NCBI RefSeq assembly: GCF_900142515.1
Contig: NZ_FRBC01000001.1
Coordinates: 132,115 to 196,114, forward strand
Origin: Pseudoselenomonas ruminantium
GTDB taxonomy: Bacteria > Bacillota > Negativicutes > Selenomonadales > Selenomonadaceae
Reading direction: 5' to 3'
DNA length: 64,000 nt
Of this stretch, positions 1 to 64,000 are shown one piece after another. Each line of letters begins with the position of its first letter. Positions within the stretch are counted from its first letter, which is position 1. Both the position numbers and the translations under genes were made by a program. Below the pieces are notes generated by a model. The model was not told the origin of the DNA and ran no database searches. It saw nothing but the letters and a program-made list of their open reading frames with translations.

Positions 1-123
1 CGATTGACGATTAAAATTTATTATAATAGCAGGAAATTGTCGTGGTTTAGCGAAATACACAAGAAAGACCCTGTAATCAGTCTACAGGCAAAGCTGGATT
101 ATATGTGATAGGAGTTGACCACA

Positions 124-486
124 ATGGCAAAAGTGAGAATTCTCAACATGATGTTCTACGGTTTCCATGGCGTTTATGAATATGAACGCGAGCAGGGGCA
201 GAAATTCTACATTGATGTGGAAATCGAAACCAAAGACGATAAGCTCGTAGAGACGGATGAGCTGAAAGATGGTGTTGATACGGCGGCTGTCTATGATATC
301 GTCCGGGATATCACAGAGAATAAACGCTATACTATGCTGGGTACTTTGTCTGCTGCTATCGGCGATAAGCTGCTGGCGAAATATCCGCATTTCAAGACGG
401 CGATGGCTCGCATCCGCAAACCATCGGTGCCGATTTCCGGCCCGATGGATTATGTCGAGGTAGAAGTGGTTCGTCATCAGAAATAA
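124..486 (+). CDS. folB: Dihydroneopterin aldolase
   Basis: FolB converts 7,8-dihydroneopterin to 6-hydroxymethyl-7,8-dihydropterin and glycolaldehyde in cytosolic folate synthesis. The 120-residue protein has the family length. It shows the N-terminal FYGFHGVYEYER block, which carries the substrate-pocket Tyr/His region, and the C-terminal RIRKPSVPISGPMDYVEVEV block containing the expected catalytic Lys. I place the start at the ATG at 124 because an AGGAG box (110-114) lies 9 nt upstream; an in-frame TTG at 115 would overlap that box. No folK or folP is adjacent downstream, where a strong terminator follows. The upstream neighbour lies outside the window. Confidence 0.93.
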   Translation: MAKVRILNMMFYGFHGVYEYEREQGQKFYIDVEIETKDDKLVETDELKDGVDTAAVYDIVRDITENKRYTMLGTLSAAIGDKLLAKYPHFKTAMARIRKPSVPISGPMDYVEVEVVRHQK

Positions 487-503
487 TCACATACGCGAAG
501 ACA

Positions 504-537
504 GGGCTGTTGCATATTATTATGCAACAGCCCTTTT
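504..537 (+). terminator. Rho-independent terminator after folB
   Basis: A perfect 13-bp stem, GGGCTGTTGCATA (504-516) with its complement (521-533), has a 4-nt loop and is followed by TTTT. It separates folB from the signalling cassette. Confidence 0.9.
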
Positions 538-663
538 CAAATTATTGTCGGATTTAGAGGTTTTTTTATTTTTTTGACGAATATTTTTCATAATCGGGTA
601 GTCATATGAAGCCTTATGGAATACAGATCCTCTGAGAAGTGTGCATAGTGAGGGGGAATCTTG

Positions 664-1755
664 TTGAGAAAGATACTCATATTGGTGGGACTGGTCTTTG
701 CCGCAGCAATCACAGGCATCTTTCTGAGCAAAGACAGTTGGACGGAGACGGACGTTACTGCTAAAACCACAAAGGTGGGCCTGCTCCTGAGCGGGAATCA
801 TGATGACAGGAGCTATTGTCAGTCTCATTATGAAGCCATAAAATCCTTGCAGGATGACCTGAACCTGAACATCATCTGCCGGGAGAATGTCCCTAACGCA
901 TGTTATGCAACGATTGTCGAATTGGTTCAACGGGAAGGCTGCGAAATCATCGTGGGGGCTTCTTTTGATTATGGCAGTGATATGAAGAAAGCGGCAAACG
1001 CCTTTCAGAATGTCTATTTCCTGCATGCGGGCGGCTTGGACAGGAAGGGAAATCTATCCACTTATTTTGGCCGGATGTATCAGGCACGGTATCTGTCCGG
1101 CATTGTCGCAGGGATGGAGTCCAAAACAGGCAGGATCGGTTATGTGGCAGCCTTTCCCATTGTCCAGGTCATTCGGGGAATCAATGCTTTCACCTTAGGG
1201 GCGCGCAGTGTTCGCCCTGATGCGCAGGTGTATGTGCGTTATTGCGGTTCCTGGACGGAAGATCTGCCGGCTGAGCGTGAAAGTCAGGCTCTGCTGGATA
1301 ATCATCCCATTGATGTGCTGGCCATGCACACCAATTCTCTGGCACCGAATTGGGTGGCGGAGAGAAGAGGCATATATTCCATTGGCTATAACTGGGACAA
1401 TCGGGATATGTTTTCGGATAAATACCTGACGGCCAGCGCATGGGATTGGAGCGGATATTACCGCCAGCAGATATTGGCGTGTCTGACGGGAAAATTCTAT
1501 GGAAGCAACCAATGGATTGCCATGGAAGATGGTGTCATAAAATTGGCCGATTATTCCCCGCAGGTCAGTGAGCAGACAAAAGAAGTGGTCAGAGCCGCAC
1601 AGGAACGGCTTCGGAGCCGGGAGTTTGACGTGTTTTATGGACCAATCCGGGATAACCAGGGCAGGCTCCGCGTGGAAGCGGGGGAAGCGATGTCAGATGG
1701 AGCGATGCTGAATGCATTGGACTGGTATGTGGAGGGCGTTTCTGTTGAACAGTAG
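664..1755 (+). CDS. Membrane-tethered BMP-family substrate-binding protein (first copy)
   Basis: This is a periplasmic binding protein of the BMP/PnrA-like fold (basic membrane protein family), a family that usually delivers nucleosides to ABC importers. One hydrophobic segment (about residues 3-22) precedes a roughly 340-residue extracytoplasmic domain. The hallmark BMP stretch YFGRMYQARYLSGIVAGM, followed by TGRIGYVAAFP and INAFTLGAR, is clear. There is no lipobox Cys after the hydrophobic segment, so the protein is probably anchored by an uncleaved helix rather than lipid. The start is one of two adjacent TTG codons (661 or 664); 664 has better spacing from AGGGGG at 651-656. No ABC permease or ATPase gene accompanies it. 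It is followed, with overlap, by a paralogue and then a hybrid kinase, which suggests a ligand-sensing role (inference). The ligand is unknown. Confidence 0.82.
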   Translation: MRKILILVGLVFAAAITGIFLSKDSWTETDVTAKTTKVGLLLSGNHDDRSYCQSHYEAIKSLQDDLNLNIICRENVPNACYATIVELVQREGCEIIVGASFDYGSDMKKAANAFQNVYFLHAGGLDRKGNLSTYFGRMYQARYLSGIVAGMESKTGRIGYVAAFPIVQVIRGINAFTLGARSVRPDAQVYVRYCGSWTEDLPAERESQALLDNHPIDVLAMHTNSLAPNWVAERRGIYSIGYNWDNRDMFSDKYLTASAWDWSGYYRQQILACLTGKFYGSNQWIAMEDGVIKLADYSPQVSEQTKEVVRAAQERLRSREFDVFYGPIRDNQGRLRVEAGEAMSDGAMLNALDWYVEGVSVEQ

Positions 1756-2842
1756 AGCATGGAAACAGAGTAGGATTCCCCTGCTGCTGGTGGCGTTCAT
1801 GGTCATGGCTATCATTGGCGTGATCCAGAGCTTCCGGCTGCCCAGTGAGGAGCGTCAGGTTACTGTCGGCGTGATCCTGGCCAGTTCGCTGGCCGATAGA
1901 GGCTGGAATGAAGGCCATTACAGCAGTCTGCTGCATGCCTGTCAGGGGCACGGCTGCAGGCTTATCCTGCGTGAATTTGTGCCGGAAAAGCAAAGTGAGC
2001 TGCATACGGCGGTGGAAGAGTTGATCCAAGACGGAGCACAGGCCATCTTCCTGACCAGTTTTGGTTATGGCAATTATGTGAGCGGGCTGGCCGATCGATA
2101 CCCCGGCGTTGCGTTCTTCAGCATTTCTGGCAAGGGGAATGCCAAAAACAGCACGTATTATTTTTCTCGTTTGTATCAGGCGCGCTACCTGGCGGGAATC
2201 GTGGCCGGGGCTGCCAGCCGGACGGGCGTATTAGGTTTTGTGGCAGGGATGCCGAATCCTCAGACCAATCGTAACATCAATGCCTATGCCAAAGGGATAC
2301 GCCGGGCAAATCCGGAGGCGAAGCTGATCGTTCATTTTATCGGCAGCTGGGATGATGAGCAGAAAGAACGGAAAAGTGTGGCCAGCATGGCCGCCGAAGG
2401 GGCAGATGTCATCACCTATCATACGGATAAGCCTTATGCCATAAGGGAGGCAGAGGCGCGGAACCTTTTTTCCACAGGTTATGATGCCCAATATGAGCAG
2501 TATTCCGAACGCTTCCTGACAGCTGCCCTGTATGATTGGGATGTGGTTTATGAAAAAGTGCTGGGGGATTATTTGAGCGGCAGGGTGAATATGTCGCAGG
2601 GGTACTGGCTGGATATGGAAGAGAAGGGGGTACGGCTCAGTGAGCTGTCACCATTGGTGTCGGAGCAGACGAAGGCTTTGGTCGATGCAGAATATCAGCG
2701 CATCCGCAGGGAAGGTGTTTTCACCGGCGTCATTTATGATAATAAAGGCCGGCTTCGCTGCGATGAGGGAGAACGCATCAGTGACCGTCAGCTGTTCAAT
2801 GGAATGGAATGGTTTGTCGAGGGGGTAGCGGTTCATGATTAG
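1745..2842 (+). CDS. Membrane-tethered BMP-family substrate-binding protein (second copy)
   Basis: This paralogue of the preceding gene has the same layout: a short basic N-terminus, one hydrophobic anchor (about residues 11-27), and a BMP-family periplasmic domain with [31 protein letters not shown] and [14 protein letters not shown]. There is again no lipobox Cys. I chose TTG 1745 because GGAGG at 1731-1735 sits 9 nt upstream; the ORF overlaps the previous gene by 11 nt, pointing to translational coupling. The C-terminus, [17 protein letters not shown], mirrors the first copy's MSDGAMLNALDWYVEGV, so the pair arose by duplication. Its 3' end overlaps the hybrid kinase start by 8 nt, which strongly links the receptors to the kinase. 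The ligand cannot be read from sequence. Confidence 0.82.
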
Positions 2843-5573
2843 TCTTGCTGCCCTGAAGGGGAAACGGATTGCTGCCCTGATGATGGCTATTTTCGGTCTG
2901 GTGTTGCTGCTGGTTGGTTTCATGTTCAGGGATCGGATGAGTGACCTCCTTATCATGTATACCGAAAAGCAGACCAGGCGCCAGGCGGAGGCTTTGGCTG
3001 GCCAGGCGGCGGAGAATCTGGAGTCGGAATTGAAGAACCTGGGCTACATCGCCTCGAAGATTGAGGCTGCTCCCGAGGAAATGGACAGGCTGGTGCCATT
3101 TATTTTCAATGAGAAGGGCGTCCGGCATGGTCTGCTTGCTCTCGATGGGCAGGCCATATATGGGGAAAAGCTTCCTTTTGGCCAATATGATGGCATACAG
3201 ACTTCCTTTCGCGGGTTTAAGGCCATCACTTTTGTACAGGGCTCAGGACTGTTGTTTACCTGTCCAATCTTTCATGGAGAGAATATCAAATACGTCTTAT
3301 ATCGTTTCTTCCCTCAGGAAACCCTGATGGATAATTTCTCGTTGCACTGCTATGAGGACATCGGCAGGGCTATGGTGGTCAGCCGTGAGGAGGATATCAT
3401 CATTCCTTTTGCCCAGAGTGATGACGAAGATATCGCGTTCATGCAACGCGAGGAAACCAAGGCATTCTATCGTTCCATGCATCGGGAGATGGAAGTCTCT
3501 GTGGCCGCTGCCCGTACGTATCATTCTCCCCATGGTGATCTGATCATGTTTGAGGCGGAAATCCCGGGGACGGATTATCTGCTGGCTGGTTTTGTACCTC
3601 AGGCCAAAGCTTCGGAGGGGATTGAGCGCATCACGCTGCTGGTGGTTTATGTGTTCGGTTTGTTGATGATACTGGTCATCATTGGTGCCTTGTATCTGAT
3701 GCAGGCCCAGCTGAAGATCCGGGAAAGTGATGCGCTCAAAGAAGCGAAAGCCCAGGCTGAAGAGGCATCCAAGGCCAAGAGCGATTTCCTGGCCAATATG
3801 TCTCATGAAATCCGCACCCCCATCAATACCATCATCGGTATGAATGAAATGATCTTGCGGGAGTGTCGGGAGAAAAATATCCGGGAGTATGCCGGGAATG
3901 TGAAAAACGCTGGCCGGACACTTCTGGGACTGGTCAATCAGATCCTTGATTTCTCCAAGATTGAGGCTGGCAAGATTGAAATCATCCCGACTGAGTATGA
4001 TCTGACATCCGTTATCAACGATCTGGTGAATATGCTCCAGCCACGTGTACAGGAAAAGGGGCTTCAACTGGAACTGGACTTCGACAAGACTCTGCCGGCA
4101 GTCCTTTATGGCGATGAGATGCGCATCAGGCAGATCATCACCAACATCCTGACCAATGCGGTGAAATACACGGAAAAAGGAAAGATTTCCTTCTCTATGG
4201 GGTATGAACGGATCCCGGAGGATCCGGATAGCGTATTTTTGCGGGTGACGGTTCAGGATACCGGCATTGGCATCCAGGAAAAGGATATGACGAAGCTGTT
4301 CGTAGAGTTTGAACGCATAGAAGCAAAGCGTAATCGTCATATCGAGGGAACTGGCCTGGGCATGGCGATTACCATGAATCTGTTGAAGCTGATGGGAAGC
4401 ACCCTGCAGGTGGACAGCATCTATGGGCATGGTTCTGTTTTCTCCTTCGTGCTGAAACAGAAAGTGATAAACTGGGAGCCCTTAGGCGACTATGTAGCTT
4501 CTTATCATGAAAGTCTGGACAGTCAGGAAAATTATCAGGAAAAATTCACGGCTCCTGATGCCCGCGTGCTGGTGGTGGATGATAACCATATGAATCTGGT
4601 GGTATTCCAGAATCTGTTGAAGCGGACGAAGATACAGATCGATACAGCGGAGAGTGGCGATGCCTGTCTGGAAATTTGCCAAGGGCAAAAATACGACGCT
4701 ATTTTTCTTGACCATATGATGCCGCATAAGGATGGGATCGAGACGCTATGCGAACTGCGGGAACAAGCGGATAATCCCAATCTGCTGACCCCGACGATCT
4801 GTCTTACGGCTAATGCTTTGGCCAATGCGCGGGAACAGTATATAAAGGCGGGGTTTGATGATTATCTGACCAAGCCCATCGATTCAAATAAATTAGAGAA
4901 CATGCTGTTGAAATATCTGCCGCAGGAAAAGATCTTAGCAGCAGATGATGAGAAAACACAAGACGAGGAAATGATGCAGGTACCGGATAAGCTGAAGCCT
5001 TTGGAAGGGGAGGATTGGCTGGACCTTTCTCTGGGCATCAAGAATAGCGGTTCGTCCGAAGCGTATCTGCCGCTGCTCAAAATCTTCTACGAGTCCTTGG
5101 AAGAAAAAGCTGCGGAGATAGAAGATTTTTATGACAGGCAGGACTGGAAGAACTATACCATCAAGGTGCACGCCCTGAAGAGTTCGGCGCGCATCATCGG
5201 GGCAACTGCCTGTGGCGAAGAGGCACAGCTGTTGGAAAATGCAGGCAAGAGCGGGGACATGGAATATATCCTCGCACATCATGATGATTTCCTGGCAATG
5301 TGCAGAAGTTTCAAGGCCCCATTGGCAGAAGTATTTGCCGCAGATGCCGCAGAACTGGCGGAGAAGCCAGAGGCGGATGATACCTTGTTGGAAAGTGTTT
5401 TTGAGGAAATGCGGACGGCTGCTGAAAGCATGGATTGTGACTGTTTGGAGGCAATAATCGGGGAGATGGAGGAGTATCGTATCCCCGGGAAAGAGGCAGA
5501 GCGTTGGGAGAAGTTGAAAGATGCGGCAGCGCGTTTTGATTACGATGCCATCGTGAAGCTTTTGCAGCAGTGA
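2835..5573 (+). CDS. Hybrid sensor histidine kinase (sensor-HisKA-HATPase-REC-HPt)
   Basis: This is an inner-membrane phosphorelay kinase of 912 residues. TM1 lies at about 11-31, an extracytoplasmic sensor at 33-264 (PDC/Cache-like by layout, no clear family signature) and TM2 at 265-288. The HisKA H-box SHEIRTPIN has His324. The HATPase domain shows [19 protein letters not shown] and GTGLGMAI. The receiver spans about 577-690, with VVDDN, phospho-acceptor Asp626 in FLDHMMP and LTKPI. The HPt domain has HALKSSAR with His779. A further helical, acidic 80-residue tail follows. The gene starts 8 nt inside the end of the second BMP gene, so it is translationally coupled to it. A likely route is ligand-bound BMP protein to the sensor domain, as in LuxP-LuxQ or TorT-TorS; this is inference from gene order. 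Confidence 0.9.
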
Positions 5574-5616
5574 AGAGGTCTGACCGTTAGCTTATAGATT
5601 GCATGGGGTGAAAAAT

Positions 5617-6501
5617 ATGAGTGATAGCAAAGAAATCAAAGAAGTCAAAGAAGTCCAGGACAGCATACAGAGCGCAGCAGGCAAAGAAAAACAAGAGAAT
5701 AAAGATGATCCAGTGATTCAGGAGAATCAGGAGTCCCAGGAAAAAGATGGAAAGAACGTTGTGATTGTCATGTGCAAATACAGCGTGGTGGTGAAAGGAA
5801 TTGAGCGGAAGCTGAAGGAACTTGGCTGCAATGTTTCCATTGTTACGCAGGAACAGGGAACGATTCCCAAAATGAATGATAAAGGAAAACAACTGTTTAT
5901 CCTCTACCTGCCCAATAAGATCACGGAAGACGTGCTCAAACTCAACTGGCTGGAGCATATTTATGCGGTGATCCAGGAAATGAATGGGGATGTCATTGTC
6001 ATTGGGGACAAATGCGATCGCGATGATCTGGCGGGACGGGTTTTTGATATGCTTCATGTAGGCTGGCTGGACCGGCCGTTGAAGATGGAAGATCTGGAAC
6101 TGGCCGTGACGGAAGGGATATTGCCAGGAGCTCGTGATAAGAGGAGAAAGCATATCCTGATTGTGGATGATGATCCATCCTATGCGAGAATGGTGCGGGA
6201 GTGGCTGAAGGATGTCTATCAGGTCAGCATCGTTACAGCGGGCATACAGGCAATCACTTTTTTGGCTAAGAATACAGTGGCGCTGATCCTATTGGATTAC
6301 GAAATGCCGGTGGTAGACGGGCCACAGGTATTCCAAATGCTCCGGCAGGATCCGTCTACGCAGGGGATTCCGGTGGTGTTCCTGACCGGTGTTGGCACCA
6401 AGGAGCAGGTGGAGCGTGTGCTGCAGCTGAAGCCGAATGGCTATGTCCTCAAATCAACCACGAGAGAGAAGCTGCTGAGCTATCTGCAATCAAAACTCTG
6501 A
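5617..6501 (+). CDS. Response regulator with degenerate N-terminal and intact C-terminal receiver
   Basis: This 294-residue protein has a highly charged Lys/Glu/Gln-rich N-terminal leader (1-45). A receiver-like alpha/beta domain (about 46-165) lacks the acidic pocket and the phospho-acceptor Asp. A canonical receiver follows at about 175-294, with IVDDDPS, Asp227 in LLDYEMP, FLTGVG and the conserved Lys in YVLKS. There is no DNA-binding or enzymatic output domain, so it may act by protein contacts or as a phosphate sink in the relay. The start ATG 5617 follows a GGGGTG box with 6-nt spacing; an upstream in-frame TTG at 5599 lacks a box. It lies 43 nt after the first kinase and before the symporter fusion. 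Confidence 0.83.
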   Translation: MSDSKEIKEVKEVQDSIQSAAGKEKQENKDDPVIQENQESQEKDGKNVVIVMCKYSVVVKGIERKLKELGCNVSIVTQEQGTIPKMNDKGKQLFILYLPNKITEDVLKLNWLEHIYAVIQEMNGDVIVIGDKCDRDDLAGRVFDMLHVGWLDRPLKMEDLELAVTEGILPGARDKRRKHILIVDDDPSYARMVREWLKDVYQVSIVTAGIQAITFLAKNTVALILLDYEMPVVDGPQVFQMLRQDPSTQGIPVVFLTGVGTKEQVERVLQLKPNGYVLKSTTREKLLSYLQSKL

Positions 6502-6562
6502 CCAAAATAAAATGGGGAAAATGCCAGCCAGATTTGGCATTTGAGAGAGGACAGGGGGCTCT

Positions 6563-8836
6563 ATGGAAACGATTATGCAAATCAACGGGGTGGTCAACAA
6601 CTTTGTTTGGGGCCCTCCCGGCCTTACCTTGCTGGTGGGGACAGGCATTTATCTGACATTTCTGTTGGGGATGCCTCAAATCCGCTATTTTTTTCCGGCC
6701 ATAGCTGAAGTCTTCAGCTTTCGGGAAAAAAGTGAGGAGGATAAATCCATATCTTCTTTCGCGGCGATGGTTACGGCGATGGCTGCGACGGTGGGAACCG
6801 GCAATGTGGCGGGAGTGGCCACGGCCCTTCATCTGGCTGGCCCCGGGGCACTTGTCTGGATGCTGATTTCGGCTTTTTTTGGCATGTGTACCAAGTTCGC
6901 AGAGGTAACACTGGCTGTCTATTACAGGAAAAGGGATTCTCAGGGCGATTGGCGTGGCGGTCCCATGTATATCCTGGAGTATGGTCTGGGCGAATGGGGC
7001 GGTCTATGGAAGCACATCGGGAAGCTGCTGGCAATGTTGTTCGCGCTCCTCACGTTCCTGGCTTCTTTTGGCATTGGTGCGGCAGTTCAGGCGAACTCAG
7101 CTGCTGAAGCGTTGTTCATGGGTTGGAATCTGGATCATTTATACAGCGGCGTTACGCTGGCTGTCTTGGTTGGTTTGGTCATCATCGGCGGATTCGCCAA
7201 TCTTTCCCGGGTGACAATGCTTGTCGTTCCCTTCATGATCGTTTTTTACATGGTGAGTGTCGGTATCATTTTCTTGAGCTGCTCAGCCCAGATTCCGGCG
7301 ATTATCGCTGAAGCGTTCCGCATGGCCTTCTGCGGCCCGGATTCATCGGTCATCGCTGGCGGCGTGGCTGGTTGGGCCGTGATGGAAGCCGTTCAGAGAG
7401 GAATCGCCCGTGGCGTGTTCTCCAATGAGGCCGGAATGGGATCTGCCCCTATGGCTCATGCTACAGCCGATAACGCCAATCCTGTTCAGCAGGGACTTTA
7501 TGGCATCTTTGAGGTGTTTCTGGATACTTTTGTCATCTGTACCATAACGGGCATTGTCATCCTGGTGACCGGTACGATGGCATACGCACCTGATCTGACA
7601 GGGGCGCAGCTGGCACTACTGGCCTTTGAACTTGCCTTGGGAACGGAAGGCAAGTACATCCTGGCTCTTTGTCTGATGCTTTTTGCTTTCACGACAATCC
7701 TGGGCTGGTATTGGTACGCAGAAACGGCGATGACGTATCTGTTTGGTGTGCGGTTCAAGGCCATCCTGAAATTGCTCTTGCTGGCGATGATTTTCATCGG
7801 CGCCTCCGGTGCGCAGTTGTTCGATGCTTCCGGCAATGAGTTCATGAATAATATATGGAATATCTCAGATACCTTGAACGGGCTCATAGCTGTGCCGAAT
7901 CTGATTGGCCTGTTGCTTCTTTCCTTTACGCTCAGAAGACTCGTGAAGGATTATGATGCGCAGCGGGAAGCGTGTACAGTGGAAAACGTACCGGCTGCAG
8001 CGGAGAAAAAGCCCATGTCCGGGGAGCTGCGGCAGTTGCTGATCGTGTCTGTTTGTGCGGCCTTGCTGCCGATAGCCATAGTCACCTTTGGCAGCGGCCC
8101 GCAGGACACTGTCCGTCAGCAGGATGTTTCCCTGCAAAGGGTTCTGGATAAGGGCAGTCTTATCTTTGGCTTTGATGTTGACTTTCCGCCTATGAGTTTT
8201 ATCGATGAAAACAGGGAGTTTGTCGGATTTGACGTCGATCTGGGGCGGGAAATCTGTTCCAGACTTGGGGTTGGTTTCGTAGCGCGGCCTATTGTTTGGG
8301 GAAACAAGGAAAAGGAATTGGATGAGGAAATGATCGATTGTATTGGTGGTATGTCTGTGATAACCGAACCTGGCATAGAACTGAGTATGTCAGAACCGTA
8401 TATAAAAGAGAATCTGGTTTTCGTCATCCGTGGTGACAGCAGCGTGGTATGGATGAGTGACCTCAAGGGCAAGAAAGTTGGCATGCAGGCTGGTTCGACA
8501 ACGCAGGATGCATTGTACAGCTCAGATATCCGCAAGGATATCACGGTGGTGCCCCTGGATGATAACATGGCGGTCCTCCGGCAAGTGCAGGCTGGAAAAC
8601 TGGATGCCGGTCTGGTGGATTCACTGACGGCTTGTTATTTTATCGGTTCAAGCAGCGAACGGTATTTTGTCCTTTCCGACAGCCTTAGGGAAGAGGATTT
8701 GGCTATAGGCTTCAGGAAAGAGGACAGGGGACTGCGGGACAAGGTACAGAAAATCATCCGCGACATGAAAGCGGATGGAACCTTGGGCAGGATTTCCAAA
8801 AAGTGGTTCGGCAGTGATGTTACGATAGTCCGGTAA
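6563..8836 (+). CDS. AGCS-type amino acid:cation symporter fused to a C-terminal SBP_bac_3 domain
   Basis: Residues 1 to about 475 are a complete member of the alanine/glycine:cation symporter family. They show the N-terminal WGPPGLTLLVGTGIYLT, the TVGTGNVAGVATAL and GGPMYILEYGLG blocks, and the FSNEAGMGSAPMAHA block. A further hydrophobic helix (about 489-511) leads into an extracytoplasmic type-3 solute-binding domain (about 520-757) with GFDVDFPPMSFIDENREFVG followed by FDVDLGREI, and GSTTQDAL. Stand-alone AGCS proteins are roughly 450-490 residues, so the 757-residue fusion is unusual. In the SBP part, the Arg that holds the amino-acid carboxylate in HisJ-type proteins appears to be Pro in the segment before SMSEPY. 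The gene sits between two hybrid kinases, so a transporter-receptor (transceptor) role is plausible but inferred. Start ATG 6563 follows a GGGGG box at 6554-6558. Confidence 0.88.
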   Translation: METIMQINGVVNNFVWGPPGLTLLVGTGIYLTFLLGMPQIRYFFPAIAEVFSFREKSEEDKSISSFAAMVTAMAATVGTGNVAGVATALHLAGPGALVWMLISAFFGMCTKFAEVTLAVYYRKRDSQGDWRGGPMYILEYGLGEWGGLWKHIGKLLAMLFALLTFLASFGIGAAVQANSAAEALFMGWNLDHLYSGVTLAVLVGLVIIGGFANLSRVTMLVVPFMIVFYMVSVGIIFLSCSAQIPAIIAEAFRMAFCGPDSSVIAGGVAGWAVMEAVQRGIARGVFSNEAGMGSAPMAHATADNANPVQQGLYGIFEVFLDTFVICTITGIVILVTGTMAYAPDLTGAQLALLAFELALGTEGKYILALCLMLFAFTTILGWYWYAETAMTYLFGVRFKAILKLLLLAMIFIGASGAQLFDASGNEFMNNIWNISDTLNGLIAVPNLIGLLLLSFTLRRLVKDYDAQREACTVENVPAAAEKKPMSGELRQLLIVSVCAALLPIAIVTFGSGPQDTVRQQDVSLQRVLDKGSLIFGFDVDFPPMSFIDENREFVGFDVDLGREICSRLGVGFVARPIVWGNKEKELDEEMIDCIGGMSVITEPGIELSMSEPYIKENLVFVIRGDSSVVWMSDLKGKKVGMQAGSTTQDALYSSDIRKDITVVPLDDNMAVLRQVQAGKLDAGLVDSLTACYFIGSSSERYFVLSDSLREEDLAIGFRKEDRGLRDKVQKIIRDMKADGTLGRISKKWFGSDVTIVR

Positions 8837-8857
8837 TCTCTGTCAGGAGGAAGAAAT

Positions 8858-11659
8858 ATGGATGTGAAAAAGGAAAATAAAGCCGGCTCCGTCCTGAAGA
8901 AAGTAGATATGACCACAATCATCATCCTGTTTTTCCTGGCCGTGGTCATGGCTTATTACTCCATGCTTCAGTCTGAGATGAGAGAGAAGATTATCGTCAA
9001 CAGAGAGCTGGTGGCGACCAAGTCAGCGGAGCAGATAAACAATTATCTCTCCACAGGCGTTGACATCATAAGAGTGGCGTCCCATAGCCTTGACAATATG
9101 ATACGTGAAGGCAGGGCACATTCGGAAATGCGCGATATGCTCGTAAGCCAGTCTGCTGCAGTAGTACAGATCACCTCTGGCAATTCGACGGGGATATACG
9201 CTCTGGTGGAGGATGATTGGCTCGATGGAATTGGTTGGGTCCCCGATGCCGATTATGCTCCCAAGGAACGCCCCTGGTACAGTGGCGCGATGGCGAATAT
9301 CGGGAAAGTGACTATTGTCGGTCCATATGTTGACGCAGAAACGCATACCATGATGATCACGTTAGCTAAGTCGCTCTGCGACGTAAAGAGCGTAGCAGCG
9401 ATAGACCTATCGCTGGAAAATCTGCAGACGATGACGGAGGAACTGAGTAAACGCACCGAGTCGGATATCGAGATCGTCATTGACCGGAATTATCAGGTTA
9501 TCGCGCATTCCGATAGGGAAGAGGTTGGCAAAAGTTATATCAAGGAGGAGGGAACCTTTGGCAGGGCGCTTATCGATAAGCTGCGTTCGGCGGATAAAAA
9601 TTACTTTTCGTTCCATTTCAATGATGCGGAGTACATTGTTTACATGGTGCCGGTGGGAAACAGCTGGTTATGTTTGTCTGTGTTCGATGCAACATCTGCC
9701 TTTGCTCAGCTCAGGCGCTTGTTTATCCTGACCATCATCATATCGGTGCTGGTCATTTCCATAATCCTTGTCTTCATGGCGCGTTATGAAAAGAAAAATC
9801 TTCTGGCGCAGGAGTACAACCGAAAAGCGGAGAGCGCTGCTGCCGCCAGCCAGGCGAAGTCTGCTTTCTTGTCGAACATGTCACATGAGATACGGACACC
9901 GATCAATGCGGTGCTGGGCATGAACGAGATGATCCTGCGTGAGAGCAGCGAGCAAAACGTGATCGAGTATGCCGAGAATATCCACACAGCGGGCAATACG
10001 CTGCTCGGAATCATCAACGATATCCTGGACTTCTCCAAAATAGAGGCAGGGAAGCTGGAAATCATCCCTGTGGATTATGACCTTTCCTCCATGCTTAACG
10101 ATTTGGTGAATATGATCCGCATCCGGGCTGATGTCAAAGGGCTGGCTCTTGAGGTAGAATTCGACCAGGAGACCCCCAAGCTGCTCTTTGGTGATGAGGT
10201 TCGTGTCAAGCAGGTCATCACCAATATCCTGACCAATGCGGTGAAATATACGGAAAAAGGTACAGTAACCTTTTCGGTGAGTTTCGAGCGGATCCCGGAG
10301 GAGCCGGACAATGTGCTGCTCTATGTGGAGATCAAGGATACCGGTATCGGCATCAAGCCGGAGGATATGGAGAAATTGTTTTCCAAGTTTGAGCGCATCG
10401 AAGAAAAGCGTAACCGCAATGTGGAAGGCACTGGACTGGGTATGGCCATCACGTTGAACCTGCTGGAAAAGATGGGTTCCTCCTTGCAGGTGGAAAGTGT
10501 CTATGGCGTTGGTTCCACGTTCTTCTTCAAGCTGCGGCAGCGTGTGGTCAAATGGGAGCCGTTGGGGGATTACAAGGCGTCCTATCAGGCTCTGCTGAAA
10601 GGGCATAAGAAGTATCGTGAGAAATTCACGGCTCCGGAGGCATTGGCTCTGGTGGTGGATGATAATCCGATGAACCTGACGGTGTTCAAGGGATTGATCA
10701 AGAAGACGCAGATTCAGATCGATACGGCGAATGATGGCGATGAAGGGCTTTTGCTGGCCAGGGAGAAAAAATACGATATCATCTTCCTCGACCATATGAT
10801 GCCGCGCAAGGACGGTATTGAGACCTTGCACGAGCTGCAGGCGCAGGAAGACGGGCCGAATATGGATACGCCGGTGATCAGCCTGACTGCCAATGCCATC
10901 TCCGGCGCACGGGAGCAGTACATGGCGGCTGGTTTCCACGACTATCTGACCAAGCCCATAGATGCCGATAAATTGGAGGATATGTTACTGGATTATCTGC
11001 CGAAGGAAAAAATCCAGAAAGCAGGAGCAGAGGTGGCAGCGGCACAGGAAACCCTGGAGGTTCCGGACAGTCTGGCACCGCTTAAAGGAGCAGGCTGGCT
11101 GGATCTGGCCCAGGGCATAAAGAACAGCGGTTCAGTCGAGGCCTATCTGCCTTTGTTGCAGATATTCTATGAATCCGTTGATGAGATGGCAGAGACAATC
11201 GAGGGCTTTTATGAGAATCGGAATCTCAAAGATTATACGATCAAGGTTCATGCGTTGAAGAGTTCAGCAAGGATCATCGGTGCAAAGGACTTCGGTGAGG
11301 AAGCGCAGATGCTGGAAAATGCTGGCAAAGCTGGAAATATGGACTATATCCGTATGCATCATGAAAGTTTTCTGGAGACATATCGGAGTTTCAAGGTTCA
11401 GTTGGCAGAGGTCTTTGCGGCAGGGGAGACGGCAGTAGAAGATGAGAAGCCGGAAGCAGACAGGGATTTGATGGAAGGTGTCTATGAAGAAGTGCGCGCG
11501 GCTGCGGAGGATATGGACTGCGATCGCCTGGAAGATATTTTTGCTGAGATGGAGGAGTATCGTATCCCGGCGCAGGATGCCGAACTCTATAAAAAACTCA
11601 AGCAGGCTGCCGAGCATTTTGACTACGAGAGCATCCTGTCATTGCTCGACAATGGCTGA
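8858..11659 (+). CDS. Hybrid sensor histidine kinase with dCache sensor (sensor-HisKA-HATPase-REC-HPt)
   Basis: This 933-residue protein is a close paralogue of the kinase at 2835-5573 in its cytoplasmic half but has a different sensor. TM1 is at about 16-34. A double-Cache extracytoplasmic domain (35-285) carries the typical ERPWYSGA and YVDAETHTMMITLAKSL motifs, and TM2 is at 287-309. The H-box [19 protein letters not shown] has His343. The ATPase motifs [19 protein letters not shown] and GTGLGMAI follow, then a receiver with Asp645 in FLDHMMP and an HPt with His798 in HALKSSAR. The same helical tail as in the first kinase ends the protein. An AGGAGG box precedes ATG 8858, and the gene is 21 nt after the symporter fusion. 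dCache domains of the ERPWY type often bind amino acids or other small metabolites, so the symporter neighbour is suggestive. Confidence 0.92.
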   Translation: MDVKKENKAGSVLKKVDMTTIIILFFLAVVMAYYSMLQSEMREKIIVNRELVATKSAEQINNYLSTGVDIIRVASHSLDNMIREGRAHSEMRDMLVSQSAAVVQITSGNSTGIYALVEDDWLDGIGWVPDADYAPKERPWYSGAMANIGKVTIVGPYVDAETHTMMITLAKSLCDVKSVAAIDLSLENLQTMTEELSKRTESDIEIVIDRNYQVIAHSDREEVGKSYIKEEGTFGRALIDKLRSADKNYFSFHFNDAEYIVYMVPVGNSWLCLSVFDATSAFAQLRRLFILTIIISVLVISIILVFMARYEKKNLLAQEYNRKAESAAAASQAKSAFLSNMSHEIRTPINAVLGMNEMILRESSEQNVIEYAENIHTAGNTLLGIINDILDFSKIEAGKLEIIPVDYDLSSMLNDLVNMIRIRADVKGLALEVEFDQETPKLLFGDEVRVKQVITNILTNAVKYTEKGTVTFSVSFERIPEEPDNVLLYVEIKDTGIGIKPEDMEKLFSKFERIEEKRNRNVEGTGLGMAITLNLLEKMGSSLQVESVYGVGSTFFFKLRQRVVKWEPLGDYKASYQALLKGHKKYREKFTAPEALALVVDDNPMNLTVFKGLIKKTQIQIDTANDGDEGLLLAREKKYDIIFLDHMMPRKDGIETLHELQAQEDGPNMDTPVISLTANAISGAREQYMAAGFHDYLTKPIDADKLEDMLLDYLPKEKIQKAGAEVAAAQETLEVPDSLAPLKGAGWLDLAQGIKNSGSVEAYLPLLQIFYESVDEMAETIEGFYENRNLKDYTIKVHALKSSARIIGAKDFGEEAQMLENAGKAGNMDYIRMHHESFLETYRSFKVQLAEVFAAGETAVEDEKPEADRDLMEGVYEEVRAAAEDMDCDRLEDIFAEMEEYRIPAQDAELYKKLKQAAEHFDYESILSLLDNG

Positions 11660-11685
11660 AGTGGGGAGAATAGGAGCAGATAAAT

Positions 11686-13050
11686 ATGGGGTACTGGATT
11701 GTTGTTGTTGATGATGAAACACTGACGCTGACGCATATAAAGCGTATCCTGCGGGAGCAGGATATGCGTGTCAGCTGCCTGCGTTCCGGGCGGGAGCTCT
11801 TGAAATTCATGACGAAAAATATACCCGATCTGATTTTGTTGGATATACAAATGACAGAAATGGACGGATTTGAAACCTATCAGGAACTGCGCCGGATGGA
11901 AGAACATGCGGCGCGGAAACCCACACCAATCATATTCCTGAGCGGCATAGAGACAAGTGAGGCAGAGCGGCGCAGCCTGGAACAGGGAGCTTCCGATTTT
12001 ATCCGTAAACCTGTCCATAAGGATATCCTCATCAAACGAATCATGAATGCCGTCAAGCATACTAAGGACATCGAAAATCTGAAAGAGGAAGCGGCTCTCG
12101 ACAAGCTGACTGGTTTTTTGAATAAAACAGCAGGCACCAGCAAGCTGACAAAACTCTGTGCGGAGCGGTCCGGTATGCTGATGATTCTGGATCTTGACAA
12201 CTTCAAGCTGGTCAACGATCTCTATGGCCATAGCATGGGCGACAAGTTCTTGGTGGCGTTTGCTGACGTAATCAGACGGAACATCCGGGCACAGGATGTC
12301 ATGGTAAGGGTCGGCGGGGACGAGTTCATGGGTTTTTTCGGTTATATGAACGATGAAACTGCGCTGTCCAGCCTTCATCACAGACTGAATGGTGAACTGC
12401 ACAAAGAAGCGGTCAGATTGGCAGGGGCTGGTTTTGATATTCCGCTGAACATTTCCATCGGTGCAGCTTTGGTACCGGAATACGGCCGGGACTACGAGAT
12501 CCTGTTTTCCCTGGCAGACAGTGCCCTTTACAAGGTGAAACAAAACGGCAAGAACGGCAGCAGGATATATGGACAGGAAGGAGAGCATGACCTATCCGGA
12601 GATGATGATATCAAAAAGGAGTTTGCCCGCATCACGCAGATTGTCGAGGGACGGCATGGCAGAGGGGGCGCACTTTTGCTGAACCTCGAGCAGTTTTCTC
12701 TTATCTATCGTTTCATCCGTCAGTTCTACAAGCGATACGGCGGCATGATCGTCAAGCTGATGTTCATTCTGTCAGCAGAAGGTTCTGATGGGGAACGTCC
12801 GTACAGACTGAAGGATGTTGCGGAAAAATTCGGCCTCTGCCTGCAGGATTCATTGCGGAAAAGCGATATGATACTTCGGCACAAGTCAAATCAGTTCTTT
12901 GTGCTCTTGCAGAATCTTTCCGAGGAAGATTTTCCCACTGTGTTTCGCCGTATTATGAATGCGTGGGAGGCAGAAGAACATCATACCGGTATCCATATCG
13001 AATATCTTATGGAATATGTGATCTATGAAAAAGAAAGCTATGACAAGTAA
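11686..13050 (+). CDS. Response regulator with GGDEF domain and a second degenerate GGDEF-like domain
   Basis: The 454-residue cytosolic protein has a receiver (1-125; VVDDE, Asp53 in LLDIQM, FLSG, FIRKPV). A GGDEF domain follows (about 140-300), with LDLDNFKLVND and an intact GGDEF signature at 210-214. A C-terminal unit of about 150 residues resembles a decayed GGDEF domain, because LLLNLEQFSLIYRFI aligns with the LILDLDNF strand-helix, but it has no signature. The intact signature predicts diguanylate cyclase activity controlled by phosphorylation, so this is probably the output of the upstream kinases. I see no RxxD inhibitory site before the GGDEF motif. The gene is the last of the cassette and is followed by a bidirectional terminator. 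Confidence 0.88.
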   Translation: MGYWIVVVDDETLTLTHIKRILREQDMRVSCLRSGRELLKFMTKNIPDLILLDIQMTEMDGFETYQELRRMEEHAARKPTPIIFLSGIETSEAERRSLEQGASDFIRKPVHKDILIKRIMNAVKHTKDIENLKEEAALDKLTGFLNKTAGTSKLTKLCAERSGMLMILDLDNFKLVNDLYGHSMGDKFLVAFADVIRRNIRAQDVMVRVGGDEFMGFFGYMNDETALSSLHHRLNGELHKEAVRLAGAGFDIPLNISIGAALVPEYGRDYEILFSLADSALYKVKQNGKNGSRIYGQEGEHDLSGDDDIKKEFARITQIVEGRHGRGGALLLNLEQFSLIYRFIRQFYKRYGGMIVKLMFILSAEGSDGERPYRLKDVAEKFGLCLQDSLRKSDMILRHKSNQFFVLLQNLSEEDFPTVFRRIMNAWEAEEHHTGIHIEYLMEYVIYEKESYDK

Positions 13051-13065
13051 AGCTCCCTCAAACGG

Positions 13066-13117
13066 AAAGGGGCTGCTGCACGCAATGATGTGATATCATG
13101 CATGCAGCAGCCCCTTT
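13066..13117. terminator. Bidirectional terminator between convergent genes
   Basis: A perfect 15-bp stem AAAGGGGCTGCTGCA (13066-13080) with its complement (13103-13117) encloses a 22-nt loop. It lies between the end of the GGDEF gene (plus) and the end of the lactate permease (minus), so it can serve both. Confidence 0.75.
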
Positions 13118-13139
13118 GAGGCGTTTATATTCTGTTAGC

Positions 13140-14672
13140 TTAGCCAACCAGGGTCTGGCCAAAGTAGACGATAAGACCCATGATGATGATGAAAGGCGCA
13201 TATACCTTAGCCGCGAAGGCCAAGAGCTTGCCGTCTGCGCCCTGTACCTGAATGGCTGCCACGGCAATGGCGATGCTCTGGATGGAGATCATCTTGCCGG
13301 CGCAGGCACCAGTAGCGTTGGCTGCGGCAATCCAGGCCTGTGCAGCAGGCGTAGCGCCGATAGCCATAGCAGCTTCAGTCTGCAATTTACCGAACAGCAC
13401 GCAGCTGGACGTAGCAGAACCCGTGATGAAGGTACCGATGGAGCCGATGAAAGCGGCAATGCAGGGATATGCCGTGCCCGTTGCGGCAACAGCGGCTTCA
13501 GCGATTTCGTGCGTCATGCCGGCATAGCCCATGACCTTTGCCGTAGCGATGACGGAGATGATGGTAACAATGGTGAAGCGCAGATTGACGACTGTGGTCT
13601 TCAATACATTGAGCATCTCACCAAAGCTGGCACCCTGTTTGGAGCCGCCGATGAAAGCGGCCAGGAAGATCAGCACGCCCGGCGTAGCCACCCAGGTAAA
13701 GGTATAGGGTGTGCCGCCTTCGCCGTCATAAATCAGTACGGAGGATTTGATGAGGTTCAGCGGGTCATGGATAGCCGGAATCAGCTTGGACGTAGCCAGC
13801 AGGAAGACGAAGATCAGGATGAACGGGAGCCATGCTTTGATGGCATCGCCCGTAGTCAGCGGAGCTTCATCTTCATGAGCCGGCATCGCATAAGCCGGGT
13901 CGTTGACCGGGAACATCTTAGCGCAGGCTACGATGGCAGCCATAGAACCAATGGAACCGGCTACAACGGCCAGTTCCGGACCCATGGTCAGAGCTACGGC
14001 CAGTTCCGGAATCAGGAAGCCCAGAGCAGCGCCCAGGCAGATGGTGGTCATGCCCTTCAAGGCTTTGAAGGAACCGCCGGCTACCAGTGTCATGATGAAG
14101 GGGCAGAGGAAGGAGAGCGGTGCCAGCTGCAGGCAGGTATAGGTAGCCAGCGTCGTGGCATCCGTGCCGGTGACATTGCCCAGCGTAACCAGAGGGATAC
14201 CGATGGAGCCATAGGCTGTCGGTACGGAGTTGGCAACCAGGCAGACGCTGGCAGCCAGGATCGGGTTCACTCCGATACCGACCAGCATGCTGGCGGGAAT
14301 GGCAATAGCCGTACCGAAACCGGCCATGCCTTCCATGAAGCCGCCGAAGCCCCAGCCAATCAGGAGAATCAGCACGCGGCGGTCATTGCTGACGGAGGTC
14401 AGCATCTTCTTGATGCCCTCCATGCCCTTCGTGTATTCCGATAAGTTGTAGGTGAAGATAGCGGCGATGATTACGAGCAGGATGGGCCAGCAAGCCAGAG
14501 CCACACCCTCTAAGAAAGCCTGAAATGCATGAATCGTCGTCATGTCATAGAGGCCGATGCCCACGACTGCGGAAAGCAGCAGAGCCAGCAGGCAGGCTTT
14601 ATGAGGCTGCATATGCAGGACGCACAAAGCTACCGCCAACCACAGGATTGGGGAAAGCGCAATCAGAAACAA
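13140..14672 (-). CDS. lctP: L-lactate permease family transporter
   Basis: This is an inner-membrane lactate:proton symporter of the LctP/LldP/GlcA family, 510 residues and roughly a dozen helices, with the family blocks GWGFGGFMEGMAGFGTAIAI and TTYTCLQLAPLSFLCPF-like regions and a C-terminal ATGACAGKMISIQSIAIA. I set the start at TTG 14672: AAGGA lies 9 nt upstream, and the resulting N-terminus (MFLIALSPILWLAVAL) fits the family. An in-frame ATG at 14735 overlaps a -10 promoter box, so it can hardly be the initiator. The gene is monocistronic and convergent with the signalling cassette. In a Selenomonas-type anaerobe the permease may import or export lactate. No lactate dehydrogenase gene is nearby. 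Confidence 0.92.
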   Translation of the reverse strand: MFLIALSPILWLAVALCVLHMQPHKACLLALLLSAVVGIGLYDMTTIHAFQAFLEGVALACWPILLVIIAAIFTYNLSEYTKGMEGIKKMLTSVSNDRRVLILLIGWGFGGFMEGMAGFGTAIAIPASMLVGIGVNPILAASVCLVANSVPTAYGSIGIPLVTLGNVTGTDATTLATYTCLQLAPLSFLCPFIMTLVAGGSFKALKGMTTICLGAALGFLIPELAVALTMGPELAVVAGSIGSMAAIVACAKMFPVNDPAYAMPAHEDEAPLTTGDAIKAWLPFILIFVFLLATSKLIPAIHDPLNLIKSSVLIYDGEGGTPYTFTWVATPGVLIFLAAFIGGSKQGASFGEMLNVLKTTVVNLRFTIVTIISVIATAKVMGYAGMTHEIAEAAVAATGTAYPCIAAFIGSIGTFITGSATSSCVLFGKLQTEAAMAIGATPAAQAWIAAANATGACAGKMISIQSIAIAVAAIQVQGADGKLLAFAAKVYAPFIIIMGLIVYFGQTLVG

Positions 14673-14733
14673 GATACCAAGTCCTTTCCAATTAAAATAG
14701 AAATATGAAAAATATATGAATAAGATAAAACTC

Positions 14734-14763
14734 ATTATATAAGCAGGTACTAAAAGTTGTCAA
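14734..14763 (-). promoter_or_regulatory. Sigma-70-type promoter of the lactate permease gene
   Basis: On the minus strand TTGACA (14758-14763) and TATAAT (14734-14739) are both perfect consensus hexamers separated by 18 nt. Transcription would start near 14727, giving a leader of about 55 nt before TTG 14672. Confidence 0.8.
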
Positions 14764-14898
14764 TCTATATAATTGCCTTTTTTCGCTAATTAGAGGAGAT
14801 TTCCTGCCAAAAATAAAAAAAATTGTATGATGAATTTACGGGATGGTAAAAAGTGTCCCTCAGACAGAGGAAATGGTGTCCAAGGGATTTTTCAGCTG

Positions 14899-16287
14899 CT
14901 ATATATTGCACTGGTGGCGGGCAATGATCTGTCTGGCCACATAGACGCCGCTGGCACCGGCCTGGGACAGGCCGCGGGTTACACCGGCACCATCACCGAT
15001 GGCAAAGACGTTCGTAAGTTCCGTTTCCAGCTCGTTCGTGAGTTTTACCCGGGAGCTGTAGAATTTGACTTCGACACCATAGAGCAGGGTATCGTCATTG
15101 GTCATGCCAGGGGCGATATTGTCGAGTGCCTGGATCATCTCGATGAGGTTGTCGACATGGCGTTTGGGCAGGACCAGGGAAAGATCGCCCGGAGTTGCCT
15201 GCAGCGTCGGGCGGGTGAAGCTCTTGCTCATGCGGTGGGCATTGGAGCGGCGGCCCTTCATGAGGTCACCGAAGCGCTGGACGATGATGCCGCCGCCAAG
15301 CAGGTTGGAGAAGGAAGCAATGCGCTTGCCGTACTGATGCGGGGAATGGAAAGGCTCGGTGAAGCGGTTGCTCACGAGCAGGGCGAAGTTGGTGTTCCGG
15401 CTCTGGAGTTTCGGGTCACTGTAAGAGTGGCCGTTTACCGTGATGATGCCGTCGGTGTTTTCCATGACCACATGGCCATGCGGGTTCATGCAGAAGGTAC
15501 GCACCTGATCGCCATAGCGTTTCGTACGGTAGACCAGCTTGGCTTCATAGACCTGGCTCGTGATGGGGTCCCAGATCTCGTCGGGAACTTCCACGCGTAC
15601 ACCAACGTCCACGCGGTTGTTTTCCTGCTTGAGGCCCAAAGCATCGCATTCGGTGGAGAACCATTCAGCACCGGCACGGCCCGGAGCGACAATCAGATAT
15701 TCGGCGGCAATCTTTTCCCCGTCGTAGAGCTCGACTTCGTTTTCGCCCTGTCCATCGGAATGGATGTGGGCAACGGGACATTCAAAGCGGAACTCCACTT
15801 TGTCTTTCAGATATTCATAGGTTGCCTTGAGCATTTCCAGATTGTTTTCGGTACCCAGATGACGCACGCTGGCGGAGAGCAGGTGCAGGTCGTGCTGCAG
15901 GGCGCGGTAGCCGATATCGGAATTCTCGGTGCTGAAGACCTGCGCCGGGGCACCGTGTTTCATGTTGATCTTATCTACATAGTAGATGAGGTCCATGACT
16001 TCTTCATCGGAGAGATACTCGTTGAGCCAGCCGCCAAACTGAGTCGTGAAGTTGTATTTGCCGTCGGAGAAAGCACCGGCACCGCCGAAGCCGCGCATGA
16101 TGCTGCAGGGCTTGCAGCCGATGCAGCTCTTTACTTTGCCTGCGGAAATGGGGCAGACGCGGGTATAGATATCCTTGCCGCTTTCCAAAAGCAAAACCTT
16201 CAGTTCCGGTGCCTTTTCTGCCAGCTCATATGCGGCAAACACACCAGCCGGGCCGCCGCCCACAATCACAACATCATACTTTTTCAT
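14899..16287 (-). CDS. FAD-dependent dehydrogenase of the COG2509 type
   Basis: This 462-residue flavoprotein opens with a Rossmann dinucleotide fold, YDVVIVGGGPAGVFAAYELAE, and ends with the second FAD-binding stretch VFAIGDGAGVTRGLSQAGASG. Between them is a Cys-containing segment, CPISAGKVKSCIGCKPCSIM, followed by RGFGGAGAFSDGKYNF. This arrangement matches the widespread but poorly characterised COG2509 FAD-dependent dehydrogenases. The CIGCKPC cluster could bind metal or act in redox chemistry (inference). The substrate is unknown. An AGGAGG box precedes ATG 16287 and a good promoter lies about 130 nt upstream. The gene stands alone between lactate permease and divergent putP. Confidence 0.85.
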   Translation of the reverse strand: MKKYDVVIVGGGPAGVFAAYELAEKAPELKVLLLESGKDIYTRVCPISAGKVKSCIGCKPCSIMRGFGGAGAFSDGKYNFTTQFGGWLNEYLSDEEVMDLIYYVDKINMKHGAPAQVFSTENSDIGYRALQHDLHLLSASVRHLGTENNLEMLKATYEYLKDKVEFRFECPVAHIHSDGQGENEVELYDGEKIAAEYLIVAPGRAGAEWFSTECDALGLKQENNRVDVGVRVEVPDEIWDPITSQVYEAKLVYRTKRYGDQVRTFCMNPHGHVVMENTDGIITVNGHSYSDPKLQSRNTNFALLVSNRFTEPFHSPHQYGKRIASFSNLLGGGIIVQRFGDLMKGRRSNAHRMSKSFTRPTLQATPGDLSLVLPKRHVDNLIEMIQALDNIAPGMTNDDTLLYGVEVKFYSSRVKLTNELETELTNVFAIGDGAGVTRGLSQAGASGVYVARQIIARHQCNI

Positions 16288-16417
16288 AGGTACTTCCTCC
16301 TAAAATAACATGCACATAAATCTGCACACACGAAAAGAGCGCAGAGCGACCTTATAGATATGGATAAACTAAGGCCTATCTGCGTTTGAATCGGACGTTT
16401 CCGAAAAAACCTTAGCT

Positions 16418-16446
16418 ATTATACGAGAAGTTTTTCGATAATGCAA
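16418..16446 (-). promoter_or_regulatory. Promoter of the FAD-dependent dehydrogenase gene
   Basis: On the minus strand TTGCAT (16441-16446) and TATAAT (16418-16423) are spaced 17 nt apart. The resulting leader of about 120 nt (16288-16411) holds no riboswitch that I recognise. Confidence 0.75.
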
Positions 16447-16540
16447 GTTTTTTTTCCTGCAAAAGGGAAAAAATCACGAAAAAATTAGATGTGTACCTGT
16501 CAACTATGACGATAATATTATAGCTCCTATAAAAATAAAG

Positions 16541-16570
16541 TTGCCAAAAGGGGGCGAAACAAAGTATAAT
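16541..16570 (+). promoter_or_regulatory. Promoter of the putP-like gene
   Basis: TTGCCA (16541-16546) and TATAAT (16565-16570) are spaced 18 nt apart, upstream of the start at 16622. Together with the divergent promoter at 16418-16446 this accounts for the 334-bp gap 16288-16621, in which I see no further gene. Confidence 0.7.
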
Positions 16571-16621
16571 TTAACCTGCTAGTGTAAACTTGCAAATGCA
16601 TGGAAATGAGGAGGAACTTTT

Positions 16622-18100
16622 TTGACAAATCAATTAGCGATTATCAACACGTTTATTCTGTATATCGGTCTGATGATGGCCATCGGTGTGTATTATTACC
16701 GCCGTACCCGCAATATGAGCGATTATTTTTTGGGCAATCGTAAGCTTGGGGCCTGGGTGACTTCCATGAGTGCCGAGGCTTCGGATATGAGCGGCTGGAT
16801 GCTGATGGGCGTGCCGGGCTTTGCCTATCTGGCAGGTCTCAATGCGGGCTGGATTGCCGTGGGCATTGCCCTGGGCACCTGGGCCAACTGGCACTTTGTG
16901 GCAGCCCGTCTGCGCAAGTATACGGAACTGGCTAAGAATTCTTTGACGGTGCCGCAGTTCCTGGAGAATCGTTTTGAGGATAACAGCGGGTTATTGCGGA
17001 CAATTCCCGCGGTGTTCATCCTGATTTTCTTTACCATCTATACATCTTCAGGCTTTGTGTCCTCGGGACGTCTCTTTGAAACGGTCTTTGGCCTGCCTTA
17101 TCAGTATGCCATCTTCATCGGCGCTGGTTCCGTGGTGTTCTATACGCTGGTGGGCGGCTTCCTGGCCGTGTCCCGTACGGATTTCATTCAGGGCGTCATG
17201 ATGTTCTTCGCCATCCTGGTGGTGCCCATCACGGCAGCCATGGAGATGGGCGGCTATACGGCGACGGTCACGGCCATCTCCGATGTGAGCCATTCCATGC
17301 TGGAGCCCTTTACCAAGCCGGATGGTTCCACGCTGGGGACTATTGAGCTGATTTCCCTGCTGGCCTGGGGCATCGGTTATTTTGGCCAGCCGCATATCCT
17401 CGTGCGCTTCATGGCGATTTCCAGCTCAAAGGAAATAAAGCAGGCTACGCGCATTGCGATGACGTGGGTGGTCCTGTCCCTGGCGGCAGCTGTAGCCGTG
17501 GGCATGGTGGGCCGTGTATTCCTTTCCCATGAGCTGACGGGGACAGAGTCGGAAACGGTATTCCTCGTGATGACCAATGAACTCTTCCCGCCGATTGTGG
17601 CAGGATTGATTCTCTCGGCTGTGCTGGCCGCTATCATGAGTACGGCTTCGGCGCAGCTGCTCGTGGCAGCTTCAGCCTTTGCGCAGGATTTCTATCGCAC
17701 GCTTTTGCGCAAGGAAGCGGAGACAACGGAGCTTATCTGGATCAGCCGGGCTTCCGTTCTGATCATCGCCTCGCTGGCCATCTTTATCGGGCTGAATCCG
17801 TCGAGCTTTATCCTTGACATGGTAGCCTATGCCTGGGCTGGCTTTGGCGCGGCCTTTGGCCCGGCGCTGCTCTGTGCTTTGTTCTGGCGGCGCACCACCC
17901 GCAATGGCGTGCTGGCCGGCATCATCGTGGGTGGCATCACGGTGCTGGTCTGGAAGCAGATTGACTGGCTCGGTCTTTACGAGATTGTGCCGGGCTTCCT
18001 GTTCTCTTTGCTGGCGGTTTATCTGGTGAGCAAAATGGACAAGGAACCCTCGGCGTCAATTGTGGAAACATTTGATGCGGTTGGCAGAAGCGAAATCTAA
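16622..18100 (+). CDS. putP: Sodium/proline symporter family protein
   Basis: This 492-residue sodium:solute symporter (SSS family, PutP branch) has about 13 helices. The N-terminal YYRRTRNMSDYFLGNRKLG block and SAEASDMSGWMLMGVPG are typical of PutP, as are the RTDFIQG block in the middle and WGIGYFGQPHILVRFMAI followed by LSAVLAAIMSTASAQLLVAA. It is expected to take up proline with Na+. The start is TTG 16622, with GAGGAGG ending 5-7 nt upstream. No putA is adjacent. The next gene begins 129 nt downstream with chemotaxis-type genes, and the link between them is unclear. Confidence 0.92.
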   Translation: MTNQLAIINTFILYIGLMMAIGVYYYRRTRNMSDYFLGNRKLGAWVTSMSAEASDMSGWMLMGVPGFAYLAGLNAGWIAVGIALGTWANWHFVAARLRKYTELAKNSLTVPQFLENRFEDNSGLLRTIPAVFILIFFTIYTSSGFVSSGRLFETVFGLPYQYAIFIGAGSVVFYTLVGGFLAVSRTDFIQGVMMFFAILVVPITAAMEMGGYTATVTAISDVSHSMLEPFTKPDGSTLGTIELISLLAWGIGYFGQPHILVRFMAISSSKEIKQATRIAMTWVVLSLAAAVAVGMVGRVFLSHELTGTESETVFLVMTNELFPPIVAGLILSAVLAAIMSTASAQLLVAASAFAQDFYRTLLRKEAETTELIWISRASVLIIASLAIFIGLNPSSFILDMVAYAWAGFGAAFGPALLCALFWRRTTRNGVLAGIIVGGITVLVWKQIDWLGLYEIVPGFLFSLLAVYLVSKMDKEPSASIVETFDAVGRSEI

Positions 18101-18229
18101 AATTATTTTTTTGACAGGCAGGGATTTTCTCACAGCATAGCGAAAATCTAATTTATGAAAATTGTACAGGTATTACATGATATTATGAGTAGGCAAGTGT
18201 AAGGAATGTAGAGAAGCAGGTGAGCATTT

Positions 18230-19093
18230 GTGGAGAAAGTCAAAGTAATGATCGTCGATGATTCGAAGGTCAGCCGTGCGATGATTGAAGGAAATCTATC
18301 CAAGACGAACTTCGAGGTATGTGCACAAGCCAAAAATGCTGCTGAAGCAGTGGAGCTCTATGAACAGTACAAGCCGGCTGTGGTCACCATGGATATGAAT
18401 CTTCCGGATGCTGATGGTCTTGAATGCACCCGCCGGATTCGCGCAGTGGATCCTGACGCCAAGATTGTCATGATCAGCGCGATGAAGGATGCCAGTTTGG
18501 TAGCCAGAGGCCGGGAGGCTGGTATCAGTGCCTTTTTGCAGAAGCCCGTCAGCATCAATGAGCTCATTGATACCCTGATGATTCTTTGCCAGAGCAAGGT
18601 GGGCAAGGTAGCAGTCCTGCGTGAGTCCTATGCCAAACCTTTCGTGAAAGCTTTGCAGCAGGGGATTTTCAGCATGACCGGTGTCCATAGTGAAGTGGAA
18701 TTGGAAGAAGAGGGGCGCAGTTTCCTGGATATCAGCGGTATTGCCGTCATCGTAGGCCTTACGGGCATACCAAATGGGCGCGCTATTGTCTATATGGATG
18801 ATAAGACCATGAAGGATTTTGCTACCGTGATGCTCGATGCCGAGGAAGAGGATGAGATTACGGAGGATGAAGCCAGTGAATCGGTAGAAGAAGCGGTAAA
18901 CATCATCGTGGGACGAGGGGTGTCCAATATCAATGATGTGTTCAAGGACAAGGAAATGCGCATCACGCCGCCCGGCACTATCGTGGGCAGTAAGATTCGC
19001 ATTGCCAGTCCGAAGCTTACGACCTTCCGTATAAGCGCCAGAACAAGACTGGGCGATATCAATATGAGTGTGGGATTTGCGGAAGGAGAATGA
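18230..19093 (+). CDS. Response regulator fused to a CheX/CheC-type phosphatase domain
   Basis: Residues 1-120 are a receiver (MIVDDSKVSR, Asp55 in TMDMNLP, MISA, FLQKPV). Residues about 130-287 form a CheX-like domain that carries the ExxxN-type phosphatase motif region EEAVNIIVGRGVSNINDVF. CheX and CheC dephosphorylate CheY-P, so this may be a self-contained or partner-directed phosphatase regulator. An acidic loop, DAEEEDEITEDEAS, precedes the motif. The GTG start at 18230 follows an AGGTGAG box. It is closely followed by a second, stand-alone CheX protein and then an MCP, but no cheA or cheW is in the window. Confidence 0.85.
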   Translation: MEKVKVMIVDDSKVSRAMIEGNLSKTNFEVCAQAKNAAEAVELYEQYKPAVVTMDMNLPDADGLECTRRIRAVDPDAKIVMISAMKDASLVARGREAGISAFLQKPVSINELIDTLMILCQSKVGKVAVLRESYAKPFVKALQQGIFSMTGVHSEVELEEEGRSFLDISGIAVIVGLTGIPNGRAIVYMDDKTMKDFATVMLDAEEEDEITEDEASESVEEAVNIIVGRGVSNINDVFKDKEMRITPPGTIVGSKIRIASPKLTTFRISARTRLGDINMSVGFAEGE

Positions 19094-19097
19094 TAAG

Positions 19098-19562
19098 ATG
19101 GATGCCAAATTAGTTAATCCGTTCGTCGATGCATTCACGACCGTAATGCCGCAGATGGGCTTTCCGGAGCCCAAGCGGCTGAAGATGGGAGTAAAGACCA
19201 AGAATGCGGTGAGCCTGGGAGTATCGGTTATCGTAGGTTTCACCAAACAGATTCGGGGCAATGTGGTCTATAATATGTCGGAAGACACGGCTAAATTCAT
19301 TGCATCGACCATGATGATGGGCATGCCGGTGGCGGAATTTGATGCCATGGCGCAGAGTGCCATTTCGGAAATGAGTAACATGCTGACCGCCAATGCGGCT
19401 ACCAATCTTACAGGCATGGGGCTGGAGGTAGATATTTCCACGCCGTCCCTCTCTATTGGAGAGAACTTTCAGGTGAAGATCAGCGATGAGAATTATCTGA
19501 CCGTGGAAATGGATCTGGCTGGCCATGTAGTCGAACTAGATATTGCAGTTGAACAGCAGTGA
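19098..19562 (+). CDS. cheX: Stand-alone CheX-type chemotaxis phosphatase
   Basis: This 154-residue protein matches the CheX/CheC fold throughout. The motif region SAISEMSNMLTANAATNL holds the Glu and Asn expected for CheY-P hydrolysis. The start ATG 19098 has an AAGGAG box 9 nt upstream and lies 4 nt after the preceding stop, so the two CheX-domain genes are co-transcribed. It probably acts on the receiver of the preceding fusion protein or on a CheY elsewhere (inference). Confidence 0.85.
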   Translation: MDAKLVNPFVDAFTTVMPQMGFPEPKRLKMGVKTKNAVSLGVSVIVGFTKQIRGNVVYNMSEDTAKFIASTMMMGMPVAEFDAMAQSAISEMSNMLTANAATNLTGMGLEVDISTPSLSIGENFQVKISDENYLTVEMDLAGHVVELDIAVEQQ

Positions 19563-19666
19563 GATTATACCGCTGAAATGAAATTAGCATTGTATGCATG
19601 ATGAAGTGTGTGCAATGCTATTTTCGTAAGGAATTTTTTATGGGATTTATAAACAAGGAGGAGAAA

Positions 19667-21673
19667 ATGAAATTTAACAGTTTGCGGTTTAAATTTCTGG
19701 CAGGGTTTATCCCCCTGTTTGTGGGCAGCTTCTTGGTGTTCTTTGCTATCAGCTACTATATGTCTAGTTCGGCATTGACGCGCAATACGGATTTATTGGC
19801 TCAGGAAATCGGCAAGAGTACAGCAGAACAGCTGGAAAAGCTCTATCAGCAGCGGGAACTGACAGTGGAGTCTTTAGCCAGTAACCCACTTATCCGGCAT
19901 GGTACCCGGGAAGAACGGGTGCAGGTATTGGCAGAGGCGTTGGCCAAGCGCAAGAACTTCACCATGCTGGCTTATTCGGATGTAGAAGGCCATGCTATCA
20001 GCGACAAGGATAAGGATATGGACCGCACCAGCCGGGACTACATCAAGAAGGTGCGGGAAACCAAACAGCCGGTTATGACGGGGCCATCCGTATCGGGGAC
20101 CAGCGGCAAGCTCATCACCATCCTGGCCTATCCGGTGTTGGAAAATGGTGAGCTTACGGGCATTGTCTATGGTACGGTTGAGCTGGATGACCTGACCGAA
20201 TTGGTGGGAAAAATCAAATACATGGAACATGGCCGCGTCTATCTGGCTGACCAGGATGGCCTTTGCATTGCCTATGCCCAGTTGCCGGAAGAAGTAGGCA
20301 AGATGGACCTGACCAAGGAGGTTTCCAGCAAGAAGATTGACATCGCGCTTGTAAATGGTTTTACCAGCGCGGTACAGCAGGACAAGCAGATCTCTACAGA
20401 ATATACGACATCACAGGGCGTAGCTTCCCAGGCGGTATTCACCCCTGTGCATCTGGGGTATCGCACCTGGATTGCCGTATCGGTAGCCCCCATTACCGAA
20501 GTGCGCGCCGAGGCCTATTCGCTGGTGCGGATCATGGGGCTGGTAGCTGTCATCATGGTGTTGATCATCAGTGCCATCATCTGGTATATGGGCAACAAGA
20601 TGTGCAGTCCGGTAGAGGCTCTGCGGGATGAATGCAAGGTCATCAATACGGGGGACCTGCGTGCCCGTCCTTTGGCTGTAGACAGCAATGATGAGCTGGG
20701 AGAGCTGGCCCGGGGCTTCAAGGAAATGCGCAGCACCATCCGGGAACTGATTGGCCATATCCAGAAGAATGCGGAGCGGGTATCGGCTTCGGCAGAAGAA
20801 CTTTCGGCTGCTTCCCACCAGTCGGCCAACGCTGCCAGCCAGTCGGCCCAGCAGATCTCAGATATTGCGGCAGGTATCAACAATCAGTCGGAATCGGCAG
20901 CCCATGCCGATGAAACCGCTGTGGATATGGCGAAACGTACCACGAAGGTAGCAGATAACGCCAAAGAGATTGCGGAAGTCACGGAAAAGACTGTGTCTAG
21001 TGTCAGTACAGGGCGCGATTCCATCCATAATGTAGTGGAATCCATGAATACGATCAGCGACAGTACGGATACGGTGAAGTCTTCCATCAAGGAGCTGGCC
21101 AAGAGTTCCGATGAAATCGGCAGAATTGTAGAGATGATTTCCGGTATTGCCGAGCAGACGAACCTGCTGGCCTTGAACGCAGCAATCGAGGCCGCACGTG
21201 CTGGTGAATATGGCCGGGGGTTTGCGGTGGTTGCCGATGAAGTCCGGAAGCTGGCCGAAGAGTCCGCCAGTTCCACGCAGCAGATTGCCAATCTGGTGGC
21301 CAAGATTCAGACGGATATGAAACAGGCGGTAGCAGCCAGTGAAGAAAGTGCCGAAAGCGTGGCCAGCAGCATTGATTCGGTCAAGGAGGCAGATAGTATC
21401 TTCAAGTCCATCAAGATGGATATTGATGCGCTGGCGGAAGGTATCCGGGAAGTATCCCGGAGCATCCAGTCCGTATCGGACGGCACGGATTCCATGCAGC
21501 AGGCCGTCAAGGATATTGCCGAAATCAGCCATGCCAACGCGCATCGGGCAGAGTCCGTTTCCTCCACTACCGAGGAACAGTCGGCATCGGCCGAAGAGAT
21601 TGCCGCAGCCACCCGCGGCCTCGCGGAGCAGGCAGAACAATTGGCCCATGAGGTTGAGAAGTTCAGAATTTAA
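19667..21673 (+). CDS. Methyl-accepting chemotaxis protein with dCache sensor
   Basis: This 668-residue inner-membrane chemoreceptor has TM1 at about 11-33, a double-Cache ligand-binding domain at about 35-280 ([16 protein letters not shown] and a [12 protein letters not shown] block), TM2 at about 284-306, HAMP, and a long cytoplasmic coiled-coil signalling domain. The hairpin tip, [19 protein letters not shown] then [18 protein letters not shown], is intact. I use ATG 19667, since AGGAGG (19656-19661) lies 5 nt upstream. It follows the two CheX genes with a 104-nt gap and precedes a long inverted-repeat element. The ligand is unknown; dCache receptors often sense amino acids or organic acids. 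Confidence 0.93.
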
Positions 21674-21716
21674 GCGCGTTGTTTACATCGTGGTTTGGTT
21701 GTTACGGTGTGCTGGT

Positions 21717-21915
21717 GGCGCGGCAACGATGCTTTGCCAGTCTTCGCTCAGACCGTGAACTAAAACAAATTTTGACCTTTTATTTAGCGTGAACAGCCAT
21801 AAACTCACTGCGTTCAGACAAATGGCCGTTCACGCTAATTTTATGGTGGGTCAAAATTTGTTTCTTAACGTTCACGGTCAGACGCTTCGCTTTGGCAAAT
21901 CATCGTCGCCGCGCC
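21717..21915. repeat. Long nested inverted-repeat element, copy 1
   Basis: The 199-bp element folds back on itself. The outer arm 21717-21739 pairs with 21893-21915, and the middle stem AACAAATTTTGACC pairs around 21764-21778/21849-21862. An inner stem with GCGTGAAC is at 21787-21794, and the apex carries AAACTCACTGCGTTCAGAC at 21801-21819. It follows the MCP gene by 43 bp. It shares apex and design with the elements at 26212-26431 and 26497-26692, whose arm sequences differ. The rest of the 437-bp gap to 22110 holds a promoter and no gene that I can see. Confidence 0.8.
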
Positions 21916-22050
21916 GCCCTCGGGACGGCATTGACCTTTGATTCTTATGGATTAGCTTGGGTATTGAATGTTAAGTATCTTGCCGGCAGCAGGTCCTGAC
22001 AATCAAAAATAAGATGTTAACCATAACCAACGAAAAATATAAAAAAACTG

Positions 22051-22079
22051 TTGGCAAGGCCGTTAGATTAGTTTATAAT
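22051..22079 (+). promoter_or_regulatory. Promoter of the DUF1934-argS-rpoE-pyrG operon
   Basis: TTGGCA (22051-22056) and TATAAT (22074-22079) are spaced 17 nt apart, just upstream of the DUF1934 gene. No T-box is visible in the short leader. Confidence 0.7.
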
Positions 22080-22110
22080 GTTTTACAGTATGTTTTAAAG
22101 AGGTGGCTAT

Positions 22111-22542
22111 ATGACGGAGACAATGACTGTCTCGGTAGCTGTGGAAGGCGTGCAGGTAGATACGGCCGGAGAACGGACGGTGCTGAAATCTGCGGCACGC
22201 GGCAAATACACGGCCCGGGCGGGCAAACATTATGTGCGTTATGAGGATGCCTCTCTCCACGATAAGGCGGTGCCCACGGTCTTGAAATTCCATGACCGGG
22301 GATTGACGCTGATACGCCGTGGAGCTGTGGATATGCAGCTGGATTTTCGGCTGGGGGAAAAGACCCGTAGTGTGTATCGAACGCCCTACGGTAATTTTGA
22401 TTTGCTGGTGGAATGCAAGAAGCTGGATATCTGCTTTGCTGAGGGGCAGGGCACAGTGCAGGCTGAGTACGACATGCATCTGAATGATGTACTGCAAAGC
22501 CACAATACCTTGAATGTAGTGATTAACGCTATAAGCGAATAA
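22111..22542 (+). CDS. DUF1934 (YwiB-like) beta-barrel protein
   Basis: This 143-residue cytosolic protein belongs to the DUF1934 family, a small calycin-like beta-barrel of unknown function. The family is found directly upstream of argS in Bacillus (ywiB) and relatives, and the same order occurs here, with the argS start 18 nt downstream. The conserved central blocks YTARAGKHYVRYED, VLKFHDRGLTLIRRG and YRTPYGNFDLLVECKKLDI support the call. A GAGGTGG box precedes ATG 22111. Confidence 0.82.
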   Translation: MTETMTVSVAVEGVQVDTAGERTVLKSAARGKYTARAGKHYVRYEDASLHDKAVPTVLKFHDRGLTLIRRGAVDMQLDFRLGEKTRSVYRTPYGNFDLLVECKKLDICFAEGQGTVQAEYDMHLNDVLQSHNTLNVVINAISE

Positions 22543-22559
22543 ATTAGGAGGATTTTGGA

Positions 22560-24215
22560 TTGGATATTAAAGATACACTGACAGAAGCCATTGTCGCGGC
22601 TGCAAAAAGTGCTATTGCTGATGGTGTGTTCCCGGAAGGGGAACTTCCGGCAGTCGTTTTGGAAGTACCCCCGCAGAAGGAATTCGGCGATTTTGCCACG
22701 AACTTTGCCATGCAGTCGGCACGGGTGTTCCGCAAGGCTCCCCGCCAGATTGCCGAGGAACTGGTAAAACGCATCGAGGGTGACTGGCTCGACCATGCCC
22801 AGATTGCCGGCCCGGGCTTTTTGAATTTCTATCTGAAGGGCAATGTGCTCTATGATTCCTTCCAGAAAATCCTCGAAGCAGGCGAAAACTACGGCCAGTT
22901 GCCGCAGAAAGACGCACCGAAGATTCAGGTGGAATACGTCAGTGCCAACCCCACGGGCCTGCTCCATGTCGGTCATGGTCGTGGTGCGGCAGCCGGCTCT
23001 GCCCTCGTGAACCTGCTGCGGGCGGCTGGTTATCCGGTGGAAAGCGAGTACTACATCAATGATGCCGGCAATCAGATGAACAATCTGGCCCGTTCCGTCA
23101 ATGCCCGCTATCTCGAACTTCTGGGACAGGACGTCGAGTTCCCGGAAGACGGCTATCATGGCCAGGACATCATTGACACGGCTCAGCGCATCATCGACAA
23201 GGAAGGCGACAAATACCTCTCCATGAGTGATGAAGAGCGCATGGATATCTTCAAGGATCTGGCCTATGTGGAAAAACTGGCTACCCTCAAAGAAGATCTG
23301 GCCTCTTTCAATGTGACCTTTGATAAATGGTTCAGCGAGCGCACCCTGCATCCGGAAGCTGTCAATGCTGCTGTGAAGATCCTGCAGGACAACGGCAATA
23401 TCTATGAAAAGGATGGCGCCCTCTGGCTCAAGTCCACGGCTTACGGCGATGACAAGGATCGCGTGGTTATCCGTGACAATGGTGTGCCCACTTATCTGGC
23501 TGCGGATATCGCTTACCATCATAATAAATATGAGCGTGGCTTTGACCGTCTCATCAATATCTGGGGCGCTGACCATCATGGCTATGTATGCCGCGTGAAG
23601 GCTGCCATGGATGCACTGGGCCATGATTCCGAAAAACTCACGGTGTTGCTGCTGCAGATGGTGGCTCTCTACCGTGGCGGCGAGCTCGTGAAGATGAGCA
23701 AGCGTACCGGCCAGAGTGTAACCCTCAACGAACTCATGGAAGAAGTCGGCACCGATGCTGCCCGCTATTTCTTCCTGATGCGTTCCTTGGACAGCCAGCT
23801 CGACTTCGATCTGGATCTGGCCAAGAAAAAATCCAATGATAACCCGGTGTACTACATCCAGTATGCCCATGCCCGCATTTGCAGCATCTTCCGCCAGTGC
23901 AAGGAAACGGGGCTGTCCTTGAGCGACAAGCCGGAACTTTCTCTGCTCACGGATGAGTCGGAAATCGACCTCATCAAGAAGATTGAGGAATATCCGGAAG
24001 AAATCGAGCGTGCTGCCCGTGACTATGCACCGCAGCGCATTGCCCGCTACAGCTATGATTTGGCCAGTGCCTTCCATAGCTTCTATAATAAATGCCGCAT
24101 TGTCGGCGTAGAGCCGAAACTGGCAGAAGCTCGTTTGGCTCTGGTGACGGTAACGGCCCATGTGATCCGTCATTCTTTGGGAATTCTGGGTGTATCCGCA
24201 CCGGAACAGATGTAA
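22560..24215 (+). CDS. argS: Arginyl-tRNA synthetase
   Basis: This class I synthetase of 551 residues charges tRNA-Arg. The N-terminal tRNA-recognition domain is followed by the SANPTGLLHVGHGRGAA block, whose HVGH (136-139) is the HIGH motif, and by KMSKRTG (378-381) as the KMSKS loop. The C-terminal DALR domain ends with VTAHVIRHSLGILGVSAPEQM. The start is TTG 22560, with AGGAGG 8 nt upstream (22546-22551). It lies in an operon with DUF1934 and rpoE. Confidence 0.97.
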   Translation: MDIKDTLTEAIVAAAKSAIADGVFPEGELPAVVLEVPPQKEFGDFATNFAMQSARVFRKAPRQIAEELVKRIEGDWLDHAQIAGPGFLNFYLKGNVLYDSFQKILEAGENYGQLPQKDAPKIQVEYVSANPTGLLHVGHGRGAAAGSALVNLLRAAGYPVESEYYINDAGNQMNNLARSVNARYLELLGQDVEFPEDGYHGQDIIDTAQRIIDKEGDKYLSMSDEERMDIFKDLAYVEKLATLKEDLASFNVTFDKWFSERTLHPEAVNAAVKILQDNGNIYEKDGALWLKSTAYGDDKDRVVIRDNGVPTYLAADIAYHHNKYERGFDRLINIWGADHHGYVCRVKAAMDALGHDSEKLTVLLLQMVALYRGGELVKMSKRTGQSVTLNELMEEVGTDAARYFFLMRSLDSQLDFDLDLAKKKSNDNPVYYIQYAHARICSIFRQCKETGLSLSDKPELSLLTDESEIDLIKKIEEYPEEIERAARDYAPQRIARYSYDLASAFHSFYNKCRIVGVEPKLAEARLALVTVTAHVIRHSLGILGVSAPEQM

Positions 24216-24250
24216 GGTAAATTTAAGAGTTGGAAGGAGACCCTTTGATT

Positions 24251-24580
24251 ATGGATTTTATCAATAGCTCGGAAGTAGATATCGCTTATCACGTGCTGAC
24301 GGAAAAAGGTCAGACCATGTACTACAAGGATTTGATCCTCGAGGTAATCGAAAAGAAGCATAAGCCGGTACAGTCCCTGTCCGCAGCTATCTCGGAAGTA
24401 TATACCCTCATCAATATGGACAGCCGTTTCCAGCATGAAGGCGACCAGCAGTGGGGCCTCACGGAATGGAACCCGCCTGAAGTGAAGCGTCATGCTGCCC
24501 GCGGTACGGCATCCCGCTCCAAGGCTGCCAACAAGGCCATCAACAGCCGTCAGAAGAAGCTGGAAAGCATTCAGGAATAA
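24251..24580 (+). CDS. rpoE: RNA polymerase delta subunit-like protein with a basic tail
   Basis: The 109-residue protein has the HARE-HTH winged-helix domain of the delta subunit (residues 1-75). YTLINMDSRFQHEGDQQWGL followed by TEWNP closely matches the Bacillus delta sequence, and the position between argS and pyrG supports the call. The long acidic tail typical of Bacillus delta is absent. The last 35 residues are instead strongly basic (KRHAARGTASRSKAANKA...). The acidic tail displaces nucleic acid from polymerase in Bacillus, so the function here may differ. I prefer ATG 24251; an in-frame TTG at 24245 is closer to the AAGGAG box (24234-24239) and cannot be excluded. Confidence 0.85.
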   Translation: MDFINSSEVDIAYHVLTEKGQTMYYKDLILEVIEKKHKPVQSLSAAISEVYTLINMDSRFQHEGDQQWGLTEWNPPEVKRHAARGTASRSKAANKAINSRQKKLESIQE

Positions 24581-24588
24581 GGAGGTAA

Positions 24589-26196
<1,608 letters not shown>

Positions 26197-26211
26197 ATTT
26201 AGTTAGTTAGT

Positions 26212-26431
26212 ACCAGCCTGGCGGCTTAGGGAGCTTTGACTCGCTCCGCTGAGCCGTCAGGCTAAAACTATTTTTTGCCCTTTATATCAGCGTGAAAAGT
26301 CAAAACTCGCTGCGCTCAGACAGCAGACTTTTCCCGCTGATTTTTTGTGGTGGGCAAAAAATAGTTTCTTAACGCCTGCCGGCATACGCTCCGCTCTGCC
26401 AAAGCTCCCTAAGCCGCTAGAAGGAACTGGT
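26212..26431. repeat. Long nested inverted-repeat element, copy 2
   Basis: The 220-bp element after pyrG has outer arms with CGGCTTAGGGAGCTTT (26222-26237) mirrored at 26399-26415. The middle stem AAACTATTTTTTGCCC (26265-26280) pairs with 26352-26367, and an inner stem lies around ATCAGCG/CGCTGAT. The apex AAACTCGCTGCGCTCAGAC is at 26303-26321. The layout matches copy 1 closely, including GTTTCTTAACG on the right arm, though arm sequences differ. It may double as the pyrG terminator. Between copies 2 and 3 is a small hairpin, GTGACTAT/ATAGTCAC at 26443-26465. Confidence 0.8.
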
Positions 26432-26496
26432 CTGCACATATTGTGACTATCGCTGCAATAGTCACGAATTAAAACCTGTCAGCAAGCAGGCAGTAA

Positions 26497-26692
26497 GGCT
26501 GGGGCGAGGGGATTATTCTAAGCGGAGCGTTAGGTGATGGGCGTTAAGAACTTATTTTTTTCTCCAGGGAAGTGCGCAAAGGTTTTGTTTGAGCGTAGCG
26601 AGTTTAACCTTTGCCCACTTCCTTGATTGAGAGAAAAAAATAAGTTTAGCCCATCACCGTAGCGCAGTCTGAATAATCCCCTCGCCCTAGCC
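26497..26692. repeat. Long nested inverted-repeat element, copy 3 (reverse orientation)
   Basis: The 196-bp element has outer arms GGCGAGGGGATTATTC (around 26502-26517) mirrored at 26672-26687. The middle stem AACTTATTTTTTTCTC has its complement at 26630-26644, and an inner stem carries GGAAGTG. The apex GTTTGAGCGTAGCGAGTTT (26587-26605) is the reverse complement of the apex of copies 1 and 2, so this copy is inverted. The 636-bp gap 26197-26832 contains only these two elements, a small hairpin and the leader of the next gene. Confidence 0.8.
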
Positions 26693-26832
26693 GTCTTGGG
26701 GGAAAAAAACTTTCAATCAAGCAGGATAAGCAAGCAAACTCGTAGAAATAGACAGTATAAAAGATGAGAGAGTCAAATGTAAGGAAATTTTGGCTTGGGA
26801 CTGGGATTTTTACGGAGAGAGGAGGATTTTCA

Positions 26833-27468
26833 ATGCTTATCGATACGGCCTGTTCTTTGGCGTTCTACTGCCAGCGCTGCGGCCGAATCCAACTGCGGGA
26901 TGTACCACTCTTTAGCGGGCAGATGCAATTCGTTATGGAGTGTGAGAACTGTGGGCACGAGATGGGCAAAATTACCTTGCGGCCGCGCAAAGGACTGGAA
27001 CTGAACACGGAATGCGGAATATGCAAAGGCGAGAACCGCCAAGTCTTTACCTGGCGGCAGCTGCGAAAACTCAGGTTTGCCAGACTTTACTGTCAGCACG
27101 ATAATTTTGAACTCGGCTACATTGGCCGGTGGCAGGATATTGCCGAATTCCTGGACTTCAACACCGCAGAATACGATGCTTTGCATCCCACTGACGGCGA
27201 TTGTTACATCGAACATCAGCAGACCTTGCTGGAAGCGCTCAATCGCATTCACGATCTGGCGGCCAGCGGCGAGCTGGAATGTACCTGTGGCAGTGCAGAC
27301 ATTACAGCGGCGGTGGAACGGGATTCGGTACGGCTGGATTGCCGTTATTGTGGCAACTATTGCATACTTCCCGCCAGGACTGCGGCGGATCTGCAGGCTC
27401 TGAAGCCTGGCCAGGGGACAAAATTTGTCTGGAAAATGCGCCCGTGGCTTGACGTGAAAGAAAAATAG
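26833..27468 (+). CDS. Uncharacterised multi-zinc-ribbon protein
   Basis: I do not recognise a named family. The 211-residue protein carries three pairs of Cys motifs typical of treble-clef or zinc-ribbon folds: CQRC/CENC near the N-terminus, CGIC followed by YCQH in the middle, and CTCG/CRYCG near the C-terminus. Between them is a helical segment rich in Glu and Leu. This suggests structural zinc sites and possibly nucleic-acid or protein contact. I place the start at ATG 26833, because GGAGG (26821-26825) lies 7 nt upstream; an upstream in-frame ATG at 26764 has no box. It sits alone between the repeat elements and mfd and ends in a weak terminator. Confidence 0.7.
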   Translation: MLIDTACSLAFYCQRCGRIQLRDVPLFSGQMQFVMECENCGHEMGKITLRPRKGLELNTECGICKGENRQVFTWRQLRKLRFARLYCQHDNFELGYIGRWQDIAEFLDFNTAEYDALHPTDGDCYIEHQQTLLEALNRIHDLAASGELECTCGSADITAAVERDSVRLDCRYCGNYCILPARTAADLQALKPGQGTKFVWKMRPWLDVKEK

Positions 27469-27500
27469 GATTATCATAAACCATATTGACATACGAGCAA

Positions 27501-27533
27501 GGGACTATCGGTGTTGGCCGACAGTCCCATTTT
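27501..27533 (+). terminator. Weak terminator upstream of mfd
   Basis: GGGACTATCGG (27501-27511) pairs with CCGACAGTCCC (27518-27528), with one A-C mismatch and a short T-rich tail. It probably separates the zinc-ribbon gene from mfd. Confidence 0.5.
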
Positions 27534-27571
27534 CGCGTAATATATGCAAGGAAGAATATTGAGGTGTGAAG

Positions 27572-30500
27572 ATGAATTCTTTATTTGCTGCACTCAGCAG
27601 CAATGCCGGGGTCAAGAAACTGCAGGCCTGTATGCAGGCCGCGCCCCAGGAAACATTGGTATATGGCCTATCAAACTCCCAAAAACATGCAATTCTGGCT
27701 TCGGCTTATGAACGGGCACCCCAACCATTGGTGATTATCGTTCATAGTACAGAGGCCTTGCAGGATTGGCGGGAGGATTTGTTGTCTCTGTTGCCGGGAA
27801 CCGAAATCCTCGAATTGCCGGAACTCGATATGATGACCGTGCAGGCCCAGGCCCGCAGTATGGAGCGTTCCGCCCGCCGCATGGACGTGATGGTGCGGCT
27901 CTCACGCAAAGACCCGGTCATTGTGTTGGCCAAGGCAACGGCTGCGGTGCAGAAGGGCATCAGCCGGCAGGATTTTGCCCGGCTCAGTGTCAGCATCAGC
28001 ATCGGTGAGGAAATCGCCTTAGAGAAGATATTGCAGCGCTTGGTGCAGCTTGGCTATGAACATGCCGATGAAGTCGAGCGCATCGGCCAGTTCAGCGCCC
28101 GGGGCGGCATCGTGGATGTCTATCCCATCAATGGCGAGAACCCCGTGCGCATCGAATTCTTTGGGGATGAGATCGACTCCCTGCGGGAATTCGATTTAGA
28201 CAGCAAGCGTTCCCTGAAGAACATCAACAGTGCGACCATCATGCCACTGGCGCAGACGGACAGTTCCGGGCAGGCCGAAGTCTTCCTGTCCTTTCTCGAG
28301 GGCAAGGGCACGGTGCTCTTTGATGAGCCCACGCGCCTGCGGGAACAGATGCGCACCATGGTGCGGGAAAATCCTGATATCAAAGGCAAGGTCTTTTCCT
28401 GGGAAAACCTGCAGGCTTCAGCCCGGGAAAACCGTGTGCTCTATACGGCCATGCTGCTGCAGCAGGTGCATGGCGCAGACGCTGCGCAGACCATCAGCTT
28501 TACGGCACCCAATGTGGCCAGCTTCCAGCGGCAGATGGACTTGCTCATGGACGAGATCAGCCGCTGGCTGGCGCAGAAACAGCACATCCTGATCTTGCTG
28601 TCTGAGAAGAGCAAGGCCGATTCCCTGCGTGAACTTTTGGCTCGTCATCGTTACCCTTCCCTCGTGATTGAGGAAGGGGCAGAACTTCGGTCAGACTGCG
28701 TCAATATCCAGGTTGGTCGCCTGATCAACGGTTTTGAGATGGCCGCTGCCAGCCTGGTGGTCGTGACGGAGAAGGATATCTTCGGGCATGCGAAAAGGCG
28801 GGCCATCCGCAAGGAAAGCAAGGGCGAGAAGCTCTCCCATTTCCGGGATATCAAGCCCGGGGATTATGTCGTGCATGCCGGTCACGGTATCGGCAAGTAC
28901 ATCGGTGTGGAAACCCTCGAAGTTGGCGGCATCCATAAGGATTACCTGCATATCAAATACGGCGGGGATGACAAGCTCTATGTGCCGACTGAGCAGGTCA
29001 ATCTCCTGCAGAAATATATCGGTGCCGAAGGGGAAGTGCCCCGTTTGCACCGCATGGGTGGTACGGAATGGGTCAAGGCCAAGGCCCGGGCCAAGAAGTC
29101 CGTCGAGGATATTGCCAAACAGCTGATTGAGATCTATGCCAAGCGGCGTCAGGCGAAGGGCTTTGCCTTTGCACCGGATGACAGCAGCCAGCATGATTTT
29201 GAAGATGCTTTCCCCTATCAGGAAACGGATGATCAGCTCAAGGCCATTGCGGAAATCAAGGAAGATATGGAGAAGGAAAAGCCCATGGACCGCCTGCTCT
29301 GCGGGGATGTGGGCTTTGGCAAGACGGAAGTAGCCATCCGGGCTGCCTATAAGGCCGCCATGGACGGCAAGCAGGTAGCGGTGCTGGTGCCGACGACAGT
29401 CCTGGCCCAGCAGCATTTCCAGACCTTCAATGCCCGTTTTATGGAATTTGCGCCCAAGGTAGATGTCATCTGCCGTTTCCGTACCCTGAAGGAACAGAAG
29501 CAGACCATTGAGAAAGTCAGGCTGGGGCAGGTGGATATCCTGATCGGCACCCATGCCATCCTCAATCAGAACAAGGTGCAGTTCAAGAATCTGGGGCTGT
29601 TGATTGTGGACGAGGAACAGCGTTTTGGCGTCAAGCAGAAGGATAAGATCCGCAAGCTGGCCGCAGGCATTGACGTACTGACGCTCTCGGCTACGCCGAT
29701 TCCCCGCACCCTGCATATGTCCCTGGTGGGAGCGCGGGATATGAGCATCATTGAGACGCCGCCAGCGGACCGTTTCCCGGTGCAGACCTATGTGGTAGAG
29801 GACAATGATGCGATTATCGCCGGTGCTATCAAGCGTGAGCTGAAGCGCGGTGGTCAGGTCTACTTTGTCTATAACCGCGTCGATACCATTGACCGCATGC
29901 GGGAAAAACTGGAATCGCTCGTGCCCGATGCCCGTATCCAGACTGCGCATGGCCAGATGCCGGAGTCTTTGCTGGAGCGTGTGATGATGGATTTCTACGA
30001 AGGGGAATACGATATCCTCTTAGCTACCAGTATTGTAGAGAACGGCCTCGATGTGGCCAATGCCAATACCATCATTGTCTATAATGCCGATCATTTCGGC
30101 CTGTCCCAGCTCTATCAGATGCGGGGCCGCGTAGGCCGTTCCCATCATATGGCCTTTGCCTACTTCGTCTATCAGGCGGATAAAATCCTGACGGAGACGG
30201 CAGAGAAGCGTCTGCAGGCCATGAAGGAATTTGCCGAACTTGGAGCTGGCTTCAAGATAGCCATGCGGGATCTGGAAATCCGCGGCGCAGGCAATCTCTT
30301 AGGCTCCCAGCAGCATGGGCATATCGCCAGCGTCGGTTTCGAGATGTACTGCAAGCTGCTTGAAGAGGCTGTGGACAGGTTGCAGCATGGCGAAAAAGAA
30401 GTGGTGGAGGTTCAGCCAGACCCGATCATCGATTTGCAGGTGGAAGCTTATATTGATGGGGACTATGTCAGCGATGCCATGCATAAGATTGAGATATATC

Positions 30501-30925
30501 AGCGCATTGCCGCTATCCGCAGCAATGAGGAAATCCGCGCTTTGCTCGATGAGCTCATTGACCGCTTCGGTGAACCCAGCCAGTCGGTCATGAACCTTTT
30601 GGAGGTAGCCCGCATCAAGAACTATGCCCGCGAGCTGAAGATCCGCACCATTGCAGAACTGCCCAAGGCACTGGATATCTATATCCTGCCCGGCCATCGC
30701 CTGCCCGCCAAGGGGCTGATTGCTGTCGATAAAGTATTGGGCCGCAGCATGCGTTCCCTGCCCGGAAAAAACGGTTATCGCTTTGCCTTGCAGGACAGCC
30801 AGAAAAAGAATATCACCAATTTCGTGCTGCGGCTTTTGCTGCTGGCCAGAGGTGAAGAAGAGGCGGCAATGCAGACGAGTGAACCGGTGACGAAAAAAAT
30901 AACGAAAGCGAAAGTGAAGAAATAA
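27572..30925 (+). CDS. mfd: Transcription-repair coupling factor
   Basis: Mfd is an SF2 translocase that removes RNA polymerase stalled at lesions and recruits UvrA. The 1117-residue protein has the UvrB-like N-terminal modules, a CarD/RID RNA-polymerase-interaction domain starting near [21 protein letters not shown], and RecG-like helicase lobes. The Walker A GDVGFGKT is at 578-585 and the DEEQ box at 680-683. The C-terminal TRCF domain follows. The start ATG 27572 follows GAGGTG; an in-frame GTG at 27566 overlaps that box. The gene heads a long run of same-strand housekeeping genes, as in Bacillus. Confidence 0.97.
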
Positions 30926-30926
30926 T

Positions 30927-31616
30927 ATGGCAAAGATTACAGTAGTTGGCTTAGGCCCCGGCCATGCCGGCCTGATTACCCGGGAAAGCTGGGCACTGAT
31001 GGAGCAGGCAGAGCATCTGATCCTGCGCACGAAAATCCACCCCACGGTAGCGGCACTGGACGAAGCTGGCATCCAATATACAACGTATGATGGCTTCTAT
31101 GAAGAAGCGGCAGATTTTGAGACACTCTATCGCAGCATCGCCGCTGACCTGCTGAAGAAGGCAGAGGCCTGGGGCGAACTGGTCTATGTGGTGCCGGGCA
31201 GTCCTCTGGTGGCTGAGCGTACCGTGGTATTGCTGCGGGATATGGCTAAGGGGACAGATGTGGCGGTGGATATCCGTCCGGGCATGAGTTTTGTTGAGGT
31301 CATGTATACCCGTCTGGGCATCGACCCGGTAGAAGGCCTGACCATCCTCGATGCCTTGGATATCGAAACATTGAACGAGACGCCGGCACAGTCGCTGATC
31401 ATCACGCAGGTCTACAGCCAGCCCATCGCTTCCGATGCGAAACTCATGCTGATGGAACTCTATCCGGATGAATATGAGATCACCTACATCCATGATCTGG
31501 CGATGGAGGATGAGTCCATCCGGCAGATCCCGCTATACGAGCTCGATCGGCAGCCGGATCTTGACCATCTGACCAGCCTTTATATCCGGCCCGTTCAGGC
31601 AAATAAAGCGGAATAA
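30927..31616 (+). CDS. YabN-type tetrapyrrole-methylase domain protein lacking the MazG domain
   Basis: The 229-residue protein equals the N-terminal half of Bacillus YabN. It shows the SAM-binding methylase opening ITVVGLGPGHAGLIT and the blocks VYVVPGSPLVAERTV, SFVEVMYTRLGIDPVEG and SLIITQVYSQPIASDAKLML. Normal YabN proteins continue with a MazG nucleotide pyrophosphohydrolase domain, for a total near 480 residues. Here the ORF stops after IRPVQANKAE and no MazG sequence follows before the HIT gene. The start overlaps the mfd end almost exactly (1 nt gap), so translation is coupled. The substrate of the methylase domain in this family is not established. Confidence 0.82.
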   Translation: MAKITVVGLGPGHAGLITRESWALMEQAEHLILRTKIHPTVAALDEAGIQYTTYDGFYEEAADFETLYRSIAADLLKKAEAWGELVYVVPGSPLVAERTVVLLRDMAKGTDVAVDIRPGMSFVEVMYTRLGIDPVEGLTILDALDIETLNETPAQSLIITQVYSQPIASDAKLMLMELYPDEYEITYIHDLAMEDESIRQIPLYELDRQPDLDHLTSLYIRPVQANKAE

Positions 31617-31691
31617 ATTTTTTTGAAAGCAGGTATTTCAACATTTTTGTTGAATTTATACTATATGTGATTTGCAAAGGGGGTGTAAATG

Positions 31692-32039
31692 ATGGCAGAT
31701 TGTATTTTTTGCAAGATAGCAAATAAGGAAATCCCTTCCACGGTGGTTTACGAGGATGAGCAGGTTGTGGCCTTCAAGGATTTGGAACCGCAGGCGCCGG
31801 TGCATGTGCTGGTGATTCCCAAGAAGCATGTGGCAAGCGTAGCGGAACTCAAACAGGAAGACAAGGAACTGGCCGCTCATATCCTGGTGGATGTGATTCC
31901 GCAGCTGGCCCGTGAACTTGGCGTAGCTGAAAAGGGCTTCCGCGTTGTCGCCAATACCGGCGATGAAGGCGGCCAGACGGTCAAGCATCTGCATTTCCAT
32001 CTCTTAGGCGGTCGCTCCATGCAATGGCCTCCCGGCTAA
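31692..32039 (+). CDS. HIT-family nucleotide hydrolase/transferase
   Basis: This 115-residue histidine-triad protein of the Hint branch has an N-terminal CIFCKIANKEIPS zinc-type motif and a C-terminal HLHFHLLGGR triad. It is predicted to hydrolyse purine nucleoside phosphoramidates or related AMP conjugates in the cytosol. ATG 31692 has better distance from the AAAGGGGGTG box than the adjacent ATG 31689. It lies between the YabN-like gene and rpsU. Confidence 0.92.
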   Translation: MADCIFCKIANKEIPSTVVYEDEQVVAFKDLEPQAPVHVLVIPKKHVASVAELKQEDKELAAHILVDVIPQLARELGVAEKGFRVVANTGDEGGQTVKHLHFHLLGGRSMQWPPG

Positions 32040-32070
32040 GTCCAGAGCATTGATTTGTGCGAAGTTTGTG

Positions 32071-32100
32071 TTGACATGGGCGTTATTGTTATTGTATAAT
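32071..32100 (+). promoter_or_regulatory. Promoter of rpsU
   Basis: Consensus TTGACA (32071-32076) and TATAAT (32095-32100) are 18 nt apart, with the rpsU start 60 nt downstream. This fits a strong constitutive ribosomal-protein promoter. Confidence 0.85.
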
Positions 32101-32159
32101 AGCGTGGTGTAGTTTTGAAAACACAAACTCCCAAGTTAAGTGGAGGGGGGGAAAAATAG

Positions 32160-32339
32160 ATGGCAAACGAAATCAAAGTTGGTAAAAATGAATCAATCGA
32201 TAGTGCTCTCCGCCGCTTCAAGCGCATGTCCCAGAAAGCTGGTACGCTGGCTGAAGTGAGAAAACGTGAACATTACGAGAAACCGAGCGTTCGCCGCAAG
32301 AAGAAATCTGAGGCAGCTCGTAAGCGCAAGTTCAGATAA
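32160..32339 (+). CDS. rpsU: 30S ribosomal protein S21
   Basis: S21 is a small basic protein of the 30S subunit near the anti-Shine-Dalgarno region. The 59-residue product reads [20 protein letters not shown] onward, with [20 protein letters not shown] near the C-terminus, and matches S21 over its whole length. GGAGGGGGGG (32142-32151) precedes the ATG by 8 nt. It has its own strong promoter and a terminator, and is followed by yqeY as in Bacillus. Confidence 0.97.
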
Positions 32340-32348
32340 TTTGCGCGG

Positions 32349-32385
32349 GACACCTGCAGATCGCAAGATTTTCAGGTGTCTTTTT
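32349..32385 (+). terminator. Rho-independent terminator after rpsU
   Basis: GACACCTG (32349-32356) pairs with CAGGTGTC (32373-32380) and is followed by TTTTT. It may attenuate read-through into yqeY. Confidence 0.8.
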
Positions 32386-32415
32386 GCTATGCGCATATAG
32401 GAAAGGAAGATGGAT

Positions 32416-32862
32416 ATGTCATTGAAAGAACAGCTTACCGCTGATATGAAAGAAGCCATGAAGAACAAGGAAAAGGAGCGCCTGGCCGTAATCCGCATGG
32501 TACGTGGTGCTATCCGCCAGCAGGAAATCGACGGTCAGAAGGAACTCGGTGAAGAAGACGTCATTGCCGTAATCAGCAAGGAAGTCAAGATGCGCCGCGA
32601 TTCCATCGAGGAATTCCAGAAGGGCGGCCGTGAGGACCTCGTGGCAAAAACGCAGGCTGAGATCGATGTGCTCATGCCGTATCTGCCGGCCCAGCTTTCC
32701 GAAGACGAAGTGCGCGAACTGGTCAAGGCTGCTGTGGAGCAGACCGGTGCTGCCAGCCCGAAAGATATGGGCAAGGTTATGGGGGTACTCATGCCTAAGG
32801 TCAAAGGCCGTGCTGATGGCAAGATGGTCAACAATATCGTTAAGAGCTTTTTGCAGAACTGA
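32416..32862 (+). CDS. yqeY: GatB/YqeY domain protein
   Basis: This 148-residue YqeY family protein resembles the C-terminal tRNA-contacting tail domain of GatB. It includes MKNKEKERLAVIRMVRGAIR, VISKEVKMRRDSIEEFQKGGRE and the C-terminal MGVLMPKVKGRADGKMVNNI. Its exact role is not settled; tRNA binding is assumed from homology. ATG 32416 is 8 nt from the AAAGGA box, whereas ATG 32410 would be only 2 nt away. The pairing with rpsU is conserved in Firmicutes. Confidence 0.93.
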   Translation: MSLKEQLTADMKEAMKNKEKERLAVIRMVRGAIRQQEIDGQKELGEEDVIAVISKEVKMRRDSIEEFQKGGREDLVAKTQAEIDVLMPYLPAQLSEDEVRELVKAAVEQTGAASPKDMGKVMGVLMPKVKGRADGKMVNNIVKSFLQN

Positions 32863-32874
32863 TATATGATAGGT

Positions 32875-32956
32875 GCCCGAGGGGGCTGGTAATATTTTTC
32901 CTTCGCTTGGACAAGCTTGCCAAACGCTACGGAAAACATCACCAGCCCCCTTGGGC
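32875..32956. repeat. Compact nested inverted repeat after yqeY
   Basis: The outer arm GCCCGAGGGGGCTGGT (32875-32890) pairs with 32941-32956 with one mismatch. The inner arm TTTTCC..CGCTTGG (32896-32910) pairs with CCAAACG..GGAAAA (32920-32936). The loop is centred on the palindrome CAAGCTTG. It resembles a shortened version of the nested hairpins at 21717 and 26212 but lacks their apex motif. It could act as a terminator between yqeY and nfeD. Confidence 0.7.
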
Positions 32957-33034
32957 TTAATGCGTTGTTATTGCTGATGCAGGGCAGGATTTTTATGGTT
33001 GATTGTGGAAATAAATAGCCAAGGGGGTGAGTTT

Positions 33035-33667
33035 ATGGATGCGGTGATTGATATGCCGGTATTGCAGATGCTTTTGCTGGTCATCATGTTTCTGGCCATC
33101 ATGGTGGAGATAAAGACTGGCGGCATGGGTGCGGGCATTTTGTTAGGGCTGGTGGCTGCCGGTGTATTTTGGGGCAGCCAGTACGTGAAGGGATTGGTGT
33201 CGCTTTATCAGATTGCCATATTTATGGGCGGTCTCATCTGTATTATCGTGGAAATGCTCTTGCCGACCGTGGGCCTTTTGGCCGGCCTGGGCGTGGCGGC
33301 CATGCTCTATAGCGTGGTACTGGCCATGGGCGGCGATATCCATGCCCTCTATGCCATGCTGATGTCCTTCGTTGCGGCAATCGTGATCTTCGCCTTGATT
33401 GTGAAGCGGCTGCCGTCGAGCAAGCTTTGGAATAAGGTGGTGCTCAAGGATGAAAGCCGTTCCGAAAGAGGTTTTGTCAGTGCAATGCCACGGCCGGAGC
33501 TCCTGGGAGCGACTGGAGAAGTGCTGACAGAGTTGCGGCCTTCGGGGAGTGTAAGGCTTAATGGCAAGCCAGTGGATGTGGTTTCCGAGGGGGCGTTCGT
33601 GCCCAAAGGCTCGCAAGTTCAGGTCGTTGATGTACAAGGTAATAGAGTTGTGGTTCGGCAAGTATGA
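33035..33667 (+). CDS. NfeD-family membrane protein
   Basis: This 210-residue short-type NfeD has four or five hydrophobic segments in residues 5-125 and a C-terminal OB-fold domain (about 150-210; LLGATGEVLTELRPSGSVRLNGK-like region and VPKGSQVQVVDVQGNRVVVRQV). NfeD proteins act with flotillin-like proteins such as FloA, whose gene follows. I use ATG 33035 after AAGGGGGTGA. The usual tight nfeD-floA coupling is broken here by 242 bp containing a multi-hairpin repeat. Confidence 0.88.
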   Translation: MDAVIDMPVLQMLLLVIMFLAIMVEIKTGGMGAGILLGLVAAGVFWGSQYVKGLVSLYQIAIFMGGLICIIVEMLLPTVGLLAGLGVAAMLYSVVLAMGGDIHALYAMLMSFVAAIVIFALIVKRLPSSKLWNKVVLKDESRSERGFVSAMPRPELLGATGEVLTELRPSGSVRLNGKPVDVVSEGAFVPKGSQVQVVDVQGNRVVVRQV

Positions 33668-33672
33668 TTAGT

Positions 33673-33857
33673 GTACTTTTCTTTGGCGCAAAGAAAAGTA
33701 CCAAAAGAAAACTCGGCCTGAAATCCCATCACGGGATTTACGGCCGACAACGCTCATCCTTGAGCGCTGGGCAACGATATACCTTTATGGATTCGATGCG
33801 GGACGAAAAGCCTTCCCTTGAGAGGACGGCGAAGCGGCGGGAGTCCAGTGGACTCCC
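33673..33857. repeat. Multi-hairpin intergenic repeat between nfeD and floA
   Basis: Four hairpins occur in series. GTACTTTTCTTT/AAAGAAAAGTAC (33673-33701) is a perfect 12-bp stem. CGGCC..AAATCCC/GGGATTT..GGCCG spans 33714-33746. CGCTCA/TGAGCG is at 33751-33766, and GGGAGTCC/GGACTCCC at 33839-33857. A further GCGC-rich palindrome lies near 33868-33879. A 73-codon reading frame crosses it but has low-complexity basic sequence and no family match that I recognise, so I treat it as non-coding. Confidence 0.7.
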
Positions 33858-33909
33858 CGGGAGTGGGCGCGAAGCGCTCGGATGAGGTGTTTAAGGAGGT
33901 TTTGCATTT

Positions 33910-34911
33910 ATGAGTGGTTTGATTGGAACAGGTTTTTTGTTAGTCCTTATCATTGCTTTTATCATGGTATTCCTGCATTTCGTGCCGATTGGTTTGTGGA
34001 TTTCAGCGCTGGCGGCCAATGTCAGAGTCGGTATCATGACTTTGGTTGGTATGCGGATGCGGCGGGTGCCGCCTAATAAGATCATCCTGCCTTTGATCAA
34101 GGCGAATAAGGCTGGTCTTGATGTGGCGGTCAATCAGCTGGAGGCTCATTATCTGGCGGGCGGCAATGTGGATAAGGTCGTGGATGCCCTTATCGCAGCA
34201 CATCGGGCACAGATCCCTCTGCCCTTCGAGCGGTCGGCAGCCATTGACCTGGCTGGGCGTGATGTGCTCGAAGCCGTGCAGATGAGCGTCAATCCGAAGG
34301 TCATCGAGACGCCGGTAGTTTCGGCGGTGGCCAAGAATGGTATCGAGCTCAAGATCAAGGCGCGTGTTACGGTGCGGGCCAATATCGACCGTCTGGTCGG
34401 TGGTGCCGGCGAACCCACGATCATCGCCCGTGTCGGTGAAGGTATCGTCACGACGGTTGGTTCCTCGGAAAGTCATAATGATGTGCTGGCTAACCCCGAT
34501 GACATCTCCAAGACGGTGCTGGGCAAGGGGCTTGATGCCGGAACAGCTTTTGAGATCCTTTCCATTGATATCGCCGATGTGGACGTGGGCCGCAATATCG
34601 GTGCGGAACTGCAGACCGACCAGGCCGAAGCCGATAAGCGCATCGCCCAGGCCAAAGCCGAGGAGCGCCGTGCCATGGCTGTGGCCAAGGAACAGGAAAT
34701 GAAGGCCTATACGCAGGAAATGGAAGCCAAGGTGGTAGAAGCACAGGCTGAAGTTCCTCATGCTATGGCTCAGGCCCTGCGCGAAGGCAAGCTTGGGGTT
34801 ATGGATTACTACAACCTCAACAATGTGCAGGCTGATACGGATATGCGCAACGCCATCAGTACGAGCAGTGGAGCCGGCAAATTGCAGGCTCCGCAGGCGC
34901 CCGTAAAATAA
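33910..34911 (+). CDS. floA: Flotillin-like protein FloA
   Basis: This 333-residue FloA (YqfA/UPF0365) is a membrane scaffold of functional membrane microdomains. It has an N-terminal membrane segment (about 5-27), an SPFH/PHB-type domain (about 60-230, with [30 protein letters not shown]) and an Ala/Glu-rich coiled coil (about 230-300). The C-terminal block [20 protein letters not shown] is family-specific. AAGGAGG precedes ATG 33910. Functional partnership with the upstream NfeD is expected from family knowledge. Confidence 0.95.
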
Positions 34912-34924
34912 GGGGGGGATTCCC

Positions 34925-35332
34925 ATGGATTCCTTTTGGGTGATCGTTCTCTTTATCCTCTTTGCGATTTTTTCGGATAAGAAGGGCCAGAAAAAGCCTG
35001 TGCCCAGGCGACGTGTCCCGGATCTGCCGCAGCGGCCCTTGCCGGATATTGTGCAGCCACGCCGGGAAAAGCTGGAGATTCCGGAACTGCGCGGTGCGCC
35101 GCCTCAGCCGAATGTGTTGACTGTGCCGCAGGTGCAGGCGCGCGATGCCATCCTGGCTGAGCAGCAGCGCTATCAGGAGATGATGCGCCGTAAGAAGCGG
35201 CAGGAACAGGCTGCTGTGTCGCAGTCAAAGACACCTGCAGCAGTGCCGCCTGCTATAGGACCTGATACCCTGCAGCAGGCTGTCATCTGGTCTGAAATCC
35301 TGGGTAAACCCCGCGCTTATCGAAAAAAATAG
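34925..35332 (+). CDS. Short membrane-anchored hypothetical protein downstream of floA
   Basis: I do not recognise a family. The 135-residue protein starts with one hydrophobic helix (about 4-16) followed by basic and Pro-rich sequence (KKPVPRRRVPDLPQRPLPD), a Gln/Arg-rich helical stretch (about 75-100) and a C-terminal motif LQQAVIWSEILGKPRAYRKK. The layout predicts an inner-membrane anchor with a cytosolic tail. The GGGGGG box before ATG 34925 and the 13-nt gap after floA suggest co-expression with the microdomain genes. Confidence 0.65.
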   Translation: MDSFWVIVLFILFAIFSDKKGQKKPVPRRRVPDLPQRPLPDIVQPRREKLEIPELRGAPPQPNVLTVPQVQARDAILAEQQRYQEMMRRKKRQEQAAVSQSKTPAAVPPAIGPDTLQQAVIWSEILGKPRAYRKK

Positions 35333-35431
35333 GGCCAAAACAGGCTCCGGCCTTTGTTTTTTCCCGAAAACCCTTGATTTTTCGCGGGTTTTCTGTTAAA
35401 TTCTCTTATAGCGGGGTGCAACCCCCAAAGG

Positions 35432-35449
35432 CCCGCGGCTAGCCGCGGG
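35432..35449. repeat. Perfect 18-bp palindrome upstream of the HU gene
   Basis: CCCGCGGCTAGCCGCGGG is fully self-complementary and lies 34 nt before the HU start, between an A/T-rich tract and the ribosome binding site. It could be an operator or a 5'-UTR hairpin; no regulator can be named. Confidence 0.55.
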
Positions 35450-35482
35450 AGTGCAATAATTTTCTTTAAGGAGGCTACGCTC

Positions 35483-35755
35483 ATGAATAAAACTGAATTG
35501 GTAGCTAATATCGCAGAAAAATCCGGTCTGACGAAAAAAGACGCTGAAAAGGCACTGGGTGCTTTCTTTGAAAGCGTGCAGCAGGCACTGATCGAAGGCG
35601 ACCGTGTACAGCTGATCGGCTTTGGCACTTTCGAAGTGAAAGAACGCGCTGCTCGTAAGGGCCGCAACCCGCAGACGGGCAAGGAAATCGAAATCCCGGC
35701 AGCAAAGAATCCGGTGTTCAAGGCTGGCAAGGCTTTGAAGGACGCTGTGAACTGA
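35483..35755 (+). CDS. hup: DNA-binding protein HU
   Basis: This 90-residue nucleoid protein of the HU/IHF family begins [20 protein letters not shown]. It has the DNA-clasping arm block [20 protein letters not shown] followed by GKEI, and ends [14 protein letters not shown]. It binds and bends DNA without strong sequence preference. AAGGAGG precedes the ATG by 8-9 nt. In many clostridia HU lies in the mfd-yabN-divIC neighbourhood, as here. Confidence 0.97.
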
Positions 35756-35769
35756 TTGAGCTGATATAG

Positions 35770-35801
35770 GAGCTGTGAAAATTTTTTCACGGCTCTTTTT
35801 T
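35770..35801 (+). terminator. Rho-independent terminator after the HU gene
   Basis: GAGCTGTGAAA (35770-35780) pairs with TTTCACGGCTC and is followed by six T residues, ending just before the ribosome binding site of the next gene. Confidence 0.85.
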
Positions 35802-35819
35802 CATATGAAGGAGAAATTC

Positions 35820-36566
35820 ATGCAGGACAAAAGAATCTTGATTTCCGGCGGCACCTCCGGCATTGGACTGGCAACGGCTAAGCTGTTTGTGGCCGCAGGG
35901 GCAAAGGTAGCCCTGATGGGCAGGTCGGCTGATCGGGGACGGCAGGCGTTGGTGGAACTGGCTGCCGGTGAACAGGCTGTATTCGTGCCGGGCGATGTGA
36001 GCAGCTGGCAGGATTGCCAGCAGGTTGTGCAGCAGGTGTTGGATAGCTGGGGCGGCCTTGATGTGCTGGTCAATTCGGCGGGCATTTATGTAGAAGGTGC
36101 CTTGGAGGACATGACGGAAGCGCAGGTGGATCAGGTGCTGGACATCAATGTGAAGGGCACCTATTATCTGAGCCAGGCAGCCGTGCCTTATCTCAAGGAG
36201 TCCCGGGGCAATATCGTCAATGTGGCCTCGGATGCCGGGGTGCATGGCAATTACTATTGCAGCCTGTATTGTGCCAGCAAGGGGGCAGTCGTGATGTTTA
36301 CCCGGGCGCTGGCTTTGGAACTGGCGGGTTTTGGCGTGCGTGTCAATGCCATTGCGCCGGGGGATATCATGACACCGCTGACGGAAGCACAGCTGCAGGA
36401 GGCGCAGGACCCCGGACAGGCCTTGCGGGAGATGGTTTCGGTCTATCCTTTGGGGCGCATCGGTACGCCTGAAGAAGCGGCAGCGGCCATCAGATTTTTG
36501 GCATCTTCAGCAGCCGGTTTCATCACGGGGACAATTTTGCATGTTGATGGTGGTTTGACAGCTTGA
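35820..36566 (+). CDS. Short-chain dehydrogenase/reductase
   Basis: This 248-residue classical SDR has the NAD(P)-binding GGTSGIGLA motif near residue 10, the NSAG block (in place of NNAG), a catalytic Ser in VASDAG and the YCASK active-site Tyr/Lys. It ends ITGTILHVDGGLTA as in the FabG-like group. The substrate is unknown; a 3-oxoacyl-ACP or sugar/steroid-type alcohol are possibilities by family only. Start ATG 35820 follows AAGGAG with 6-nt spacing. The start of the next gene's leader is 20-50 nt downstream, so co-transcription with the glycosyltransferase is possible. Confidence 0.85.
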   Translation: MQDKRILISGGTSGIGLATAKLFVAAGAKVALMGRSADRGRQALVELAAGEQAVFVPGDVSSWQDCQQVVQQVLDSWGGLDVLVNSAGIYVEGALEDMTEAQVDQVLDINVKGTYYLSQAAVPYLKESRGNIVNVASDAGVHGNYYCSLYCASKGAVVMFTRALALELAGFGVRVNAIAPGDIMTPLTEAQLQEAQDPGQALREMVSVYPLGRIGTPEEAAAAIRFLASSAAGFITGTILHVDGGLTA

Positions 36567-36617
36567 ATTGTGTTACAATGAGCAGGTGTGAATTTCGTAG
36601 TGCAGGAGGTGTGGCTG

Positions 36618-37739
36618 ATGGCCGGGAAAAAAATCATGATATTGACGGCATCCATCGGCTCAGGACATATCAAGGCGGCAGAAGCGGTGGCAGAGGAACT
36701 GCAGCGGCAGCAGCCGGAGGCACGGATTGTCATGGTGGATTTCATGGCCCGTTCCACTTCCTTCTGGCATTGGCTCACGAAGAAGATCTATCTGGAGATG
36801 CTGAACTTCGTGCCCAATCTCTATGATGTGTTCTATAAGCTTTCTAGTTGCGAGATGGGCGCCAGCTGTGGCAAGAATATGTTTGCGTATTTCATGCTGC
36901 CGGTGTTCCGCCGCCTGCAGAGGGAACATCAGCCGGATTATGTCATCTGTACCCATCCTTTTCCGGCAGAGACGGTTTCCCTATGGAAAGAACGGGAACA
37001 TAGTGATTTGTCCCTGTCCGTGGTGATGACGGATTATTCCCTGCATCAGATGTGGCTATGCCGCGGCGTGGATCATTATTTCATGGCCACGGAGGCCATG
37101 GAACAGGGCATGCTGCAGCAGGATTTTGCCCGGGAAACGCTGCATGCCACTGGCATCCCCATCAGCCGTGCCCTGCGATTCCTGCCGGATAAGGGGGCAT
37201 TGCGGCAGCAGCTGGGTATTGCGCCAGAGCGCAGGGTCATCATGCTGATGGGCGGCGGCTTGGGCCTGGGAGGTATCGAGAAGAACCTGCAGGAGCTGGA
37301 AAAGATCGCCCAGCCGTTGACGCTCCTGGTTATCGCTGGCCGCAATGAGCAGCTTTTGCAAAAGGTGCGGAATTTTGCTGCCAGTTCCCGGCATGACATG
37401 AAGGTTTGGGGCTATACAGATGAAGTGAGGAAGCTGATGGGGGCAGCGGACCTTTTGATCACCAAGCCGGGGGCGCTGACCATCAGTGAGGCATTTGCCC
37501 TGGGAACTCCCATGCTGCTCCATGATCCCATTCCGGGACCGGAAACGGAAAATGCCGTCTATGCTACGAAGCATGGGGCTGCCATCTGGCTTCATCCGGG
37601 GGAACGGCTTTCGCCGGCAGTGGAGGAGATCTTTGCGGGGGAGGCATTGTCCGGGATGCGGAAGCGGGCATTGGCCTGTGCCAGACCAATGGCCAGTGAA
37701 GAAATCGTGAAAATAATTTTGCAGTCGGCAGGTTTTTGA
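36618..37739 (+). CDS. GT28-type glycosyltransferase of the MGDG synthase/UgtP group
   Basis: The 373-residue protein has an N-terminal MGDG-synthase-like domain (MILTASIGSGHIKAAEAVAEEL, CTHPFPAE, VVMTDYSLHQMW) and a C-terminal glycosyltransferase-28 domain (MLMGGGLGLGG, WGYTDEVRKLMGAADLLITK and PGALTISEAFALGTPM). Family members transfer glucose or galactose from UDP-sugar to diacylglycerol at the membrane face, so glycolipid synthesis is the likely role (family inference). The start ATG 36618 has CAGGAGG 8 nt upstream. It lies between an SDR gene and a zinc-ribbon gene, an insertion relative to the Bacillus divIC neighbourhood. Confidence 0.88.
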   Translation: MAGKKIMILTASIGSGHIKAAEAVAEELQRQQPEARIVMVDFMARSTSFWHWLTKKIYLEMLNFVPNLYDVFYKLSSCEMGASCGKNMFAYFMLPVFRRLQREHQPDYVICTHPFPAETVSLWKEREHSDLSLSVVMTDYSLHQMWLCRGVDHYFMATEAMEQGMLQQDFARETLHATGIPISRALRFLPDKGALRQQLGIAPERRVIMLMGGGLGLGGIEKNLQELEKIAQPLTLLVIAGRNEQLLQKVRNFAASSRHDMKVWGYTDEVRKLMGAADLLITKPGALTISEAFALGTPMLLHDPIPGPETENAVYATKHGAAIWLHPGERLSPAVEEIFAGEALSGMRKRALACARPMASEEIVKIILQSAGF

Positions 37740-37763
37740 CAAGTGAATAGGGAATATTATAGT
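37736..37763 (+). promoter_or_regulatory. Possible promoter upstream of the tandem zinc-ribbon gene
   Basis: TTGACA (37736-37741) and TATAGT (37758-37763) are 16 nt apart. If used, it overlaps the end of the glycosyltransferase gene and excludes the GTG at 37743 as initiator of the next gene. Confidence 0.45.
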
Positions 37764-37790
37764 TGCGGGTTTCACAAGAGTGGACAATTG

Positions 37791-38285
37791 ATGGAAGAGA
37801 TTGGTGATAACATGGCTGTATTTCAATTGCAGAAGAACGGCAATCAGGATTTCATATGTCCCAAATGTGGCCGGCCGTTGCATTTCGTGGATGGTACGGC
37901 AGTACAGATTGTCGGTGGCCGGGCAGATATGTCTTCTATCCTGCCTAAATATGAATGCCATCACTGCGGTGTCTATTTTCAGGAACTGTTGGGCTCGGGC
38001 TTCTATGATGAACATGATCTGCCCAAGGTAAGTGGTCCCGGGAACAGGGCGAACTGGATTCCCACCGGGAACCTGAAGCCGATGGAACTGAAGCGGGATG
38101 CAGAGAATAAATGCAAATGCCCCCGCTGCGGGAGCATGATGGATTATGTGGAAGGTCAGGCGGTGCGTTTGGTCAATGGCCGCCCGGACATGGAGAATGT
38201 GAAGGATCACTTTCATTGCAGCAACTGTGAGTCCTATTTTCGCCGTATTGCCACCACAAATTATTTCCAATGGTCAGAAAAGTAG
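37791..38285 (+). CDS. Tandem-repeat zinc-ribbon protein of unknown function
   Basis: The protein consists of two copies of one module of about 45 residues. Copy 1 runs from CPKCGRPLHFVDGTAVQIVGG to CHHCGVYFQEL, and copy 2 from CPRCGSMMDYVEGQAVRLVNG to CSNCESYFRRI. Each has CPxCG followed about 28 residues later by CxxC, so each should bind one zinc. The duplication is evident by eye. I cannot name a family. The start is uncertain: GTG 37743, ATG 37791 and ATG 37812 are all in frame, and no option has an ideal ribosome binding site. It sits just upstream of the divIC-like gene. Confidence 0.68.
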   Translation: MEEIGDNMAVFQLQKNGNQDFICPKCGRPLHFVDGTAVQIVGGRADMSSILPKYECHHCGVYFQELLGSGFYDEHDLPKVSGPGNRANWIPTGNLKPMELKRDAENKCKCPRCGSMMDYVEGQAVRLVNGRPDMENVKDHFHCSNCESYFRRIATTNYFQWSEK

Positions 38286-38356
38286 ATTTGTCTTGCCATG
38301 AGAAAAATTTGCGGTTATTATAGAGTAGATTGAGTTTTTGGCAAGGAGGGAGAAGG

Positions 38357-38644
38357 ATGAAAGCAAGACGGGAAAGACGGGGAATAAACTGGTTTGCCCT
38401 GATAATGTTGGCAATCATTGTTTATTTTTCCTCCATCCTCATCTCTCAGCAGGTCTACCTGAGCCAGGCAGCTGATGATTATGCGGCAGCCAAGGCCAGG
38501 CTGGAGGCTGCCCAGAAGGAAAATGCGGCGCTGAAAGAAGAAACTCAGCAGCTTAATGAACTCGGGTATATCGAGAAGATCGCCCGGGAAGAACTGGGGA
38601 TGACCAGAGCCGGGGAGCTTCCCTACAGCACCGGTCATAAATAA
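38357..38644 (+). CDS. divIC: Septum formation initiator (DivIC/FtsB family)
   Basis: The 95-residue bitopic protein has a basic N-terminus (KARRERRG), one TM helix (about 12-31) and an extracytoplasmic coiled coil rich in Ala, Lys and Glu. It ends with the family motif YIEKIAREELGMTRAGE. FtsB/DivIC proteins form a complex with FtsL and FtsQ/DivIB at the division site. AAGGAGG precedes ATG 38357. The position directly upstream of yabR and tilS is the same as in Bacillus. Confidence 0.92.
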   Translation: MKARRERRGINWFALIMLAIIVYFSSILISQQVYLSQAADDYAAAKARLEAAQKENAALKEETQQLNELGYIEKIAREELGMTRAGELPYSTGHK

Positions 38645-38654
38645 GCTTGTATAT

Positions 38655-38685
38655 CTTGACACCCGCAAGTTGTCAAGGGTATAAT
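38655..38685 (+). promoter_or_regulatory. yabR promoter containing an inverted repeat
   Basis: TTGACA (38656-38661) and TATAAT (38680-38685) are 18 nt apart. The -35 box forms one arm of CTTGACA-N9-TGTCAAG (38655-38677), so the promoter carries a built-in 7-bp inverted repeat that could serve as an operator. Confidence 0.75.
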
Positions 38686-38726
38686 ATTTTTTGTATTTCT
38701 AAATACTCTAAGGAGGAAGAATTAAT

Positions 38727-39191
38727 TTGTCCATTGAAGTTGGCAGCGTGCTGGATGGTGTCGTATCGGGCATCACGAATTTTGGCGCATTCATTGAATT
38801 GCCAGAGGGGAAAACGGGACTTGTACATATTTCGGAAGTAGCAGATGAGTATGTAAAAGATGTCCATGATTTCCTGGCAGAGAAAGACAAGGTTAAAGTA
38901 AAGGTAGTAGCCATTGATGAAAAAGGCAAGATTGGCCTCTCCATCAAGCAGCTGCAGGAGAAAAAGGCCGAGGTGACTGTCGAAGCCCCAGCTCGTGAGC
39001 GTTCTTCCTTCCGTGCCCCCAGAGGCAACTTTGGCGGCCGTGACTTTAGAAAACCGAATCGTTACAGTGCTACTTCGGCTTCCTTTGAGGATAAGCTTTC
39101 CAAGTTCCTCAAAGACAGCGATGAGCGCCTGACGGACTTGCGGCGCAAGACCGATTCCAAGCGTGGCGGGCGTGGCTCCCGTCGTGACTGA
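38727..39191 (+). CDS. yabR: S1-domain RNA-binding protein (YabR-like)
   Basis: This 154-residue cytosolic protein has one N-terminal S1/OB RNA-binding domain (about 1-75; VGSVLDGVVSGITNFGAFIE then GLVHISEVADEYVKDV and KVKVVAIDEKGKIGLSIKQL). A basic, Gly/Arg-rich C-terminal tail ends KRGGRGSRRD. The TTG start at 38727 has AAGGAGG 10 nt upstream. The gene follows divIC and precedes tilS as in Bacillus. It has its own promoter and a terminator. Confidence 0.93.
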   Translation: MSIEVGSVLDGVVSGITNFGAFIELPEGKTGLVHISEVADEYVKDVHDFLAEKDKVKVKVVAIDEKGKIGLSIKQLQEKKAEVTVEAPARERSSFRAPRGNFGGRDFRKPNRYSATSASFEDKLSKFLKDSDERLTDLRRKTDSKRGGRGSRRD

Positions 39192-39202
39192 GCATAAATT
39201 GG

Positions 39203-39228
39203 AAGCACTCTGTAAGGGGTGCTTTTGT
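39203..39228 (+). terminator. Terminator after yabR
   Basis: AAGCACTC (39203-39210) pairs with GGGTGCTT (one G-T pair), followed by TTGTTC. It is of moderate strength. Confidence 0.65.
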
Positions 39229-39263
39229 TCTTTATGCTCTAGGTGATAGGATTGAGGAGTGTT

Positions 39264-40649
39264 ATGCGGGAAAAGGTAGAGGAGCTATGCCAGAAGCTGC
39301 TTCCGCAGGGGGCCAGGATTCTGGTGGCTTGTTCTGGCGGGGCAGACTCACTGGCACTGTTGGAGATCTTGTGGCATCTATCTTCCCGCTATAGCTGGCA
39401 ATTGGCTGTGGGGCATTATGAACATGGAATCCGGGGAGACGATTCTCTAGCTGATGCGGCCTTTGTGGCAGATTTCTGTCATCAGCGCCATATTCCCTGC
39501 TTTGTGGAGCATGGCAAAGCCATGGAGACCGCGAAAAGCAGGGCACAGAGCTTGGAACAGGTGGCCAGAGATCTGCGTTATGATTTTTTGGAACGAACTT
39601 GTCAGGCGCAGGGCTTTGGCTATATTGCCACGGCCCATCATGCAGATGATCAGGCGGAAACCGTATTGATGCGGATCCTGCGGGGAACAGGCATCAAAGG
39701 CTTAGGTGCGATGCGTCCTCAAAGCGGCGGCCGTTATCCGATTGTGCGTCCGCTATTGGGAATCAGCAAGGCAGAAATATTGGTTTATTGCCAGCAGCAA
39801 GGCTTGGATTTTCGGGAGGATGCCACGAATTTTGTGGCAGATTGCACCCGTAACCGTTTGCGTCTGGATCTGTTGCCTCAATTGCGGCGGGAATACAATC
39901 CGGAAATCAGCCGCAGCCTGTGCCAGCTTGCAGAAATGGCGGCTGAGACCGCGGATTTCCTGCAAGGGGAAGTGGATCGCTGCTGGCAGGAGGACGCTTA
40001 TGTGCGGCAGGCAGATCATGCGCTGAACCAGAGGGCTGTGGCAGACCTTCATCCTGCTTTGCAGCGCGGTTTGATCCGTAAATTGTGGGAGCAGGTCACG
40101 GGCTCGGTACTGGACCTCAATTACCAGCAGACGGGGTTGGTACGCCGTTTGCTTTTAGAAGGCACGACTGGCAGCCAGCAGGAGTTGTCTCACCACTATA
40201 TGGCCCGGCTGGCTTATGGTTATCTGACCATTGGATCATCAAACAGCCGGACCAATCAGGCAGAAGTGGTTCAACCCGCAGCTGATGTGCAGGTTCCGGG
40301 GATAACGTTATGGGGGCCGTGGAAGCTTACCGCAGAATGGCAAAGTGAGGTAAGAGGGGAGACTTCGCCTCGCGAACTTTATCTGTATCCGGAAAATTTT
40401 GCAGGCGGGCTGGTTTTGCGTACCCGCAAACCGGGAGACTATATGCGGCTTCCCGGGGGATGCAAGAAGCTGAAGAAGCTGATGATTGACGATAAGGTTC
40501 CGCAGGCTGAGCGGGATATGCTGCCATTGCTGGCAAATGGCAGTGAGATAATATGGATGATTGGCCGCAGGCGCAGTGCAAATTGTTTGCATGGTTCTGA
40601 GGATTATCATAGAATTTTGTATCTCAAGTTAGAGGAGAGAGGTATTTAA
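39264..40649 (+). CDS. tilS: tRNA(Ile)-lysidine synthetase
   Basis: TilS adds lysine to C34 of the CAU-anticodon tRNA-Ile, changing its decoding from AUG to AUA. The 461-residue protein has the PP-loop SGGADS at residues 24-29 near the N-terminus, the ATAHHADDQAETVLMRILRGTG block, and a C-terminal TilS_C domain (RTRKPGDYMRLPGGCKKLKKL). ATG 39264 follows GAGGAG at short spacing; in-frame TTG 39252 and GTG 39243 are alternatives. The stop lies 2 nt before hpt, so the pair is translationally linked. Confidence 0.96.
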   Translation: MREKVEELCQKLLPQGARILVACSGGADSLALLEILWHLSSRYSWQLAVGHYEHGIRGDDSLADAAFVADFCHQRHIPCFVEHGKAMETAKSRAQSLEQVARDLRYDFLERTCQAQGFGYIATAHHADDQAETVLMRILRGTGIKGLGAMRPQSGGRYPIVRPLLGISKAEILVYCQQQGLDFREDATNFVADCTRNRLRLDLLPQLRREYNPEISRSLCQLAEMAAETADFLQGEVDRCWQEDAYVRQADHALNQRAVADLHPALQRGLIRKLWEQVTGSVLDLNYQQTGLVRRLLLEGTTGSQQELSHHYMARLAYGYLTIGSSNSRTNQAEVVQPAADVQVPGITLWGPWKLTAEWQSEVRGETSPRELYLYPENFAGGLVLRTRKPGDYMRLPGGCKKLKKLMIDDKVPQAERDMLPLLANGSEIIWMIGRRRSANCLHGSEDYHRILYLKLEERGI

Positions 40650-40651
40650 TC

Positions 40652-41203
40652 ATGTTACACGAAGATATCGAAAAAGTTGTTTTCACAGAAGAACAGATTC
40701 AGGCACGTATTGCTGAATTGGCAAAAGAAATCACGGAAGACTATAAGGATGTTCAGGAAGAAATCTATTGCGTGGGCATTCTGAAAGGGGCTGTGATGTT
40801 CTACACGGATCTGGTACGCAAGCTGGAGCTGCCGGTGCGCTTTGACTTCATGATCGCTTCGAGCTACGGCAATGGCACGTCCACCACAGGTTCTGTGAAA
40901 ATCCTCAAAGATTTGGATTACGATATTGAAGGAAAACACCTGATTGTTATCGAAGATATAATAGACTCCGGTACGACGATGAATTATCTGTCCAAGTACT
41001 TCAAAGAGCGCAAGCCGAAATCTGTGAAACTCTGCTCGCTGCTTTCTAAGCCGTCCCGCCGCATGGTAGAAGTACCTATTGACTATTGTGGTTTTGAAGT
41101 ACCGGATGAATTCCTGGTGGGCTACGGCCTTGACTATGCGGAAATCTATCGCAACCTGCCGTACATCGGCGTGTTGAAGCCGGAGATTTACACCGAAGAA
41201 TAA
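40652..41203 (+). CDS. hpt: Hypoxanthine phosphoribosyltransferase
   Basis: This 183-residue purine-salvage enzyme makes IMP or GMP from hypoxanthine or guanine and PRPP. It shows the type I PRTase PRPP loop [15 protein letters not shown] and the upstream [14 protein letters not shown] block. The C-terminal [20 protein letters not shown] is typical of bacterial HPRT. The gene is in the conserved tilS-hpt-ftsH order. Confidence 0.97.
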
Positions 41204-41244
41204 AATCCTGGGAGGCATTGGCTTCTCGGAAGGAGGGCAATGGA

Positions 41245-43260
41245 TTGAATAAGTTTCTACGCAATGTAGGGTTCTATTTGTTGATAATACTCGTAGCCAT
41301 CTCCATCATTGACTACTTTTCGACAAGGAACACAACCAAGCAGGAAGTGGGTTATACGCAGTTCCTGCAGCAGGTGGATGAAGGCAAAGTAGCAAAGGTT
41401 GTCCTCATTCAGAATACCATTCGTGGTACGTTGACTGATGGTACGGAGTTTACCACCATTACCCCGGATAATCCTAACCGGGACCCGAAACTCTTTGACA
41501 AACTCTCCGCCAAGGGCGTGGAGATCAATGCGGAAAATCCGCCGGAGCCACCCTGGTGGTCCACCATGTTCTCGTCCCTGTTGCCGATCCTGCTTCTCGT
41601 GGGGGTATGGTTCTTCATCATGCAGCAGACCCAGGGGGGCGGTGGCCGGGTGATGTCCTTTGGCAAGAGCCGTGCCCGTATGAGCGGTTCGGACAAGATC
41701 AAGGTCAACTTCAAGGACGTGGCCGGTGCTGATGAAGCCAAACAGGAACTGGAAGAAGTAGTCGAGTTCCTCAAGCATCCCAAGAAGTACAACGATTTGG
41801 GTGCACGCATCCCGAAAGGCGTTCTGCTCTTTGGCCCTCCGGGTACTGGTAAGACCCTGCTGGCCCGTGCCGTAGCCGGTGAGGCTGGCGTGCCATTCTT
41901 CTCCATTTCCGGTTCGGATTTCGTGGAGATGTTCGTGGGTGTCGGTGCATCGCGAGTCCGTGACCTCTTCGATCAGGCCAAGAAGAATGCGCCTTGCATC
42001 GTCTTCATCGACGAGATCGATGCTGTGGGCCGTCAGCGTGGTGCTGGTGTCGGCGGCGGTCATGATGAACGCGAACAGACCCTGAACCAGTTGCTGGTCG
42101 AGATGGATGGTTTTGCTGCCAACGAAGGCATCATCATCATTGCGGCTACCAACCGTCCGGATATCCTTGATCCGGCGCTTCTGCGCCCCGGCCGTTTCGA
42201 CCGCCAGATCGTGGTGGACAAGCCGGATGTGCGCGGCCGTCTGGCCATTCTCAAGGTGCATACTTCCGGCAAACCGGTGGATGAAGGCGTGGATCTCGAT
42301 ATCCTGGCCCGCCGTACGCCGGGGTTCACGGGTGCTGATCTCAGCAACCTCGTGAATGAGGCAGCACTTCTGGCTGCCCGCCGCGACAAGAAGAAGATCT
42401 ACATGCAGGAACTGGAAGAAGCCATCGAACGCGTCATGGCCGGTCCTGAGCGCAAGTCTCATATCATGAATGATGAAGAAAAGCGTCTGACGGCTTATCA
42501 TGAAGGTGGTCACACTCTCGTGGGCATGATGCTCAAGCATGCTGATCCTGTGCATAAGGTTACGATCATTCCCCGTGGCCGTGCCGGCGGTTACACGCTG
42601 ATGCTGCCCAAGGAAGACCGCAACTATGCCACCAAGTCCGAGCTCCTCGACAAGCTCAAAGTGGCTATGGGCGGCCGTGTGGCCGAGGAAATCGTGCTGC
42701 AGGAAATCAGCACGGGCGCTTCGCAGGATATCCAGCAGGCTACCCGCATGGTGCGCGGCATGGTCATGCAGTATGGCATGAGCGATGTCCTGGGTCCTGT
42801 GGCTTATGGCGAGAGCCAGAACCATCAGGTGTTCTTAGGCCGTGACTTCCATCAGGAGCGCAACTACTCCGAAGAAGTGGCCAGCGAAATCGACAAGGAA
42901 GTCCGCAAGTATCTGGAAGATGCCTATGAGGCCTGCCGCCAGATCATCACGGAAAACCGCGACAAACTGGAACTCATCGCCCAGGCGTTGATGGAACGCG
43001 AAACCCTTACGGCCAAGCAGCTGGAAGAACTGCTGGAAAAAGGTTTCATCACCGAGGATGAGCCGAAGCAGGAGCCGCCCAAGGACAACAATGATGGTCC
43101 TAAGGATGGCGATCCGGCCCAGATCCCGCCGACGACCTTGGTACAGCAGATCCACAATGAAGCCATGGGCATCGAGACGCCCAAGGAAGCAGTGCCTGCT
43201 GAAGGCGTAACGGAAAACTCCCGGGAACCGAAATTCAATGTGACCCATTACGATAAGTAA
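41245..43260 (+). CDS. ftsH: ATP-dependent zinc metalloprotease FtsH
   Basis: This 671-residue inner-membrane AAA protease degrades misassembled membrane proteins and regulators. Two TM helices (about 8-24 and 108-126) flank an extracytoplasmic domain. The AAA module has Walker A GPPGTGKT at 197-204 and Walker [11 protein letters not shown]. The zinc site is HEGGH (419-423), where most FtsH have HEAGH. After the protease domain comes a 60-residue Pro/Lys/Asp-rich tail ([13 protein letters not shown]...). The start is TTG 41245, with AAGGAGGG 7 nt upstream; an upstream in-frame TTG at 41218 lacks a box. Confidence 0.97.
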
Positions 43261-43267
43261 ATGACAG

Positions 43268-43301
43268 GAAACCTTCTCCTTAGGAGAAGGTTTCTTTTTT
43301 T
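43268..43301 (+). terminator. Rho-independent terminator after ftsH
   Basis: A perfect 12-bp stem GAAACCTTCTCC/GGAGAAGGTTTC (43268-43294) with a 3-nt loop is followed by seven T residues. Confidence 0.95.
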
Positions 43302-43366
43302 GTAAACTTTACAGAATGAAAAAAATGATGTCCATCATAACGGTACTTAAATATTATTCATGCTGA

Positions 43367-43395
43367 TTGTCACGTAAAATAAAATAATATATAAT
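43367..43395 (+). promoter_or_regulatory. Promoter of the DcuC-like carrier gene
   Basis: TTGTCA (43367-43372) and TATAAT (43390-43395) are spaced 17 nt apart. A short palindrome ATGATG-tc-CATCAT (43325-43338) lies 28 nt upstream and might be an operator. Confidence 0.65.
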
Positions 43396-43437
43396 TATGG
43401 TGTCATAAATATTTTACAGTGAGCAGGAGGTATTATT

Positions 43438-44712
43438 ATGTTACTCGCTGGTGGTCTTATCGTTATCCTGACCTTTGCGTTGATTATCAAGAAGATTGAA
43501 GCGCGCCTGGTACTCTTTTTGGCCGGTGTCATCATGTGCCTGATCGGCGGCTTGCCGGAGGATATCATGAAAGCCTTTATGAAGGCCATGACCAATAATT
43601 CCCTGGTGCCGACAATCTGTACGGTGATGGGTTTTTCCTATGTCATGAAACTCACCGAATGTGACCAGCATCTGGTGCAGTCCATTTCCGGTGTCCTAAA
43701 AAAAGGCCGTATGGTCTTGGTGCCGCTGTCCTTTTTCCTGACCTGGTGGATCAGTCTGGCCATTCCTTCGGCAGCTGGCTGCTCAGCGGCCGTGGGCAGT
43801 ATCCTGATTCCGACACTGATTGCTGCTGGTGTCCATCCGGCTATGGCAGCTGCTACAGTACTGGCTGGTACCTGGGGCAGTGCCATCAGCCCGGGCAACG
43901 CCCATAATCCCTTTGTGGCTGACCTGGCTGGTACGGATATGATGACGGTCATCATCAATGAAACGCCGGCTTCCGTGATTGCTTCCTTTGCCTGCATTGC
44001 CGTGATGACGGTCTATGCCGTGGTCATGAAGGAAGGGGCGACAGATGAACGCCGGGAAGCCTATCTGGCTACACTGGAAGAAGAACAGCATCATGACTTG
44101 CATGATTTCAAGGTAAATCCCCTGCGGGCCATCGTGCCGCTGGTACCGCTGGTGCTCTTGATTCTCGGTTCCAAGCAGGTGGGCATCCTGCCGGAGATGA
44201 GCGTAGCCCTGTCCATGATCATCGGTGTGGTCTTGGGGTTGCTCGCGACCTGGTCCAATGCGCAGGAAGTCTGCAAGAACTTCTTTGACGGTATGGGTAG
44301 TGCCTATGCCAATGTCATCGGCCTGATTGTCTGCGCCAGCGTCTTTACCACCGGTATGGCCGCTGTGGGTCTGACCGGTGCGCTGACGGATGTCATGAAG
44401 GGCTCTCAGTCTGCCGCTGCTGCCGCTGGTACGTTCGGCCCCTTCTTGATTGCCGTGATTTCCGGTTCCGGTGATGCGGCTGCCTTTGCTTTCAATGGTG
44501 CGGTAACGCCCTTTGCCGAACAGTTCGGCATGAGCATCATGGATTTGGGTTCGCTGGCACAGATTGCCGGTGCCATGGGGCGTTCCATGTCCCCGGTGGC
44601 CGGCGCAGCTATCATCTGTGCAGGTCTGGCCAAGGTCAACCCCATGGAGATTTCCAAGCGCAACGCCCTGCCTTGTCTGGCGGCTGCTTTGGTACTGATG
44701 CTGTTCCTGTAA
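43438..44712 (+). CDS. DcuC-family anaerobic C4-dicarboxylate carrier
   Basis: This 424-residue transporter has about 12 helices and resembles DcuC and related carriers. It has a duplicated layout with WWISLAIPSAAGCSAAVGSI then LIPTLIAAGVHPAMAAATVL, a GSAISPGNAHNPFVADLAG block in the first half, and SGSGDAAAFAFNGAVTPFAE in the second. It likely exchanges succinate or fumarate-type dicarboxylates under anaerobic conditions, but specificity is inferred from the family only. GGAGG precedes ATG 43438, and the gene has its own promoter. The next gene (a peptidase) is 31 nt downstream. Confidence 0.82.
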   Translation: MLLAGGLIVILTFALIIKKIEARLVLFLAGVIMCLIGGLPEDIMKAFMKAMTNNSLVPTICTVMGFSYVMKLTECDQHLVQSISGVLKKGRMVLVPLSFFLTWWISLAIPSAAGCSAAVGSILIPTLIAAGVHPAMAAATVLAGTWGSAISPGNAHNPFVADLAGTDMMTVIINETPASVIASFACIAVMTVYAVVMKEGATDERREAYLATLEEEQHHDLHDFKVNPLRAIVPLVPLVLLILGSKQVGILPEMSVALSMIIGVVLGLLATWSNAQEVCKNFFDGMGSAYANVIGLIVCASVFTTGMAAVGLTGALTDVMKGSQSAAAAAGTFGPFLIAVISGSGDAAAFAFNGAVTPFAEQFGMSIMDLGSLAQIAGAMGRSMSPVAGAAIICAGLAKVNPMEISKRNALPCLAAALVLMLFL

Positions 44713-44743
44713 TTTTGTGGATGAAACGGAAGAAGGTATACTC

Positions 44744-45865
44744 ATGATCAATGAACAGCGCGTGCTGGATGAATTCCTGGAGCTGGTGCAGATCCGCTGC
44801 TCCACCCATGATGAAAGGGAGGTCGCAGACCTCCTGACCAATCGTCTGAAGGAGTTGGGCGGTACGGTCAGGGAAGACAAAGCCGGGGAGAAAATCGGCG
44901 GCAATACGGGTAATCTGGTGGCGGATTTTCCCGGTACCGTTGCTGCTCCTACGGTAATGCTGACTGCCCATATGGACTGCGTGGAGCCCTGCGGCGGTGT
45001 GAAGCCTGTGGTCAAAGACGGCATCATCCGTTCGGATGGCACCACGATCCTGGGGGGCGATGACAAGGCCGGCGTGACGGCCATTCTCGAAACCCTGCGC
45101 CAGCTCAGGGAGCAGGAGATTCCTCATGGTCCGCTGCAGGTCGTGTTCACGGTGGCTGAAGAAAATGGTGTTCATGGCTCCCAGAATCTCGATACGAGTC
45201 TGCTGCATGCCGATTTCGGCTTTACGTTGGACACGCATAATCATCCTGGCAATATGACTTTCATGGCACCGGGAAAGAACCAGATCCGGATCCATATCGA
45301 AGGCAAGGCCAGCCATGCAGGTGTCAATCCTGAGGCGGGCATCAATGCCATCTGTGCGGCAGGCCTGCTTATCGCGGATGCTCCGCAGGGTCGCATCGAT
45401 GAGGAAACCACCTGCAATCTGGGGCGGATCGTGGGCGGTTCAGCGACCAATGTGGTGGCGGAATGCTGTGATGTGTTCTATGAAAGCCGCAGCCGCAATA
45501 AGGCAAAGCTGGATAAAATCACACAGGAAATCTGCGATCATTTCGTAAACGGTGCAGCGAAGACCAATTGCCGGATTACGGCAGAAGTCAGCCCAGACTA
45601 TGGCCCGTACCTGCTGGAGAAGGATTCGCCAGCTATCCGGACGGCCATCAAAGCTGCGGAAAAGCTTGGCCTGCCGGTAAATCTCGAAGAATCCGGCGGC
45701 GGCTCTGATGCCAACCATTTCAATACCTACGGCGTGCCTACTGTGGTGCTGTCCGTGGGCATGGAAAACGCTCATACCAAGGATGAGTATATCGAAGTGA
45801 AGGATTTGTATGATTCTGCCAGATGGGCGCTGGAAATCGTCAAGACCGTAGCGGCAAGTGAATAA
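44744..45865 (+). CDS. M20-family peptidase, PepT-like
   Basis: This 373-residue zinc aminopeptidase-type protein of the M20 family is close to the PepT-like group. The metal and catalytic residues are visible: TAHMDCVEP (His and Asp), GGDDKAGV (bridging Asp), VAEENGVHG (Glu-Glu pair) and a C-terminal His in MENAHTKDEY. The dimerisation domain contains KASHAGVNPEAGINAI. It may cleave tri- or dipeptides from the N-terminus. I use ATG 44744 after AGAAGGT; the in-frame GTG 44717 is less likely. A terminator follows. Confidence 0.88.
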   Translation: MINEQRVLDEFLELVQIRCSTHDEREVADLLTNRLKELGGTVREDKAGEKIGGNTGNLVADFPGTVAAPTVMLTAHMDCVEPCGGVKPVVKDGIIRSDGTTILGGDDKAGVTAILETLRQLREQEIPHGPLQVVFTVAEENGVHGSQNLDTSLLHADFGFTLDTHNHPGNMTFMAPGKNQIRIHIEGKASHAGVNPEAGINAICAAGLLIADAPQGRIDEETTCNLGRIVGGSATNVVAECCDVFYESRSRNKAKLDKITQEICDHFVNGAAKTNCRITAEVSPDYGPYLLEKDSPAIRTAIKAAEKLGLPVNLEESGGGSDANHFNTYGVPTVVLSVGMENAHTKDEYIEVKDLYDSARWALEIVKTVAASE

Positions 45866-45875
45866 ATCGTTTGGG

Positions 45876-45918
45876 AAGGTGCGCTGACGCGTCAGATTGA
45901 CAGGTCGGCGCACCTTTT
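45876..45918 (+). terminator. Rho-independent terminator after the M20 peptidase
   Basis: AAGGTGCGC (45876-45884) pairs with GCGCACCTT (45908-45916), with extra GAC/GTC pairing inside, followed by TTAT. Confidence 0.8.
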
Positions 45919-45957
45919 ATACAATAGTCTTATCATCATATAAAGGGGGACAAATGC

Positions 45958-46890
45958 ATGGAATTCTGTATATTTGGTGCTGGTGGTACCGGCGGTGTTT
46001 TGGCGGCTTATCTGGCGATGGCCGGACATGATGTGACGCTGATTGCTCGTGGAGCACACTTAGCGGCGATTCAGGAGTCAGGACTGACCTTGCATACCAA
46101 CCACCGGGGGACAGAGTCCATTCGGAACCTGAGGGCATGCACGGCGGCAGAGTATGAGGATGTACCGGACGTTTGCTTTGTGTGCATAAAGTATTATGAT
46201 TTGGAGGATGCAATTGCTTTTGTCCGGCAGAAGATGGGAAAGGGCACGCTGATCATTCCGGTGCTGAATGTGTTTGGGACTGGCGGAGTCATGCAGGAGC
46301 AGCTGCCGGAACTTACCTGTCTGGATGGTTGTATCTATGTGATGGGCGAGATTGAAGCTCCTGGTGTGATCTATCAGTCCGATAAGATGCTCCGGGTAAT
46401 CTATGGTTATCGCCCGCATCAGGCGCAGAACCTTTTGGCAACGGCGCAGGAATTGGAACATGTTTTGCAGGCAGCAGAGATTCGCGGTCATTTCAGTGAC
46501 CATATCGTCCGGGATGCCCTGCAGAAATTTGCCTATGTATCACCTGCAGGGGCGGCGGGGGCGTATTTCAACGTCACCAGTGAAAAGCTGCAGCAGGCTG
46601 GTCCGGAGCGGGAGATGTTTGCCGGACTGATCAAGGAAGTCGTTGCTCTGGGCAAGGCTATGGGCATTGAATTTGAAAACAATCTGGTAGAGACCGGGCT
46701 CAAAATCATGGATGCCCTGAAAGCAGGTTCCACTACCTCTATGCAGCGGGATATCCTGCGGGGAAGGCAGTCGGAATTTGCTGGGCTCGTCACCCGCGTA
46801 GTGGAACTCGGTGAGAGGTATCATGTACCAGTCCCGCTCTATCAGAAAATCAATGAATGGGGAAAGGAAAATCTGCAGTTACATGGATAG
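45958..46890 (+). CDS. 2-dehydropantoate 2-reductase (ketopantoate reductase) family protein
   Basis: This 310-residue NADPH-dependent reductase of the ApbA/PanE family has an N-terminal Rossmann fold CIFGAGGTGGVLAAYLAMAG. The segment FVCIKYYDLEDAI is typical of the nucleotide domain, and the C-terminal helical domain includes the catalytic-type Lys region DALQKFAYVSPAGAAGA. It would reduce ketopantoate to pantoate in pantothenate synthesis, but many paralogues act on other 2-oxo acids and no panB or panC is nearby. AAAGGGGG precedes ATG 45958. Its end overlaps the next gene by 8 nt. Confidence 0.82.
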   Translation: MEFCIFGAGGTGGVLAAYLAMAGHDVTLIARGAHLAAIQESGLTLHTNHRGTESIRNLRACTAAEYEDVPDVCFVCIKYYDLEDAIAFVRQKMGKGTLIIPVLNVFGTGGVMQEQLPELTCLDGCIYVMGEIEAPGVIYQSDKMLRVIYGYRPHQAQNLLATAQELEHVLQAAEIRGHFSDHIVRDALQKFAYVSPAGAAGAYFNVTSEKLQQAGPEREMFAGLIKEVVALGKAMGIEFENNLVETGLKIMDALKAGSTTSMQRDILRGRQSEFAGLVTRVVELGERYHVPVPLYQKINEWGKENLQLHG

Positions 46891-47536
46891 TCTGACCTGG
46901 GTGATTTTTGACATTATGGGCACCATTGCTTTTGCGGTATCGGGAGCAATGGTGGCCATCCAGCGCCGCATGGACATCTTTGGTATCATTGTGTTGGCGG
47001 CGCTTACAGCCGTGGGAGGTGGTATGGTAAGGGATGTATTGGTGGGGATCAATCCACCGGTGGCTTTGTGCAATATTACGGATTTCATGCTTTCGATCAT
47101 TATCGCTATCATTGCAGCTTTGGCTTATAGCTTTTGGCCATTTTCCCCGCCGAATAAAGCATTCATGCTCTGGCTCTATAATATGTTTGATACGGTGGGC
47201 CTGGCTTCCTTTACCATTACAGGGATGTTGACCGGACTTTCCCGGGAAGCCGGTAATCCCTATGTGCTGCCTGTGCTGTTGGGCGTGATTACGGCAGTAG
47301 GGGGGGGCATCCTGCGGGATTTGATGGCACATCGGATGCCGGCGGTCCTGTATAAGGATGTCTATGCTACGGCAGCGCTTCTGGGGGCGATGGTATCTTG
47401 TTCTCTGCAGACGGTGACCGATACCATCACCATGGCATGGGTTTGTTTTGTGCTGGTGATTGGCCTGCGTTTCAGTGCTTTGCATTTCGGCTGGCACTTA
47501 TTTCATCCCCGGTCTGACTGGAAAAAGCGAAAGTAG
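46883..47536 (+). CDS. TRIC/UPF0126-family membrane channel protein
   Basis: The 217-residue inner-membrane protein contains two repeats of the UPF0126 unit. Each has three helices and a Gly-rich motif: ALTAVGGGMVRDVLVG in the first and GVITAVGGGILRDLMA in the second. Bacterial relatives form monovalent-cation channels of the TRIC fold. The most likely start is ATG 46883, overlapping the preceding reductase by 8 nt; an upstream in-frame ATG at 46853 is possible. The C-terminus is basic (RSDWKKRK), consistent with a cytosolic end. Confidence 0.88.
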   Translation: MDSLTWVIFDIMGTIAFAVSGAMVAIQRRMDIFGIIVLAALTAVGGGMVRDVLVGINPPVALCNITDFMLSIIIAIIAALAYSFWPFSPPNKAFMLWLYNMFDTVGLASFTITGMLTGLSREAGNPYVLPVLLGVITAVGGGILRDLMAHRMPAVLYKDVYATAALLGAMVSCSLQTVTDTITMAWVCFVLVIGLRFSALHFGWHLFHPRSDWKKRK

Positions 47537-47691
47537 TGGAAATAATTATCAGATGGTGTTATAATAACGTGTCTGTAGGTCGGATTTTGACTAAGTTTTT
47601 TTGGCAAATTTCATGTTTTTTACAGGATTCTGCTTATTATTTAGCGAATAAATTCGATAAATAAGTAAGGACTTTAGGTTATTTGCGACGG

Positions 47692-47714
47692 GCGGGTTTT
47701 GGAAGGTCAGCCCA
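47692..47714 (+). repeat. Left copy of a 23-bp inverted repeat flanking the LPP20-type gene
   Basis: This copy contains TTGGAAGGTCAGCCCA (47699-47714) preceded by GCGGGTT. Its reverse complement recurs at 48761-48783 with one mismatch. The pair encloses about 1.05 kb holding a single gene. Confidence 0.75.
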
Positions 47715-47775
47715 GCGGATACCTATGGTTATTTAGAGAAGGTTTTGGTTGTTTTTTTAGGGAGTGTGAAGAATT

Positions 47776-48690
47776 ATGAGAAATATTGCAAAACATGTTT
47801 CCCAGATGGTAGCACTGCTGGCAGTTTTGATTTTCTCCACGGTTAGCGCTTTTGCTACGCCGTTTGCAGAAACGAACTGGCAGGATAATGTGATTACGGT
47901 TACGGGAACAGGTGTAGCACCTGCGCATGCCCGCACACCGGTGCAGGGCCGCATGCTGGCTCGCAGAGCAGCTGTGGTTGATGCATATCGCTATTTGGCT
48001 GAATATGTTCAGGGTGTTCAGGTTGAAGCTGAATCTAAGGTACAGGACTTGGCTGCTGCTAGTGATTTGATTAACACAAAGGTAAAGGCTGTAGTTCAGG
48101 GTGCTCGTATTGTCAGCGAGAAAGAGATCCCTGGTGGCGGCTATGAAGTGACGATGTCCATGCCGCTGTTCGGTGCAGGCTCTCTGGCAACGGCTGTTAT
48201 GCCGACCACTAGCCCGCAGGAAGTATTCCCGGAACCGGTGCAGTCTGTAGCTCCTTCCATGCCGGCTTATGATGCCAGCGCATCTGTCAGCGTACGCGTA
48301 GAAGTAACGGCTAATGCAACGGCGGCAGCTCCGGCACCTGCTGCGAACTCCAATGCCATTGGCAATTACACGGGTATTATCGTTGACTGCCGTGGCCTCG
48401 GCTTGAATCCGGTAATGAGCCCGGTTATCATGAATCAGAATGGCGAAAAGATCTATGGACATAGAAATCTGAACCCGGACTTTGTGATCAGCAATGGTAT
48501 GGCCAGCTACACGACTGACCTCAACAGCGGCTGTACACGTGCAGGCAACAACCCGCTGGTTGTAAAGGCAGTATCCCTGCAGAGCCATAACAGCTATCCG
48601 GTTCTGTCCGTAGCTGATGCTAACCGCGTCCTGATTGAAAACAAGGCTTCTGGATTCTTAGAGAAAACCAACGTGGTGTTTATTCGTTAA
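47776..48690 (+). CDS. Exported LPP20-domain protein
   Basis: This 304-residue exported protein has a signal peptide (about 1-27, predicted cleavage after SAFA; no lipobox Cys). An LPP20-like domain (about 35-135) follows, with VTGTGVAPAHARTPVQGRML then ARRAAVVDAYRYLAEYVQGV and the strand motif GGGYEVTMSMPLFG. A Pro/Ala-rich linker leads to a C-terminal domain starting YTGIIVDCRGLGLNPVMSP and including GEKIYG. LPP20-type proteins are periplasmic or outer-membrane-associated, and related domains occur in FlgT-like proteins. ATG 47776 follows a GGGAGTG box. The gene is framed by a 23-bp inverted repeat and followed by a long hairpin. Confidence 0.78.
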   Translation: MRNIAKHVSQMVALLAVLIFSTVSAFATPFAETNWQDNVITVTGTGVAPAHARTPVQGRMLARRAAVVDAYRYLAEYVQGVQVEAESKVQDLAAASDLINTKVKAVVQGARIVSEKEIPGGGYEVTMSMPLFGAGSLATAVMPTTSPQEVFPEPVQSVAPSMPAYDASASVSVRVEVTANATAAAPAPAANSNAIGNYTGIIVDCRGLGLNPVMSPVIMNQNGEKIYGHRNLNPDFVISNGMASYTTDLNSGCTRAGNNPLVVKAVSLQSHNSYPVLSVADANRVLIENKASGFLEKTNVVFIR

Positions 48691-48709
48691 TTAATTTCAT
48701 GTAAGAATG

Positions 48710-48756
48710 ATTTTCCCTGTTGGTTGCCCGTTCACAGGCCAACCGGCAGGGAAAAT
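48710..48756. terminator. Long hairpin after the LPP20-type gene
   Basis: ATTTTCCCTGTTGGTTG (48710-48726) pairs with CAACCGGCAGGGAAAAT (48740-48756), 17 bp with two G-T wobbles. It lacks a strong 3' T-run on the plus strand but is the only terminator candidate here. Confidence 0.6.
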
Positions 48757-48760
48757 ATTA

Positions 48761-48783
48761 TGGGCTGACCTTCCAAGACCCGC
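48761..48783 (-). repeat. Right copy of the 23-bp inverted repeat flanking the LPP20-type gene
   Basis: TGGGCTGACCTTCCAA is followed by GACCCGC, the reverse complement of 47692-47714 with one mismatch. No target-site duplication is evident next to either copy. Confidence 0.75.
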
Positions 48784-48858
48784 GTGGCGCATGACAAGAT
48801 GAATGAAAGTCAGAGCAAGTGGTTGAACATGGATGAAAGTGGATGGAGGTTGGTAAGC

Positions 48859-50154
48859 ATGAAGAACAGGAAAAGAACGTTTTTTTTAGCTGCAGCTGTC
48901 CTTACAGCCATATCGGGAACGGCTCTTGCCGATGCCGTGATTCCCGCTGATGCCCATCGTTATAATGGGCATTTCTATTATGTGTTTGACGGCGTGGCCA
49001 ATACTTGGGAAGAAGCGGAACGGTACTGCGAATCACGTGGAGGGTATCTGGCGATCATCAATGATGCGGCAGAGAATCAGAGTCTTTATGATTATATCAA
49101 ACGCATGGGGAAGAAAGATGTTTACTTCGGGCTTACGGAAGCTGGACATCCAAATGTTTGGCGCTGGGTGGATGGTGCACCGCTGACTTATCAGAATTGG
49201 AATACCGGAGAACCCAATCATGGGCCTGGGGAACATTATGGTATGTATTATACTGCTCATCAGGCCTATACCTGGAATGACGGTGACTTTGGCCTGCAGG
49301 GCAGTACCGGAAGCAGCAAGGCTTTTCTTTGTGAATGGGACAGCCTGCGGGGCAGCAATCCCCATCATAAACCAGGTGCCCATAAACCGCCGGGGCATAG
49401 GCCGCCGGTACGGCCAGGGCATCATGGACCAGGCTATCCGCCAGCACAGCCAACGCCGCCTGTTGCGGTGAACCATGTTCCTGTGTCGCCTCCAGCAGCA
49501 AAGCCTGTTCCTGTGCCGCCTCAAGCCGCACCCATGAATCTGCAGGGCGGAAAGCTGGTCTGCTATCTGCGTTTCAATGATTCGGCCATCAAGGATGATG
49601 CGGGAAATTCCTGGGGTGGATACAGCAATCCACAACTGGATACTTTTGGCGCCAAGGCAGGCAAGGCGCTTAACCTCAAGGATAAGGCATATATCCAGCT
49701 GAATAAGGCTGTAACCTTCGGTGGACAGGACTTTACGGTCGATTTTTGGTTGAATATGTCTTCATACAGTGGCAGTTATGCCAGGGCCTTTGTATTCTAC
49801 AATACACAGAATAGCAATACGAATGCACTGTTATTCTATCGGGTAGGCAGCTCTGGTACATTCGCCACGATGTGGAATAACGCATCAGTGAATAATTCCG
49901 CGGTGAAATTAGATCATCTCCAACATATTGCTTTGGTTTATCGCCATGATCTGGGCGTGTTGACTACTTATGTGGATGGGAAAAAGAGCAGTGAATTGAA
50001 GTGTACGATTCCCAGGACACAATTCAACCAGGGCTTGCTGGGCAAGAGTAATTATACCAGTGATGGCCTTATGGTGGGGACTATGGATGAATTCCGTGTG
50101 ATTGATGGTGCAGCGCTTTGGAAGGCGGATTTTGTTCCGCCGACAGCGTATTGA
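48859..50154 (+). CDS. Secreted C-type lectin-fold plus LamG-like protein
   Basis: The 431-residue exported protein has a signal peptide (about 1-26, ending GTALADA). A C-type lectin-like domain (about 30-170) has the WEEAERYCESRGGYLAIIND opening, WRWVDGAPLTYQNW, and the calcium-site motifs EPN (118-120) and WND (139-141), closing with FLCEWD. One Cys pair fits the C1-C4 disulfide. A His/Pro/Gly-rich linker (about 175-230) leads to a LamG-like jelly-roll (about 235-431; LVCYLRFNDSAIKDDAGN, FTVDFWLNMSS, GTMDEFRVIDGAALW). EPN is the mannose-type determinant in animal lectins, so carbohydrate binding is plausible. GGAGGT precedes ATG 48859 by 8 nt. The protein is probably surface-exposed or periplasmic. 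Confidence 0.85.
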   Translation: MKNRKRTFFLAAAVLTAISGTALADAVIPADAHRYNGHFYYVFDGVANTWEEAERYCESRGGYLAIINDAAENQSLYDYIKRMGKKDVYFGLTEAGHPNVWRWVDGAPLTYQNWNTGEPNHGPGEHYGMYYTAHQAYTWNDGDFGLQGSTGSSKAFLCEWDSLRGSNPHHKPGAHKPPGHRPPVRPGHHGPGYPPAQPTPPVAVNHVPVSPPAAKPVPVPPQAAPMNLQGGKLVCYLRFNDSAIKDDAGNSWGGYSNPQLDTFGAKAGKALNLKDKAYIQLNKAVTFGGQDFTVDFWLNMSSYSGSYARAFVFYNTQNSNTNALLFYRVGSSGTFATMWNNASVNNSAVKLDHLQHIALVYRHDLGVLTTYVDGKKSSELKCTIPRTQFNQGLLGKSNYTSDGLMVGTMDEFRVIDGAALWKADFVPPTAY

Positions 50155-50201
50155 GGGGGGGAATCCAGCCTCTATAGGCGAAACTAATTCACGGAGTGTA
50201 T

Positions 50202-51608
50202 ATGCAAAGAAATCTTTTAGGGCGAATCAGGAAAGGGCAGCCCTTTTCCTGGGGAGAGTTGTTGCTGCTGACCTGGCAGCTTAGTGTTCCGGCAATCATG
50301 GCGAAAATCACCACGGTGATGATGCAATACATCGATGCTTCCATGGTCGGCATGATCGGTTCTGCGGCTGCTGCTGCCATTGGACTGGTCAATTCAACCA
50401 CCTGGCTGATTGGTGGTGTCTGTTTTGCCATGTCCATGGGTTATACCATCCAGCTGGCACATGCTATTGGGGCAGGCGAAGATGTCAAGGCACGGAGCCT
50501 GGTGCGTCATGGCTTGTGGGCAGTGTTTGCCTTCAGTCTGGCCATGGGAGCAGGCAGTGCCCTGTTCAGCGACGACCTGCCTTATTTTCTTGGCGGGACG
50601 GCAGAAATTGCCGGGGATGCGGCGACTTACTTGTGCATCTATGCATTGGGGCTGCCGTTCCTGGCCGTGAACTTTGCTGCTGGTTCCATGTTGCAGGCTA
50701 GTGGCAATATGAAAGTGCCCAGCCTGCTCAGCGTACTGATGTGTTTGCTGGATGTGCTGTTCAATGCCTTGTTGATATTTCCCTGCCGTACGGTGGAAAT
50801 CGAGGGCTGGGCTTTATGGATTCCCGGTGGGGATATGGGCGTAGCCGGTGTGGCTTTAGGTTCCGTTTTGGCGGAGATCTGCTGTATGGCAGCGATGCTC
50901 TATGTACTGCTGAAAAAATCACGGCAGCTGCATTACCGTCAGGAAGAACTGCTATCCTGGACGAGCGAATTGCGGGAGGCGGTCATCCTGGGGATTCCCA
51001 TGGTGCTGGAACAGGTGGTCATGGGCGGTGCCTATGTGGCCTTTACCCGTATCGTTTCGCCTTTGGGCACAGTGGCACTGGCGGCCAATTCCTTTGCTAT
51101 CACGGCAGAAAGCCTTTGTTATATGCCGGGCATTGGCGTGTCCACAGCTGCCCAGACTTTGGTGGGGCAGAGTGTGGGAGCGAAACGCAGCCAGCTGGCC
51201 CAGCGGTTTGGTTATGCCAGTGCCGGGCTGGGGATGGTGGTCATGCTCATCATGGGCATCATCATGTATGCCTGTGCGCCGCTGATGATGGCGATGCTGT
51301 CTGCTGATGCGGCAGTTATCGCCGCTGGCACAGAAATCCTGCGCATTGAAGCCTGGGCAGAACCGCTCTTTGCGGCGGGGATCATCGTGACCAGCATCTT
51401 CCGGGGAGCAGGAGAGACCAGGATGCCGACCATCCTGAATCTCGTAGCCATGTGGGGGATCCGCATTCCTCTGGCTATTTATCTGGCTGTTGATTACGGA
51501 CTGCCCGGAGTCTGGACGGCCATGTGCGTGGAGCTATGCGCACGTGGCTTGTTATCCTTGGGCGTCCTGTTTTATCGGGGCGAAAGCCTGTATCAGAAAA
51601 AAGCATGA
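50202..51608 (+). CDS. MATE-family efflux protein
   Basis: This 468-residue multidrug and toxin extrusion family exporter has 12 helices in two homologous halves. Helix 1 opens LTWQLSVPAIMAKITTVMMQ followed by YIDASMVG, and the second half contains GIPMVLEQVVMGG and TAAQTLVGQSVGAKR, both typical of the family. It would export cationic compounds by Na+ or H+ antiport; the substrate is unknown. ATG 50202 lies 5 nt after CGGAG; an in-frame GTG at 50196 is an alternative. Its stop codon lies inside the terminator stem. Confidence 0.93.
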   Translation: MQRNLLGRIRKGQPFSWGELLLLTWQLSVPAIMAKITTVMMQYIDASMVGMIGSAAAAAIGLVNSTTWLIGGVCFAMSMGYTIQLAHAIGAGEDVKARSLVRHGLWAVFAFSLAMGAGSALFSDDLPYFLGGTAEIAGDAATYLCIYALGLPFLAVNFAAGSMLQASGNMKVPSLLSVLMCLLDVLFNALLIFPCRTVEIEGWALWIPGGDMGVAGVALGSVLAEICCMAAMLYVLLKKSRQLHYRQEELLSWTSELREAVILGIPMVLEQVVMGGAYVAFTRIVSPLGTVALAANSFAITAESLCYMPGIGVSTAAQTLVGQSVGAKRSQLAQRFGYASAGLGMVVMLIMGIIMYACAPLMMAMLSADAAVIAAGTEILRIEAWAEPLFAAGIIVTSIFRGAGETRMPTILNLVAMWGIRIPLAIYLAVDYGLPGVWTAMCVELCARGLLSLGVLFYRGESLYQKKA

Positions 51609-51639
51609 AAAGGCCCGCTATGGGCCTTTTTTCATGCTT
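51601..51639. terminator. Terminator overlapping the MATE gene stop codon
   Basis: AAGCATGAAAAGGCCC pairs with GGGCCTTTTTTCATGCTT around a short loop. The T-run is part of the stem, a compact arrangement. Confidence 0.85.
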
Positions 51640-51646
51640 ATCTATA

Positions 51647-51675
51647 TTGCCTGAAAATTCCATTTATGGTACAAT
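51647..51675 (+). promoter_or_regulatory. Promoter of the 135-residue hypothetical gene
   Basis: TTGCCT (51647-51652) and TACAAT (51670-51675) are spaced 17 nt apart, upstream of the start at 51722. Confidence 0.6.
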
Positions 51676-51721
51676 AAAGTATAAGGTGTAAGGAAATTAA
51701 GGCAGAAGGGAGGCGTTTCTC

Positions 51722-52129
51722 ATGGCAGCGATTGGTGAGACATTGGGCATCATGAGTCAGGTTGTTGACTTTTCCGTGAAGATGCCGCGGTTGTCGGATA
51801 AGTTCGATCCACATCCCAATATGCATCCAGCCACTCCTGTCCGTGAGCAGCAGGACATCAATCGGACGGCATATAATGCCCTGCAGAATGGAATCAATAC
51901 GGAAAAATCCTTGCAGGAGAAGACGGATACTTCAGTCAAGGACTACAAGGCAGGGAAGAAGTCTTTCCAGGAGATGCTCAAGAAAGTCACGGAAAATTCC
52001 GCAGAGGAAAGCAAGACGGTAGCGGCATATCTGAAGAAGAACAGCAATAGCAGTGAGAACACTTACATGGCGAATTCGACGGCTAAATCCACTGGTACTA
52101 ATGGCAGGATTGTCGATTTACAGTCATAA
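51722..52129 (+). CDS. Hypothetical protein, hydrophilic and helical
   Basis: I do not recognise this 135-residue protein. It has no signal peptide or membrane segment. The first 40 residues include SQVVDFSVKMPRLSDKFDPH, followed by a Lys/Glu/Asn/Ser-rich helical region and a Ser/Thr/Asn-rich C-terminus. A GGGAGG box precedes ATG 51722, and the gene has its own promoter and terminator, so it is very likely real. Neighbours give no functional hint. Confidence 0.65.
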   Translation: MAAIGETLGIMSQVVDFSVKMPRLSDKFDPHPNMHPATPVREQQDINRTAYNALQNGINTEKSLQEKTDTSVKDYKAGKKSFQEMLKKVTENSAEESKTVAAYLKKNSNSSENTYMANSTAKSTGTNGRIVDLQS

Positions 52130-52174
52130 CTTATGATGTGTAAACTTGTAACATTCATCTATATAAGGTAAAAT

Positions 52175-52205
52175 GGATACAGTGCGGAAGCTGTATCCAT
52201 TTTTA
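52175..52205 (+). terminator. Terminator between the hypothetical gene and ridA
   Basis: GGATACAG (52175-52182) pairs with CTGTATCC (52191-52198) and is followed by ATTTTTATT. A weak promoter-like pair, TTGTAA/TAAAAT at 52146-52174, immediately precedes it. Confidence 0.85.
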
Positions 52206-52221
52206 TTGAGGAGGAATCATC

Positions 52222-52596
52222 ATGCAAGTCATTCATACCGATAAAGCTCCGGCCGCTGTGGGATCCTACAGTCAGGCTATCAAGGCAGGCAATACCCTTT
52301 ATCTTTCCGGGCAGATTGCCATCAATCCGGCAGAGGGCAAGATCGTGGCCGCTGACATTGCCGGGCAGGCAGAGCAATGCTGCCAGAACATTGAAGCTGT
52401 GCTGGCAGAAGCTGGCACCGATATGGGCAAAGTGGTCAAGACCACTTGTTTCTTGGCTGAGATTGCCGATTTCAAAGCCTTCAACGAAGTCTATGCGAAG
52501 CATTTCATCAGCAAACCCGCCAGAAGCTGTGTGGCCGTCAAGGATCTGCCGGCAGGCGCCTTGTGCGAGATAGAAGCTATCGTAGTGCTGGATTGA
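52222..52596 (+). CDS. ridA: RidA-family reactive intermediate deaminase
   Basis: This 124-residue RidA/YjgF/UK114 protein hydrolyses reactive enamines and imines formed by PLP enzymes such as threonine dehydratase. It opens with the typical KAPAAVGSYSQAIKAGNTLY and LSGQIAINP blocks and contains the substrate-binding Arg in KPARSCVAVKDLPAGALCEI and the terminal Glu. AGGAGGA precedes the ATG. Terminators on both sides make it monocistronic. Confidence 0.95.
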   Translation: MQVIHTDKAPAAVGSYSQAIKAGNTLYLSGQIAINPAEGKIVAADIAGQAEQCCQNIEAVLAEAGTDMGKVVKTTCFLAEIADFKAFNEVYAKHFISKPARSCVAVKDLPAGALCEIEAIVVLD

Positions 52597-52598
52597 GG

Positions 52599-52630
52599 AA
52601 AAGAGGACTGTGCGCTCACAGTCCTCTTTT
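52599..52630. terminator. Bidirectional terminator between ridA and the AbrB-family gene
   Basis: A perfect 14-bp stem AAAAGAGGACTGTG/CACAGTCCTCTTTT with a 4-nt loop has T-runs on both strands. It overlaps the stop of the minus-strand gene. Confidence 0.93.
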
Positions 52631-53647
52631 CTTTAGGATGATCTTTACGATATAGGGATAACAAAGCATGATGAACAGCAGCCGTGTCAACTGGTAGGCC
52701 GTCATGGTGGAGCTGTCAGCACCCACAACGAGTGCTGTGATACCCATTTCCGCCAGGCCGCCAGGGGCCGTGGACAGGAATGTGGTGGCAATATCAGCAG
52801 GCGTCAGGCAGGAAAGGGCGATGCCCATAAGCATGGACACGGCCAGCACCAGCAGTACGCTGCCAATCAATACCGGCCCCATGCCCTGATAGTCCCGGAT
52901 CTTCCGCAGATCTATGCTGGTGCCGATATAGCTGCCCACGCAGATCTGGGCCATATTCAGGTAGTGTACCGGAATGACAGGGGCAGTGTGGCCGGAACAG
53001 ACGATATAGAGGGCTGTGGCCAGCAGCGGGCCTAAAAGAGTGGCAGTAGGCAGATGGACGGCCTTGCCGATGACTGCACCTGCTATAGCAACCAGGGCAA
53101 AGACCAACAGGCTGCCGGTATGCTCTACAGCCAGCAGATGTGCCGACTGCCCTGCAGAGGGCAGCACATGGATGGCCAAAAAGGGAATCACGAAGACAAC
53201 GGACAACATGCGCATAGTCTGCATGATGGTGACGGCGGTCAGATCCGCTTCCTTCATCTCGGCGGCCAGGATTACCATCTGCGACAAACCGCCGGGAACG
53301 CACCCCAAGAGACAGCTGGTCAGATTGATCTTGGTGCGGCGGAACATCAGCCAGGCGGAGAGGATCCCCGCACAGATGGTCACAAAAGTGGCCAGCAGCA
53401 TAAAGGGCAGCTGGCTTATGATAGCCTGCCCGGTTTCCAGCGTAAAGGGACGTCCCATGGAATAACCCAAAGGAATCAGGGCCGCATTGCGGACAAAGAG
53501 CGGCCAGCGCAGTCGTCGACCGCTGACCAAAGCGGTAAGAGAAACGGCCAGGATAGGTCCTAAAGTCCAAGGAAGGGGAGCATTTACCTGCTCCAGCAGA
53601 AAACCGCCACAGGTGGCGATGATGATGGTGAGAATGAAATCTGTCAA
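52616..53647 (-). CDS. AbrB-family (putative ammonia monooxygenase-like) membrane protein
   Basis: This 343-residue inner-membrane protein of the PF05145 family has about 10 helices in two repeats. The family signature appears twice, PGGLSQMVILA in the first half and PGGLAEMGITALVVGAD in the second. Despite the historical name, members are thought to be transporters or regulators; function is not established. The start is TTG 53647, with GGGG 7-8 nt upstream on the minus strand. It converges on ridA and is downstream of the autotransporter gene with a hairpin between. Confidence 0.88.
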   Translation of the reverse strand: MTDFILTIIIATCGGFLLEQVNAPLPWTLGPILAVSLTALVSGRRLRWPLFVRNAALIPLGYSMGRPFTLETGQAIISQLPFMLLATFVTICAGILSAWLMFRRTKINLTSCLLGCVPGGLSQMVILAAEMKEADLTAVTIMQTMRMLSVVFVIPFLAIHVLPSAGQSAHLLAVEHTGSLLVFALVAIAGAVIGKAVHLPTATLLGPLLATALYIVCSGHTAPVIPVHYLNMAQICVGSYIGTSIDLRKIRDYQGMGPVLIGSVLLVLAVSMLMGIALSCLTPADIATTFLSTAPGGLAEMGITALVVGADSSTMTAYQLTRLLFIMLCYPYIVKIILKKRGL

Positions 53648-53742
53648 AATAGCCCCGTTCTTTCTTTGTGTTGTATGAAATTCATTTTAACATTAGCATT
53701 GTCGATATGCAAGGATAGTCATGCGATAATGGGCAGATAAAT

Positions 53743-53786
53743 AAGCGCGGGGCAGATTGGCCTGAGGGGCAATCTGCTCCACGCTT
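53743..53786. terminator. Hairpin downstream of the autotransporter gene
   Basis: AAGCGCGGGGCAGATTG (53743-53759) pairs with CAATCTGCTCCACGCTT (53770-53786), 17 bp with two G-T wobbles. It follows the minus-strand autotransporter stop by about 30 nt. Confidence 0.7.
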
Positions 53787-53816
53787 GTTGGGGTGGATCA
53801 TTTGCTGTTCCGTTTA

Positions 53817-56432
53817 TCAGAACTTCCACAACAGAGTTGCATTGGCGGCAAGGCCACGCTGTTTTCCTGTCCAGCCTTGCAGGGAAATATCCATGGTCAG
53901 AGGATCTTTTTCGCTGGGGACGAATTTGACGCCCAGTTCGGCCATGCCGCTGGAGCCTTTCATGGAGGTGGCAGGGGTGGAAAGTCCCCGGTAGCTGGCC
54001 CGGCCTTTGGCTGAGAACTCATAGTCCCAGGCAAGGCCTCCATATATTTCCGTATCGGTCGAGGTCTTATGTGTATAACGTATCCCCAGTCGTGTCCTAC
54101 TGGAATTGATGGCCTTGAAGTTGTATTTTTCGCCGGTGGACAAGGTCACATCATCCCCGGCCTGATGGGTGTAGAAGTATTTGCCATAGAGGGAAACACA
54201 GTCCTTTTTCCCCACCTGCCAACGGTTGCCTGCACCGACATGGAGCCCGTAATAATTACTGCGGCTGTCGTAATTGGCAGCCATGGCCCCTTCCCCGTGA
54301 TAGTCGCTCGTGAGGCGCCCAAAACGCAGGGAACCGTCATAGAAGAAGCCGTTCTTCAGCTCGTTCTGCAGGAACCAGCCGCCACCGAAGAAGTGAGTAT
54401 TGCCCTTGGCATGGGTGCCATCATCCAGATAGCTGTTGTAGGTGCTCCCTCCGTATTCGGCAAAAGGTCCGGTCAGAAGCGTATGCCGGGCGCCTTTGAT
54501 TTCCTTGGCCAGCCCCAGTGCCAGCCCGAACCCGTCACTGTCCACATGAGAGCCGGTCTTGTAACGCATATTGGATCCCCCTGCGGCAAAGAAGGGGTTG
54601 AAGCCGGCTGACGTCCCTGCTGCCACTTGAGCTGCGGCAAGTCCCTTGGAAGTCACAAAGTCTGCACTGGAGTTCAGTGCCGCCATGCCAGCCGCTGCAG
54701 TTTCCACCAGCGACTTGGTCTGCTCTTTGAGCTGAACGGTTGTATTTTCATTGCCTCCAGCTCCGTCCAGATCAGAATCAAAGGTGCCGCCAATGGTGGC
54801 CACAAGGCTCGTATCCCCATTCTCCAGCTGAATTCCGATAGGATAATCGATGGATACGCCTTCCGTCAGCGTGGCCTCTCCCACATTGCCATCCCACCAG
54901 ATGCGTCTGGGATTGGTCAGAAGGTTGACCTTGTCCCCGTACCCAAGACTGGTACCTCCGGGAACATAGACGGAAACCTTGCCACTGCCCAAATCCGTGG
55001 ACATGGTGGAGTTGACCGTGATGATCGTATCTCCGTTTCTCACATTGGTGGGCAGATAGTAATTGAGATTGGAAAAATATTTCACGTCCTTTACCGTGAT
55101 GTCCTTGGTATAGACATTCAGGGTGGAATTAATGCTGGACACATCAGAATACCGCCATTTCGTGCCATAGAGGGTTGCCTTGCTCAGATCCAGCGCCGAC
55201 TTGGCGTAGATATCGATGGAATTGTTCCGCTCCGTGCCGCTGTACTCCGCATCACCGGCATAGATGCTGCCGGCCACCGTGCCGCCATTCAGCACCACCT
55301 TATTATTTTCCGCCGTACCATTATTGGCAAACCCCCCGGTAATGATGGAGGCTGTGGAATTCATGGTGCCGCCGTTGATGATTACCTGATTGCCCCGGGC
55401 TGCATTGGTGCCGCCGCTGGCATAACCGCCATAGATCTGGAAGCCGCCCAGTTCGCCAGCATTGACTTCCACGACATTATTGCTGGCTGTAGCGGTGCCT
55501 TCACTGCTGAGCGTGGCATAGCCGCCATAGATGCGTTCCTGATGGGTGCCGCCATTTATCTGCACGCTGTTGCTGTCCGCTATAGACGCCGTTCCGGAGC
55601 TGCCTGAGGTACTGCCGCCTTCAACGCTTCCTTTGTAGGTTCCGCTGCCCAATATCACCTGGTTCTTGCTGGCAAGAGCCGTATCCTTGTTGGTGGTGGC
55701 CGTTCCCCCGATAACTTGTGTCATCGTACCGGAAAAGCCACTGACCTTGATGACGTTTCCTGTGGCTTCCGAATTCGTTGCAGTGCCGGATGAATAGCTG
55801 CAGTAACCGCCCCACAAGATGCCACTGTTACCGCTGAAATTGCCGCCCGTCACGGTAACGGTATTGTTATTGGCCAACCCTTGGCCGTTGCCACCATAGA
55901 TTGACATATTGCTGATGGTACCGCCGCTGATTGTGACCGTATTGTTGATTGCGCCACCAGTGCCGCCATAACCACTGTAACCGCCGTAGATCTGACCATT
56001 GACCGTGCCGCCGCTGATGGTGACGGAATTATTGGACACCGTGCTGCTGCCCTTCTGCAGTCCGCCATAAACATTGTATACTGTGCCGTCGGTCATCACG
56101 ACCTTGTTGTTGCTGATGGTGCCGGCCATGATATCGATGTATTTCCCGCCACCGCTATACACATTCACTGTATGGCCGCTGCCACCGCTTTCCGGACAGG
56201 CTGCCAACGTAAAAAAGTAATACGAGCCCATATCTCCAAGGCGCACGTTCAGTACGTTGTTCGTGCCCTTCACATAGTAGACGTCATCCTTGTAAACCAT
56301 GTAATTCTTGATATCGGCGCCGCTCTTGATGGTTACCGTGGCTGCCTTGCCTGTTCCTGCGGTAAACACGAGCGATGTTCCCAATGCCAAACCAATCCAC
56401 GCGGCTAAAACCCGTTTTCTTTGTCTAAACAT
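53817..56432 (-). CDS. Classical (type Va) autotransporter
   Basis: The 871-residue protein has a signal peptide (about 1-31, ending TAGTGKAA). The passenger (about 32-570) is built of beta-helix-type repeats of the form NNTVTISGGT(I/V) and GGYSxGGT. A short linker leads to a C-terminal autotransporter barrel (about 610-871, with FAEYGGSTYNSYLDDGTHAK, AELGVKFVPS and final LLWKF ending in Phe, as BamA substrates do). This predicts export through the Sec system and display at the outer membrane, strong evidence for a diderm host. The passenger has almost no Cys. GGGAGGAA precedes ATG 56432. The role of the displayed repeat region is unknown; adhesion is a guess. Confidence 0.9.
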   Translation of the reverse strand: MFRQRKRVLAAWIGLALGTSLVFTAGTGKAATVTIKSGADIKNYMVYKDDVYYVKGTNNVLNVRLGDMGSYYFFTLAACPESGGSGHTVNVYSGGGKYIDIMAGTISNNKVVMTDGTVYNVYGGLQKGSSTVSNNSVTISGGTVNGQIYGGYSGYGGTGGAINNTVTISGGTISNMSIYGGNGQGLANNNTVTVTGGNFSGNSGILWGGYCSYSSGTATNSEATGNVIKVSGFSGTMTQVIGGTATTNKDTALASKNQVILGSGTYKGSVEGGSTSGSSGTASIADSNSVQINGGTHQERIYGGYATLSSEGTATASNNVVEVNAGELGGFQIYGGYASGGTNAARGNQVIINGGTMNSTASIITGGFANNGTAENNKVVLNGGTVAGSIYAGDAEYSGTERNNSIDIYAKSALDLSKATLYGTKWRYSDVSSINSTLNVYTKDITVKDVKYFSNLNYYLPTNVRNGDTIITVNSTMSTDLGSGKVSVYVPGGTSLGYGDKVNLLTNPRRIWWDGNVGEATLTEGVSIDYPIGIQLENGDTSLVATIGGTFDSDLDGAGGNENTTVQLKEQTKSLVETAAAGMAALNSSADFVTSKGLAAAQVAAGTSAGFNPFFAAGGSNMRYKTGSHVDSDGFGLALGLAKEIKGARHTLLTGPFAEYGGSTYNSYLDDGTHAKGNTHFFGGGWFLQNELKNGFFYDGSLRFGRLTSDYHGEGAMAANYDSRSNYYGLHVGAGNRWQVGKKDCVSLYGKYFYTHQAGDDVTLSTGEKYNFKAINSSRTRLGIRYTHKTSTDTEIYGGLAWDYEFSAKGRASYRGLSTPATSMKGSSGMAELGVKFVPSEKDPLTMDISLQGWTGKQRGLAANATLLWKF

Positions 56433-56573
56433 GAGAGTTCCTCCCTGAATAACCCTTATTACCTAAACATTCCAAACATTTCTGTTATTCTTCGACAAAT
56501 GCGTCTGCTTTTCCTGCTTGGGGGCGCTGGCGTTTTGGGGGGGCAGGATAATGGCTGTAGTAAAAATGTGAAT

Positions 56574-56602
56574 TTGACTTTTTGTCATTTCTGTCGTATA
56601 CT
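56574..56602 (+). promoter_or_regulatory. Promoter of htpG
   Basis: TTGACT (56574-56579) and TATACT (56597-56602) are 17 nt apart, immediately upstream of the CIRCE operator. Confidence 0.8.
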
Positions 56603-56614
56603 AAGCATTGTGAG

Positions 56615-56641
56615 TTAGCACTCATGCACATGGAGTGCTAA
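56615..56641 (+). promoter_or_regulatory. CIRCE operator (HrcA binding site)
   Basis: TTAGCACTC (56615-56623), a 9-nt spacer and GAGTGCTAA (56633-56641) form the exact CIRCE consensus. Its position just after the -10 box predicts HrcA repression of htpG. Confidence 0.95.
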
Positions 56642-56686
56642 AGAACGTGACATTTCATTATTAGGATAAAGAGAGGCGCAAGATTA

Positions 56687-58651
56687 ATGGCAAAAGAAAC
56701 CCATGAATTTCAAGCGGAAACCAAGCAACTGTTAGACCTCATGATTCATTCCATCTATACGAATCACGAAATCTTCCTGCGGGAGCTTATCTCCAACGCG
56801 TCAGACGCTATTGATAAGGTGCATTTTGCAAGCCTGACCAACCGGGACATTCTGGAAGGGGACGACAGCTACGAAATTTTCCTCGAACCGGACAAGGAAA
56901 ACCATACCCTGACCATTACCGATAACGGTATCGGCATGAGCCGTCAGGAAGTGATCGAAAACATCGGCACCATCGCTAAATCCGGCACCAAGGCTTTTAT
57001 GGAACAGCTCAAGAAGGCCAAGGAAGCCAGCGAGGGCGGCGAAGGCAATACGGATAAGGAACTGATTGGCCAATTCGGTGTAGGCTTCTATTCTGCCTTT
57101 ATGGTGGCAGAAAAAGTTGTGATCGAGACCCGCAAGGCAGGGGAAACGGAAGGCACTCGTTGGGAATCCACTGGCGACGGTTCTTACAGCATTGAAGAAT
57201 GCAGCCGTGACAAGCGCGGTACTAGCATCACCATCACCCTGGGCAAGGAATTCTTCGGCGACGAAGCGGAATCCGACTTCACGGAAAACTACACGCTGGA
57301 ACGTCTGGTCAAGAAATACAGCGATTATGTGCGTTACCCCATCAAGATGAACTTCGAGCATGAGGAAACGCCGAAGGATGATGAGGGCAAGGAAATCGAA
57401 GGCGCTGAGAAGATCAAGACCATCGAATGCCGCACGTTGAATTCCATGCAGCCTCTCTGGACGAAGAACAAGTCCGATATCAAAGAGGAAGAATATGATG
57501 AGTTCTTCAAGAATCAGTTCCATGAATGGGAAAAGCCAATGGAAGTGTTCCATACCAAGGCCGAAGGTTCCGTGGAATATACGGCTCTGCTGGCTATCCC
57601 GTCCCGTGCACCGTTCAACCTCTACCATACGGATTATGAACCGGGCGTGCAGCTCTATTCCCGCCATGTGTTCATCATGGACAAGTGCAAGGACCTGCTG
57701 CCGGATTATCTGCGTTTCATGAAGGGCCTTGTGGATTCTCCGGACCTTTCCCTGAATATCTCCCGTGAACTCCTGCAGCAGAGCCGCGAACTCAAGGTTA
57801 TCGGCAAGGCGCTCGAAAAGAACATCTTGAAATCGCTGGCCCGCAAGCTCAAGAACAAGCGCGAGGATTATGAGAAGTTCTGGAATGAATTCGGCAAATC
57901 CCTCAAGATTGGCGTTTACAACAGCATGTATGCCGGCAGCGATACCATCGACAAGCTCAAGGACCTGCTGCTCTTCATGAGCTCCAAAGAAGGCAAGCTG
58001 GTAACGCTGAAGGAATATGTGGAACGCATGCCGGAAAGCCAGAAGAAGATCTACTACGCTACGGCTAAGGACAAGGAAACCATCGAGCATCTGCCCCAGA
58101 TGGAAACCCTGCGTGACAAGGGCCTTGAAGTGCTGTATCTCCTCGATCCGGTAGATGAATTCTGCATTGAAACCCTGCGTGAATACGAGGGCAAGAGCTT
58201 CCATTCCATCAGCCGCGGCGACCTCGACCTCGACGATGCTGAAAGCCAGGAAGTCAAGAAGGAAACCGAAGACATCCAGAAGAAGAATGATGACCTCCTG
58301 AAGGACATCAAGGATGCTCTGGGCGAAAAGGTAGCAGATGTCAAAGTCTCTGCTCGTCTGAAATCCAGCGCCGTCTGCCTCGTAGCTGACGAAGCCGGTC
58401 CGTCCCTGTCCATGGAACAGACCTTCGCTGAGATGAACAACCCCATGTTCAAGGCAAAACGCATCCTCGAAATCAACCCGCATCATGAACTCTTCACGAG
58501 ACTTCAGGGTCTCCACGAAGCCGGCAAGGACAGCGCTGACTTCAAGGATTACTGCGACCTGCTCTATACGCAGGCACTCCTTATCGAAGGCATCCTGCCG
58601 GAAAATCCGGTGGACTTTGCCAATAAGGTGGCCAAGTTGATGGCCAAATAA
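56687..58651 (+). CDS. htpG: Chaperone HtpG (Hsp90)
   Basis: This 654-residue cytosolic Hsp90 has a GHKL ATPase domain at the N-terminus (ELISNASDAIDKV, ITDNGIGMSRQEV, GQFGVGFYSAF and TSITITLGKEF). The middle domain contains NISRELLQQSRELKVIGKAL, and the C-terminal dimerisation domain ends near NPVDFANKVAKLM. The leader carries a perfect CIRCE element, so expression should be heat-inducible through HrcA. A bidirectional terminator follows. GAGAGGCG precedes the ATG. Confidence 0.97.
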   Translation: MAKETHEFQAETKQLLDLMIHSIYTNHEIFLRELISNASDAIDKVHFASLTNRDILEGDDSYEIFLEPDKENHTLTITDNGIGMSRQEVIENIGTIAKSGTKAFMEQLKKAKEASEGGEGNTDKELIGQFGVGFYSAFMVAEKVVIETRKAGETEGTRWESTGDGSYSIEECSRDKRGTSITITLGKEFFGDEAESDFTENYTLERLVKKYSDYVRYPIKMNFEHEETPKDDEGKEIEGAEKIKTIECRTLNSMQPLWTKNKSDIKEEEYDEFFKNQFHEWEKPMEVFHTKAEGSVEYTALLAIPSRAPFNLYHTDYEPGVQLYSRHVFIMDKCKDLLPDYLRFMKGLVDSPDLSLNISRELLQQSRELKVIGKALEKNILKSLARKLKNKREDYEKFWNEFGKSLKIGVYNSMYAGSDTIDKLKDLLLFMSSKEGKLVTLKEYVERMPESQKKIYYATAKDKETIEHLPQMETLRDKGLEVLYLLDPVDEFCIETLREYEGKSFHSISRGDLDLDDAESQEVKKETEDIQKKNDDLLKDIKDALGEKVADVKVSARLKSSAVCLVADEAGPSLSMEQTFAEMNNPMFKAKRILEINPHHELFTRLQGLHEAGKDSADFKDYCDLLYTQALLIEGILPENPVDFANKVAKLMAK

Positions 58652-58661
58652 GGCAAACGTC

Positions 58662-58690
58662 AAAAAACCTCCCCATCGGGGAGGTTTTTT
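58662..58690. terminator. Bidirectional terminator after htpG
   Basis: AAAAAACCTCCCC (58662-58674) pairs perfectly with GGGGAGGTTTTTT (58678-58690), loop ATC. It serves htpG and the convergent membrane-protein gene. Confidence 0.95.
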
Positions 58691-59747
58691 ATTTGTTTGG
58701 TTCGTTTTTTTTGGCCAGCCAGCGGGAGGCTTTTTCCTGTTGGCGGATTTGGACTCTGTCTGTATAGATATCCTCAATCACCAGCTTGCAGATGACGATG
58801 AAGGGGACAGCCAGGAACATGCCGGGGGCGCTCAGCAGTTCTCCGCCCAGCACGATGCCAAGGATGATGGCGATGGGGTGGAGGTTCAGGGATTTGCCGA
58901 TGAGGGTGGGATAGACGAAGTTGTGGTTGATCTGCGTGAGCAAAAGATAGAAACCTGCGGTCTGCAGGGCCACGATGGGATTTACAGTAGCAGTCAGCAA
59001 GGAACCGAAGGCGGAAGCAACGGTGGGCCCCAGCACCGGAATGAATTCGCAGATGCCGGATACAACGGCGAATACGGAAGCATAGGGCAGATCCCGGATG
59101 GTGAAGTAGAGAAAGACAATCACTGCAGTGATGCAGCAGATGACCAGCTGGCTGCAGATGTAAATCCGCAGAGACAGCAGGATACGGTTGAAGAGCAGGA
59201 GTACCCGGCTGTAATCCCGGGTGGGGAAGAGACTGGCCAGGTATTTTTTGATGGGTTCGCCATCTTTTAAGAGATAGAAGGTCACGAAAAGGATGATGAC
59301 CAGGTCGATGGCTTTGCTGAAGAGAGAGAGCAGCATGGTCAGGGATGATTTCAGTACCTCTGTGCTGGCGTTCTTCATCTCGCCCCAGATATCATCCAGC
59401 TGTCCCTGCAGGAATTCAGAATCATGGAGCCAGGGGATATTCTGGATCTGTTCCGTAAGCTGGGGGAAGTCCATGACGAAGCGACTGAATGTCGGGATGA
59501 AGCTTTTGGATACCAGTGCCAGCAACAGCAAGCCGAGGCCGATGAAGCAGAGCAGTACCAGACCCGCCGCCAGAGAGCGGGGGATTTTTTTTGCCGCGAG
59601 TCTGTCTACCACAGGCAGGAGCAGCAGCTGCAACAGCAGGGAAATGAAGATGATGAAAGCCAGCTGCGGCATGAACCAGAAAGTGGACAGCAGTACCGTA
59701 AAGCTTATGGCTAAAAGAATCGAAGTTCGGTATTTTTTGATGGGCAA
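58689..59747 (-). CDS. AI-2E/PerM-family membrane protein
   Basis: This 352-residue protein of the AI-2E transporter family (YdiK/TqsA/PerM type) has about eight helices with a long amphipathic region after helix 3. The conserved C-terminal half includes CEFIPVLGPTVASAFGSLLT and IGKSLNLHPIAIILGIVLGG then ELLSAPGMFLAVP. The family includes exporters and Na+/H+-type carriers, so the substrate cannot be assigned. The C-terminus is basic and Lys-rich (EKASRWLAKKNEPNK). The start is TTG 59747 with AGGAGA 7-8 nt upstream on the minus strand. It follows the M48 protease gene by 18 nt, suggesting an operon. Confidence 0.88.
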   Translation of the reverse strand: MPIKKYRTSILLAISFTVLLSTFWFMPQLAFIIFISLLLQLLLLPVVDRLAAKKIPRSLAAGLVLLCFIGLGLLLLALVSKSFIPTFSRFVMDFPQLTEQIQNIPWLHDSEFLQGQLDDIWGEMKNASTEVLKSSLTMLLSLFSKAIDLVIILFVTFYLLKDGEPIKKYLASLFPTRDYSRVLLLFNRILLSLRIYICSQLVICCITAVIVFLYFTIRDLPYASVFAVVSGICEFIPVLGPTVASAFGSLLTATVNPIVALQTAGFYLLLTQINHNFVYPTLIGKSLNLHPIAIILGIVLGGELLSAPGMFLAVPFIVICKLVIEDIYTDRVQIRQQEKASRWLAKKNEPNK

Positions 59748-59765
59748 GGGAGGTTCTCCTTATGT

Positions 59766-60839
59766 TCATTTGATCTTATTCAGGCGTTCGGCAAGGACCG
59801 AGGCGCTTTCGTCACCGCTGGTGCAGGTGATGATGGGCTGCTGGCCCAGCATCACGGTATTGCCTTCGGTGTAAGCAGCGCGGGTGTTATGGCCGTTATG
59901 ATAGGCAGCGGCCAGATTGCCCATGACGAAGTAAGCGCGTTCCTGGGCACTCATGCCGCCCGCGGCAGCAGGGGTGCAGAAGACTTTGGTATTGACCTTG
60001 ATGACGCCGTCTTTGTTGGTGACATGGCCATTGCTGTATTGGTTGAGCCTTTTGGCATAGGCATCCCGGCGGTCATCATTGGCGGGGTGGTCAGACAGGA
60101 ATTTCTGGAAAGAGGAAGGCTGACCCTTGGAGCGGTCCATGACACGCTGCCAGACGGCCGCGCAAGCACCGGGATTATAGCCGGTGTGAGAGATGTAGTC
60201 AAAGGCCAGTGCATCGGCTTCCCGTTCCATGGGTTTTGTGATATGGCGGTTGTTCACTACGGCGGCCATGAGCTGGCCTGCCTGAGAACCGGTGGCGGCA
60301 CCGACGATCTCTACATTCAGGGCCCGGCGGGCACCTTTGACCGGATGGTCTTTCTGGCCATGGCCTAGTTCGTGGGCCAGTACGACGGCAATCTCATCTT
60401 CATTTTGCAGGACCGAGTAAAGTCCGGTATTGACGCTGAGGTTATGGCCTAATGTGCAAAAGGCGTTGAAGGTTTTTTCATTGTTGATGAAATAATTATA
60501 GGGCTTCTTGTAAACACTGGGATCGACAGCGGCGATACCAGTGGTAAGGTTATGCATGATGCGATCCAGCTGGTTGTTGAGATAGGGATCATGGTTGACG
60601 CCGTATTGTTTTTTTAGATGTTGCAGCATTTCCTGACGGCCCTGTTCGGTGTCATTGTATTTGTGCAGTTCGTTGTTCAGCTGGCTGTGAGCGGCGGCAC
60701 CGCCAATCAGCGCACCAGCGATATTGCTGAGGTCAAAGCCTGCTTCTGCCCTAGGGGCGGGAGCACCAAGTGTAAGAGGGATAGTCAGGCAGAGTGCAGT
60801 GAGGCCTGTGGTGATTCTGGTTTTGAGTTTCTTATTCAT
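59766..60839 (-). CDS. M48-family metalloprotease, exported
   Basis: This 357-residue protein has a signal peptide (about 1-33, ending PRAEA). The zinc-protease motif HELGH is at 156-160, with the downstream third ligand in MEREADALAFDYI and the substrate-type segment SDHPANDDRRDAY. It resembles the periplasmic BepA/YcaL/LoiP-type proteases that handle outer-membrane protein quality control, but no TPR domain is evident. AGGAGG precedes ATG 60839, and an in-frame TTG at 60845 is inside that box. It is in an operon with the AI-2E-family gene. Confidence 0.9.
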   Translation of the reverse strand: MNKKLKTRITTGLTALCLTIPLTLGAPAPRAEAGFDLSNIAGALIGGAAAHSQLNNELHKYNDTEQGRQEMLQHLKKQYGVNHDPYLNNQLDRIMHNLTTGIAAVDPSVYKKPYNYFINNEKTFNAFCTLGHNLSVNTGLYSVLQNEDEIAVVLAHELGHGQKDHPVKGARRALNVEIVGAATGSQAGQLMAAVVNNRHITKPMEREADALAFDYISHTGYNPGACAAVWQRVMDRSKGQPSSFQKFLSDHPANDDRRDAYAKRLNQYSNGHVTNKDGVIKVNTKVFCTPAAAGGMSAQERAYFVMGNLAAAYHNGHNTRAAYTEGNTVMLGQQPIITCTSGDESASVLAERLNKIK

Positions 60840-60955
60840 GAGCAACCTCCTGAAGCAGATTTTGCTGATTGATTATCAAATAAATACGATTATATTATAG
60901 CGGAAAAAGGCATCGTTGTGTTGATATCTTCAGATTTTTAATGGAATTTTAAGAC

Positions 60956-60971
60956 GGTGATGTTTCTCACA
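60956..60971 (+). promoter_or_regulatory. CRP/FNR-family-type palindrome upstream of the nap operon
   Basis: GGTGA-N6-TCACA (60956-60971) matches the CRP-type consensus TGTGA-N6-TCACA at 9 of 10 positions. A TATAAT -10 box lies at 61022-61027, placing the site near -70, a class I activator distance. No good -35 box is present, consistent with activator dependence. The regulator is inferred. Confidence 0.6.
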
Positions 60972-61075
60972 ATTATTTCTTACTGGTGACTGTTGCAACA
61001 TCATTTTTTTGCTGGAATTAGTATAATATAAATCAATAATGGGCATTAGCAAACACTATGAAATGGGAGAGAGTC

Positions 61076-61615
61076 ATGGAAAGACGAAATTTTCTGAAGC
61101 TCCTGGCTGCTGGAGGGATTATGGGACTCTTCCTGCAGGGGGCTAAAGGGGAGACAGCCAAGCTTCTGCGGCCGCCAGGAGCCGGGGATGAAATGAGTTT
61201 CCTGGCGGCCTGCGCCCGGTGCGGCAAGTGTGCAGAAGTCTGCCCGCTGGGCTGCATCGAGATTGCGCATGGAGAAGCTGGGCTTTCGATGGGAACGCCG
61301 TATATGACGCCACTGGAACATCCTTGTGATCTCTGTATGAAATGCACCGAGGTTTGTTCGACAGGGGCACTGCGGAAGATTCCCAAGGAGGAAGTCCGCA
61401 TGGGGGTGGCGGTGATTGACAATGATCTCTGCATTGCCCGCCGGGATGATGACTGCCAGACCTGTTACCGCACTTGCCCGCAGTATGGCAAGGCCATCAA
61501 GCTGGAAAGGTACAAATATCCGGTCATCGATCCGGACTACTGTACCGGCTGTGGCATGTGCGAGCACGTGTGCCTGGGAAATCCCAAGGCCGTGCATGTC
61601 AAGGTGCGGGAATAG
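61076..61615 (+). CDS. napG: Periplasmic ferredoxin-type protein of the NapG group
   Basis: This 179-residue iron-sulfur protein has a Tat signal (ERRNFLKLL, then a hydrophobic stretch to about residue 25). Four [4Fe-4S] motifs follow: CARCGKCAEVCPLGC, CDLCMKCTEVCSTGAL, CIARRDDDCQTCYRTCP and CTGCGMCEHVCLGNP. This is the NapG/MauM arrangement. It likely passes electrons from NapH towards the nitrate reductase. I use ATG 61076 after GGGAGAGAG; in-frame ATG 61058 is an alternative without a box and would move the twin Arg inward. The gene is the first of a four-gene run. Confidence 0.9.
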   Translation: MERRNFLKLLAAGGIMGLFLQGAKGETAKLLRPPGAGDEMSFLAACARCGKCAEVCPLGCIEIAHGEAGLSMGTPYMTPLEHPCDLCMKCTEVCSTGALRKIPKEEVRMGVAVIDNDLCIARRDDDCQTCYRTCPQYGKAIKLERYKYPVIDPDYCTGCGMCEHVCLGNPKAVHVKVRE

Positions 61616-61626
61616 GAGGCGCGGCT

Positions 61627-62403
61627 ATGAAGATCACGATGAAGAGCCGGCGGCGGGTATTGCAATTATTTTTTCTGGCCCTGATGTTTCCGCCGTTGTA
61701 TTTCACCGGTGTCCTATGGTTTGGCACCTATATATCCGGTGACTTGGGCGGGCTGGCTTTGACAGATCCGTTGACAACCTTGGAGATCACGCTGGCAGGC
61801 AAGGATTTTTATCCGGCTTTGTGGCTGTCGGCTTTGCCGTTGCTGTTGGCAGCAGTTTTATTGGGACGGGTATTTTGCAGTTATGTCTGTCCATTGAATC
61901 TGTTGTTGGAGCTGCTGCCGGGAAAATTGGAAAACTATAAGTCGAAAAATTGCCAATTGCCAATCTATATTTTGGCGCTGGTGCTGCTTTTGTCCCTGTT
62001 GGTCAGCCTGCCGGTGCATAATATCCTTTCGCCGGTGTATGGGCTGATGCATGTCCTGCTTTTTGGCTTGGGGGTGGAAATCCTTCTGGTGGCCATCGTT
62101 TTGGTGATGGCGCTGGTCATGGGGCGGAAAAGCTGGTGCCGGTATCTTTGCCCGCTGGGGGCTATGTATGGCCTTCTGGGCGTCAAAAGACGGCTGTTCC
62201 TGCAGGTGGATGCCAGTAGGTGCGTGCATTGCGGGCGGTGCCTGAAGGCTTGCTCCATGGGGACGGTGCCCGGCAGCGATAAGCTTGCGGAATCTTATCT
62301 GTGTACGAATTGTGGTGACTGTGTGGATGTCTGTGACAAGCAGGCATTGCATTTTGGCATAACGGGTTCGAAGGATAGTGGAATCATTAAGGAGGGGAAA
62401 TGA
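61627..62403 (+). CDS. napH: Quinol dehydrogenase membrane component NapH-like
   Basis: The 258-residue inner-membrane protein has four helices and two short CxxxCP motifs at the membrane face, CSYVCPLNLL and CRYLCPLGAMYGLL. Two C-terminal [4Fe-4S] motifs follow, CVHCGRCLKACSMGTV and CTNCGDCVDVCDKQAL. This is the NapH layout: it takes electrons from quinol and passes them to NapG. The ATG at 61627 follows GGAGG, 11 nt after napG. The stop is 1 nt before the cytochrome gene start. Confidence 0.92.
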   Translation: MKITMKSRRRVLQLFFLALMFPPLYFTGVLWFGTYISGDLGGLALTDPLTTLEITLAGKDFYPALWLSALPLLLAAVLLGRVFCSYVCPLNLLLELLPGKLENYKSKNCQLPIYILALVLLLSLLVSLPVHNILSPVYGLMHVLLFGLGVEILLVAIVLVMALVMGRKSWCRYLCPLGAMYGLLGVKRRLFLQVDASRCVHCGRCLKACSMGTVPGSDKLAESYLCTNCGDCVDVCDKQALHFGITGSKDSGIIKEGK

Positions 62404-62404
62404 G

Positions 62405-62935
62405 ATGAGTTTATTGGACAAGAAGTTCAAGCTCAAGCACATTGCGCTGGCGGGTTTTGCCTGCATTGCGCTGCTGGGTGTGACCGTGGCTATGATTGAA
62501 GCCACGAACCAGAGCAGTTTCTGTGGCACGACCTGTCATGAAATGGATCCCATGTATCAGACCTGGCTCCATTCGGGGCATAAGAATGTCGGCTGCGCTG
62601 AATGTCATGAAAAGCCTGGCATTGAGGGCACGATTGCTTCCAAATGGCAGGGCACGCAGGAACTCTTCCTGCATGTGACGGGACAGGTGCCGGACCCCAT
62701 CAAGATGGAAAATCCGCAGGACAAGGTGAACTGCTATACCTGTCATCAGGGCAATATCATGAATGAAGAGATTGCGGCCAAGGACAAGAATCCGCATACG
62801 GCCAAGCATTTTGCCAATGGCATGAACTGCCTGACCTGTCATAGCGGTGTGGTGCATAAGGATGGGGCAAACGTTGATTTGCCGAGCCGTGACCGCTGCT
62901 ACACCTGCCATCTCGATGCCATGGGTAAATTATAA
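62405..62935 (+). CDS. NapC/NirT-type membrane-anchored multiheme cytochrome c
   Basis: This 176-residue cytochrome has one N-terminal TM helix (about 11-31) and a periplasmic domain with five heme-type motifs: CGTTCHEM (residues 40-47, spacing CX3CH), CAECH, CYTCH, CLTCH and CYTCH. NapC and NrfH proteins normally carry four CXXCH motifs. The first motif here has an extra residue but keeps the HxM feature that gives the Met ligand in NrfH. It is likely the quinol-to-NapA electron carrier. AAGGAGG precedes ATG 62405. Whether it is NapC- or NrfH-type cannot be decided by eye. Confidence 0.88.
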   Translation: MSLLDKKFKLKHIALAGFACIALLGVTVAMIEATNQSSFCGTTCHEMDPMYQTWLHSGHKNVGCAECHEKPGIEGTIASKWQGTQELFLHVTGQVPDPIKMENPQDKVNCYTCHQGNIMNEEIAAKDKNPHTAKHFANGMNCLTCHSGVVHKDGANVDLPSRDRCYTCHLDAMGKL

Positions 62936-62947
62936 GGAGGCGCTATC

Positions 62948-64000
62948 ATGAGTTTGTCATTTTCCCGCAGGGATTTTTTGAAGGGCATGGCAGTGGCCTG
63001 TGCCATGGTAACAGCGGGCTGTGCGCCCAAACGTGATACGCAGCAGGGGCCTGTGGGCACTGGTGAAGCCGATAAATGGGTCAAAGGTGTTTGCCGTTAT
63101 TGCGGTACCGGCTGCGGCGTGCTGGCCGGTGTCAAGGACGGTAAGATCGTGGCGGTCAAGGGCGATCCGGATTGTGCGGTCAATAAAGGACGTTTATGCG
63201 TCAAGGGCATCTTATTGCCGAAGATTATTCCGACCAAGGACCGCGTACTTCATCCGCTGATCAAAAAGGATGGTAAATTCGTAGAGGCAACCTGGGATGA
63301 AGCCCTTGATCTGATGGTCAGCAAGATGAAGGAAGTGCTGGCTTCTGACGGGCCGGATGCGCTGGGCTTCTATGGTTCCGGTCAGACCTTTGCCGAGGAA
63401 ACCTATGTAGCCCAGAAGATGATGCGGGCGGGGCTGGGAACCAACAATATCGACGGTAATCCGCGTACCTGCATGGCCAGTGCCGTGGCGGGGTTCATCA
63501 CTACCTTCGGTGAGGACGAGCCTTCCGGTACCTATGCCGATATCGAGGAAGCGGATACCTTCTTCCTGATTGGTTCCAATCTGGCGGAAGCCCATCCGGT
63601 GCTGTTCTCCCGTCTGGTTGACCGCAAGAACAGCAATCCCGATGTGAAGATCATCGTCTGCGATCCGCGCAAGACGCGTACATGCGATATTGCGGACCAT
63701 TTCATTCAGTTCACGCCAAGCCGTGACCTGGCTTTGATGAATGCCATGGCACAGGTGATCATTGCCGATGGCCTGACCAATGAAGGGTTTATCGAGCGCC
63801 ATACGGAATTCATGAAGGGTGCGACGGATAAACTGACCTATGATGAGTACAAGACTTTCCTGCAGGATTATACGCCGGAAAAGGTGGAAGCTGCGGTAGG
63901 CGTGCCTGCGGCCAAGATCCGCGAGATTGCGCATCTCTTTGCCAATCCGAAGCGTAAGACCATGTCCATGTGGTGCATGGGGCTCAATCAGCGTACCCGC
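62948..64000 (+). CDS. napA: Periplasmic nitrate reductase catalytic subunit, partial (3' end beyond window)
   Basis: The first 351 codons of a molybdopterin oxidoreductase are visible, running off the window end. A Tat signal, FSRRDFLKG, opens the protein. The [4Fe-4S] ligands are C49, C52, C56 and C84 in CRYCGTGCGV...RLCVKG, spaced 2-3-27 as in NapA. The Mo ligand region GNPRTCMASAVAGF has C175, as in NapA (NARLCMASAV). This supports nitrate reductase rather than formate dehydrogenase, whose ligand is Sec or Cys in a different context. Cys25 in VTAGCAPK, just after the Tat hydrophobic stretch, resembles a weak lipobox. AAGGAGG precedes the ATG by 7 nt. Confidence 0.88.
   Translation, partial: MSLSFSRRDFLKGMAVACAMVTAGCAPKRDTQQGPVGTGEADKWVKGVCRYCGTGCGVLAGVKDGKIVAVKGDPDCAVNKGRLCVKGILLPKIIPTKDRVLHPLIKKDGKFVEATWDEALDLMVSKMKEVLASDGPDALGFYGSGQTFAEETYVAQKMMRAGLGTNNIDGNPRTCMASAVAGFITTFGEDEPSGTYADIEEADTFFLIGSNLAEAHPVLFSRLVDRKNSNPDVKIIVCDPRKTRTCDIADHFIQFTPSRDLALMNAMAQVIIADGLTNEGFIERHTEFMKGATDKLTYDEYKTFLQDYTPEKVEAAVGVPAAKIREIAHLFANPKRKTMSMWCMGLNQRTR

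Follow-up and report, generated by a model that had tools for sequence, protein, structure and literature searches.

Gene Organization of the Locus

The window, i.e., the whole stretch of 64,000 nucleotides that was analysed, harbors on its forward strand an operon in which a symporter gene and a solute-binding protein (SBP) gene share a single reading frame. The features on which the analysis relies are the following.

661-1755, forward strand: first Bmp/PnrA-like binding protein (Pfam), belonging to the same operon and found also at loci L040 and L044
1712-2842, forward strand: second Bmp/PnrA-like binding protein (Pfam), overlapping the first by 44 nucleotides and likewise found at L040 and L044
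2835-5573, forward strand: HK1, a hybrid histidine kinase (Pfam) whose sensor part is dissimilar to that of HK2 (sequence comparison)
5599-6501, forward strand: response regulator upstream of the fusion, with REC at residues 186-296 (Pfam)
6563-8836, forward strand: AGCS-SBP fusion gene, a single open reading frame (stop included) for 757 amino acids, present in 15 of the 189 genomes of the family
6563-7972, forward strand: AGCS Na+:amino-acid symporter part, residues 1-470 (PF01235 at 54-470; Pfam, NCBIfam), with AgcS (6cse, E 5.8e-98) as solved homologue
8036-8092, forward strand: extra transmembrane helix between both domains, residues 492-510 (hydropathy; alignment with the N-terminal signal or anchor of stand-alone SBPs)
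8159-8812, forward strand: putatively extracytoplasmic SBP_bac_3 domain, residues 533-750 (Pfam and alignment)
8369-8371, forward strand: codon of Pro603, the residue found where LAO has the carboxylate-binding Arg77 (alignments, with the role of the Arg from PMC5740067)
8858-11659, forward strand: HK2, a dCache hybrid histidine kinase (HisKA, HATPase_c, REC, Hpt; Pfam), starting 21 nucleotides past the fusion stop
9254-9406, forward strand: amino-acid motif of the HK2 dCache (Y133, R138, W140, Y141, Y157, D159, D183; alignment with PctA 5ltx, conservation in 21 rows)
11686-13050, forward strand: response regulator with GGDEF, a predicted diguanylate cyclase (Pfam)

The fusion gene is thus flanked by hybrid kinases on both sides (2835-5573 and 8858-11659), as the original prediction had it. 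SBPs work with ABC transporters; no ABC permease or ATPase was found by Pfam among the seven window proteins scanned.

The overlapping Bmp/PnrA pair (661-2842) runs straight into HK1 (2835-5573), so that the same operon contains a second apparent SBP-kinase sensor set. The sensor part of HK1 has no significant similarity to the HK2 dCache and matches no Pfam family over the cut-off; its N-terminal 300 residues (2835-3770) may represent a sensor domain, so far unrecognised, that serves the Bmp proteins. The response regulator at 5599-6501 also carries about 180 N-terminal residues before REC that fall in no Pfam family.

Architecture and Reality of the Fusion

The symporter part matches Na_Ala_symp (PF01235) at residues 54-470 with an E value of 2.8e-118 and 396.1 bits (cut-off 24), and the protein also passes the agcS model TIGR00835 (411.1 bits, cut-off 272.65); these full-length matches place it in the AGCS family (TC 2.A.25). 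The C-terminal part matches SBP_bac_3 (PF00497) at 533-750 (E 3e-28, 98.7 bits, cut-off 26.4), covering the profile nearly end to end (positions 1-131 of 132), and it remains below the cut-off of the NCBIfam SBP models. The helix at 492-510, with a mean hydropathy of 2.55, is the only over-threshold hydrophobic stretch C-terminal of the symporter, and the loop preceding it (456-491) contains seven K/R residues so that, according to the positive-inside rule, the SBP domain would be placed outside the membrane. A structure model of the fusion, built on a shallow alignment (mean pLDDT 34), was not used and gives no contact geometry.

The same uninterrupted frame is present in 15 genome assemblies of two genera, with 69-74% identity. 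Among the 8 of 19 pairs listed, the dN/dS values (Nei-Gojobori) are 0.07-0.13 for the AGCS part, 0.09-0.26 for the SBP part, 0.14-1.42 for the linker (two undefined) and 0.23-1.05 for the extra helix (one undefined), the synonymous distance being close to saturation in some pairs. They show that purifying selection acts on both the AGCS and the SBP domains. The possibility that two genes had been joined by a frameshift, a chimaera or an assembly error at about 8030-8130, which had been named beforehand as the case that would undo the fusion, was not borne out: no point in its favor was found, the frame is continuous in 15 assemblies and both sides are constrained, so that it was ruled out and we lend it hardly any credence. 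The fusion is therefore confirmed as real, with a full AGCS symporter, an extra helix and a full SBP_bac_3 domain in one polypeptide. On this point the original prediction, which had proposed a symporter joined through an additional helix to a binding domain, was correct, since the frame at 6563-8836 is intact, both Pfam domains are complete and the helix is recovered by hydropathy.

Distribution of the Fusion and Divergence of the AGCS Part

The fusion was found in 13 of the 22 genomes of the genus (the other nine lack it) and in two genomes of another genus, which together make the 15 of the family; five named Selenomonas records carrying the same protein with 69-70% identity are already within these genomes. 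At the level of the class, a search with the full-length profile returned 15 of 380 genomes at E 1e-124 or better, all from the same family, and at the level of the phylum 15 of 398 genomes matched, with 4 known fusions and 11 proteins consisting of AGCS only (the class, family and genus sets overlap). The search for the joint architecture that had been recommended for this locus thus extended the fusion to 15 family genomes and disclosed none further among the class and phylum genomes, where the best two candidates per genome were scored and a distant independent fusion could escape. Five of the 24 genomes of another order gave a match, in all cases to AGCS only, and none of the 234 matching PLSDB records covers 80% of the fusion query. 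No report of an AGCS-SBP fusion was found in the open-licence literature searched, which does not prove its absence from print.

The fused AGCS sequences form a single clade (100/100), so that within the genomes sampled the fusion has a single origin. This clade falls outside the AGCS sequences of its own family; since the nearest AGCS branch has a bootstrap of just 73-88, acquisition of the AGCS part from another family is not claimed.

The host genome (3.1 Mb) contains four AGCS matches, the fusion included, which is thus not the sole AGCS copy. Out of 109 columns near-invariant in 25 stand-alone AGCS sequences, 81 are identical in all 15 fused ones; other near-invariant columns are fixed otherwise in the fused clade, with A, G or T for N at 173, M297 for I, A386 for G and K403 for R. 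The fused AGCS of the window shares 44% identity with the solved AgcS, versus 52% and 55% for two stand-alone AGCS proteins. This divergence and the altered columns could change the substrate or the coupling. As for the fold, we take AGCS proteins to be LeuT-like and not elevator transporters.

These data also bear on the idea that the fusion is accidental, i.e., that an AGCS gene landed in frame before the SBP gene of the operon and that the two parts work independently. The low identity to AgcS would agree with it, as would the fast evolution of the linker and of the helix, whose dN/dS reaches 1.4 and 1.05, respectively, in some pairs. However, the fused AGCS clade has been maintained in 15 genomes of two genera, and no split version of the fused AGCS was met in the searches of the family (189 genomes) and of the class (380 genomes, best two candidates per genome); we judge an accident very improbable.

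Origin of the SBP Domain

A profile of residues 487-757 retrieved, from the 189 family genomes, the 15 fused proteins and six stand-alone SBPs (317.7-389.3 bits), the next protein scoring 200.6 bits. When the stand-alone sequences were included in the profile and the 380 genomes of the class were searched, the same 21 proteins were obtained, followed by a drop from 425.5 to 244 bits. In the phylogenetic tree of the SBPs, the fused ones constitute one clade (100/99), and the stand-alone SBP of genome G187 is the sister of this clade (100/100).

The G187 protein is encoded (locus L040) in an operon having the order Bmp-Bmp-HK1-SBP-HK2-HK3-RR/GGDEF, which, compared with that of the window, is devoid of the symporter and of the small response regulator and possesses one additional kinase. 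The complete gene order of the window is found in G005 (L044), the remaining fused loci keeping less of the upstream region. The other five stand-alone SBPs (G145, G149, G153, G155 and G159) are lipoprotein-like on visual inspection, the next gene in each case encoding a protein of about 506-514 amino acids that combines an HK2-type sensor with HD_5 (Pfam, 5/5). These stand-alone SBPs are the closest relatives that were found for the SBP domain of the fusion, which descends from a free-standing SBP whose gene directly precedes that of one particular dCache sensor; the domain thus seems to stem from a signalling pair and not from a nutrient importer. The extra helix aligns with the N-terminus of the stand-alone SBPs, and thus the helix joining both domains corresponds to the former N-terminal signal or anchor of the SBP.

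As a minor observation, the additional kinase of the G187 operon, HK3 (L040:12082-15078), shows no sensor domain of Pfam over residues 1-395.

The Binding Pocket

The Arg96/102 equivalent to LAO Arg77 is described as salt-bridging the carboxyl group of the ligand (PMC5740067). The alignment with AncQR and 11 ordinary SBPs from the family places Pro603 of the window at the position of LAO Arg77, and the suspected replacement of the canonical Arg by Pro was thus verified. Arg occupies this column in 11/11 ordinary and in 5/5 HD-linked SBPs; Ser is found in G187, and the fused proteins carry Ala (seven), Pro (five), Asp, Val or Ser (one each), with Arg in 0/15. Since G187, the sister of the fused clade, is already without it, the carboxylate-binding Arg was lost on the branch leading to both, i.e., before the fusion. 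The G187 and fused proteins also have in common a one-residue deletion in the Pro603 loop. The fused copy L006 has an Arg two positions N-terminal of this column, so that a shifted Arg is possible in this protein.

The residues D538, F541, W579, S598, T646 and D686, equated with LAO Asp11, Tyr14, Phe52, Ser72, Thr121 and Asp161 by motif spacing rather than by a pairwise LAO alignment, are kept in 15/15 fused and 6/6 stand-alone SBPs; S598 and D686 correspond to the two places (Ser72 and Asp161) that serve the amino group of the ligand. In the ordinary SBPs of the family, Asp is found at the place of Ser598 in 11/11 cases, and Tyr or Phe at 541. The domain is therefore a PF00497 member by fold that has the Ser/Asp for the amino group and not the canonical Arg of the amino-acid-binding SBP_bac_3 proteins; in other words, the amine half of the pocket is retained and the carboxylate half is missing. 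Amine-binding dCache domains, which evolved from amino-acid sensors, are reported to have lost the carboxylate Arg in a similar way (PMC10104139). The retention of the amino-group and aromatic residues in the absence of this Arg suggests a probable ligand that has no free alpha-carboxylate, such as an amine; alternatively, the domain is now a ligand-poor docking part. The cadaverine reported in Selenomonas peptidoglycan (PMC10628300) is no more than a possible lead to the ligand.

The state of the pocket is relevant to the possibility that the tethered SBP captures a substrate at high affinity and passes it to the symporter, as proposed for the TAXI-GltS fusions (PMC12344293), which offer a published parallel. 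The intact and constrained AGCS and SBP domains and the 81 near-invariant AGCS columns kept in all fused sequences speak for it; on the other hand, the absence of the Arg from 15/15 fusions, with five different replacements, would be odd for a protein delivering amino acids, and in G187 the sister SBP is a separate protein of a kinase operon whose HK1-to-HK2 interval contains no symporter gene. The AGCS fold assumed above is a further point against it. That an elevator may be needed for such a partnership is suggested in the excerpted text of PMC12344293. On the whole, we regard this kind of SBP-dependent secondary transport as unlikely.

The dCache Partner and Its Association with the SBP

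Sensor regions at least 50% identical to that of HK2 (residues 1-327) occur in exactly the 21 of the 189 family genomes that possess the SBP lineage, the next best being 40%. In all of them (21/21) the SBP and sensor genes are adjacent, whether the SBP is fused or not. The sensor start codon lies 19-31 nucleotides past the SBP stop in 19 loci and 20 nucleotides past it in G029 and G037 (from coordinates); four of the 19 loci have an additional, earlier possible start, which overlaps the SBP gene by 11 or 62 nucleotides. The output attached to this sensor is a hybrid kinase in 16 cases and HD_5 in five (BLAST to HK2 or Pfam), G011 being counted among the 16 on the strength of an open frame truncated at the contig edge. 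The association between SBP and sensor has thus persisted through the exchange of the output and the acquisition of a transporter, even if the 21 genomes are related and do not represent 21 independent events. Downstream of HK2, the gene of the response regulator with GGDEF is found in 11 of the 13 fused loci that extend far enough, the exceptions being G029 and G037; the loci of G011 and G012, which end too early, were left out of the 13. In G037 (L041:5678-8537), HK2 is encoded in two separate frames of 774 and 164 amino acids, reflecting either decay or a sequencing error.

Among the matches of the HK2 dCache are PctA and other chemoreceptors for amino acids. The domain carries the PctA motif (Y121, R126, W128, Y129, Y144, D173) in the 5ltx alignment, and R138, W140, Y141, Y157, D159 and D183 are kept in 21/21 sensors, with Y or F at 133; the roles of the dCache_1AA motif residues are those given in PMC10104139. 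The match to PctA and the conserved motif suggest that the HK2 dCache is itself probably an amino-acid sensor. The Foldseek matches of the weak HK2 sensor model (pLDDT 63) to PctA, Mlp24 and Tlp3 agree with this result and add little to it.

A dCache with its own amino-acid motif would also suit a different arrangement, in which the SBP domain is a ligand-free docking tether holding a normal symporter beside the kinase, and the signal is the flux or the depletion of amino acids at the dCache. The free drift of the Arg position (P, A, D, V, S) and the deletion in the same pocket loop point in this direction; nevertheless, the six pocket residues from D538 to D686 kept in 15/15 fused proteins speak against an empty pocket, and we consider the tether quite unlikely.

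Proposed Function of the Fusion

The reading we prefer, with a probability of slightly less than 60%, is that of a transceptor-like module, in which a sensory SBP has been grafted onto an AGCS symporter and would report to the neighbouring dCache kinase and to c-di-GMP. The SBP domain, outside the membrane, would meet the dCache of the adjacent HK2 and tune the HK2 response; a phosphorelay from HisKA to REC and Hpt of HK2 and then to the response regulator with GGDEF of the next gene would set the c-di-GMP level. The symporter would carry an amino acid of the alanine/glycine type, and the covalent tie to the SBP might bring the transport state or the flux into the same sensor complex. The SBP itself would bind an amine or a different ligand devoid of a free alpha-carboxylate, unless it has turned into a ligand-poor docking domain, and the amino acid would be read by the dCache. 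The succession of SBP, dCache kinase and response regulator with GGDEF, together with the HD_5 domain (HD-GYP-like, by eye) of the cousins, suggests SBP-dCache control of c-di-GMP by analogy with ArtI and STM1987 of Salmonella, where the binding protein and the dCache c-di-GMP receptor are both needed for the response to L-arginine (PMC8846402); differently from the fusion, in which the SBP is tied to the symporter in the membrane and is without the Arg, ArtI is a separate periplasmic protein.

The original prediction had seen the SBP domain as a receptor or a gate rather than a delivery protein; the receptor part of this idea is supported by the co-inheritance and adjacency of SBP and sensor while output and transporter change. 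Its argument that a secondary Na+ symporter needs no SBP was too strong, given that TAXI-GltS, of which fusions are known, has been proposed to be a symporter that depends on an SBP (PMC12344293). A sensory role also has its counterpoints: the HK2 dCache, with a complete amino-acid motif, could work without the SBP, and the conservation of both fusion domains also fits plain transport. Moreover, the adjacency of sbp and kinase genes is no proof of interaction, as illustrated by AgtB-AgtS and PA4985-AruS of P. aeruginosa, for which the excerpted text reports no detected interaction (PMC11113362). Further points on this side are the two fused loci without the downstream GGDEF gene, the nine genomes of the genus that have no fusion, the possible shifted Arg of L006 and the relatedness of the 21 genomes. 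A bolder version of the transceptor-like module, rather unlikely in our opinion, is that it represents the first symporter transceptor equipped with an SBP: after a shift of its specificity from amino acids to amines (e.g., the diamines of Negativicutes peptidoglycan), a sensory SBP would have been captured by an AGCS protein, so that one membrane protein would report the amine level and the amino-acid flux to a dCache amino-acid kinase setting c-di-GMP.

Comparison with Known Systems

The nearest fused SBP-symporter that was found is TAXI-GltS and the nearest symporter transceptor is CbrA; the AGCS-SBP fusion belongs to neither. With the former it shares a solute-binding domain covalently joined to a usually self-sufficient Na+ amino-acid symporter (PMC12344293). 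In TAXI-GltS, however, a TAXI SBP stands at the N-terminus of an ESS/GltS transporter predicted to be an elevator, and the SBP studied binds glutamate (PMC12344293), whereas the fusion (PF00497 and PF01235) has SBP_bac_3 at the AGCS C-terminus, has lost the carboxylate Arg and lies beside kinase genes. CbrA-type SLC5-histidine kinases, which resemble it in tying a Na+ symporter-type domain to two-component signalling, include the kinase in the same polypeptide, with no SBP described in the excerpted texts, and CbrA transports histidine (PMC7096432, PMC13022988). In the window, instead, the polypeptide of the symporter contains an SBP, while HK2 is encoded by the following gene, 21 nucleotides downstream, outside the SLC5-STAC-kinase architecture.

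SBPs also work with TRAP and TTT transporters, the GltS system having been proposed lately, and whether they pair with other kinds of secondary transporters is presented as an open question (PMC12344293). The proteins described here can be arranged in a series beside one constant dCache partner, from the free SBP that has the Arg, through the free SBP that has lost it, to the fused SBP that has lost it; this makes the choice between receptor and delivery, as well as the capture of a transporter by a sensor pair, testable on living proteins. The AGCS-SBP family is also a natural test of SBP pairing in a transporter fold that is presumably different. If the sensory reading is true, the fusion may act in some Selenomonas as a carrier as well as a sensor of small nitrogen compounds.

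The stand-alone SBP/dCache-HD_5 pairs share with the fusion the SBP lineage, the sensor family and the adjacency of the genes, and differ from it in having no symporter, in the presence of the Arg and in an HD_5 output instead of a hybrid kinase. The five pairs (L080, L081, L082, L083 and L084), with a lipoprotein-like SBP carrying the canonical Arg, are simple two-gene candidates for amino-acid control of c-di-GMP.
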